From an uncultured Saprospirales bacterium (GTDB lineage: Bacteria; Bacteroidota; Bacteroidia; Chitinophagales; Saprospiraceae), in assembly GCA_913061325.1 (NCBI GenBank), contig CAJXUU010000011.1, forward strand, positions 1 to 38,307: DNA of 38,307 nucleotides, given 5' to 3'. The notes beneath the pieces are model-generated. The model saw nothing but the letters and a program-made list of their open reading frames with translations. It was not told where the DNA came from and did not search any database. The translations under genes were made by a program, and so were the position numbers. This document shows, piece by piece, positions 1-38,307 of the stretch. Position 1 is the stretch's first letter. Each line of letters begins with the position of its first letter.

Positions 1-47
1 GAGATTTCTGCCTGTCTCGTGGGCTCGGAGATGTGTATAAGAGACAG
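1..47. other. Nextera sequencing adapter (artefact)
   Basis: Not genomic. Bases 14-28 are GTCTCGTGGGCTCGG and 29-47 are the Tn5 mosaic end AGATGTGTATAAGAGACAG, which together form the Illumina Nextera Read-2 adapter. Bases 6-13 (TTCTGCCT) match the N703 i7 index and 1-5 (GAGAT) are the end of the P7 oligo. Genuine sequence starts at about 48. Confidence 0.98.
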
Positions 48-172
48 GCATTAAGAGCATCACTTGCTTTTCTATCTGTTTTTGATAGCTCGTAAGCTTT
101 GACTTTTAGCTTTTTGTACTGTAAATCTAGCTTTTCCCTATCTGTCTTCTTTTTAAATAACCATCCGAACAT
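48..172 (-). CDS. DUF6435/Lacal_2735-like small protein, 3' end missing
   Basis: A leftward reading frame starts with ATG at 172 and stays open for 41 codons until it runs into the adapter, so the C-terminus is missing. The start reads MFGWLFKKKTDREKLD, followed by a Lys-rich helical stretch and an S-K-T-D-R-K-A-S-D segment. This resembles the short (about 55-60 aa) Bacteroidota family annotated DUF6435/Lacal_2735, whose function is unknown to me. The start lies 53 bases downstream of the YggS stop on the same strand, so it could be the last gene of a cysteine dioxygenase-yggS transcript. The family assignment is from memory of its N-terminal pattern. Confidence 0.6.
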
Positions 173-225
173 TTGTATTGTATTTTAATTAGTAACAAGC
201 AGTTGTAAGTATTGTTTTATTACTT

Positions 226-885
226 CTATGATCTTTTTCCAAATAATAAAGATCCAACTCTTACCATATTACTTCCTGCACTAATAGCTAGTTCGTAATC
301 ACCAGACATTCCCATACTTATGGTGTCAAAAGTAGAAATGTTTGAGAAATATTGAGATTGTAATTGATCAAAATAAGATTTAAGGTTTTTGAATTCTTGA
401 CTCACTTGGGTCTCATTATCTGTAAAAGTAGCCATTCCCATTACTCCACGGAAATTTATGTTTTCATACTTTTCCAATAAACCATTGGAAAGCAGTTCTT
501 TCAGTTGAGCAATATCCCAACCATGTTTACTTTCTTCTTGGGCGATTTTAATCTGTAAGAGCACATCAATCTTTCTTTGTGATTTTAGTGCCTCTTTGTT
601 AATCTCTTTTAGAAGGGATGTTCTGTCTCCAGATTGGATCATATCTACAAAAGCAGAGATGTATTTCACCTTATTGGTTTGAAGATGACCAATCATATGC
701 CAAGCTATGTCTTTTGGCAGTGTAGCTTCTTTGTCTACTAATTCCTGAACTCGATTTTCTCCAAATATTCTTTGTCCTTGATTGTAGAGTTCTTCAATAG
801 CGCTATTAGGTTTGGTTTTAGAAACTGCGACCAAAGTAGTGTTATGTTCTTTACAATAGTTGGCTAATGATTCATAAGATTTCAT
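226..885 (-). CDS. yggS: YggS/PLPBP family pyridoxal-phosphate homeostasis protein
   Basis: A 219-residue protein of the YggS/PROSC (PLPBP) family. This is a single-domain fold-type III PLP-binding TIM barrel without known catalytic turnover, which buffers pyridoxal phosphate in the cytoplasm. The PLP lysine is K23 in AVSKTKP. Other family landmarks are FGENRVQE, WHMIGHLQTNK, the SMGMSGDYELAI phosphate-binding region and the C-terminal VRVGSLLFG. Length is normal and the start is ATG. It follows the cysteine dioxygenase gene on the same strand with a gap of about 32 bases, so the two are probably co-transcribed. With a PLP-dependent decarboxylase just across the divergent promoter, a PLP-buffering protein fits here, but that link is inference. 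Confidence 0.93.
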   Translation of the reverse strand: MKSYESLANYCKEHNTTLVAVSKTKPNSAIEELYNQGQRIFGENRVQELVDKEATLPKDIAWHMIGHLQTNKVKYISAFVDMIQSGDRTSLLKEINKEALKSQRKIDVLLQIKIAQEESKHGWDIAQLKELLSNGLLEKYENINFRGVMGMATFTDNETQVSQEFKNLKSYFDQLQSQYFSNISTFDTISMGMSGDYELAISAGSNMVRVGSLLFGKRS

Positions 886-917
886 GAGAAAAGAAAATAA
901 TAAATAAAAAAAATGAT

Positions 918-1451
918 CTATACTAATGCTTTAGATAGCTCTCCTTTGTATGAATAATAAGAAAGGTCAACTTGTTCAAAATTATTAGAGTTTTCATTAA
1001 ACTTAGTACAAGTGTCGATAGGATCCATGTATAAATGTAAACTCATTGACCTTTGTCCATTGGTATTTTCAAGTTTATGATATCCTAAGTCATCACACAT
1101 AAAAGATTTGCCACCTTTTCCTAACATTTCAGCGCTTTCAGTGATTAATTCATTGTTATCATACTGGAAGTGAGTTTCTGTTAATTTGCCATCCATTACG
1201 TATACCCAACATTCTTCTCCACCATGACAATGAACAGGAGTCGACTGTCCAGGTTCCCAGCAAAGTAAAATGAGTTCGAAGTGTTCCGTTCTTTCTATGC
1301 AGTTTCTTGCATAAAATTTGGAGTTCCAATAAGAGTAAGGTTTGAGTTGTTCTATAGGTATTTCGAGTCTTGCCCCGATGGCGGCATATTCGTCTTTTGA
1401 AGAATTGTTTAGTTCGGATAATAGCTCGGATAAATTGTTTATAACCTTCAA
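918..1451 (-). CDS. Cysteine dioxygenase (type I)
   Basis: Cytoplasmic cupin non-haem iron enzyme that oxidises L-cysteine with O2 to cysteine sulfinate. The cupin motif is GQSTPVHCHGGEECWVYVMDG (only residues spaced as G-x5-HxH-x3-E-x6-G are meant). The third iron His lies in GYHKLEN, and SLHLYMDP carries the active-site Tyr. The Cys four residues after the second metal His and this Tyr occupy the human Cys93 and Tyr157 positions that form the thioether cofactor; YARN holds the substrate-binding Arg. The frame opens at a TTG at 1502, but TTTG (1500-1503) plus 20 nt plus TACCTTTG (1479-1472) form a strong promoter across that region. Transcription would start near 1466, so the TTG at 1451 (MKVINNLSEL, 177 aa) is the better start. 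It is divergent from the decarboxylase at 1630 and followed closely by yggS. Confidence 0.93.
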   Translation of the reverse strand: MKVINNLSELLSELNNSSKDEYAAIGARLEIPIEQLKPYSYWNSKFYARNCIERTEHFELILLCWEPGQSTPVHCHGGEECWVYVMDGKLTETHFQYDNNELITESAEMLGKGGKSFMCDDLGYHKLENTNGQRSMSLHLYMDPIDTCTKFNENSNNFEQVDLSYYSYKGELSKALV

Positions 1452-1471
1452 ACCTTTGTGTTGGTGAAGTT

Positions 1472-1503
1472 CAAAGGTACTAAAAATATGGCCCTTAGAC
1501 AAA
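1472..1503 (-). promoter_or_regulatory. Promoter for the cysteine dioxygenase operon
   Basis: Read leftward: TTTG at 1503-1500, a 20-nt spacer, then TACCTTTG at 1479-1472. This matches the Bacteroidota sigma-A consensus TTTG/TAnnTTTG with ideal spacing. It lies inside the longest possible reading frame of the dioxygenase and is the reason for preferring the downstream TTG start. Confidence 0.75.
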
Positions 1504-1601
1504 TTATACGTATTAAGACTAAGTTAATTGTAATTTGATTTACTTGTCTGTTAAGTTTAAAATAAAGATTTCCGCACTACCATAAATGTCAATAATCATT
1601 A

Positions 1602-1609
1602 TACTTTTG
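1602..1609 (+). promoter_or_regulatory. -7 element for the decarboxylase gene
   Basis: TACTTTTG is an exact TAnnTTTG match ending 20 nt before the ATG at 1630. No good -33 TTG is present at the usual distance. The divergent cysteine dioxygenase promoter lies about 100 bp to the left, so both could be co-regulated from the region between. Confidence 0.6.
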
Positions 1610-1629
1610 CAGCCTAAACACAATTAGTT

Positions 1630-2994
1630 ATGCAAAAAGATCTTGATATATTTGTCCAGTTGGTAAATGAAATGTTGGAAGATGAAGTGGCAAATCCAGT
1701 GGTAGTTCCAATACCAGTCGAAAGATTATATGATGAAATTGACATTCAGCTCAATGATGAACCAATGATCGACGAAGATTTTGTTCCTGTACTTCGGAAG
1801 CTTGTACTCAATACTCCCAAAACAGCGAGTAAATTGTTTTTTAATCAGCTTTTTGGTGGTAGAAATAGTAAGGCGATTTTAGGAGAGCTACTTTCTGTTA
1901 TCATGAACAATAGTATGTATACTTATAAAGTTGGTGGTCCTCAGATTGGTGTTGAAAAAGCAATTATTAGGAAAATATCTACTTTAGTTGGTTATGATGC
2001 TGATGCTGCTGAAGGAACATTAGCTCCGGGAGGATCTATGACCAATTTAATGGGTTTACTTATGGCTAGAGATGCTAAAGACCCTAATGCAAAAACAGAA
2101 GGGATGTCTATGAGGATGATATCTTATACATCCGCAGAGTCTCATTATTCATTACCTAAGAACGTATCATTTGCAGGTATGGGAAGAGACAATGTCAGGT
2201 TCATCGAAGCTGATGATTATGGTAGAATGAAACCAGAGTTATTAGAGAAATCTATCCAAGAAGATATTGAGAAAGGATATACCCCAACATTTGTAAATGC
2301 AACTGCTGGTACAACAGTACTTGGGGCATTTGATCCATTGAGATCGATAGGTGAAATATGTAAAAAGTATGATGTTTGGTTTCATGTAGACGGCGCGTAT
2401 TGTGGATCAGTCATATTTTCGGATAAATTACGAAAGCACATCGATGGATCTGAATTAGCGGATTCTTTTACTTTGAATGCTCATAAGATGCTATCAACAC
2501 CTTTATCTTGCAGTATAATCGTTGTAAGGGAAAAGAAGCGACTATATGATACATTTGCTAATAAGGCAAGTTATTTATATCAAACTGAAAACGATGAGTT
2601 CAATCCTGGGAAAATATCAATGCAGTGTGGTAGAAGAAACGATACCCTCAAGTTGTGGACACTTTGGAAGTCTGTGGGCACCAATGGATTAGAAGATATT
2701 GTTGATCATCAATTTGACCTTGCTCAAAAAGCTAGAGATTATTGTGCTGACAATCCTAACTATACTTTATACAACACAGGTGATTCAGTTGCTGTATGTT
2801 TCAATTATAAAGACATAGATCCAAAAGTCCTTTGTAATAAACTATATGATGATGCTGAAATAATGGTGGGTTATGGAAAGTTTAGGGATCAAGAATTTGT
2901 AAGATTAGTGACTGTGAATGCAAGTAATAGTCATGAAGATCTTGCCAATTTCTTTACGAAAATGGAAGCATTTGCTGAGGTGAACAATCTTTAA
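1630..2994 (+). CDS. Group II PLP decarboxylase, cysteine-sulfinate decarboxylase-like
   Basis: A 454-residue fold-type I PLP enzyme of the glutamate/cysteine-sulfinate/aspartate decarboxylase group. The Schiff-base lysine is K286 in NAHKML, the cofactor Asp is in HVDGAYCGS (D254), and the ring-stacking His is H172 in SAESHYS. Stretches such as FNQLFGG, GTTVLGAFDPL, SYLYQ and QCGRRNDTLKLW resemble animal CSAD more than E. coli GadB. The expected reaction is cysteine sulfinate to hypotaurine plus CO2; cysteate or aspartate are possible alternative substrates. The divergent neighbour makes cysteine sulfinate, which supports the CSAD reading. Soluble, no signal peptide, full length. Substrate is inferred from similarity and context. 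Confidence 0.88.
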   Translation: MQKDLDIFVQLVNEMLEDEVANPVVVPIPVERLYDEIDIQLNDEPMIDEDFVPVLRKLVLNTPKTASKLFFNQLFGGRNSKAILGELLSVIMNNSMYTYKVGGPQIGVEKAIIRKISTLVGYDADAAEGTLAPGGSMTNLMGLLMARDAKDPNAKTEGMSMRMISYTSAESHYSLPKNVSFAGMGRDNVRFIEADDYGRMKPELLEKSIQEDIEKGYTPTFVNATAGTTVLGAFDPLRSIGEICKKYDVWFHVDGAYCGSVIFSDKLRKHIDGSELADSFTLNAHKMLSTPLSCSIIVVREKKRLYDTFANKASYLYQTENDEFNPGKISMQCGRRNDTLKLWTLWKSVGTNGLEDIVDHQFDLAQKARDYCADNPNYTLYNTGDSVAVCFNYKDIDPKVLCNKLYDDAEIMVGYGKFRDQEFVRLVTVNASNSHEDLANFFTKMEAFAEVNNL

Positions 2995-3062
2995 TAATTA
3001 TATTTTAATCTCGCCGTTTTGTGTCAGTTAATTATGTATAAAATTGTGAGTTAATATCATTC

Positions 3063-5282
3063 CTAATACCAGTAATTAATCTTGAATATTAATGCTCTAT
3101 TATTGCTTTGAATATCTTTAGGTCCACCTATACCATTAAAGACATCATAGTTATCTACAAATACTAGGAATACATCCGACATCGGAGCAAATCTCCATTG
3201 CAATCTACTATTTATGCCCATATATTCGGATTGATCTAAGAATTGGAATAATGTAGTCCAAAGCAGATTTTTGTTAAAGCCAATTTCTAGTTTTGATAAT
3301 AATGCTGTGATTGTTTCCTCACCATATTCATCAGGGAAGTCTAGTTTGTTCCATTGATATCCAAAACCAAGATTTCCCCATGGTTGTACTCGAAAGTTTA
3401 TGTCAGCATTGGCTTGATTAAGTTTTCCATTATAGAATCCACCAGTTCTACCTTCGAAACCGTATGAAATTAATTTTCTTTCATCAGAACTAAAACCCGC
3501 TGAAAGAAATGAGAAGTCATATTGCTCTGCAGGCAAGGCAAGGCCATCAGATACAAAACTGAATGGAAATAGTAAGGCTATGCCCGTAGATGTATATCCA
3601 ATCTCAAACTCAGCGGTGGATCTAAATGCAATCGAGTAGTTTAGTCCATTTGTTCTTTCATTGAGTGTCCAATCTGGATTAAATATTGCTTGGTTATTTG
3701 TGCTAATATTATGTCTAGTAATAATTCCAGTCTTAGGTCTGATCCTATAGGATAGATTGGCTATGTTATCGTTAAATCCAATTCTAACAACAGAATCCCT
3801 GACTGCATCGTAATTTTCGATCCTCGCGACAAATCCCATGTCCGCGAAATAGTTTTCTTGTGTAATTGCTCCTGCAAGAATTCCTTCCCATTTTGGATTG
3901 TTGAATTCAATACCTGCTGTATAAAACCCTGTATTCCCAGATACTTCTGGCTTAAACGAATGATGTATTCCGATCCATGTCGACAATTGCCCATCATCTC
4001 TGACATAAGCGGCTTCTAAACTAGAATTTCTTCCATAATCACCATCTACAGCCGAGAAATCATCAAATCCCTGTCGGTTTAAAAACATTCCTTTTACAAA
4101 TGAACGGCCAAATTGCTTCTGTATAGTCAAAGCACTTTGATTTTGTGCATTCGAATTGTTGCTTGCCAAAGAATGAATATTCATTACACCCAATCTGATG
4201 GTTTTAGTTAAATTTCCGGTCAATCTTGCTCCATATAAAATGGGTACTGCTTGTCGTTTACTATCTAAACCAATGGTCCGAGAAAAAAATGGTCGAACAT
4301 CAGGGTATCCAGAGTCAGAAAATAGATCACTATTCTCTAAAAAGAAGGTTCTCTTCTCAGGTAAGAAAATTGAAAATCGTGTCAAGTTCGTAACCAACTC
4401 ATCAACTTCTATTTGAGAAAAATCGGGATTGAAAGTAAGATCAAGATTCAATGTCGGTGTTATGGAGACTCTAGCATCAAGCCCAAGGTCAGCATCCAAC
4501 TTTGTTTTCTCATTTCTAGCTTTAGTTACTGAAGAAGTAACAAAAGGAATGATATTGAAATTTCCCTTTTTCGGTTTTGGTGGAGTTTCGAAAATTAGAC
4601 TGCCGGCGAATGCTGGATCTGGTGGCCAAAAAGATTCAGGAACAGCGGTCCAATTATGATACTCGTTTTCATTTCTATGATTCCTAACGAAGTTCATTCC
4701 CCAAGTATCAGAGTCAGGGCTGAATCTTAATATCCGGAGTGGTATAGCCATTTCCATTGACCAATACTCTTCAAAAACCTTGACCTCACTAAACCACTTG
4801 TTACTCCAGTCACTATTGATATCACCCGATGCTCTTAAACCATCCCATTGAGCCCCAGCTGCTGTAACTCCGAATAGAAATGCATTTGTTCGAGTATTAA
4901 GTGGATCTAATATTATCGCAATTCCATCATTGTCCCAGTATTCATCTCTTTTGAGGGATTGAACAATTATTTTCTCTTTTTGATAACACTTGGCTGCTAC
5001 ATAGAGATTATTATCATCGTAGGTTAGTTTAACTTCTGTTTTAGGATCCGCGCCTTCTGCAAAGAATGGTACTTTCTGCCAAAAGTCGCCTCCAATATTG
5101 GCTGTTTGCCAACTTGGATCATCTAAAATACCATCTATTTTGATAGGTGTTTTTGTCTCCGATATTCTCAATTGAAAGATCTCTTTGAAATCAGCAACAT
5201 CAGGTTGAGCATAGACAGAGAAAGAAAATACCAAGAAAAAAAATGTTACAAACTGGGAATATTGTTTCTGTGGCCTTTTCAT
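3063..5282 (-). CDS. CBM9-like/DUF5916 outer-membrane protein
   Basis: A 739-residue exported protein. A signal peptide covers about residues 1-25, with cleavage after VYAQ. Residues about 40-230 form a family-9 carbohydrate-binding-like beta-sandwich (IKIDGILDDPSWQTA, LYVAAKCY). The rest is the DUF5916 region, rich in alternating aromatic beta-strands, containing FNPDFSQIEVDE and FLPEKRTFFLEN and ending in a terminal aromatic (INYWY) as outer-membrane barrels do. Function is not established; the family is usually annotated only as carbohydrate-binding family 9-like. It converges with the decarboxylase gene (68-bp gap without an obvious hairpin). A weak leftward -7 element, TATCTTTA, lies at 5308-5301, 19 bases before the ATG. 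Confidence 0.88.
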   Translation of the reverse strand: MKRPQKQYSQFVTFFFLVFSFSVYAQPDVADFKEIFQLRISETKTPIKIDGILDDPSWQTANIGGDFWQKVPFFAEGADPKTEVKLTYDDNNLYVAAKCYQKEKIIVQSLKRDEYWDNDGIAIILDPLNTRTNAFLFGVTAAGAQWDGLRASGDINSDWSNKWFSEVKVFEEYWSMEMAIPLRILRFSPDSDTWGMNFVRNHRNENEYHNWTAVPESFWPPDPAFAGSLIFETPPKPKKGNFNIIPFVTSSVTKARNEKTKLDADLGLDARVSITPTLNLDLTFNPDFSQIEVDELVTNLTRFSIFLPEKRTFFLENSDLFSDSGYPDVRPFFSRTIGLDSKRQAVPILYGARLTGNLTKTIRLGVMNIHSLASNNSNAQNQSALTIQKQFGRSFVKGMFLNRQGFDDFSAVDGDYGRNSSLEAAYVRDDGQLSTWIGIHHSFKPEVSGNTGFYTAGIEFNNPKWEGILAGAITQENYFADMGFVARIENYDAVRDSVVRIGFNDNIANLSYRIRPKTGIITRHNISTNNQAIFNPDWTLNERTNGLNYSIAFRSTAEFEIGYTSTGIALLFPFSFVSDGLALPAEQYDFSFLSAGFSSDERKLISYGFEGRTGGFYNGKLNQANADINFRVQPWGNLGFGYQWNKLDFPDEYGEETITALLSKLEIGFNKNLLWTTLFQFLDQSEYMGINSRLQWRFAPMSDVFLVFVDNYDVFNGIGGPKDIQSNNRALIFKINYWY

Positions 5283-5481
5283 AAATATTATAAATTACTA
5301 TAAAGATATTATTTGGATTTTATATATAGCATTTTTATATAATAAGTTAGACTTGTTCTAACCGAATACATCTAGATTATATACCATCTTCTAATTTTTG
5401 ATTTTATATTTTGTCGATTTTCCGAATAAGTCAATGGTATTAAATTGAAATTCATAAATAATATTTTTACTTTGGGACATA

Positions 5482-6411
5482 ATGAGAAATTCTTATTTTT
5501 CATTGATACAGTCCAGGGTAAAAGAAAAACGATTGAAAAGACGTATATTATTAAAAAACTCAATATTAGCGGCTTCTGCCATAGCAGTAGCTTCTACTTC
5601 TTGCTCTCCGAAAGAGTCGCTAGTAGTTGAAGAGCCATTTTCTCTAAAAGGAAAAGTAAAACATTCGGCTTGCAGATGGTGCTACTCAAAAGTACCATTA
5701 GAGCAATTAGCTGAAACTGCTCAAGAGTTAGGTATGCAATCCATAGAATTGCTGAATCCTAATGAATGGGATGTGATGCTCAAAAGAGGACTTACTTGTG
5801 CGATTTCTAACGGAAGTGAACTAGGTATAGAACGAGGATTCAATGATCCTAATAATCATGCTAAATTGCTAGCTGACTTTAATGACTTGATTCCAAGAGC
5901 CGCGGATAAAGGGATTCCGCAAATCATTTGTTTTTCAGGAAATAGAAATGGAATGTCTGATGAACAAGGTATGGAAAACTGTGCTGTTGGCCTAGATCCC
6001 ATTATGAAGATTGCAGAAAAGCATAATGTGAAAATTGTTATGGAATTACTAAATAGTAAGAGCCATGGACATATCGATTATATGTGTGATCATACAGACT
6101 GGGGTGTAAATCTTGCTCGTAAATTGGGATCTACTGAATTTAAACTCTTGTACGATATATATCACATGCAAGTTATGGAAGGTGATGTAATTGATACAAT
6201 AAAAAAGAACAAAACATATATTTCTCATTTTCATACTGGAGGAGTGCCAGGAAGAAATGAAATAAATGAAACTCAAGAATTGAATTATAAAGCTATTATG
6301 CGGGCGATCCATGAAGGTGGATATGATGGATATGTAGCTCAAGAATTTATTCCTACTCGTCAAGATCCTTTGGAATCATTGAGAGAAGGTGTGAAAATAT
6401 GTGATATATAA
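5482..6411 (+). CDS. TIM-barrel hydroxypyruvate-isomerase-like protein, Tat/lipoprotein signal
   Basis: A 309-residue AP-endonuclease-2/xylose-isomerase-type TIM barrel of the hydroxypyruvate isomerase-like family. Probable metal ligands are the Glu in VMELLNS, the Asp in LLYDIYHMQ, the His in SHFHTGG and the Glu in AQEFIPTR. The N-terminus carries a twin-arginine-like signal (KRRILLKNS), a hydrophobic stretch and a lipobox-like ASTSC, so the product is probably a Tat-exported, lipid-anchored protein. The ATG at 5482 puts about 18 residues before the twin arginine. A TTG at 5533 would give a more typical signal length, and a -7-like TTACTTTG (5467-5474) sits only 7 bases before the ATG; the start is therefore uncertain. 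It precedes a GMC oxidoreductase by 125 bp. The true substrate is unknown, and hydroxypyruvate should not be assumed. Confidence 0.85.
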   Translation: MRNSYFSLIQSRVKEKRLKRRILLKNSILAASAIAVASTSCSPKESLVVEEPFSLKGKVKHSACRWCYSKVPLEQLAETAQELGMQSIELLNPNEWDVMLKRGLTCAISNGSELGIERGFNDPNNHAKLLADFNDLIPRAADKGIPQIICFSGNRNGMSDEQGMENCAVGLDPIMKIAEKHNVKIVMELLNSKSHGHIDYMCDHTDWGVNLARKLGSTEFKLLYDIYHMQVMEGDVIDTIKKNKTYISHFHTGGVPGRNEINETQELNYKAIMRAIHEGGYDGYVAQEFIPTRQDPLESLREGVKICDI

Positions 6412-6536
6412 ATGAAAAATTATTTTGATATAGAGATTAGGCTGATGTTGCTAGTATTTATGTATCCAAATAAAATTAAAAATGTAAAAGATTCAGTGGG
6501 TGTTAGCTACTGATACTTCCAAAATAATTTTAGAAT

Positions 6537-8240
6537 ATGAATTTCAACATTAAAGGAGAAGATGAAGTAACCTACGATGCGATTGTGGTCGGATCAGGGA
6601 TCAGCGGTGGCTGGGCAGCCAAAGAGCTTTGCGAAAAAGGATTAAAAACCATGGTACTCGAAAGAGGACGAATGGTCAAACATGGTGATTATCCAACGGC
6701 TAATCTCGATGATTGGGAAATGAAAAACAGAGGCAAGCTTACTAAAGAGGAACTTAAGGATTATGAAAAAAATAATCGTACGGGCTATACTACAAATAGA
6801 GCGTATATACACCAATGGCCAAAAGATACGGAGCACCCGTACACTGAGGAAAAGCCGTTTGATTGGATTAGATCATATCAAGTTGGAGGAAGGTCTTTAC
6901 TATGGGGAAGACAGTCTTATAGATGGAGTGATCTTGATTTTGAAGCTAATGCTAAAGAAGGAGTTGCTGTAGATTGGCCTATTAGGTATAAAGATATCTC
7001 TCCTTGGTATGACAAAGTCGAAAAATTCATAGGAGTAAGCGGAATGAAAGCTGGATTGCCGCATTTACCGGATGGTGTTTTTCAAAAACCCATGGAGCTC
7101 AACTGTATAGAAAAAGAGGTTGCAGAACGCATCAAAGAGAATTACAATGATCGTATGATGATGATCGGTAGAGCGGCTAATTTAACAGAGCCAATCGGAA
7201 CTAGAGGTTCATGTCAATCTAGGAATAGATGTATGCGAGGATGTCCATATGGAGCATATTTTAGTAGTAATTCTTCTACTTTGCCAGCGGCTGAAGCTAC
7301 AGGTAATTTGACAATTCGTCCTTGGTCTATAGTAATGGAGTTGATTTATGATGATAAAACTCAAAAGGCAAAAGGAGTACGAATCAAAGATGCCGAATCA
7401 GGTGAAATCAAAGAATATTTTGCAAAGGTGATTTTCTTATGTGCTTCGGCGTTCGGTTCTACTTGGATCATGATGAACAGTAAATCTGAAAGATTCCCTA
7501 ATGGATTTGGAAATGATAGTGGAGAGTTAGGTCACAATGTAATGGATCACCACTTCAAATTAGGTGCAAGTGGAAAATCTGAGAAATTTGCAGATCAATA
7601 CTATAAAGGAAGGAGACCAAATGGTATATATGTACCAAGGTTCCAAAACCTAGATGATAAAACGAAACGAAAAGAATATCTAAGAGGATTCGGATATCAG
7701 GGTGGAGGCTCTAGGGCTGGTTGGTGGCAGAATGTTGCAGAAGCAGATTTTGGAGCTGATTATAAAAATGCAATAACAAGTAGTCCTGGTGATTGGTCAA
7801 TGGGATTGATGGGTTTTGGAGAATGTCTTCCTTACCATGAAAACAAAATTTACTTAAATGAAGATGTAAAGGATATACATGGTCTACCTACACTGACAAT
7901 GGACGCAGAGTGGAAAGACAATGAATATGCAATGAGAAAAGAGATGATGTCAGCTGCTGCAGAAATGCTAGAAAGAGCAGGTCTCAAAGATGTTCAAGAA
8001 TATGATAGTGGTTGCAATCCAGGCCTTGGAATCCATGAGATGGGTACAGCAAGAATGGGAAGAGATCCTAAAACATCAGTCCTTAATGGCAATAATCAAG
8101 TACATGCAGCGACCAATGTATATGTTACAGATGGTGCAGCTATGACTAGTGCAGCGTGTGTAAATCCATCATTGACTTATATGGCATTGACAGCTAGAGC
8201 AGTGGAACATGCCGTAAATGATCTTAAGCAAAATGGCTAA
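6537..8240 (+). CDS. GMC-family FAD-dependent oxidoreductase
   Basis: A 567-residue glucose-methanol-choline oxidoreductase of the type typical of Bacteroidota. The FAD-binding Rossmann motif is VVGSGISGGWAAKEL (residues about 17-31) with ERGR at the end of the second strand. A Cys-rich insertion, RCMRGCPYGAYFSS, is characteristic of the subgroup. The C-terminal region has GIHEMGTARMG and NPSLTYMALTARA, which supply the catalytic His and Asn. Such enzymes oxidise alcohol groups of sugars or related compounds. No signal peptide is visible, unlike its upstream neighbour. The small Tat-exported partner often found with these enzymes (gluconate 2-dehydrogenase subunit 3-like) is not encoded nearby. 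Its pairing with the isomerase-like gene suggests a shared sugar-oxidation role, which is inference. Confidence 0.9.
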   Translation: MNFNIKGEDEVTYDAIVVGSGISGGWAAKELCEKGLKTMVLERGRMVKHGDYPTANLDDWEMKNRGKLTKEELKDYEKNNRTGYTTNRAYIHQWPKDTEHPYTEEKPFDWIRSYQVGGRSLLWGRQSYRWSDLDFEANAKEGVAVDWPIRYKDISPWYDKVEKFIGVSGMKAGLPHLPDGVFQKPMELNCIEKEVAERIKENYNDRMMMIGRAANLTEPIGTRGSCQSRNRCMRGCPYGAYFSSNSSTLPAAEATGNLTIRPWSIVMELIYDDKTQKAKGVRIKDAESGEIKEYFAKVIFLCASAFGSTWIMMNSKSERFPNGFGNDSGELGHNVMDHHFKLGASGKSEKFADQYYKGRRPNGIYVPRFQNLDDKTKRKEYLRGFGYQGGGSRAGWWQNVAEADFGADYKNAITSSPGDWSMGLMGFGECLPYHENKIYLNEDVKDIHGLPTLTMDAEWKDNEYAMRKEMMSAAAEMLERAGLKDVQEYDSGCNPGLGIHEMGTARMGRDPKTSVLNGNNQVHAATNVYVTDGAAMTSAACVNPSLTYMALTARAVEHAVNDLKQNG

Positions 8241-8543
8241 GGAATGATTCAATAATAAAGTAACATTTTCTACTTGTTATTTTATTATTCTACAGCGTTA
8301 AAAAGCCTCGCCAATGCCCTGCATTGTCTACGTTTTTTGCCTTGTTGAAAAATAAAATACCTGTGTATAAGAGCGAACTTTATTAAGTGTATCATTCCTT
8401 AGTGATTGATAAAAGATATTTTGAGTGACTAAAAACTCTAAAATCTGAAATTAAATGGCGTATAATTTACATATATCGAGATGACATTGTGAACTTCTCA
8501 ATAGAATCCATTTTTTCCTGTATTATTAACATAAAACCGTGTT
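8241..8543. other. Intergenic region with long hairpin
   Basis: No coding region is visible in these 303 bases. The left half holds the imperfect inverted repeat described separately. The right half is AT-rich, with no convincing TAnnTTTG promoter in front of the metalloprotease gene. Confidence 0.7.
8276..8360. repeat. Long imperfect inverted repeat (REP/MITE-like hairpin)
   Basis: Left arm 8276-8317 and right arm 8321-8360 are imperfectly complementary over about 40 bases. The tip is the perfect stem CAATGC/GCATTG around the loop CCT, and the outer ends pair ATTTTAT with ATAAAAT. The middle (GTTAAAAAGCCTC against the complement of ACGTTTTTTGCC) is more GC-rich than the surroundings. No transposase is adjacent and no second copy is in the window. 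Confidence 0.65.
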
Positions 8544-11500
8544 ATGATTAATCGTATTTTCTTGATTTCTACTTTTGTATATTTCGTTACCATTTGTCTT
8601 GATGCTCAACAGATATTTGAAAAGATAGATTCTGATAGTGAAATTAGTGGTGATGCCAATGAATATTTGTCTGCTGTGGATTTTTACCAAGTGGATTTTT
8701 CTACTTTAAGAAAAACCTTAAACAATGTGGGTCAAATTGAAATAGCAATTCCTGTTGGAGATCATATTAAGAGCATACTATTCACAAAAACAAACATCCT
8801 GACTCCTGATTATAGGCTTCATACCAGTTCAGGGAAGACATTGAATACATCTAGTAAATACTCCTTTTATCATGGAGTGGTTATCGGTCAAGTAAATTCT
8901 AAAGCTAGTTTGATTTTTTATGATGATATGCTCTCGATTAGCATATTCGATGAAGAGGGGAACTATGAAATCAATAAAGAAGGAAATTTGTATGCTGGGT
9001 ATTATAATCATGACAGGAAAGAACCAATTATTCTGGACTGGGAATGTCAAGTAATTGATGAAGAAAATTCTCAACTTAAAAATGATAAACCGGGTGGGCG
9101 ATCAAATACTACTCCAGAATGTGTCACAGTATTTTTGGAAATTGACAATAATATGTATGTCAAAAAAGGGTCTGATATTGCCAATACTGAAGCATGGGCA
9201 ATGACATTATTTTCGCAAGTGGCGATATTGTATATCGAGCACAATATTCCGATCAACATTTCAAGTATACAGGTTTGGGACACACCAGATCCTTATGTTT
9301 CTGCTACAAATACTTCACAAGCACTTTCTCTTTTTAGGAATGCAGTTCATAATAATCCAAATTTTAATGGGCGGTTGGCTCACTTGCTTTCAGGAAGAAG
9401 CTTAGGTGGCGGTATCGCCTATCTCAATGCCTTATGTAGCAACTCAACGAACGTCGCTGTGAGTGCAAACTTAAGCGGTGGAAATGTTCCATATCCTTCT
9501 TATTCATGGAATGTCATGGTTGTCTCACATGAACTAGGTCATAATATGGGCTCACCGCACACTCAATCTTGTTCCTGGAATGGAAATAATACTGCCATTG
9601 ACGGATGTGGAAATATTGAAGGGAGTTGCGCAGATCCTGGTAATCCACCAAACAATATTGGAGGTACAATAATGTCTTATTGTCATCTTACTTCTTCAGG
9701 TATAAATTTTAATAATGGATTTGGTCCTCAACCTGGAGCATTGATAGAAGATAGATATATTAATGCCTCCTGCGTTACTGGCGAAAGCTGTTCATACGTA
9801 TCCCCTTTCAATGATATCTGTGATCGGGCTAAAGAAATTCCCGTTTTGAATTATTGCATAAATGGTTATTATGAAAACTACGCTGCAACGGCATCTGGAG
9901 ATGGAGGAAATATGAGTTGTGGTGATTCTGGAGTTGAAAATGATATTTGGTATCAATTCGAATATATCAATGTGGATACTATACATTTGACATTTGCAGC
10001 GACAAACGATATTGCAAATTTGGTAGTCGAAATATACTCTGGAGATTGCAATGCTTTGACTTCTGTAGAATGTGGATTTTCAGTGAGTGGAGAGTCATTT
10101 TCGATTCTCCTTGATGATCCAGCTTTGGTAGATGAGACTCTGTATATACGAGTCGTAGAAAAAGGGTCAGATGAAGAAGGGGAATTTTCAGTTTGTATTT
10201 ATTCGACAGAGCTGCCATGTCAAGATCAACTGGATACACTTCTTAATATTTATCAAGATTTGGATGGAGCTAATTGGACGAATAATGCAGGATGGGTAGA
10301 TGGATTCATTAGTGGTACATGTGATTATTGCAATTGGACTGGCATTACTTGTGACTACTTAGGTCAAATAATAGAAATAGATCTATCAAGCAATAATCTG
10401 CAAGGAATGTTACCCCAAGATTTAGTTGCATTAATTAAACTAAAGCAATTAAAACTTAACAGCAATCTACTCATTGATACCATACCTAACTATTGGGATT
10501 CTCTCGATCAGTTGTATTTTTTGGATTTGAGGTTTAATACATTTACAGGATCGATTCCTTTTTCTTTCACCACGATGGCAAAAATTAATTCTATCCACCT
10601 CGACAATAACAGCCTGGATAGCATTATTCCATCGGGGCTTGGATACAATGCTTCGCTTCAGACATTCACTGCCTCCAATAATCTTCTCGAGGGATGTTTT
10701 TCTACTGGAATAAGTAACTTTTGTTATAAAGATTCACTAAACCTTGACAACAATCCAGGCCTCCCCTATTCTGGAGATGTGAACCTACTTTGTGAAGAAG
10801 GTTGGGGCACAGATTGGGATCTTGATGGATTCTGCAATGAAATAGAGGATTGTGATGATTTTGATGCGGAAATCAATCCAGATGCAGATGAAATATTATG
10901 CGATGCTAAAGATAACAACTGCAATGGGATGATTGATGAAGGTTCTGATTTTGGTCCGAATATATGGATAGGTCCAGATACCTTGGGTGTCTTTGATGAT
11001 TCATTGAATTGGAGTCTTAATCATGTTCCGCTAATCTGTGAAAACGTAGAAATTGGGATAGGCGGAGATACTATTGATTTAATCCTCTTAGGTAATGATA
11101 CAGGAGAAGGTGGACAGGGAGGAACAAGCGAATTTACGAACCTGAAAATTAGGAATTTAACCATAGGAACCTTTACAACTCTTCATCTTCAGGAATCTAG
11201 TTCAATGTCAATTTTGGGAAATGGAGTGATAGAAAACAACGGTATTTTCAATGTGTCAGGTTATATAAACATCCGTGATCAAAATAACACTTCAAATACT
11301 GCTTTTCTCAATAATGGCACTTTTAAAACCATAGGATTCGGAGGAATTTCTATCCAGGAAATTGGAGATTATGGAATAAATAATTCAAGTACTGGAATAA
11401 TTGAATTTGATGGATATAGCAGTATTGATGCATTTAACAGTGATCTTGCCAAAGGGGGTATATTAAATGAAGGAACGATCAATATTCATGGTAATTTTTC

Positions 11501-11591
11501 TATCTATGGTACATTTTCTGAAGAAGAGGTAAGAAATGAAAACGGAGGTATATTGGAAGTGAAGGATGGAGGCGTTTTGTCGGTGTATTGA
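8544..11591 (+). CDS. Secreted M12B-like zinc metalloprotease with LRR and MopE-type modules
   Basis: A 1015-residue exported multidomain protein. A signal peptide covers residues 1-21. A propeptide-like region of about 190 residues precedes a reprolysin-type (ADAM-like) protease domain with the zinc motif HELGHNMGSPH at residues 329-339 and the Met-turn IMSYC (M377). A Cys-containing beta-sandwich follows (about 415-560). Residues about 563-750 are plant-type leucine-rich repeats, opening with DLDGANWTNNAGW and CNWTGITCD and continuing with IDLSSNNLQG-like units. Residues about 758-800 form a MopE-like Asp/Cys module (DCDDFDAEINPDADE, DNNCNGMIDEG). The tail is Asn/Gly-rich beta-helix-like repeats. 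It ends abruptly in GGVLSVY with no T9SS sorting domain, so it may be truncated or use another export or anchoring route. Confidence 0.87.
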   Translation: MINRIFLISTFVYFVTICLDAQQIFEKIDSDSEISGDANEYLSAVDFYQVDFSTLRKTLNNVGQIEIAIPVGDHIKSILFTKTNILTPDYRLHTSSGKTLNTSSKYSFYHGVVIGQVNSKASLIFYDDMLSISIFDEEGNYEINKEGNLYAGYYNHDRKEPIILDWECQVIDEENSQLKNDKPGGRSNTTPECVTVFLEIDNNMYVKKGSDIANTEAWAMTLFSQVAILYIEHNIPINISSIQVWDTPDPYVSATNTSQALSLFRNAVHNNPNFNGRLAHLLSGRSLGGGIAYLNALCSNSTNVAVSANLSGGNVPYPSYSWNVMVVSHELGHNMGSPHTQSCSWNGNNTAIDGCGNIEGSCADPGNPPNNIGGTIMSYCHLTSSGINFNNGFGPQPGALIEDRYINASCVTGESCSYVSPFNDICDRAKEIPVLNYCINGYYENYAATASGDGGNMSCGDSGVENDIWYQFEYINVDTIHLTFAATNDIANLVVEIYSGDCNALTSVECGFSVSGESFSILLDDPALVDETLYIRVVEKGSDEEGEFSVCIYSTELPCQDQLDTLLNIYQDLDGANWTNNAGWVDGFISGTCDYCNWTGITCDYLGQIIEIDLSSNNLQGMLPQDLVALIKLKQLKLNSNLLIDTIPNYWDSLDQLYFLDLRFNTFTGSIPFSFTTMAKINSIHLDNNSLDSIIPSGLGYNASLQTFTASNNLLEGCFSTGISNFCYKDSLNLDNNPGLPYSGDVNLLCEEGWGTDWDLDGFCNEIEDCDDFDAEINPDADEILCDAKDNNCNGMIDEGSDFGPNIWIGPDTLGVFDDSLNWSLNHVPLICENVEIGIGGDTIDLILLGNDTGEGGQGGTSEFTNLKIRNLTIGTFTTLHLQESSSMSILGNGVIENNGIFNVSGYINIRDQNNTSNTAFLNNGTFKTIGFGGISIQEIGDYGINNSSTGIIEFDGYSSIDAFNSDLAKGGILNEGTINIHGNFSIYGTFSEEEVRNENGGILEVKDGGVLSVY

Positions 11592-11755
11592 AATGAAGAT
11601 ATCAATGACTCTAAGTCTTGGTTAGTACAAAATTATATCTGGTTTTAGTTTTCGAGCTAGTATAAATATGGTCATCTCTTAATAAGAAAATATCATAAAA
11701 TCTAATTCAGTGATACTTAGGTATATTTCATTATTTTGTGGCAAATTCTAGCCAT

Positions 11756-13462
11756 ATGATTTCTTTTAAAAATATTCTCTTTTTCTCAATAATTGTTTTT
11801 CTCATAGGATGCAGTGAAACCCAAACTCCCGATTCCATCATAATCAATGCCAACGTCTGGACCGTTGATGAAAAAAGCCCTAAGGCAGAGGCTATTGCAA
11901 TTATGGATGGCAAAATCATAGCAATAGGGGAAAGTACTGAAATTGAAAAATTAAAATCTGAAGTAACTAAAGTGATTGATGCAAAAGGTGCATTTGTTAT
12001 GCCAGGTTGGATTGAAGGGCATGGGCATTTTTCGGGACTAGGCAAAAGCTTGCAAAATCTAAATTTTTTAAAGTCAAAGAATTGGGATGATGTTATAAGC
12101 CAAGTTAGAGAGAAAGCTAAAACGCTCAAACCAGGAGAATGGATAGAAGGTAGAGGATGGCATCAAGAAAAATGGGACAAAACTCCAGAAGAGAACTATC
12201 ATGGTTATCCAGTACACGATGAACTTTCAGCTGCAAGTCCAGACAATCCTGTTATTCTATATCACGCTAGCGGTCATTCTCTCTTTGCAAATAAGAAGGC
12301 AATGGAAGCTGCTGGCATAAGTCGTGAAACAGGAAATCCAATGGGTGGGGAAGTAGTTAAAGATGGTAATGGAGATGCTATTGGTGTTTTCGAAGAAAGA
12401 GCTATGTCTCTTATATACGAATCATTTAAAGAGTATGAATCGGGGCTGAGCAAAGAAGAATTAGACGCTAAATGGTATGATGCAATTACCCTAGCAGAAC
12501 AAGAATCCATTAAGAAAGGAATCACTTCTTTTCAGGATGCGGGATCTAAATTCTTTGAAATCGATCGATACGTAAAAATGGCTGAGAAAGGCGATTTGGA
12601 TTTACGCCTTTGGGCAATGTTAAGGCACCCTGTAGAAGAAATGAAAGGCAAAGTATCTACTGCAAAGGTTATTGGTGTTGGCAATAATTTTTTTACATGT
12701 AATGCTATTAAGTCAGAAGTAGATGGCGCCCTAGGAGCATTTGGTGCTTGGTTACTTGAACCATATGCAGATAAGCCTGGCTTCGTAGGCCAAAACACAA
12801 CAGAAATAAAGGATGTAAAAACTATAGCTGAAATGGCACTCAAAAACGATATGCAACTATGTGTGCATGCTATAGGAGATAGAGCCAATAGAGTCGTAGT
12901 TGATATTTATGAAGGCATGCTGTCACCTGTTGAAAACGGTAGTAAGAAAAGATGGAGAATCGAACATGCACAACATATTGATCCTACTGATATTCCTAGA
13001 TTTTCAGAAAATGGAATTATTGCTTCAATGCAGGGAATTCACTGTACTTCAGACGCTCCTTTCGTAGAAAAAAGGTTAGGGAATCAAAGGGCAAGATTAG
13101 GTGCTTATGCATGGAGGTCTCTTTTAGATGCAGGGGTAATAGTAGCAAACGGCACGGACGCTCCCGTCGAAGATGTAGATCCTATCCCATCATTCTACGC
13201 TTCTGTAACAAGAAAGAGAATAGACAATGGAATGGAATTTTTCACTGAGCAGAGCATGACTAGAGAAGAAGCAATCTATTCATACACATTAGGAAATGCA
13301 TATGCTGCTTTCGAAGAAAATATTAAAGGGTCGATTGAAGTGGGAAAAGTTGCCGACCTGACTATAATGAGCCAAGATCTTATTAATTGTTCAGATGAAG
13401 AGATATTAGAGGCTGAGGTTCTTTATACAATTATTGATGGGGTAGTGAAGTATGAGAAGTAG
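11756..13462 (+). CDS. YtcJ-type amidohydrolase family 3 lipoprotein
   Basis: A 568-residue metal-dependent hydrolase of amidohydrolase family 3. The metal-binding HxH is in EGHGHFSG near the start of the barrel. Later landmarks are the VDGALGAFG segment, HAIGDRAN, EHAQHI and NGTDAPVEDVDP (final-strand Asp). The N-terminus is a lipoprotein signal (MISFKNILFFSIIVFLIGC) with the lipid-attachment Cys in LIGC, so the enzyme probably sits on the periplasmic or outer-membrane face. The frame opens at a GTG at 11738, but that gives a poorer signal and overlaps a -7-like TTATTTTG (11731-11738), so the ATG at 11756 was chosen. Substrate unknown; relatives are annotated as N-substituted formamide deformylases or left unassigned. 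A 33-bp palindrome lies 12 bp past the stop. Confidence 0.9.
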   Translation: MISFKNILFFSIIVFLIGCSETQTPDSIIINANVWTVDEKSPKAEAIAIMDGKIIAIGESTEIEKLKSEVTKVIDAKGAFVMPGWIEGHGHFSGLGKSLQNLNFLKSKNWDDVISQVREKAKTLKPGEWIEGRGWHQEKWDKTPEENYHGYPVHDELSAASPDNPVILYHASGHSLFANKKAMEAAGISRETGNPMGGEVVKDGNGDAIGVFEERAMSLIYESFKEYESGLSKEELDAKWYDAITLAEQESIKKGITSFQDAGSKFFEIDRYVKMAEKGDLDLRLWAMLRHPVEEMKGKVSTAKVIGVGNNFFTCNAIKSEVDGALGAFGAWLLEPYADKPGFVGQNTTEIKDVKTIAEMALKNDMQLCVHAIGDRANRVVVDIYEGMLSPVENGSKKRWRIEHAQHIDPTDIPRFSENGIIASMQGIHCTSDAPFVEKRLGNQRARLGAYAWRSLLDAGVIVANGTDAPVEDVDPIPSFYASVTRKRIDNGMEFFTEQSMTREEAIYSYTLGNAYAAFEENIKGSIEVGKVADLTIMSQDLINCSDEEILEAEVLYTIIDGVVKYEK

Positions 13463-13474
13463 AGTTTGGTTGTG

Positions 13475-13507
13475 AGACCTCGGAGGTTTTCAAAACCTCC
13501 GAGGTCT
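13475..13507. repeat. 33-bp perfect palindrome, copy 1
   Basis: A 16-base arm, AGACCTCGGAGGTTTT, one central C, and its exact complement. It is far more GC-rich than its surroundings and has no T-tract after it, so it does not look like an ordinary terminator. A near-identical copy lies at 15996-16028. Confidence 0.85.
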
Positions 13508-13544
13508 GGTGTAATTGAGCTGCAAGATCGGTGAACTGGCATAA

Positions 13545-13589
13545 TATACCCCATCCTCAATATACCCCATCCTCAATATACCCCACTCA
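13545..13589. repeat. 16-bp tandem repeat, about 2.8 copies
   Basis: TATACCCCATCCTCAA occurs exactly twice (13545-13560, 13561-13576), followed by a partial degraded third unit (TATACCCCA then CTCAC). It lies in the leader of the mosaic T9SS gene. The long frame reads through it, but the repeat is not likely to be translated. Confidence 0.85.
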
Positions 13590-13674
13590 CAAAAAAACTT
13601 CACAACTAGTATCAGAAATAATATCAAATTTGCCTACTTTGCTCTTGTTAAGTCAAATACAAACCAAATTACAT

Positions 13675-15948
13675 ATGAATAATAGATTGATTGGATGCTT
13701 CGTTTTATTTCTCTTTGTTGTAAATGGATTTTCGCAAGCGAAAATATATATCACATCAGAACCTACCCTATGTAATACAGGTGTTGATTTCTACTTCACG
13801 GTAAGGAATGAAGGGAATGTAGTAATGACGAATAGCTATTTAAAAATGGATATTCCTGAAATTTGGGGTCCGACGGTATTTGTTGGTGTGTTAAATCCAG
13901 GTGAAAATTATGATTTTAAGAAGCGAGTTTATACACCAGGACCAGATTCAGAGTATGTGAATTTTGGTGTTGATTTTGTAACGAAAGCTGTTTTTGAATA
14001 CTTAATTGAAGAAGACTTTTTTTCAACCCAATCAGAATACAAATCGACCATCCTATGCTCCTACGACCCTAATGATAAACTGGTATCGCCCGATAGAGCA
14101 TCAAAACGGATCTATCCAGAAGAAGGGCTGACCTATACTGTACGATTTCAAAACACGGGTAATGCAGAAGCCATACATGTATCCATAAAAGACACACTAG
14201 ATGAATCGCTTGATTATTCAACTTTCCAAGTCATAAGCTCTAGCCACGATGATGTTCTGAATACTATAATAACAGCTGAAAGAAACATAGATTTCAGTTT
14301 CGTGAATATCAATCTACCAGATAGTACATCGAATGTACAGGAGAGTCAAGGATATATAACCTATACCATATCTCCAAGATCTGACTTATCTACTTGCACA
14401 TCGATAAAAAATACGGCTAGTATATACTTTGATTTTAATCCGCCGATCGTGACCAATACGACAGAAAGCATCTACTACATTAATTGTGATGATGATAATG
14501 TATGCACAGTAGATGATGTGCTAGGGAAAGATGGACTTTGTAGAGGTACATTCCCAGATACAGATCAAGACGGTTACTACGAATGTGATTCTTGTGGTCT
14601 TGCAGAAGTATATGTGGATTCTCTTGGACGTGATGTAGGAATTGAAAGTGCGGACGATTATTTTCAGACATTATTGGGTTGTGATCAGTGTGAGGGGTTA
14701 GATGATAATGAGGATTATAATGATGATGGGGTGCCGGATTGTGTGGATCCGCCATGGTACCCTATATGTCCATACGAATTTAAAGTAGATTTCAACTTGG
14801 GATTAATTTTAAGATTTAGTAGTGTAGATTTTGAAGAACACCATTATCCAGAACCTATAGCTTTTCAATCAATAATAAATGGTACTGGCGATGCTTTCTA
14901 TAGTCCTAATTTAAAAATTGATTTTGTTAGAGAAGTCGAAAGTGTGAATGGTAATTACATTGAAATAGTTTACAAAATGAAAATGTACGATTATGTAACA
15001 GGTGATTTCGGAAATGTACAAATTGTATACTCAAATCATCAAAGCTGTTCGTTTAACGAAATTGAATTAACCTCATTGCCATGTCCCTCAATGATTAATA
15101 TAACAAATGAATTATTTATATTTTCAAATATTGAAAAAAACATAGACCAGTCAGAAATTTTAGGAGATTTCATTATTGAAGATGAAACTACAACTTTTAA
15201 TTTTGACGCTAAAGACTATACTTTACCAGCTATTCTTGGGTCTGTGCTTTATATTAATCCATATAATTCTGGACTAGCTAATGCTTTTTCTGACCCATTT
15301 AATGGTGTGGTTACACTACCTTCAGGTCTTGTATGTAATATCAATGATGGACTACCTGAAAATTGCAACTTAGAATATGAGACTGAAATAGTTTTAGGAA
15401 AGGAATGCAATGACAACAACCCTTGCACCCACCACGACAAATACCTAACCCAACCCGACGGCACCTGCGCCTGCATCGGAACCCCAAAACCTGACCGTGA
15501 TCTAGACGGCACCTGCGATGCAAATGACAATTGCTACCTTCTCTCCAATCCAGACCAACTAGATACCGACGAAGATGGACTCGGTGATATCTGTGATACC
15601 GATGATGACAATGATGGTATTCCAGACGAAGAAGATAACTGCCCATTGATCAACAATCCCGAGCAAGAGGATGAAGACGAAGATGGCATCGGCGATGTAT
15701 GTGAAGGACTAGCTGTAGTTGATATTTTGGATGCAGTAACTATTCATCCTAATCCTGTATTGGATGTATTATTTGTTGATCATTCATATGGAGCCAGCTA
15801 TTCAATTATCAATTCTGTGGGACAGATGGTAAATAAAGGAATGATCGCCGATGATCAAATTAGTGTTGAAGCGTTGAACGTCGGCATCTACTTTTTGATG
15901 ATTTCTAATGCGTCGGAAGTGAGGACTTTTAGGTTTGTGAAAGGATAA
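13675..15948 (+). CDS. T9SS-sorted surface protein: DUF7619-like, Cys/Asp modules, TSP3 repeats
   Basis: The frame is open from 13531, but the first 48 codons cover a tandem repeat and look non-coding. The ATG at 13675 gives 757 residues with a clean signal peptide ([21 protein letters not shown]). Domains in order are an N-terminal beta-sandwich, and a DUF7619/DUF11-like repeat domain ([40 protein letters not shown]). Next come a Cys/Asp module ([17 protein letters not shown]), a middle unknown domain, and a second such module ([24 protein letters not shown]). Last are thrombospondin type 3 calcium-binding repeats ([25 protein letters not shown]) and a type A T9SS sorting domain ([12 protein letters not shown] ... 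GIYFLMI). The last third includes an unusually GC-rich patch, and the gene lies between two identical palindromes. Role unknown; a cell-surface or secreted structural protein is likely. Confidence 0.87.
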
Positions 15949-15995
15949 ACCCATCCCTCGGATTCCCAAGCTTGCAAAGATCACGGATCGGGACT

Positions 15996-16028
15996 AGACC
16001 TCGGAGGTTTCGAAAACCTCCGAGGTCT
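15996..16028. repeat. 33-bp palindrome, copy 2
   Basis: AGACCTCGGAGGTTT, central CGA, and the exact complement of the arm. It differs from the copy at 13475-13507 only at the centre. The two copies are about 2.5 kb apart and bracket the mosaic T9SS gene. Confidence 0.85.
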
Positions 16029-16150
16029 CCTTACCTTTTCAAATCATCAACCCGCGAATTTACAATTCTCTACACTGCTCAAGTGTTTACTGCGTGCGCC
16101 ACTTGATAATTTCTTATATTCACAACTGAATAATAAAAACCTTATCAAGC

Positions 16151-19100
16151 ATGAAATTAACTCGTCTCATTACATTATTCTTATCCCTTGTACTTATCAG
16201 TTCCATAAACGGTCAGATTGATCTGGATCAATGGAAGGAACTAAATTTTCGAAATCTTGGACCTGCGGGAATGAGTGGAAGGATTACGGCTATCGATGTG
16301 GATCTTAGTGATACGGATAGAATATTTGCTGGTTCTGCATCTGGAGGAGTTTGGTTCAGTGAAAACGGGGGCATATCATGGGAGCCAATATTCGATGATC
16401 AACCTGTATTATCAATCGGATCTATCAAGATCAATCAAAATAATCCAGCAGAAATTTGGGTTGGAACAGGAGAAGGGAATCCAAGGAATTCACTGAACAC
16501 AGGAGCGGGCATCTACAAGACGATTGATGGCGGTAAGACTTGGAGGTTGATGGGACTTGAGAAGACGAAAGTTGTCCACAGAATCATAATAGATAAGGAT
16601 AATCCTAATACTGTATATGCTGGAGCGATGGGTTCTCCTTGGGGTCCAAATATAGAAAGAGGAGTATTCAAGACCACAGATGGTGGAAAGACATGGAAGA
16701 AAATTCTCTATACCAATGACAAAACTGGAGTTGCTGATATGGTAGTCGATCCAACCAATCCAAACAAGTTGATCGTAGCTATGTATGAGCATATCCGTCA
16801 TCCATGGGATTATTTTTCTGGTGGAAAAGGTAGTGGACTCCATATCACATACGATGGTGGAGATACATGGAAAAAACTAACAGATAAAGAAGGTCTTCCA
16901 AAAGGAGATCTTGGTCGTATGGGCATAGCAATTGCTCCATCTATGCCGAATATCATATATGCATTAATAGAAGCAAAGGAAAATGGACTTTACAAAAGTA
17001 CTGATGGTGGAGAAAAATGGAGTTTAGTATCTAAGAAAAATATTGGGAATAGACCATTTTATTATTCTGAAATATATGTCGATCCACAAAATGAAAACAG
17101 AATTTACAATCTATGGTCTTATGTATCATTGAGTGAAGATGGAGGTAAGACATTCAAGACAATCATGGACTATGGAAATGGAGTACATCCAGATCATCAT
17201 GCATTTTGGATAGATCCAAATGATCCAACTTATCTGATTAATGGTAACGATGGTGGAATGAATATCTCTCGAGATAGAGGTGAATCATGGAGGTTTGTGC
17301 ACAATATTCCAGTAGGTCAATTTTACCATGTAAATATCGATAATGACTGGCCATATAATGTCTATGGAGGGATGCAAGATAATGGGTCATGGATCGGACC
17401 ATCAATGGTAATGAAACGAGGAGGTATCAGAAATTATGATTTCCAAGAGCTGTATTTTGGAGATGGATTTGATGTGGTTCCTTATCCGGATGATAGTAGA
17501 TATGGATGGGCAATGAGTCAGGGTGGAAACGTTGGTTTTTACGATAGAGAGACTGGTTTGGTCAAGTTTGTAAAACCAGCACACCCTGAAGGAGAGACAT
17601 TAAGATACAACTGGAATGCGGCTATTGCACAAGATCCAAATAATCCTTGTGGAATGTATTTTGGTAGTCAGTATCTGCACTATACGGATGATTGTGGTGA
17701 GTCATGGACTATTAAGTCAGAAGATCTTACTACAAACGATACTTCGAGGCAACATGCTGATAAGAGTGGAGGTTTGACGATAGATGCTACTCAAGCTGAG
17801 AATTTCACTACAATATTAGCTATTGCACCAAGTCCAGTAGATGAAAAAGTAATCTGGGTAGGAACAGATGATGGAAATCTTCAACTGACTATAGATGGAG
17901 GCTCATCATGGACTAATCTAAATAAAAAACTTAAAGGAGTACCGAAAACTGCTTGGATACCACAGATTATTGTGTCAGAAAAGAATGCAGGGGAAGCATT
18001 TGTAGTTGTGAATAATTATAGACAAAACGACTACTCTGCCTATGCATTTCATACTACAGATTATGGAAATAATTTCACAAGAATAGCTGATGATAGACAG
18101 ATTAAAGGATTTGTGGTATCCATCGTACAAGACCCAGTAGAACCAAATCTTCTATTTTTAGGAACAGATGCTGGATTATATATGTCCCTTGACAAAGGAA
18201 AGAACTGGAAACATATGAATGAAGGATTTCCGTCTGTGCAAGTTAGTGATTTGAAGATTCATCCGAGGGAACATGATCTTGTGATAGGAACTTTTGGTAG
18301 AGCGTTATGGATCTTGGACGATATTCGTCCATTGAGAAAATTAGCAACTGAGGGTAAAGGAATACTGAATAGAGACCTTATGTTATTTGATTCTCCAGTA
18401 GCATATCACGGGAGTATGAGATCATATGATGGTATTCGATTTAATGCTCAAGGTGAATTCATAGGAGATAACAAAAGTGTTAATTATGCTAAGATAAATG
18501 TGTGGACTAAGCCAGGAGAAGAATTGGACAAAGAAGAGGAGGTAATGGTCTATGTTAAAAATACAAAAGGAGACACTATTCGTACTATCAAGCGTAAAAT
18601 CAAAGGTGGATATGATCAAATCAGATGGTCGATTGATGAAGACGGCGTAAGATACCCAAGTAGAAAAGAAGTAAAAAAAGATGCTGACAAACCAGGTGGA
18701 GTAGATGTCATGCCTGGCGAATATAAAGTGATTGTAAAAAAAGGAGACCATTTAGACTCTACAATGATATCAGTAAAAATGGACCCTAGATCAGAAATGG
18801 GCATAACTGACATGGAAGCTAATGTTAAAGCGCAGAAAGATTTCGAAAAGACAGTGATTGCAGCAAGTGAAGCATTTGATAGAATCACAAAAGCTAAGAA
18901 AACTGTAAAAAAAGTGAAAGGCCTTATGGAAAATCAAGACAAAGAAATCAAGACTGAAGTGGATAGCCTAAGTAAGTTGATAACTACAGAACTGGATAGT
19001 CTTTCGAAACTTTATATGATGCCTGAAGGACTAAAAGGAATCCAAAGAACACCAGGATTGCTTAATGGTAAATTATATAGAGCTTCTGCTTCAATTAGGG

Positions 19101-19282
19101 GTAGCTGGGGTAAACCTGGGGCCAACTCCGATAATGTAGTAAAAGTAGCGAAACGAGAAGTGAAAACCACAGTTGATGCAGTAAATAATTTCTTAGAGAA
19201 TAATTGGAAGCCTTATGAAGCAAGGATAAAAGAGATACAGTTGAAAATATTCGAAGATATGGATAAGGTGAAGATAGACTAA
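16151..19282 (+). CDS. Exported BNR/sortilin-like beta-propeller protein
   Basis: A 1043-residue exported protein with a signal peptide (residues 1-21, cleavage after SSINGQ). About ten Asp-box (BNR) motifs of the S/T-x-D-G-G-x-x-W type run along residues 60-700. Examples are TIDGGKTWRL, TTDGGKTWKK, TYDGGDTWKK, SRDRGESWRF, TIDGGSSWTN and SLDKGKNWKH. These indicate one or two VPS10/sortilin-type beta-propellers. The C-terminal 300 residues contain an FnIII-like stretch (REVYP-type strands, PGEYKVIVKKGD) and a charged helical region that could be a coiled coil. No T9SS sorting domain and no glycosidase catalytic pair are recognised. Homologues are often annotated glycosyl hydrolase, but that is not supported by anything visible. 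It ends at a strong terminator. Confidence 0.88.
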   Translation: MKLTRLITLFLSLVLISSINGQIDLDQWKELNFRNLGPAGMSGRITAIDVDLSDTDRIFAGSASGGVWFSENGGISWEPIFDDQPVLSIGSIKINQNNPAEIWVGTGEGNPRNSLNTGAGIYKTIDGGKTWRLMGLEKTKVVHRIIIDKDNPNTVYAGAMGSPWGPNIERGVFKTTDGGKTWKKILYTNDKTGVADMVVDPTNPNKLIVAMYEHIRHPWDYFSGGKGSGLHITYDGGDTWKKLTDKEGLPKGDLGRMGIAIAPSMPNIIYALIEAKENGLYKSTDGGEKWSLVSKKNIGNRPFYYSEIYVDPQNENRIYNLWSYVSLSEDGGKTFKTIMDYGNGVHPDHHAFWIDPNDPTYLINGNDGGMNISRDRGESWRFVHNIPVGQFYHVNIDNDWPYNVYGGMQDNGSWIGPSMVMKRGGIRNYDFQELYFGDGFDVVPYPDDSRYGWAMSQGGNVGFYDRETGLVKFVKPAHPEGETLRYNWNAAIAQDPNNPCGMYFGSQYLHYTDDCGESWTIKSEDLTTNDTSRQHADKSGGLTIDATQAENFTTILAIAPSPVDEKVIWVGTDDGNLQLTIDGGSSWTNLNKKLKGVPKTAWIPQIIVSEKNAGEAFVVVNNYRQNDYSAYAFHTTDYGNNFTRIADDRQIKGFVVSIVQDPVEPNLLFLGTDAGLYMSLDKGKNWKHMNEGFPSVQVSDLKIHPREHDLVIGTFGRALWILDDIRPLRKLATEGKGILNRDLMLFDSPVAYHGSMRSYDGIRFNAQGEFIGDNKSVNYAKINVWTKPGEELDKEEEVMVYVKNTKGDTIRTIKRKIKGGYDQIRWSIDEDGVRYPSRKEVKKDADKPGGVDVMPGEYKVIVKKGDHLDSTMISVKMDPRSEMGITDMEANVKAQKDFEKTVIAASEAFDRITKAKKTVKKVKGLMENQDKEIKTEVDSLSKLITTELDSLSKLYMMPEGLKGIQRTPGLLNGKLYRASASIRGSWGKPGANSDNVVKVAKREVKTTVDAVNNFLENNWKPYEARIKEIQLKIFEDMDKVKID

Positions 19283-19317
19283 TGATTCTATCCTTAATGT
19301 GACTTTAATAGTTTTTG

Positions 19318-19348
19318 AAGGCTTCAGCTTAATTGTTGAAGCCTTTTT
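19318..19348 (+). terminator. Rho-independent terminator after the BNR gene
   Basis: Stem GGCTTCA (19320-19326) pairs with TGAAGCC (19337-19343), extended by AA/TT, and is followed by a run of five T. It lies 36 bases past the stop codon at 19282. Confidence 0.88.
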
Positions 19349-19362
19349 AATTTTGATTACCG

Positions 19363-20667
19363 CTATTTCATTTCCAGGCCATACTTTTTATAATATACCC
19401 ATTGGAAAACAGCTCTAGCGATTAGAAACAAAGAAAGTGCTATCCAAACATTCGATCCATTACTTGTTTCAGGAATCATATAAAACGACACTAGGTAAAC
19501 TATAAGCGCCATAACCATTGCATTTCTCATGCTTGTAGTAGCTGTAAGACCAACGAAAATGCCATCCCATATATAGCTTGCAAATCCAATAATTGGGAAA
19601 ATAGACATGAAAAATAATAATTCCTTGCCTACTGCTAATAGTGATGGGTCATCACTGAATAATCCAAATAGCTCAATGCCAAAGATGTAGTAGATTGCTG
19701 CATATAAGAAGCTTACCATTCCTCCCCATAAAAAAGATTGACCAATAACCATCTTGACCTCTTTAGGTTTACCTGCGCCGATATATTTTCCTACTAGACT
19801 TTCAGTAGCATAAGCAAAACCATCGATTCCGTAGCTCATCCAATTTACAAATTGCATCAAAACTACATTAACTGCAAGCACAACATCTCCAAGTTTAGAT
19901 GATTGTCGATAGAAGAATCCGAATGAAAATGTAAGGCATAATGTTCTAAGGAAGATATCAAAATTTACTTTTAGAAATCTTTGATACTCTGAAAGAACTG
20001 ATAATCTTTTAACTAATGACCAATTGATATAAGATTGGTACTTCTTTAAAATTAGTGCTAAACCAATAATCAGTCCTGTATATTGAGCGATGACTGTTCC
20101 AAGTGCTACTCCACGTACATCCAAACCTGCAATTTTGACTAGATAGAAACTTGTTATAATGTTAACTACATTTATTATTATGGTCAGAATTAGAGGATAG
20201 ATAGCATTTTGCATACCGAATAACCAGCCCATGATTACCATCAGCATCAATGCAGCGGGAGCGGCCCAAATTCTTATTTTAAAGTATTCTAGGATAAGAG
20301 GATCATTTTCGGCACTTACTACAAGTGCTGACTTTGCTAATTCGTAAATAGGAGATTGTAGTATTAATAAGATTATTGCCAATAATATAGATAGGACTCC
20401 TGCTCTCAAAAGGGATAACCACACTTCATCTTTATTATTAGCGCCATATTTTTGAGCGGTCATGCCTGTTGTACCCATTCTAAGGAATCCGAAATTCCAA
20501 TAGATAACATTAAAGAGAAATGATCCAAGACCAACCGATGCCAAATGCAAACTAGATAATCCTCCCATCAAAATTGTATCAACAGTTGATAACAAAGGCA
20601 CTGAAATATTACTCAAAATATTGGGTATAGAAAGCTTTATGATTTCTTTATTAATCTGTTTTTTCAT
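19363..20667 (-). CDS. MATE family efflux transporter (DinF-like)
   Basis: A 434-residue integral membrane protein with about 12 hydrophobic segments in two bundles. It matches the DinF-type branch of the multidrug and toxic compound extrusion family, which exports organic cations or drugs using Na+ or H+ gradients. The opening KEIIKLSIPNILSNISVPLLSTVDTILMG is typical of the first helix (only the P-x-I-x(n)-D-T spacing is diagnostic). The second half repeats with WMSYGIDGFAYATESLVG. The frame can be extended to a TTG at 20676, but the ATG at 20667 begins MKKQINKEII and is preferred. It is divergent from a small membrane protein, with a perfect dyad (20744-20762) between them. The substrate cannot be told from sequence. 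Confidence 0.92.
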   Translation of the reverse strand: MKKQINKEIIKLSIPNILSNISVPLLSTVDTILMGGLSSLHLASVGLGSFLFNVIYWNFGFLRMGTTGMTAQKYGANNKDEVWLSLLRAGVLSILLAIILLILQSPIYELAKSALVVSAENDPLILEYFKIRIWAAPAALMLMVIMGWLFGMQNAIYPLILTIIINVVNIITSFYLVKIAGLDVRGVALGTVIAQYTGLIIGLALILKKYQSYINWSLVKRLSVLSEYQRFLKVNFDIFLRTLCLTFSFGFFYRQSSKLGDVVLAVNVVLMQFVNWMSYGIDGFAYATESLVGKYIGAGKPKEVKMVIGQSFLWGGMVSFLYAAIYYIFGIELFGLFSDDPSLLAVGKELLFFMSIFPIIGFASYIWDGIFVGLTATTSMRNAMVMALIVYLVSFYMIPETSNGSNVWIALSLFLIARAVFQWVYYKKYGLEMK

Positions 20668-20743
20668 TGGGGGCAAGATATGTAGATTTTCTTGTTGAAT
20701 TGTTCAAATAATTGATGGATCTTAACAGTAAATTGATCAAATG

Positions 20744-20762
20744 ATACGAATACAATTCGTAT
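20744..20762. promoter_or_regulatory. Perfect dyad, candidate operator
   Basis: ATACGAAT, three bases, ATTCGTAT: a 19-bp perfect inverted repeat in the divergent region between the MATE gene and the EF-hand membrane protein, 24 bp upstream of the -7 element of the latter. The size suits a dimeric repressor such as TetR or MarR, but no regulator gene is nearby. Confidence 0.45.
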
Positions 20763-20785
20763 GCCTATTTTTCATTAATGCTAGC

Positions 20786-20793
20786 TATTTTTG
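20786..20793 (+). promoter_or_regulatory. -7 element for the EF-hand membrane protein
   Basis: TATTTTTG is an exact TAnnTTTG match ending 21 bases before the ATG at 20815. No clear -33 TTG at the usual spacing. Confidence 0.5.
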
Positions 20794-20814
20794 AATTGAT
20801 AAAATTATAAAACT

Positions 20815-21219
20815 ATGATAGCTCACTATTTGGATCCTATAATTATTGGTCTCTTTGTTTTAGGGTTATTGATTTGGTTTAGGAATCCAATAACAAGTAA
20901 AGCAGGAAATTTATGGTGGATACATATTGTAGGATTTGTAGCCATATATATTACGATAGTTTGGGTAGTTTTTTGTGGTGAGCTGATACTAAACAACAGA
21001 TTACAAGAGTTTGATCTGAATAATGATGGAATATTTACAAGTGATGAGCAAACAGTTGAACAGACGGATACAATGGAAAGAGTAGCGAATGATACAACTA
21101 GAAAATTTGTTATTTATACTGGTCTAGTATACTCAGCAATTATAACAATTGCACTTTTTTTATTTTATTTATTTAGAATTCACGTTTGGGCAAAGTATAT
21201 AAAGAAGACAAATGGATAA
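20815..21219 (+). CDS. Small membrane protein with an EF-hand loop
   Basis: A 134-residue protein of unknown function. Three hydrophobic segments lie at about residues 8-22, 36-58 and 103-124. Between the second and third is a well-formed EF-hand calcium loop, D67-L-N69-N-D71-G-I-F-T-S-D-E78, with acidic or oxygen ligands at positions 1, 3, 5 and 12. If the second segment crosses inward to outward, the loop faces the periplasm, where calcium is available; topology is inferred. It is alone between the MATE gene (divergent) and the PASTA gene (same direction, 76 bp to the chosen start) and has its own -7 element. Confidence 0.75.
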   Translation: MIAHYLDPIIIGLFVLGLLIWFRNPITSKAGNLWWIHIVGFVAIYITIVWVVFCGELILNNRLQEFDLNNDGIFTSDEQTVEQTDTMERVANDTTRKFVIYTGLVYSAIITIALFLFYLFRIHVWAKYIKKTNG

Positions 21220-21295
21220 CACATAACATATATTTAAAATGTGTTACTTTCGCAATTAACAAATGTCTTATGGTCGAGACAAACAATTTGATACT

Positions 21296-22105
21296 ATGAA
21301 AGATTTTTTAAAGTTTTTAATTAGCAAGCCATTTCTTAAACAACTATTATATGTTATTATTTTTCTAACGGTAGTGTTGATGCTTGTCTTATTATGGTTG
21401 AGGGTTTACACAAATCATGGACAAAAACTAGAGTTACCTAATTATATAAATCAAGAGATTGAAGATGCTAGAAAGGATGCTGATGATAAGACTTTTGAGA
21501 TAATAATTACTGATTCAATCCATAAAGTTGGAAAACCTGGGGGACTAATAATAGACCAGAACCCTACACCTGGATCTATGGTCAAAGAAAAGAGAAAGAT
21601 ATATGTGAACGTTACTAAGTTTTCACCTGATCAGATCAAAGTTGCTGATTTACCGGTATTATATGGAAGTGAATATGATCAAAAAAGGACTGAATTGAAA
21701 TATCTAGATATCACTTCTAAAATAAAATCTGAAAAATTTGATAGAGGAGAACCTAATCACATTTTGGAGGTTTGGTATAGAGGGAATCTGATTATCAATG
21801 ATAAAATTTTGAAATCGGAATTGAAAATAGATAAAGGAGGGGAATTAGAATTTGTAATAAGTAAACCTGAAGGCGGAAGAGATTTTATTCCAAATCTTGT
21901 TTGTCAAGAATTTATTGCTGCGGAATCTAAATGTATGCTTTCAAAATTTCAAATTGGAAGAGTAACAGAAATGGGAGAAATTACAGATAGGAATACAGCC
22001 TTTGTGGTCTCTCAACAGCCTCCTTTTGATGGTAGCAGTATGATAAGTCATAATTCAGCAATAGCCGTCACAATAATGCAGGAGAGACCTGATGATTGTA
22101 AATAA
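21296..22105 (+). CDS. PASTA-domain membrane protein
   Basis: A 269-residue protein with one N-terminal transmembrane helix (about residues 12-34: PFLKQLLYVIIF then a Leu/Val-rich core) and an extracytoplasmic part with two to three PASTA repeats. Clear repeat hallmarks are GLIIDQNPTPGSMVKEKRKI and AFVVSQQPPFDGSSMI, the usual x-V-x-x-Q-x-P-x-x-G pattern. PASTA domains bind peptidoglycan or beta-lactams in other proteins; here there is no kinase or transpeptidase domain, as usual for the Bacteroidota form. An upstream ATG at 21263 would add 11 residues. The internal ATG at 21296 gives a start (MKDFLKFLISKPF) that fits homologues better. A -7-like TTACTTTC lies at 21244-21251. The rhodanese gene follows after 27 bases. 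Confidence 0.85.
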   Translation: MKDFLKFLISKPFLKQLLYVIIFLTVVLMLVLLWLRVYTNHGQKLELPNYINQEIEDARKDADDKTFEIIITDSIHKVGKPGGLIIDQNPTPGSMVKEKRKIYVNVTKFSPDQIKVADLPVLYGSEYDQKRTELKYLDITSKIKSEKFDRGEPNHILEVWYRGNLIINDKILKSELKIDKGGELEFVISKPEGGRDFIPNLVCQEFIAAESKCMLSKFQIGRVTEMGEITDRNTAFVVSQQPPFDGSSMISHNSAIAVTIMQERPDDCK

Positions 22106-22132
22106 GATTTATGAATACACAATAAGAAGATA

Positions 22133-22435
22133 ATGACAGATATAACAACTGAAGAACTCAAAATAAAACTTGATAACAAAGAAGAATTTGTATTTATCGA
22201 TGTAAGAGAGCCATTTGAATATGAAGAGTTTAACCTTGGGGCACAGTTGATTCCATTAGGTGCAATTCCTGGAGTGTTAAATGATTTAGAGCAACATAAG
22301 GATAAAGAAATAGTTATCCACTGTAGATCAGGAGCACGAAGTGGAAACGCAAAACAATTTTTAATGGAACTAGGATATAAGAACGTAAGAAATCTCTTGG
22401 GTGGTGTTGTAAGATGGCAGCAACTATATAGCTAA
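22133..22435 (+). CDS. Rhodanese-like domain protein
   Basis: A 100-residue single rhodanese domain. The opening ITTEELKIKLDNKEEF and VFIDVREPFEYEE are standard. The active-site loop is HCRSGARSGNA with the catalytic Cys, and the end has NLLGGVVRWQQ. Such proteins carry sulfur as a persulfide in the cytoplasm, with partners that are usually unknown. It follows the PASTA gene closely, so may be co-transcribed, and converges with the ACC deaminase-like gene with only 9 bp between stops. Confidence 0.93.
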   Translation: MTDITTEELKIKLDNKEEFVFIDVREPFEYEEFNLGAQLIPLGAIPGVLNDLEQHKDKEIVIHCRSGARSGNAKQFLMELGYKNVRNLLGGVVRWQQLYS

Positions 22436-22444
22436 TTAGACGTT

Positions 22445-23374
22445 CTAGATATCTATTTTTGGCCATTGCTTTTTCTCTGCCAAATAGTTGTAAGCATCAA
22501 TTCCCTGCAAACCGCCAGTATGTATCCATAAATAAGAATGCTTATTGTTGACTTTACCACGGTCGGCCATATCGCTAAAACCAGATAATAATTTTCCATT
22601 ATAGATTGGATCTATTGAAATATGAGTTTGTGCTTTAAAATCATTTATAAAACTTATTAATTTAGATGATGTTTTACCATATCCTCCAAAATGATAACTA
22701 CTAATGAACTTTAGTTGAGAATGTTTACTTGGATCTGTTTTACTAAGAATTTCATTCTGGAGATGATCACTTTTTAAACTTGAGAAAACCCATAACTCTT
22801 TACCTGAAATCAGGTTTTGTAGTATTCCAGTAGCTGTAGATCCTGTTCCAGCTGAGACCATTATTATATTGTAGTAGGAATTATTTATCTCATTTGATAA
22901 TTCGTGCAATCCTTTTTTAGCTAAATCATTTGAACCTCCTTCAGGGATAAGAATGTAATTTGAATATTCTGATAGAATGGCTTTTATCGATTCACCGTTT
23001 TCTTTTTCTCTATAGCTCGTTCGATCCACGAACCGTAGTTCCATACCACACTTTTTGGCAAACTTAGTTGTAGGATTATTTTTGTCATAGTCACCTCTAA
23101 TAATACCTACTGACTTCAATCCTAGTTTTTGACAAGCTGCAGCAGTAGAATAAATATGGTTAGAAAACGCTCCTCCAAAAGTGACAATTGTATCTACACC
23201 ATTGGACAAAGCATCTTTAAGATTATATTTTAGTTTTCGCCATTTATTACCAGAAATAGTTGGATGTAAAAGGTCTTCTCGCTTCACCGAAAGAGATACT
23301 CTTAATCGATCTAAAAGTACAGTATTTATTTTACTTATTGGACTATAAGTATTAGTGTCAAAAATATCTTTCAC
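22445..23374 (-). CDS. ACC deaminase/D-cysteine desulfhydrase family PLP enzyme
   Basis: A 309-residue fold-type II PLP enzyme. The PLP lysine is in SGNKWRKLKYNL, preceded by SVKREDLLHP. FGGAFSNHIYSTAAA supplies the Asn/Ser that contacts the cofactor, and SAGTGSTATGIL is the phosphate-binding loop. Family members either open 1-aminocyclopropane-1-carboxylate or, more often in bacteria, degrade D-cysteine to pyruvate, sulfide and ammonia. Bacteroidota members are mostly uncharacterised, so the substrate is left open. A second PLP enzyme and sulfur-related genes are in the window, but not in the same transcription unit. 45 bp separate it from the RNase G stop on the same strand. Confidence 0.87.
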   Translation of the reverse strand: MKDIFDTNTYSPISKINTVLLDRLRVSLSVKREDLLHPTISGNKWRKLKYNLKDALSNGVDTIVTFGGAFSNHIYSTAAACQKLGLKSVGIIRGDYDKNNPTTKFAKKCGMELRFVDRTSYREKENGESIKAILSEYSNYILIPEGGSNDLAKKGLHELSNEINNSYYNIIMVSAGTGSTATGILQNLISGKELWVFSSLKSDHLQNEILSKTDPSKHSQLKFISSYHFGGYGKTSSKLISFINDFKAQTHISIDPIYNGKLLSGFSDMADRGKVNNKHSYLWIHTGGLQGIDAYNYLAEKKQWPKIDI

Positions 23375-23419
23375 AACTATAGATTAATTTCAAATTAATA
23401 TTCGAAATTCTAAACAGAC

Positions 23420-25012
23420 CTAATCCATTCGTAATTCATCATCCATATTATCGAAAAACTTGTACTCAAGCATTTGAAAATCATTATTTCTCTTGATAGT
23501 GATCCATGTCTTGAATTCTCGGTACCATTTCACTTGTTCAGATATTATACCCTTGGTGAGATAAGAATAAATGAATGGGTGAACTACTAGCTTCAGTTTT
23601 GATTTTGGCCTACCAGAAAGAATATGATTAATATCTCTTTTTATATCATCAATGATAAGTACAGAAGCTTTTGCCTTGCCTGATCCAAGACAAGTTGGAC
23701 AAGTTTCCGAAGTATCAATTTTTACTTCCTCTCGTACTCTTTGACGAGTAATAGCCATAAGGCCAAATTTACTCAAGGGCAATATCGTATGCTGTGCACG
23801 ATCATTCCTCATGAAGTCTTTCATCTTATTGAAAAGAGAAATTTTATGATCGGTATTCTTCATATCAATGAAGTCAATGATAATAATACCACCAATATCC
23901 CTCAATCTTACTTGTCTTGCTACTTCTTCTGCAGCTTCTAGATTCACAGATAATGAAGCGTCTTCTTGAGATCTTTTGTTCGCTTTTGGTCCACTATTCA
24001 CATCGATGACGTGCATTGCTTCTGTATGCTCTATCACTAAGTAAGCACCACTGTGCATTGTATAGGTCTTACCAAAAGAAGATTTGATCTGATTGGTTAC
24101 TCCAAAAGCATCAAATATTGGTCTCGAACCTGTATGGTGCTGAATGATATTAACTTTTTCAGAACCAATCGATTTAAGATATTCACGGCTATTATTGTAT
24201 AGATCTTTGTCATTGACAACTACTTTGTTGAAGTTGGCAGATAAGACGTCTCTTAGTATGCTAGATGTCTTATCTATTTCACTCAATAGTTTTCTTGGAC
24301 TATTGGCTACCTTTAGTTCATCATAAATTTCTTTCCATTTATCAGCCAGTCCTCTGATTTCTGAATGTAAATCAGCTACCATCTTACCTTCTGCGGCAGT
24401 ACGTACGACTACTCCAAAATCTTTAGGCTTGATGCTTTCGACTAAGACTTTTAATCTTTGTCTCTCAGCATTATTTCCGATTTTCTTTGATATCGATACT
24501 ACATTGTTGAATGGCGTCAATACAACGTATCTACCGGGAATTGTGATTTCACAACTAAGTCTTGGACCTTTTGTAGAAATAGGTTCTTTTAAAACCTGCA
24601 CAAGTACATAATCATTTTTGGAAAATACTTGATCTATTTTTCCATTCTTGGGGTTGTCAGCTAATTTCTCAAATTTTTCAAGGAGGTGACTATTTAGGCT
24701 TTTGCCCATCACTTCTTTAGTATACTTTTTGAGAGACAGGATCTGAGGTCCAAGGTCTGTGTAATGTAGAAATGCATCTTTACGGTGACCAAGGTCAACA
24801 AATGCAGCATTGAGACTTGGTCTCATTTTTTTTACGTTACCTAGAAATATATCTCCTACGGTAAAGTTACTGTTAGTCTTTTCATGATGAATCTCCACCA
24901 AACGACTATTCTCCATCAACGCGATTTCTACTTCGGTTGGGGAAGAATTTACTATTAATTCTTTATCCACTTTATTAGGATTTAGTGGACAGTCAGTATA
25001 ATATAATCTCAT
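23420..25012 (-). CDS. rng: Ribonuclease E/G family endoribonuclease
   Basis: A 530-residue RNase G-type enzyme that cleaves single-stranded RNA in mRNA decay and rRNA maturation. An S1 domain lies near residues 45-130 (VGDIFLGNVKKMRPSL, AAFVDLGHRKDAFLH). The RNase H-like and DNase I-like parts follow. Catalytic Mg-binding aspartates are D337 in HVIDVNSG and in IIIIDFIDM (380-383). The zinc-link Cys pair is CPTC (438-441). There is no long C-terminal degradosome scaffold, so it is G-like in size. It starts with ATG at 25012. In this phylum the gene usually lies downstream of an HU-family gene on the same strand, as here. Confidence 0.95.
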   Translation of the reverse strand: MRLYYTDCPLNPNKVDKELIVNSSPTEVEIALMENSRLVEIHHEKTNSNFTVGDIFLGNVKKMRPSLNAAFVDLGHRKDAFLHYTDLGPQILSLKKYTKEVMGKSLNSHLLEKFEKLADNPKNGKIDQVFSKNDYVLVQVLKEPISTKGPRLSCEITIPGRYVVLTPFNNVVSISKKIGNNAERQRLKVLVESIKPKDFGVVVRTAAEGKMVADLHSEIRGLADKWKEIYDELKVANSPRKLLSEIDKTSSILRDVLSANFNKVVVNDKDLYNNSREYLKSIGSEKVNIIQHHTGSRPIFDAFGVTNQIKSSFGKTYTMHSGAYLVIEHTEAMHVIDVNSGPKANKRSQEDASLSVNLEAAEEVARQVRLRDIGGIIIIDFIDMKNTDHKISLFNKMKDFMRNDRAQHTILPLSKFGLMAITRQRVREEVKIDTSETCPTCLGSGKAKASVLIIDDIKRDINHILSGRPKSKLKLVVHPFIYSYLTKGIISEQVKWYREFKTWITIKRNNDFQMLEYKFFDNMDDELRMD

Positions 25013-25511
25013 TATATAAAATACGCGAAAAGATGATAACCTACCCTCTACTAAGGGGCTAATTGTTATGTATCAATATCGATCAATATATAGTGGCTTA
25101 GAAAGTGGAAAATATCCAAAAAGTGAGGAATATATATAAAAACTATAAAAGTGAAATTAACTATAAGAAACTAGTTTTATTTGGTTTGATCTACTTCTAG
25201 TTTCAAGTCGAGTTGTCATTATTCTACATCCGTACTCATAAGTCGAATGTTTTAATTGTGGTCTTCTCCATCTATGGGAAGTCTAATTTAAGAATTTTGA
25301 CTGGATTTCTTTTTGTCCGATTTTATTTTTTGATACATCTCTGTATCTATCAGACATATAATTTATCTTAAAAATTATATTAAATAGGGTTGCTCAATAC
25401 ATTTGAGCCTAAATAAAAATCACTTTTCTTTCTTCTAAGCTACTTGATATAATGAAAAGTGCTTGATGGTATATTTATGATACCATCAAGCATTATAGAC
25501 TGTCTATATTA
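25013..25511. other. AT-rich intergenic region upstream of RNase G
   Basis: About 500 bases without a convincing coding region on either strand. It must hold the RNase G promoter, which I could not locate. Its right part contains the perfect 12-bp hairpin at 25461-25491. I see no tRNA, riboswitch or repeat. Confidence 0.6.
25461..25491 (-). terminator. Hairpin terminator after the COX24-like gene
   Basis: Stem GCTTGATGGTAT (25461-25472) with ATACCATCAAGC (25480-25491), a perfect 12-bp stem with a 7-base loop. Read leftward it is followed by ACTTTTCATT, a short T-tract. It would end the leftward HU/TPR/COX24-like transcript before RNase G. Confidence 0.65.
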
Positions 25512-25607
25512 TTATCTTTTCTTTGTCTTATGTCTGTTTTTTCTAAGTCTCTTCTTTCTCTTGTGAGTTGAGATCTTATGTCTTTTTCTCTTCTTACCGC
25601 ACGGCAT
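25512..25607 (-). CDS. AURKAIP1/COX24 (mS38-like) small basic protein, 31 aa
   Basis: A 31-codon gene starting with ATG at 25607 and ending at TAA 25514-25512. The product starts MPCGKKRKRHKISTHKRKK and is nearly all Lys, Arg and His. It matches the AURKAIP1/COX24-domain peptides of Bacteroidota, which resemble the mitochondrial small-subunit protein mS38 and are thought to be ribosome-associated. It lies between a TPR gene (25-bp gap, same strand) and RNase G, a typical setting for it. It is often missed by gene callers because of its size. The ribosomal role is family knowledge, not visible in the sequence. Confidence 0.85.
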   Translation of the reverse strand: MPCGKKRKRHKISTHKRKKRLRKNRHKTKKR

Positions 25608-25632
25608 AATCTACAGTTTTAAGTTTATTAAT

Positions 25633-26415
25633 TTATTTCTTACACTTATCTTGAAACTCCTTAGCCTTTGATTCATTCCCCGCTTGCGCATAGGCTTGAG
25701 CTATAAGACATATTGAGTTGTTATTTTCTGGTTCTAAGCCTAATGCTTTCTCCAATCTTTGGATTGCTTTCACGGTCTGATTTGTTCTCAAAGCCAATCT
25801 AGCAAGTTGATTCATTACCTGAACGTTATCAGGATTGTTTTCGTTCAACTTGAGCAACATTTGAATTCCCTGCATTGGGCTCGTATCTGGATTGTCTACA
25901 TATATCAAAGCAAGATTGATCTTATCATTGATATTGTTTTCAGACAAGCTGATAGCATTTTCAAATGCCTTTACTGCTCTTCCTTTTGCAAAAAGAACTT
26001 CCTTCTCTTCACTACTGCTCTTCATACCTATTTGATATGTAGTTCCAGCTATCGACCAAGCATCCTTGGTGTTTTGAATTTTCGCTATCTCTTCAGCAAA
26101 ATATCCGGATACAATAGGTACTCCAAATTCGTACCATTTTGATGCCATACTTTTCGCTCTTTCGATTTTATCATTATCCGATTCGGCATCATGATATTCC
26201 GTCTGTAGCGCTTCGATGATATTCAATTGATCTTTTGACAAAGCCTTTTTTGAACTTGTCACGATATTTTGAATACCTGTGGCTTCTATATTATTTGCTC
26301 GAGACATTCCTGCCGCTTTCTGTTCTTTTGGGATGGTACTCATTCCAAAATATATAAAACAGAATAAAGCGATTGAAGCTACAACAAGAATTGACTGTGA
26401 TTTACTTATTTTCAT
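25633..26415 (-). CDS. Membrane-anchored TPR protein
   Basis: A 260-residue protein with a short N-terminal membrane anchor (MKISKSQSILVVASIALFCF) and a soluble periplasm-facing part. The second half contains tetratricopeptide repeats; recognisable units are AKGRAVKAFENAISL, VMNQLARLALRTNQTVKAIQ and SICLIAQAYAQAGNESKAK. The function is probably protein-protein interaction, and the partner is unknown. The frame could begin at a TTG at 26421, but the ATG at 26415 is preferred. It lies between the HU-like gene (48 bp upstream) and the COX24-like gene (25 bp downstream) on the same strand. Confidence 0.85.
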   Translation of the reverse strand: MKISKSQSILVVASIALFCFIYFGMSTIPKEQKAAGMSRANNIEATGIQNIVTSSKKALSKDQLNIIEALQTEYHDAESDNDKIERAKSMASKWYEFGVPIVSGYFAEEIAKIQNTKDAWSIAGTTYQIGMKSSSEEKEVLFAKGRAVKAFENAISLSENNINDKINLALIYVDNPDTSPMQGIQMLLKLNENNPDNVQVMNQLARLALRTNQTVKAIQRLEKALGLEPENNNSICLIAQAYAQAGNESKAKEFQDKCKK

Positions 26416-26463
26416 TGTCAACGATTTTTGTTATTGCTTTAAGATTACCTTAAAAAAGTAAAT

Positions 26464-26772
26464 TTACTTATCTGATTCAGAAGGTAACTCTTTTACATTT
26501 TCCTTTACTTGCTCAACGAATACTTTCGCTGGTTTGAATGAAGGAATAAAGTGTTCTGGAATTTCGATGGCTTCGTTTTTCTTGATATGTCTACCAATTT
26601 TCTTCGCTCTTTTCTTGATTACGAATGAACCGAATCCTCGAATATAAACATTCTCACCTCCTGCAAGAGAGTTTTTTACTTCTTTAAAAAACATTTCCAA
26701 AGTTACTAAGACGTCAACCTTAGGTACTCCAGTTTTTTCTGATATCGTTGCTACTAAATCTGCTTTTCTCAT
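26464..26772 (-). CDS. HU/IHF-family DNA-binding protein, extended form
   Basis: A 102-residue member of the HU/IHF DNA-bending family. The N-terminal helices (MRKADLVATISEKTGVPK) and the beta-arm region (IRGFGSFVIKKRAKKIGRH) are typical. The core arm motif is K-R-A-K-K-I-G-R rather than the K-R-x-x-R-x-G-R-N-P of canonical HU, and the protein has about 12 extra C-terminal residues ending in an acidic tail (ELPSESDK). It is therefore closer to the IHF-like Bacteroidota paralogue that accompanies the TPR gene and RNase G. A second, canonical HU gene is at 34944. Confidence 0.93.
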   Translation of the reverse strand: MRKADLVATISEKTGVPKVDVLVTLEMFFKEVKNSLAGGENVYIRGFGSFVIKKRAKKIGRHIKKNEAIEIPEHFIPSFKPAKVFVEQVKENVKELPSESDK

Positions 26773-26848
26773 TAATACTTTGGTTTTTAATTAGTTATGA
26801 CCAAATTTTTGCTTCTTTTTCTAAAGCGAGGCAAATTTCGCAATAAAA

Positions 26849-26879
26849 GTGAATAATGGAAATTATTCACCACTTTTTT
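26849..26879 (+). terminator. Terminator-like hairpin upstream of the HU-like gene
   Basis: Stem GTGAATAAT (26849-26857) and ATTATTCAC (26862-26870), loop GGAA, then CACTTTTTTG. The T-run lies on the rightward side, yet no rightward gene precedes it. It may block antisense transcription over the HU-like gene, or act as a leader structure of the leftward transcript. Confidence 0.4.
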
Positions 26880-27202
26880 GTAATAAAAAAGCGATTAATC
26901 TTCATATTAACCTATTCATTTACAATATTTTAAAAATATCTTGCCATTCTTACTATGGATGTGTTCGAGGGTTTTCAAAATAATATTACTTTAAATGAAG
27001 GATAACTTAATAATCATCCGTTATTAATTCGTTTTGCAAACAATAAACCATTGTAATTGAACGAACTATGCTTTGATTAAGTAAATTAATATAGAGTAAT
27101 TAGGTTTTATTACCTTAATTGGAAGAGATAGTGCCTAAAGAAATATTGATTTAATGGAGACTTGGGCTGTTAATTCACTACGGTACAATCCCGAAAGAAA
27201 AC

Positions 27203-27210
27203 TATATTTG
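27203..27210 (+). promoter_or_regulatory. -7 element for the membrane protein at 27230
   Basis: TATATTTG, an exact TAnnTTTG match, 19 bases before the ATG. No -33 element at the usual spacing. Confidence 0.5.
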
Positions 27211-27229
27211 AAATCTAATAAAATAGAAT

Positions 27230-27733
27230 ATGACACTAGGTGATTTTTTTCAAGCACTATCTGATAATCCTGCGATAGTATGTTTTTTGTTTATTTCGGT
27301 GCCACTTACAGCATTCTTAGCATCAATATTTGGTAAAAAAGAAGGAGCAGCTAGTCCGTGGAAAGAATTGTATTCAGCACTTGTCTACCTGACTTGTATA
27401 CCAGGAATATTTGCCATAACACTCAATGTATATCTATTTCTATTTGAACGACAACGTGTCAATGATGTCAACCTTTATACCCAAGTATTGCCAATTATTA
27501 GTATGGTGCTTACCTTATGGTTAATAAGAAAGAATGTAAAACTGGATCAAGTTCCTGGTTTCGAGAAACTCGGAGGGTTAATTATGATCTTATTTGCACT
27601 CATAGTGTTTATGTGGATTTTAGAAAAGACACATATTTTTGCCATTACGATCATTCCGTTTTCTTATTTCGTTATTCTCTTTGTGGTCTTATTAGTTGGG
27701 ATAAGATTTGGGTGGAGACGGATTGTTAAGTAG
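27230..27733 (+). CDS. Four-helix membrane protein of unknown function
   Basis: A 167-residue integral membrane protein. Four or five hydrophobic segments lie at about residues 15-33, 48-70, 83-98, 113-130 and 135-158. The loop GKKEGAASPWKELYSALVY carries the most polar conserved-looking residues. I do not recognise a functional family; similar small proteins occur in other Bacteroidota. It has its own -7 element and converges with the lipoprotein gene at 27740 (6-bp gap). Confidence 0.75.
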   Translation: MTLGDFFQALSDNPAIVCFLFISVPLTAFLASIFGKKEGAASPWKELYSALVYLTCIPGIFAITLNVYLFLFERQRVNDVNLYTQVLPIISMVLTLWLIRKNVKLDQVPGFEKLGGLIMILFALIVFMWILEKTHIFAITIIPFSYFVILFVVLLVGIRFGWRRIVK

Positions 27734-27739
27734 AAATAG

Positions 27740-28483
27740 CTAATTAGATTGTATAGTCTTATCTTTTAATCCTCGATTTTCATAGGATCGGATAGTTTCT
27801 GCACGGCCTTCTCTCTTACTTTTTTCCAAATCGAGCATATCTGTTTCAAACCTTGAGCTGTTTTTACCACTATTTTGCCAATAATAATATCTTATATATT
27901 CCTCGAAAGACAGTTCCGAATTGCTGGCTTTTTGCCACAATTTAAAGTGTGATTTACTTTTTGGTTCCTCTAATTGGAGTGTGTAAAGAAGGTTTAGTTT
28001 ATATCCATTAGATTCATTGCCATAGAAATTGACCCAAGTTCTTTTACTCTGAGTCATTTCTTCTTTGATAATAGCTACGAAGTTTTCTTTGCCTTTTTTT
28101 AGTTTTGGTTTATCTACGTAGTATGCATTCATAAAGCTAAAAAATGAAATGTCATTAGCTCCTAAATATCTATAGAATTCTAATTTTGAACTTCCTTCTT
28201 TAATTCTATTTTCTGATAATGCCAGATAATTTATGAGTGTACATTTAATTTTGTATTTATTTCCCAAAGAGATTATACTATCAATATTGAGGTAATCTGG
28301 ATCAATCAATTTTAAATATAATTCTTTAGACTTTTCATCCAGGACAGACTCAAAATTGGAATAGTCATTCGTTAGCACTTGTTGATATACTGAGTCAAAA
28401 GATTTTATAAGAGGATCTTTTTCTTGGGTGCAGCTAAAAATCAGAAATGAAAAAATAAAAAATAAATAGTTTTTGAATGACAT
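27740..28483 (-). CDS. Lipoprotein of unknown function
   Basis: A 247-residue protein with a lipoprotein signal (MSFKNYLFFIFSFLIFSC) and a mature part starting CTQEKDPLIKSFD. The frame extends to an ATG at 28510, which would put nine polar residues before the signal; the ATG at 28483 is more plausible. The mature part is mostly helical, charged and aromatic-rich (EEYIRYYYWQN), with no recognised domain. The stop is 6 bp from that of the convergent membrane protein, and its start is 58 bp from the Nramp-like gene on the same strand. Confidence 0.72.
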   Translation of the reverse strand: MSFKNYLFFIFSFLIFSCTQEKDPLIKSFDSVYQQVLTNDYSNFESVLDEKSKELYLKLIDPDYLNIDSIISLGNKYKIKCTLINYLALSENRIKEGSSKLEFYRYLGANDISFFSFMNAYYVDKPKLKKGKENFVAIIKEEMTQSKRTWVNFYGNESNGYKLNLLYTLQLEEPKSKSHFKLWQKASNSELSFEEYIRYYYWQNSGKNSSRFETDMLDLEKSKREGRAETIRSYENRGLKDKTIQSN

Positions 28484-28541
28484 ATAGTCGTTTGATTTTA
28501 ATTCATTCATAAACGAATGTTTGTTTAGTTTTTGGTTTAAT

Positions 28542-29759
28542 TCAAATCATACCCAATACTGCCCATATACTCTTCACACCAAGTGCAATTGTCACGACTA
28601 AAATAAATAGTCCAATAATGTTTTGGTAAGTATTATTTCTATGATTTTTCAGAACGGACCTTTTATTTACAATCCATAAAAGAAACCCTGCAATAATAGG
28701 TAATAGCATACCATTGGTAAATTGAGCATATCTAATAATCACTATTGGACTCCAACCAATGCTTGAAAATAATACGCCTATCAGCAAAATAAAGATCCAA
28801 ACTCCTCTGAATGCTCTACTTTTTAGACCCCTGTCCCAATCCAATAGTTCAGTGCACACATAGGCGGCTGCAAGGGGGGCTGTAATGGCTGAAGTCAGAC
28901 CTGCTGCAAATAGACCAATGCCAATCATATATCTTGCTGATTTTCCAAGAAGTGGCTCCAAACTTTGCGCCATACCTAACGCGTTTGTGATAGATAATCC
29001 TTTGCCATGAAGTGATGCTGCAGCTATAATGATCATCAACGATATAAATCCGCCTAAAAAAATAGAAATTATTAAATCTTTTCTGACAACACCTAAATAA
29101 GTACTTCCAGTCCATTTTTCTTTTACCAATGATGCATGGAGAAATAAATTATAAGGCACAACTGTTGTCCCGACTATGCCCATTATCGTTAAAGTACTCT
29201 TTCGGGGCATTGTTGGAATAAACATCCCACTCATAATTTCACTTAATGAAGGCTTGGTCAATATCGCAGCTAATAGAAATGAAATACTCATCAAAATAAC
29301 AATACCTATCAATAATCTCTCGATCAGTTTGTAATTTCCAATGTATAAGATGATAAACGCAAGTGCTCCAACCACAAGACTAAATGGATTGAACCCTAAT
29401 TCTGGTTTATTGATACCTATCGCATCTAACCCCATGACTGCACCAGATAGATTTCCTGCTTCATATGCTGCATTACCTATCACTATGGCTGAAAGGATTA
29501 GAAGGATAGACAAAACTTTTAGTATAGGTTGTTTTATCTCTGTCCGTATGATTTCTGATAGGCCTTTATTCGTGACGAGACCGATCCTTGCTGACATTTC
29601 TTGAAGCACCATGGTTGCAAGAATGGAAAATACCATAGCCCATAAAAGATCGAATCCATGATTGACTCCAGCGGCTACACATACTGTAACTGTACCGGGA
29701 CCTATAAATGCAGCTGCGATCAAGGTGCCGGGGCCTATGTTAGAAATCCATTTGAACAT
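28542..29759 (-). CDS. Nramp-family transporter with non-canonical metal site
   Basis: A 405-residue membrane protein with about 11 helices, of the Nramp (SLC11) family, which normally imports Mn2+ or Fe2+ with protons. The fold is well supported: GPGTLIAAAFIGPGTVTV in helix 1, QEMSARIGLVT after helix 2, and NLFLHASLV after helix 6. The metal-binding DPGN of helix 1 is replaced by GPGT (residues 20-23), so the conserved Asp and Asn are both gone. The MPH of helix 6 is replaced by VPY (201-203). Loss of these residues suggests a different ion, perhaps Mg2+ as in Nramp-related magnesium transporters, or a different mechanism. The family is sure; the substrate is not. Confidence 0.88.
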   Translation of the reverse strand: MFKWISNIGPGTLIAAAFIGPGTVTVCVAAGVNHGFDLLWAMVFSILATMVLQEMSARIGLVTNKGLSEIIRTEIKQPILKVLSILLILSAIVIGNAAYEAGNLSGAVMGLDAIGINKPELGFNPFSLVVGALAFIILYIGNYKLIERLLIGIVILMSISFLLAAILTKPSLSEIMSGMFIPTMPRKSTLTIMGIVGTTVVPYNLFLHASLVKEKWTGSTYLGVVRKDLIISIFLGGFISLMIIIAAASLHGKGLSITNALGMAQSLEPLLGKSARYMIGIGLFAAGLTSAITAPLAAAYVCTELLDWDRGLKSRAFRGVWIFILLIGVLFSSIGWSPIVIIRYAQFTNGMLLPIIAGFLLWIVNKRSVLKNHRNNTYQNIIGLFILVVTIALGVKSIWAVLGMI

Positions 29760-29904
29760 TGGGTTTATACTTGGTGTATCGTAAAGATATAATTCTTTGA
29801 ATAGTATGAAAGTTTATGATGGCCTAAGGTATATTTGAAATACACTAAAAGAGAATTACTCTTTAACACTATAAAGCGGTTAAGCAATAAAGCAACAAAT
29901 TAAA

Positions 29905-31164
29905 CTATTCTTCAAGAACCTGAGGTAGGACAATCACTTTTACAGTTTCAATCTTAGTATCTGATACTTTCTCGAATATAAACCGGTACCCATCCAGATC
30001 AAGCTCATCACCTTGATTTGGAATAGTTTGATGGGTCATAACGATATATCCAGAAAGTGTATGGTATTCCCCTTCTGGGAAATTTATATTCTCATATTTT
30101 TCATTGATCTGACTGACCTCCAATCTACCCGCAAATCTATATTCAGTTTCAGAGATTACTTCATCTGAGTGATCTTCTTCGTCGTATTCATCTTCTATCT
30201 CACCGAATATTTCTTCGAGTATATCTTCAAGTGTGATCAGTCCTGCCGTACCGCCAAATTCGTCCACTACACAAGCGATAGAGGTTCCTTCTTTTATGAA
30301 ATTCATCATCAAATCTTGCACATTCATGGCTTCAGGAATGTAGGTAATTGGCATGATACTTTTCTTAAGATTCTCGGGATTTTTAAGGAGTTGTTGATGA
30401 TGAATATATCCAATAACATTTTCTATATCTCCATCTTTTACTATGATTCTTGATAGTCTGGCTTCTTTGAATGCTTCTAGAAGGTCATCAAGACTGTCTT
30501 TCGCATCAATATGAATGATTTCATTTCTAGGAATCATGCAATCTCTAACCTTTACCTGTTTGAGATTAAGTGCATTGGTTAGAATTTCTTTATCTATAGT
30601 TTCTTCTTCTGATATTGAGTCATTGATATAATGCTCAAGATCTACCTTGGTAAGTACATTTTCAACCTTGTCTGTAGGTATTCTAAAGATAGATTTTAAT
30701 AAAAAGTTGGAAAGACCCGTCATAATAGAAGCTGGGATCATCAATACCCACTTTAGAAAACTGAGCGGGTAGCTAAATCTATATAAAATCTCATTTGCAT
30801 ATAGTCTGAAAAGAGTTTTTGGTAGAAATTCTCCAAATATCAATACCACAATGGTAATAATAAGTGTAACTATAATGAGAAGGAATTTCGAGTCCTCAGC
30901 AAATGCAGGGCTCAATAATGGCTCAATCAACTTGGTCATGAAGATTGTAAAGATGACTAAGGAAATATTATTTCCAACCAACATAGTGCTGAGGAACCCT
31001 TTTGGTTTCTCATAGAAGTTGGCAAGGATTCTTCCTCTTTTATCACCTTTGTTTCTCATTACCTCTATACCAAGCTTATTGGCAGAGATGAATGCTATTT
31101 CTGCACCTGAGAAAAAGGCAGATAACAAGAGCGTAAAAATGATTATAATAATAGTTGATAACAT
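29905..31164 (-). CDS. CNNM/CorC (hemolysin-family, GldE-like) membrane protein
   Basis: A 419-residue protein in the usual order: a DUF21 transmembrane domain (residues about 1-190, opening MLSTIIIIIFTLLLSAFFSG and carrying SGAEIAFISANK), a pair of CBS domains (about 205-330; RDCMIPRNEIIHIDA, DEFGGTAGLITLEDILEEIF) and a C-terminal CorC/HlyC transporter-associated domain. Relatives are linked to Mg2+ or Co2+ efflux; in gliding Bacteroidota the related GldE supports gliding and T9SS. The frame opens at a TTG at 31233, but the 23 extra residues do not resemble the family, so the ATG at 31164 is used. It is followed leftward by the Nramp-like gene after 145 bp, a suggestive metal-transport pairing. 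Confidence 0.9.
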   Translation of the reverse strand: MLSTIIIIIFTLLLSAFFSGAEIAFISANKLGIEVMRNKGDKRGRILANFYEKPKGFLSTMLVGNNISLVIFTIFMTKLIEPLLSPAFAEDSKFLLIIVTLIITIVVLIFGEFLPKTLFRLYANEILYRFSYPLSFLKWVLMIPASIMTGLSNFLLKSIFRIPTDKVENVLTKVDLEHYINDSISEEETIDKEILTNALNLKQVKVRDCMIPRNEIIHIDAKDSLDDLLEAFKEARLSRIIVKDGDIENVIGYIHHQQLLKNPENLKKSIMPITYIPEAMNVQDLMMNFIKEGTSIACVVDEFGGTAGLITLEDILEEIFGEIEDEYDEEDHSDEVISETEYRFAGRLEVSQINEKYENINFPEGEYHTLSGYIVMTHQTIPNQGDELDLDGYRFIFEKVSDTKIETVKVIVLPQVLEE

Positions 31165-31322
31165 AGTGCGAATATATGTGTAATAGTTTATTGAATTATA
31201 ATCAAAATAAGGAAAGTGGTTAGTGCAACACAAATATTCTTTGCACTTAGTAGGAGAGTTAAATTTTGATGCCAGTTAAAAGTTAAAAGAATAGCCAATC
31301 AATCAAAATAAAACAACTCCGA

Positions 31323-31610
31323 TCAAGCTACCTGCTTAATCTTATATTCTTGACTTTTTAAGATCTTCCTAAAAAAATCCTTGCTCTTTGGAGTTAATAA
31401 TTCTTCCATCACAACAACAAGAGAAAGTATGTCTAGCAAGCAATTGATACGACCTTCTGTATCAAAAAACTTGTTGACAATAACAATTTTATTATTTTCG
31501 ACAATACAATAACCGCTTTGAAAATTTCCTTTTTCGTAACGAATAGTATAATCTTGTTCTTGGAAGATCAATTCTAACTTATGAAGCGTTGTTTTTGTGA
31601 AGTTTAGCAT
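31323..31610 (-). CDS. Small conserved Bacteroidota protein
   Basis: A 95-residue soluble protein. Its core pattern, YTIRYEKGNFQSGYCIVE followed by KIVIVNKFFDTEGRI, is one I recall as a conserved hypothetical family in this phylum, with no known function. No signal peptide or membrane segment. It starts with ATG at 31610; an exact leftward -7 element, TATATTTG, lies at 31640-31633, 22 bases upstream. It is divergent from the beta-barrel gene at 31655. Confidence 0.8.
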   Translation of the reverse strand: MLNFTKTTLHKLELIFQEQDYTIRYEKGNFQSGYCIVENNKIVIVNKFFDTEGRINCLLDILSLVVVMEELLTPKSKDFFRKILKSQEYKIKQVA

Positions 31611-31632
31611 TGTGACTTTTAGTATTCTAGCA

Positions 31633-31640
31633 CAAATATA
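31633..31640 (-). promoter_or_regulatory. -7 element for the small conserved protein
   Basis: Leftward TATATTTG, an exact TAnnTTTG match, 22 bases upstream of the ATG at 31610. No -33 TTG at the usual distance. Confidence 0.5.
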
Positions 31641-31654
31641 AGATAATCATATAT

Positions 31655-32269
31655 ATGACGAATTATAATATTACTCAATTTTCGAACAGATTATTTCTAG
31701 TGTTTCTTGTATTCTTTTTTGTGGGTCTTTCTACTGTGGATGCACAAAAGTTCAAAGGGAGTGCAGTGTTTGGTTTGAATCTTGCACAAATAGACGGAGA
31801 TGATTTGGCAGGTTTTAGTAAATTAGGTTGGACTGGTGGTGTCAAAATAGGCTATCCTCTTAAAGATAATGTCGATTTAACTATGGAAATGCTTTACAGC
31901 CAAAGAGGTAGTATTGATGGGTTTGGATTTGGGAGTCAATCTGTAAATTTTACAGATCTGAAATATTTGGAAATTCCAATTTACGGCAATATTATGGATT
32001 GGTTTATTGCTGATGAAGGATATCATAAGGTAAAGGCACATGCTGGGCTCAATTTCTCTTACTTGTTCGCAGTAGATTCATCTAATGGAGCGGTGAGCAA
32101 TGACATTGATACTTATAAGCGGAAGAACGTCGGTTATTTGTTGGGAGTGGACTATATGTTTACAAGGCACTTAGGGACAACTGTAAGGTATAGTCGCGCA
32201 TTCAATAGTATTCTAGAAAGTAATGCGATTAGCTATTGGATTACCATTCGTACAGAGTATTCTTTCTAA
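31655..32269 (+). CDS. Outer-membrane beta-barrel protein (PorT/OMP_b-brl type)
   Basis: A 204-residue protein with a signal peptide (about residues 1-30, ending STVDAQ). The mature part is a small beta-barrel of the kind found in Bacteroidota: strands such as GSAVFGLNLAQIDGD, WTGGVKIGYPL, DLTMEMLYSQRG and YLEIPIYGNIM, with a terminal Phe (RTEYSF). It resembles the PorT-like outer-membrane beta-barrel family by layout, but its sequence does not identify PorT itself. The specific role is unknown. It is followed by a lipoprotein gene that starts 43 bp after its stop. Confidence 0.82.
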   Translation: MTNYNITQFSNRLFLVFLVFFFVGLSTVDAQKFKGSAVFGLNLAQIDGDDLAGFSKLGWTGGVKIGYPLKDNVDLTMEMLYSQRGSIDGFGFGSQSVNFTDLKYLEIPIYGNIMDWFIADEGYHKVKAHAGLNFSYLFAVDSSNGAVSNDIDTYKRKNVGYLLGVDYMFTRHLGTTVRYSRAFNSILESNAISYWITIRTEYSF

Positions 32270-32285
32270 TTATTGTTTAAAAGCC

Positions 32286-32293
32286 TACTTTGC
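32286..32293 (+). promoter_or_regulatory. -7-like element for the lipoprotein at 32313
   Basis: TACTTTGC resembles TAnnTTTG with one base fewer in the spacer. It lies 19 bases before the ATG at 32313 and supports this start over the overlapping upstream one at 32223. Confidence 0.35.
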
Positions 32294-32312
32294 GAATAAA
32301 TCTAAAATATCT

Positions 32313-32810
32313 ATGATAAGAACGATCATATTATTCATTGGAGTGATGCTAATTTTGTCTTGTAATTCAGACCAAAAGAAGAGCGCTACGACTGCAGTAA
32401 CCACAGAGAATGCAGCGTCTAAATTTAAATTGCCTAGCTTTCCGCAAGCTGAAATGGAAAGACTTTTTCAAGAAGCAACGTTTATTGACTATATATTTTA
32501 TGATCTGCCCTTTTCTATCAGTCAAGATAATCAACCGAGCATTCATGCTAACTTAAAATTGATTTCTTCAGGTGTTCTAGATAATTTACCCAAGAATTGT
32601 AAACCAATAGGTAGAGAATTTTTCCAGATTAATGGAGAGATTGTACATGAAGCGGATTTATATTTCTCAGATAGTTGTTATGGTTATGTGTTCCTCAAAG
32701 ATGAGAAGCCAATTTATGCTAACAAATTAACAGAAGCAGGTATGAAATTTTACACGAATATTATTAATCAGTCTAATCAAATCAAGAATAAAGCTATAAA
32801 TGGAAAGTAA
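32313..32810 (+). CDS. Lipoprotein of unknown function
   Basis: A 165-residue lipoprotein: signal MIRTIILFIGVMLILSC with the lipid Cys in ILSC, a Ser/Thr/Ala-rich linker (about 18-38), and a globular part with YIFYDLPFSISQDNQ. A frame start at 32223 would overlap the beta-barrel gene and lacks a signal, so the ATG at 32313 is chosen. No recognised domain. The last 11 bases overlap the start of the Ppx/GppA gene, so the two are translationally linked. Confidence 0.8.
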   Translation: MIRTIILFIGVMLILSCNSDQKKSATTAVTTENAASKFKLPSFPQAEMERLFQEATFIDYIFYDLPFSISQDNQPSIHANLKLISSGVLDNLPKNCKPIGREFFQINGEIVHEADLYFSDSCYGYVFLKDEKPIYANKLTEAGMKFYTNIINQSNQIKNKAINGK

Positions 32811-33708
32811 ACTTGGGGTCATAGATCTTGGCTCTAATACCTTTCATATATTGATTGTGAACAGATACAAAGATGGAGGTTTTGAAACTCTGCATAAAGA
32901 AAGAGCTTTTGTAGGCCTTTCTGAGAATGGTATAGAATTCCTAAGTGAACAAGCTATGGATAGAGGGTTAGCTGCCTTGGTAAGGTTTAATGAAATTCTG
33001 AAACAACAAGAAGTAGATCATTTTTCAGTAATAGGAACATCAGCATTAAGATCTGCAAGTAATAGTTCAATATTTTGTCAACGAGTCAAAGATCAAATAG
33101 GGATAGATATTGATATTATCGATGGTGATCGAGAAGCTAATTATATATATAATGGTGTAAGAAAATTGATAGATTCATATGATAGACCTCAAATAATCAT
33201 GGACGTGGGTGGTGGAAGTGTAGAATTTATATTAGTAGAAAAGGATCAATTAGTTTGGTCTGCTTCTTATGATATAGGTGTAGGCGTATTGTTCAATCAT
33301 ATACCTATGTCGGACCCATGTACAAAAGAAGAAATTGATACAATTAGCCATTTCATAGACCAAGAGTTGAAATCGCTTAAGTCTATTGTATCTGAAAAGT
33401 CAATAAATGCCATTATAGGTGCTTCGGGTTCTTTTGAAGTAGTACAAAGCATGAATGGAAAAGATGGCTCGTTTAATAGTATGACAGAAATTGCATTGAT
33501 TGATTATCACCTTATCTCTCAAAAAGTCATTTCTTCTACTCTTTCGGAAAGGATGAATATGAAAAGTTTACCTGAGTCTAGAGTAAAGCTGATAGTTGTA
33601 GCTATGATATTGATAAATAAAGCGATAGAGATTATCAAACCAAAGAGGCTCTTGGTATCTCCATTTGCGTTAAAAGAAGGTGTGCTTAGTGAATTGGTGA
33701 GCGATTGA
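32800..33708 (+). CDS. Ppx/GppA family phosphatase
   Basis: A 302-residue member of the ASKHA (actin-like ATPase) exopolyphosphatase/guanosine-pentaphosphatase family. Motifs are LGVIDLGSNTFHILIV (phosphate 1), GDREANYIYNGV (catalytic Glu), IIMDVGGGSVEFIL (phosphate 2) and GASGSFEVV. The length is that of the short form lacking the C-terminal HD domain. It hydrolyses polyphosphate, pppGpp or both; sequence cannot distinguish. Its ATG overlaps the lipoprotein gene by 11 bases. The phosphatase gene at 33744 follows after 35 bp. Confidence 0.93.
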   Translation: MESKLGVIDLGSNTFHILIVNRYKDGGFETLHKERAFVGLSENGIEFLSEQAMDRGLAALVRFNEILKQQEVDHFSVIGTSALRSASNSSIFCQRVKDQIGIDIDIIDGDREANYIYNGVRKLIDSYDRPQIIMDVGGGSVEFILVEKDQLVWSASYDIGVGVLFNHIPMSDPCTKEEIDTISHFIDQELKSLKSIVSEKSINAIIGASGSFEVVQSMNGKDGSFNSMTEIALIDYHLISQKVISSTLSERMNMKSLPESRVKLIVVAMILINKAIEIIKPKRLLVSPFALKEGVLSELVSD

Positions 33709-33743
33709 CCAGTTAATTAAATGTTGAGGTCAAAAAGTGAAAT

Positions 33744-34193
33744 ATGAAAATATTAATGGTGTGTTTGGGTAATATTTGCCGATCTCCATTGGCAGAAGGT
33801 ATACTGAAATCAAAAATAGAAAGAGAAAGCCTTGATTGGACTGTGGATTCAGCGGGAACAAGTAGTTGGCATATAGAAGAAATTCCTCATAAGGGATCGA
33901 TAGCAATCGCTAAAGAAAATGGAATTGACATTACTAATCAACGAGGCAGACAGTTTTCTGTTAGAGATTTTGAAGAATTTGATCTTATATTAGCGATGGA
34001 TTCAGAAAACTATCAGAACATTGTGCAATTGGCAAAAGATAAATTACAAGAAGTTAAAGTAGAACTGTTGCTAAACTATGCATACCCTGGCTCAAATATG
34101 GCGGTTCCTGATCCATACTATACTGGTGATTTTCAAGAAGTGTATGATCTGTTGGATTTGGCTTGTGCAAACTTGATGGCTGAGTTAAGGTAG
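33744..34193 (+). CDS. Low-molecular-weight protein tyrosine phosphatase
   Basis: A 149-residue cytoplasmic phosphatase. The P-loop VCLGNICRSPLAEG carries the nucleophile Cys and Arg of the C-x5-R motif. The general-acid Asp is in VPDPYYTGDF, the typical DPYY segment. Length and layout are standard. It removes phosphate from phosphotyrosine proteins; relatives in exopolysaccharide clusters act on Wzc-like kinases, but none is present here. It is probably co-transcribed with the Ppx/GppA gene. Confidence 0.95.
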   Translation: MKILMVCLGNICRSPLAEGILKSKIERESLDWTVDSAGTSSWHIEEIPHKGSIAIAKENGIDITNQRGRQFSVRDFEEFDLILAMDSENYQNIVQLAKDKLQEVKVELLLNYAYPGSNMAVPDPYYTGDFQEVYDLLDLACANLMAELR

Positions 34194-34249
34194 ACATACT
34201 AGAATGATGAAGATCAAAATATTAAAATAGATAAACACGTTTCTGCTAC

Positions 34250-34765
34250 ATGCAATGGATTAATTTTTATATCGCAATTCTATTTTTACTTCCATTTAAT
34301 CAATCGATGGAAAACGTTGATGTATATTTAAATGATGCGTCTAATGCTAGAATGTTAAAGAAGGTCAATAGAGTGAGAAGCACAGGATGTTTTTGTGGTA
34401 GAAAATATATGCCAGCCACTACTCCTCTAAAATGGAATGATACGCTATATAAATCAGCTCTTGGTCATGCTAAAGAGATGACTCGGTATAATTTTTTTGC
34501 TCATTTCTCCATAAACGGAGATGATATAGGAGATAGGTTAGAATCTTTTGGTTATGATTGGCAAATAGCTGGAGAAAATCTTGGTGAGGGACAAAAATCA
34601 TTTGAAGAAGTACTGCAAGATTGGCTGGACAGTAAGAGCCACTGTAAAATGCTATTGAATCCTAAAGTAAATGAAATGGCAGTAGCTACGCATGGTAGAT
34701 TTTGGGTGCAACATTTTGGAAAAACAATGCCTCCTAATACAGTAAGAAAGGGCAGGTTAAAATAA
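34250..34765 (+). CDS. Secreted CAP-domain (SCP/PR1-like) protein
   Basis: A 171-residue exported protein: a short hydrophobic N-terminus (MQWINFYIAILFLLPFNQS) followed by one CAP domain. The cavity ligands typical of the family are visible in GHAKEMTRYNFFAHFS (two His), AGENLGEG (Glu) and the closing AVATHGRFWVQHFGK. Three Cys residues (CFC near the start of the domain, and HCKM) suit a secreted protein. CAP proteins have varied roles such as binding lipids or peptides; the bacterial role is mostly unknown. It starts 56 bp after the tyrosine phosphatase and may be last in that operon. Confidence 0.88.
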   Translation: MQWINFYIAILFLLPFNQSMENVDVYLNDASNARMLKKVNRVRSTGCFCGRKYMPATTPLKWNDTLYKSALGHAKEMTRYNFFAHFSINGDDIGDRLESFGYDWQIAGENLGEGQKSFEEVLQDWLDSKSHCKMLLNPKVNEMAVATHGRFWVQHFGKTMPPNTVRKGRLK

Positions 34766-34870
34766 TTTATTCTAGCGTGATATTATAGCTTCCTAATATC
34801 TTTTATTTACTGTTATTGTAAATAAATGTTGAATTCAATTCTCAGAAGTTAATCTATAGAACCTACAAAC

Positions 34871-34904
34871 AAAAAAGAGGACACTCGCAATGCGAATATC
34901 CTCT
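34871..34904 (-). terminator. Rho-independent terminator of the HU gene
   Basis: Leftward: AGAGGA (34904-34899), then an inner stem TCGCA/TGCGA, then TCCTCT, followed by TTTTTTG. It lies about 40 bases past the HU stop at 34944. Confidence 0.88.
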
Positions 34905-34943
34905 CAGTAAATTTGTATTGGACAAAATCCAAATAAGTGTTTC

Positions 34944-35216
34944 TTAGTTTACAGACTCACTTAACGCTTTACCAGCTTTGAATTTGACCATAGTTTTTTC
35001 AGCTATCTTGATAGTTGCTCCAGTAAGAGGGTTTCTTCCGTCTCTTGCTTTTCTTACAGATGTAGAAAATGTACCGAAGCCAACAAATGCAGCTTTATCT
35101 CCACTTTTCAATGTACCTTGGATTGCACCGAAAACTGTTGCTACTGCTTCACCTGCTTGTGCTTTAGTGATACCTGCTCCTTCTGCTACTGCACTGATTA
35201 AATCTCCTTTGTTCAT
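34944..35216 (-). CDS. hup: HU family DNA-binding protein
   Basis: A 90-residue canonical HU: MNKGDLISAVAEGAGITKAQ at the N-terminus, the signature FVGFGTFSTSVRKARDGRNP, the arm residues GRNPLTGATIKI, and a C-terminal helix ending in KALSESVN. It bends and compacts chromosomal DNA as a dimer. The promoter is strong (see the separate entry) and a good terminator follows, so it is a single-gene unit. It differs from the extended HU/IHF paralogue at 26464, which lacks the RNP tip. Confidence 0.96.
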   Translation of the reverse strand: MNKGDLISAVAEGAGITKAQAGEAVATVFGAIQGTLKSGDKAAFVGFGTFSTSVRKARDGRNPLTGATIKIAEKTMVKFKAGKALSESVN

Positions 35217-35253
35217 ATTAGTATAATATTTAATGAGTTAATTATTAATGACG

Positions 35254-35285
35254 TAAAAGTAGGCTAACTAAGATATATAAACAAA
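35254..35285 (-). promoter_or_regulatory. Promoter of the HU gene
   Basis: Leftward: TTTG at 35285-35282, exactly 20 bases, then TACTTTTA at 35261-35254 (seven of eight to TAnnTTTG). This gives a leader of about 30 nt before the ATG at 35216. Confidence 0.7.
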
Positions 35286-35394
35286 CTTTATATGTAAAAT
35301 TAATTGCAGAAACCTAATAAACACGGGCTTTTAGCTGTGTTAGACTGTTAAATATTACAAAAATTTATATACTAAGTCATTCATTATCATTTTG

Positions 35395-35425
35395 TTGCAT
35401 TGATTAATATCATTCCTTATCTTTG
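35395..35425 (+). promoter_or_regulatory. Promoter of the small lipoprotein gene
   Basis: TTG at 35395-35397, 20-base spacer, then TATCTTTG at 35418-35425, an exact TAnnTTTG match. The ATG is at 35458, 32 bases after the box. Confidence 0.75.
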
Positions 35426-35457
35426 GAAATATATTTTTTGATTAAAACACTAATTTT

Positions 35458-35673
35458 ATGTTAAAGAAAGCCTTATACACTGGACTTTTAGCGTTTTTTG
35501 CGCTTTCTATGAGCACGTCATTGTCGAGTTGTAAAACAAAAGAAGGATGTGGGTTAGAGGAAAAATATAGTGCACCTACCAATAAAGATGGAGGCTTATC
35601 TACAAAAAGAGGCAATTCGAATCTATTTTCAAAGAAGAAAAGAAAGAAGATGAAGAAACGTGGGCAAGGTTAA
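35458..35673 (+). CDS. Small lipoprotein with a Lys-rich tail
   Basis: A 71-residue lipoprotein: signal MLKKALYTGLLAFFAL, lipobox-like LSSC, and mature part CKTKEGCGLEEKYSAPTNKD. The end is a run of Lys/Arg (FSKKKRKKMKKRGQ). The pattern (CGLEEKY, LSTKRG, NLF) recurs, in my memory, in many Bacteroidota as an unnamed small lipoprotein. No function is known to me. The basic tail could bind nucleic acid or acidic envelope polymers, which is speculation. It has one of the best promoters in the window and is a single gene. Confidence 0.8.
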   Translation: MLKKALYTGLLAFFALSMSTSLSSCKTKEGCGLEEKYSAPTNKDGGLSTKRGNSNLFSKKKRKKMKKRGQG

Positions 35674-35724
35674 TTATGACTGTTTTTATATGTTGAAATT
35701 AAATTATCAGGAATTTAAATATGA

Positions 35725-35760
35725 ATAAAAAACCGCACCTCTTTATTTAGAGGTACGGTT
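35725..35760 (-). terminator. Terminator of the frameshifted T9SS gene
   Basis: Leftward stem AACCGTACCTCT (35760-35749) with AGAGGTGCGGTT (35742-35731), one mismatch, then a run of six T at 35732-35727. It lies 26 bases past the stop at 35787 and may also help end the rightward lipoprotein transcript. Confidence 0.82.
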
Positions 35761-35786
35761 ATAAAAACTGTTTAGGAATTTTGTAT

Positions 35787-37834
35787 TTATCTTACAACTA
35801 TAAAATTACCTTTCTTTTCGTATTCTCCGATCGTGATTTTGTAATAGTACATTCCATGACTTAAGTCTTGGACATTTACTATATCACTAGTTTGATTTAT
35901 GATCAACTGGTCTTGCGTATTAAGTATAGATATATTAAGGTCTCCTTTTACAGATACACCACTTTGGTCTATTCTTAAGTAGTCAGTAGTTGGGTTAGGA
36001 AATATTCTTAGAGAAGCCAATTCTGGACTATTTGTATCTGTGATCACATTTTCGATCTCACTACCTACTGCATATAAGTCGATGTTCTCATCCACAGCAA
36101 ATGACTTTCTGTTTGATATATTGATTGCATCATGCAGAAGGATATTAGCTTTTGCAGTACATCGAATATTAACTACCGCATTATTGGCATCCAAAGACGG
36201 ATCATTTGCACTTGAAAGAGCATTTATTAGTAATATGATTAACTCACCATCCGCTGACATGAAATAATCTGCTGATTCAAATTCCAAATTATTTTCGATA
36301 CCCGTACCATCTAACTTAATTTCTAACAAGTCTTGGTTGATACCCAATCTTATCTCCATACCCAAAAGAGGATCTTGACCCTCTATTGTTATTGGGATTA
36401 GATATGTTTCGCCAATATTTAGGACCTTATCTTCAATTGTGATCTTCCCAGTGATAGGAAGTTCATTTTCGCCGGGGAGAATAGCATTATCATCGACATC
36501 ACCTCGTTTAATTGCAATATAAGTTCCTTTGGGTTGTACTAACGAACCATTATCTATTTGAGTATTTATGAAATCCCATCGCAGACCGTCGGATTCTCCT
36601 GTAATTCGATGTCTTAGTTCGGTAAGGTCAGACGCAGTTACTTGTTCGTTAGCATTTACATCCGCTGCTAGCCATAACCTTTCATCAAGAGCTTCAATAC
36701 CAAGTATATGACGCTGTATTAATATCATATCATTTATATGAAGTCCATTTCCTACTTCATCTTCAAAATCAATAGTTACAATGTCACCGAGAACTTGAGT
36801 TTCACCTTCTATATTAGTCGTAGATGAATTATTGAATATCACTCCAGGGACCGCACGACCTGTAGCTGTGTTAACAGACACTAAGTTTTCGAAACCTGAA
36901 AAATCTACTATGATAGTCTGACTGTAGTGCCATGTTAGATCATATTGCGGAAAGAGTTGTACTGAACCATTATCAACACTAGCAGTAAGGCTTTCAATAC
37001 ATGTAAGTGTAGTATTTGGTGAGGTAAAAAGATTAATAATCTGAACCTTCGTTTTTATTGAGTTAGTGAGCCAATCTAAGGCAGTAAAATACCTGTTTCT
37101 GAATTTGCTGTTACATCCGAAACGAGTTCCCAGATATCTGTGTCTTCATTTAATACGAATAATCCATTTGTTCCTTCTTCTAAATCTTCTATTATCAAAT
37201 TTACTTGTGCGGAAGGATCCACATTAAGTTTTTTTGAAGATTCGTCATTTAGTGTCAAGTAGAAATCACCCTTGGAGTCTATCGCAAGTAAATGAGACTC
37301 CTTATTGTATCCGGCTGGAGTTAACTTGATGGTTGGGTCTATATCAATATAAGTAATGTTGATGTTTTCTACATTTGCTTCTTCAAATTCAGTATCAGTA
37401 AAAACTACCGATATTTCTTTATTGATCTGTACAGTGGCATTTGATTTCTCTTTAAGAACCGTTGAATATACTTCGTGAGTTTTGATATTGATGTGGTTGA
37501 TGTCATTTTCCACTAATAATTCTGTTCTTAAGCCAATTTGGTTTCCGTCTTTTGATACTCTGATCGTTTGTCCTTTTTTTGGGGCTTCATCCAATTCTAT
37601 TAAAAAATAATCAGAAGGAATATCTTGAATTATACCATTGACATTAATATAATAATCTGAGATAGTTTCACCTTGCTGATTTTCTACACTACCACTTATT
37701 TGGGTGGTAACACACACACACACCTCTGTGGTTTGAGTTATTATATCTGGATCTGGTAGAGTATTATCTATATTTTCATAACAACCTGGTGCTATAACCA
37801 TGAGTGTAAGAAGAAATATGAAAAATCGTTTCAT
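35787..37834 (-). pseudogene. T9SS protein gene broken by an apparent 1-base deletion
   Basis: Two leftward frames, 37834-37076 (252 aa) and the frame closing at 35787, look like halves of one gene. The second half has only a GTG at 36881 as a start, but its frame is open and protein-like far upstream to about 37135, overlapping the end of the first half. Adding one base near 37090 joins ANSETG to YFTALDWLTN and gives about 682 residues. The first half has a signal (MKRFFIFLLTLMVIAPGC) and a carboxypeptidase-regulatory-like domain (TTQISGSVENQQGETISDYY). The second has a dockerin-like pair (NDMILIQRHILG, AADVNANEQVTASDL), a cohesin-like region and a type A T9SS sorting domain (IFPNPTTDYLRI). 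It may be an assembly error, a true mutation or, less likely, programmed frameshifting. Confidence 0.75.
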
Positions 37835-37962
37835 TTATTGATTATTTGATAGGGTAATGCAGATAAAATTCAAAGCGCTGCAAAAAAATTAAAAAAGTTT
37901 TAAAATTTTTGATCATATCTATTGTGTAATATAAGGAAGGTAACCGAAAGAACAGATTTAGC

Positions 37963-38050
37963 TATTTTTGGTGATGCTTAGTCCTATAATTTAAAGTAAA
38001 TAAATATGCAAATTATTAATTGGAAATCATTGTTATAAACAATGATTTTT
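37963..38050 (+). ncRNA. Candidate small transcript (promoter plus terminator)
   Basis: TATTTTTG (37963-37970) matches TAnnTTTG, and a rightward terminator follows at 38024-38050: stem AAATCATTGTT with AACAATGATTT, then T-rich. A transcript from about 37977 would be near 70 nt. It contains an ATG at 38006 opening only ten codons (MQIINWKSLL), whose stop lies in the hairpin loop. No gene upstream explains the terminator. There is no -33 element, so this is tentative. Confidence 0.25.
38024..38050 (+). terminator. Terminator-like hairpin
   Basis: An 11-bp perfect stem (38024-38034 with 38038-38048), 3-base loop, ending in five T. Rightward, with no annotated rightward gene before it. Confidence 0.6.
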
Positions 38051-38190
38051 CGTTTGGAATCAACTTAGAAATACTCAATACTTTCAATATTAAATATAGT
38101 GCAATAGACAGGTTAGATTAGGTAAATAGCACTTGCGTTTTTGTAAAATAGTTATACTAAAAGGAAGAAAAAAAGACAGAAAAGATGTAA

Positions 38191-38224
38191 AATAAAAATA
38201 GCGGGCAAACTAAGTTTGCCCGCT
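38191..38224 (-). terminator. Terminator of the gene at the right edge
   Basis: A 25-bp near-perfect palindrome with arms AGCGGGCAAACT (38200-38211) and AGTTTGCCCGCT (38213-38224). Read leftward it is followed by ATTTTTATT. It lies 20 bases past the stop of the partial gene. Confidence 0.85.
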
Positions 38225-38243
38225 AACGCCCTTAAGTATGATT

Positions 38244-38267
38244 TTATTCACACTCACAGTACAAATA
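38244..38267 (-). CDS. 3' tip of a leftward gene (partial)
   Basis: Only seven codons and the stop remain before the adapter: a leftward frame ending YLYCECE and TAA (38246-38244). The strong terminator just downstream supports a real gene end. The protein cannot be identified from this, and the choice of frame rests on the in-frame stop. Confidence 0.4.
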   Translation of the reverse strand, partial: YLYCECE

Positions 38268-38307
38268 CTGTCTCTTATACACATCTCCGAGCCCACGAGA
38301 CAGGCAG
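38268..38307. other. Nextera sequencing adapter (artefact)
   Basis: Not genomic. CTGTCTCTTATACACATCT (38268-38286) is the Tn5 mosaic end and 38287-38301 (CCGAGCCCACGAGAC) is the rest of the Nextera Read-2 adapter in reverse complement. 38302-38307 (AGGCAG) are the first six bases of the same N703 index. Genuine sequence ends at about 38267. Confidence 0.98.

Follow-up and report, generated by a model that had tools for sequence, protein, structure and literature searches.

What an Nramp-related protein carries once its metal ligands have been replaced is the question raised by an open reading frame in a 38,307-nucleotide stretch of DNA (the window) from an uncultured Saprospirales bacterium. 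The 405-residue product matches the Pfam Nramp profile (PF01566) with an E value of 1.4e-84 across profile positions 4–356 of 357. In alignments with DraNramp, EleNRMT and canonical relatives, the DPGN motif of TM1 corresponds to G20-P21-G22-T23, and the MPHN motif of TM6 to V201-P202-Y203-N204. The features concerned are:

28542..29759, minus strand: gene for a Nramp-related (PF01566) membrane carrier of the GPGT clade, ATG start, 405 amino acids; substrate predicted.
29691..29702, minus strand: codons for G20-P21-G22-T23, the unwound TM1 motif found in place of DPGN, placed by alignment.
29451..29465, minus strand: codons for Y99-E100-A101-G102-N103 in TM3, with N103 at the position of canonical E134, placed by alignment.
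29148..29159, minus strand: codons for V201-P202-Y203-N204 in TM6, in place of MPHN, placed by alignment.

The original prediction reported both replacements from the letters alone, and the alignment and the full-length match confirm them. The window protein carries no DPGN at any other position; the first GPG (residues 9–11) aligns with the GPG/GPA that opens TM1. Further losses, in DraNramp numbering, are E134 (N103), A227 (T198), E124 (V93) and the TM9 arginines R352 and R353 (A316 and F317). Among the E124, D131, E134, R352 and R353 positions, the sole acid kept is at D131, which is E100 here. The protein shares with canonical Nramp/SLC11 transporters (MntH; DraNramp) the full-length PF01566 domain, the helix order, Q378 and the TM8 serine, but differs in lacking DPGN, MPH, E134 and the TM9 arginines, and in belonging to a separate clade. 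The single substitution D56G is reported to leave DraNramp with no Mn2+ import (PMC13060092), in agreement with the earlier expectations that a normal Mn/Fe site is precluded and that the cargo is probably a different one.

The gene is intact, and the motif is neither a chance occurrence nor a sequencing slip: it is carried by 62 relatives in the phylum and by same-genus copies that are 90% and 68% identical to the window protein. A search of 296 Bacteroidota genomes, cut at E ≤ 1e-50, supplied the 62 relatives, which were read by tblastn without selection on the motif; motif counts are taken from this reading since an earlier conservation table of 73 distinct sequences had been picked partly by the motif itself. 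Residues G20, P21, G22, N103, T198, T199, V201, Y203, N204, Q346 and N349 are each present in all 62, and T23 in 61 (GPGT), the remaining one reading GPGS; G20, N103 and V201 occupy the DraNramp positions D56, E134 and M230. E100 is found in 56 relatives and is Q in six, while P202 is found in 53, with T in eight and A in one. Fifty-five positions are conserved in 95% or more of the relatives, and not one of them holds D, E, K, R or H, so that a bare divalent cation would meet no conserved acid. An AlphaFold2 prediction (two sequences) gave a mean pLDDT of 37, and the model was unusable.

A phylogeny separates the GPGT clade from canonical Nramps, Mg2+ NRMTs and YcsG/PxpT-like proteins. The unrooted tree contains 82 proteins, after removal of a partial row, an odd one and a near-duplicate, from a classified Nramp-related set that leaves out some weak PF01566 matches. 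The window protein sits in a GPGT group of 28 rows (support 99/96), composed of a 19-row subgroup that includes five haloarchaeal proteins and a 9-row subgroup. The 15 canonical rows form one group without the window protein (100/100), the three NRMT-like rows form their own (100/99), and the GTGS (14 rows, 100/100) and GxSH (15 rows, 100/99) groups are both separate. Four YcsG-like, pxpA-linked plasmid proteins form a further clade (100/100) on a long branch. The tree gives no firm branching order for these groups. The nearest relatives found outside Bacteroidota are on haloarchaeal plasmids, at 44–50% identity. A contig scan yielded a single relative, with 91% identity over its best segment; in the tree it is identical to the copy in the same-genus genome G002 and is thus not independent of it.

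Magnesium had been named as a candidate cargo, and by sequence the best match among solved structures is indeed the Mg2+ transporter EleNRMT (PDB 7qia; E 1.9e-32), which, like the window protein, lacks M, N and H as metal ligands and carries T at the A227 position (T198 here). However, the NRMT signature is described as DxxG-TxxA/T (PMC8806188), and the site here reads GxxT-TxxV, lacking the D and G of the first half and the A/T of the second. NRMTs keep the TM1 aspartate, and EleNRMT has a TM3 glutamate; the window protein has neither, and it lies outside the NRMT rows in the tree. That the protein carries Mg2+ as NRMTs do is therefore highly improbable, and the reading was discarded on site signature and tree. 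By the same motif and tree tests the protein is predicted to be neither a canonical Nramp nor an NRMT.

The gene is flanked by a CNNM/CorC gene, which had also been read as a divalent-metal clue, and by a 256-residue ORF without a Pfam match. That clue proved weak: across 15 loci read from relatives, a CNNM match beside the gene recurs in just the two from the window's own genus and is not retained outside it. The CNNM/CorC protein itself (29905–31233) has GldE (gliding motility) as its best NCBIfam match, at 204 bits versus a cut-off of 376.

A different neighbourhood emerges among the relatives. The genes pxpA-pxpB-pxpC directly follow the carrier gene in L083, L085, L087, L088 and L091 (whose four genes include pxpA and the Pfam domains CT_C_D and CT_A_B), representing 5/12 loci, the window counted, in the part of its subclade for which at least 12 kb per locus was read. 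In the related locus L094, pxpA alone follows. No pxp genes directly follow in L082, L084, L086, L089, L090, L092, L093, L095 or L096, and in the window's own genus (window, L090 and L092) neither a pxp nor a hyu gene lies beside the gene. Across the phylum, PxpA is encoded within 10 kb in 30/62 genomes, always downstream on the same strand and with a match-to-match gap of at most 32 bp in 28 of the 30; Hydantoinase_B lies within 10 kb in 14/62, on the same strand in 13. One or the other is linked in 44/62 genomes, and linkage within 10 kb is absent in 18, including all nine with V[TA]YN in TM6. On haloarchaeal plasmids, HyuA begins at the next base after the gene and is followed by HyuB in four of the five examined, a count that leaves out one more listed match (H5). 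In L039, a fused HyuAB ORF of 1243 residues lies 8 nt upstream of the GPGT gene. PxpABC and the HyuA/HyuB proteins with their fusion belong to different sequence families with a common presumed reaction, and the linkage of the relatives to 5-oxoprolinase genes points to an organic substrate.

Several other genes were observed at these loci. A DUF2891 protein (L091:7725-8882) is encoded directly before the GPGT gene in nine genomes, identified by Pfam in L091 and by phmmer in L085, L087, L175, L183, L185, L186, L187 and L202; it is also found near a fused HyuAB in L109, a locus without a GPGT gene, and perhaps performs a step before uptake. The lone Nramp-related protein of L096 (genome G017) reads FGPGS in TM1, and after it come two same-strand ORFs of 338 and 349 residues that resemble metabolic enzymes by eye.

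The enzymes and the carrier also co-occur. In a first sample of 60 genomes, PxpA or Hydantoinase_B is found in 23/24 genomes that carry a GPGT-type gene (in three of the 24, a partial gene or one cut by a contig end) versus 3/36 without (Fisher p 2.5e-12), and the exception, G025, carries a PxpC-type gene. In the second sample, the 296 Bacteroidota genomes with completeness of at least 90%, the figures are 62/62 with a GPGT-clade protein versus 39/234 without (p 2.7e-37), the latter including G009 despite its partial GPGT-clade gene. Of the 62 positive genomes, 61 are absent from the first sample and had no part in forming the idea. The cut at E ≤ 1e-50 was picked after the listing had been viewed, and the pre-set cut of 1e-40 gives 63/66; the four rows between the thresholds (G135, G154, G217 and G323) all have an NRMT-like site with D, and G217 carries Hydantoinase_B. 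As the 62 genomes fall in 12 families and close relatives are not independent, the number of independent events is smaller than 62.

Controls with other members of the superfamily show how far co-occurrence can be taken. Genomes with a canonical gene carry an enzyme in 3/11 cases, all three of which also have a GPGT gene, and in 0/8 cases without one; for GxSH the count is 4/15. For GTGS it is 12/12 (p 7e-6), a warning that co-occurrence can reflect general metabolic breadth. Because the GTGS group also co-occurs, co-occurrence was dropped as the only proof, and linkage is the specific evidence. Among loci L032–L071 (mostly 6–10 kb), no PxpA or Hyu match is present in any GTGS, GxSH or canonical locus; the GPGT locus L039 alone has one. 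The canonical MntH proteins of relatives (L003–L008, L010 and L012) are 619–655 residues long, about 200 beyond the Nramp domain, and are thus probably fused to a further domain.

Given the linkage, the co-occurrence, the three enzyme architectures, the site changes and the precedent of PxpT described below, the window protein is probably a LeuT-fold carrier of an organic acid, with 5-oxo-L-proline (pyroglutamate), or else a closely similar cyclic amide (a hydantoin, for example), as the most likely substrate. The substrate, the direction of import and the activity of the partner enzymes are predictions from sequence. The central site of a Nramp-related secondary carrier would have switched from a metal to a small organic acid; the carrier would bring this acid through the inner membrane into the cytoplasm, where an ATP-dependent 5-oxoprolinase, in relatives PxpABC, separate HyuA and HyuB or fused HyuAB, would open the ring to yield glutamate. 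In APC-type amino-acid carriers, the unwound stretch of TM1 binds the substrate carboxylate, and the unwound GxG-T/S stretch may do so here. Na+ coupling through the conserved TM8 residues S290 and T293 is a speculative addition. As counterpoints, the gene is unlinked to pxp genes in the window's genus, and in L165 (genome G130) an ORF that resembles a TRAP large permease by eye (L165:6267-7589), directly upstream of GPGT-HyuA-HyuB, is another possible importer.

The precedent comes from Corynebacterium glutamicum, in which PxpT, a distant relative from the Nramp family and 50% identical to YcsG, is reported to be required for growth on 5-oxoproline, with growth restored by pxpT complementation (PMC13274462). 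Bacillus subtilis YcsG has been renamed MntG as a Mn2+ importer by authors who doubt the earlier 5-oxoproline evidence for it (PMC10448178). PxpT/YcsG (MntG) represents the G-motif 3 group of Ray, Berry and Gaudet, for which the pxpA-linked plasmid proteins stand in our tree. Like the window protein, these have G at D56, N at E134 and Y at H232, and like many GPGT-clade relatives they are linked to 5-oxoprolinase genes, but they differ in reading GPGF in TM1 and VGGY in TM6 and in forming a separate clade. The operon arrangement of PxpT/YcsG is matched, within 10 kb, by the 44 linked phylum relatives and not by the window locus itself. The window protein appears to resemble PxpT in context, yet falls outside the YcsG-like clade sampled. 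The Slc11 orphan outgroup of Cellier (PMC10606218), compared by its described motifs alone, is similar in having a Y–N pair at a spacing of four residues in helix 3, a V and a Y in helix 6, and T at the A228 site; the description consulted names no substrate for it.

The window's own genome complicates the picture. In this assembly (94.8% complete), the window protein is the single PF01566 match, and neither a canonical MntH nor a FeoB_C match was found, leaving its Fe/Mn importer unaccounted for. As the genome has no Hydantoinase_B match, PxpA was sought there and found: contig C342 carries pxpA together with pxpB, the latter truncated where the contig stops. A search of this genome for PxpC (PF02626) gave no match, so that the 5-oxoprolinase pathway is incomplete in the assembly; PxpC is present in the same-genus genomes G002 and G003.

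These observations bear on two other readings. The protein could be an importer of Mn2+ or another divalent metal with an altered site, placed beside 5-oxoprolinases since the enzymes or their regulon need metal. Overexpression of YcsG (MntG), whose gene shares an operon with pxpABC, is reported to raise cellular Mn, and MntR to bind that gene (PMC10448178); MumT of Acinetobacter baumannii, in a urea-carboxylase operon, is reported to support Mn uptake (PMC5050338). The missing alternatives in the window's own genome and the adjoining CNNM gene agree with this reading, and a metal role confined to that genome, with its incomplete pathway, may exist. Yet a site without a conserved acid, in which G20, N103 and V201 are invariant and E100 gives way to Q in six relatives, is hard to reconcile with metal, as is the end of Mn2+ import in DraNramp upon D56G (PMC13060092). 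The NRMT-like proteins of the phylum sample retain D in 4/4, and canonical Nramp genes show no linkage to these enzymes in the genomes examined: both enzymes are absent from the eight that have a canonical gene but lack a GPGT one. A metal importer is therefore unlikely. Alternatively, the cargo may be an organic solute other than 5-oxoproline or hydantoin, perhaps after the unlinked gene of the window's genus shifted in substrate. Enzymes of the HyuA/HyuB family take several substrates, and another Nramp-related group, GTGS, lies near uronate and alginate genes. All three same-genus loci lack an adjoining pxp or hyu gene, but G000, G002 and G003 all have PxpA, the motif residues are unchanged, and the genus is nested in a subclade with linked members, which make such a solute an unlikely cargo. 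What stands of the original prediction is a lost Mn/Fe site and a probably different cargo; its Mg2+ proposal is not supported, and the relatives point instead to an organic substrate.

In the GTGS group, named for its TM1 sequence, 6/12 loci (L032, L034, L035, L041, L043 and L045) lie at most two genes from Pfam-identified uronate or alginate genes, namely alginate lyase, KDPG aldolase, PfkB kinase or mannonate dehydratase. These proteins may carry uronates. In a figure legend of PMC6431674, a "Nramp, metal-ion transporter" is marked in Alteromonas alginate clusters.

Recent work, like public annotation, takes Nramp-related proteins as metal transporters, and a preprint labels its wider alignment as "likely metal transporters" (PMC13060092). 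A figure legend in another preprint (PMC12873925) describes Nramp-related proteins beyond the NRMT-like and MntG groups as entirely uncharacterised, and our search of titles and abstract openings in a limited collection returned no paper on the GPGT clade. The clade-wide genomic link to 5-oxoprolinases provides a concrete organic substrate candidate for one Nramp-related group, and bears on the dispute over YcsG (Mn2+ versus 5-oxoproline) and on the origin of metal selectivity in the superfamily. A broader possibility, somewhat less likely than not, is that metal transport represents one specialised application of the Nramp fold and that several Nramp-related clades are organic-acid carriers, with GPGT proteins assigned to 5-oxoproline or cyclic amides, YcsG/PxpT to 5-oxoproline and GTGS to uronates. 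If so, thousands of proteins annotated as carriers of divalent metals may bear the wrong name, and the site for Mn2+/Fe2+ may derive from one for organic substrates.
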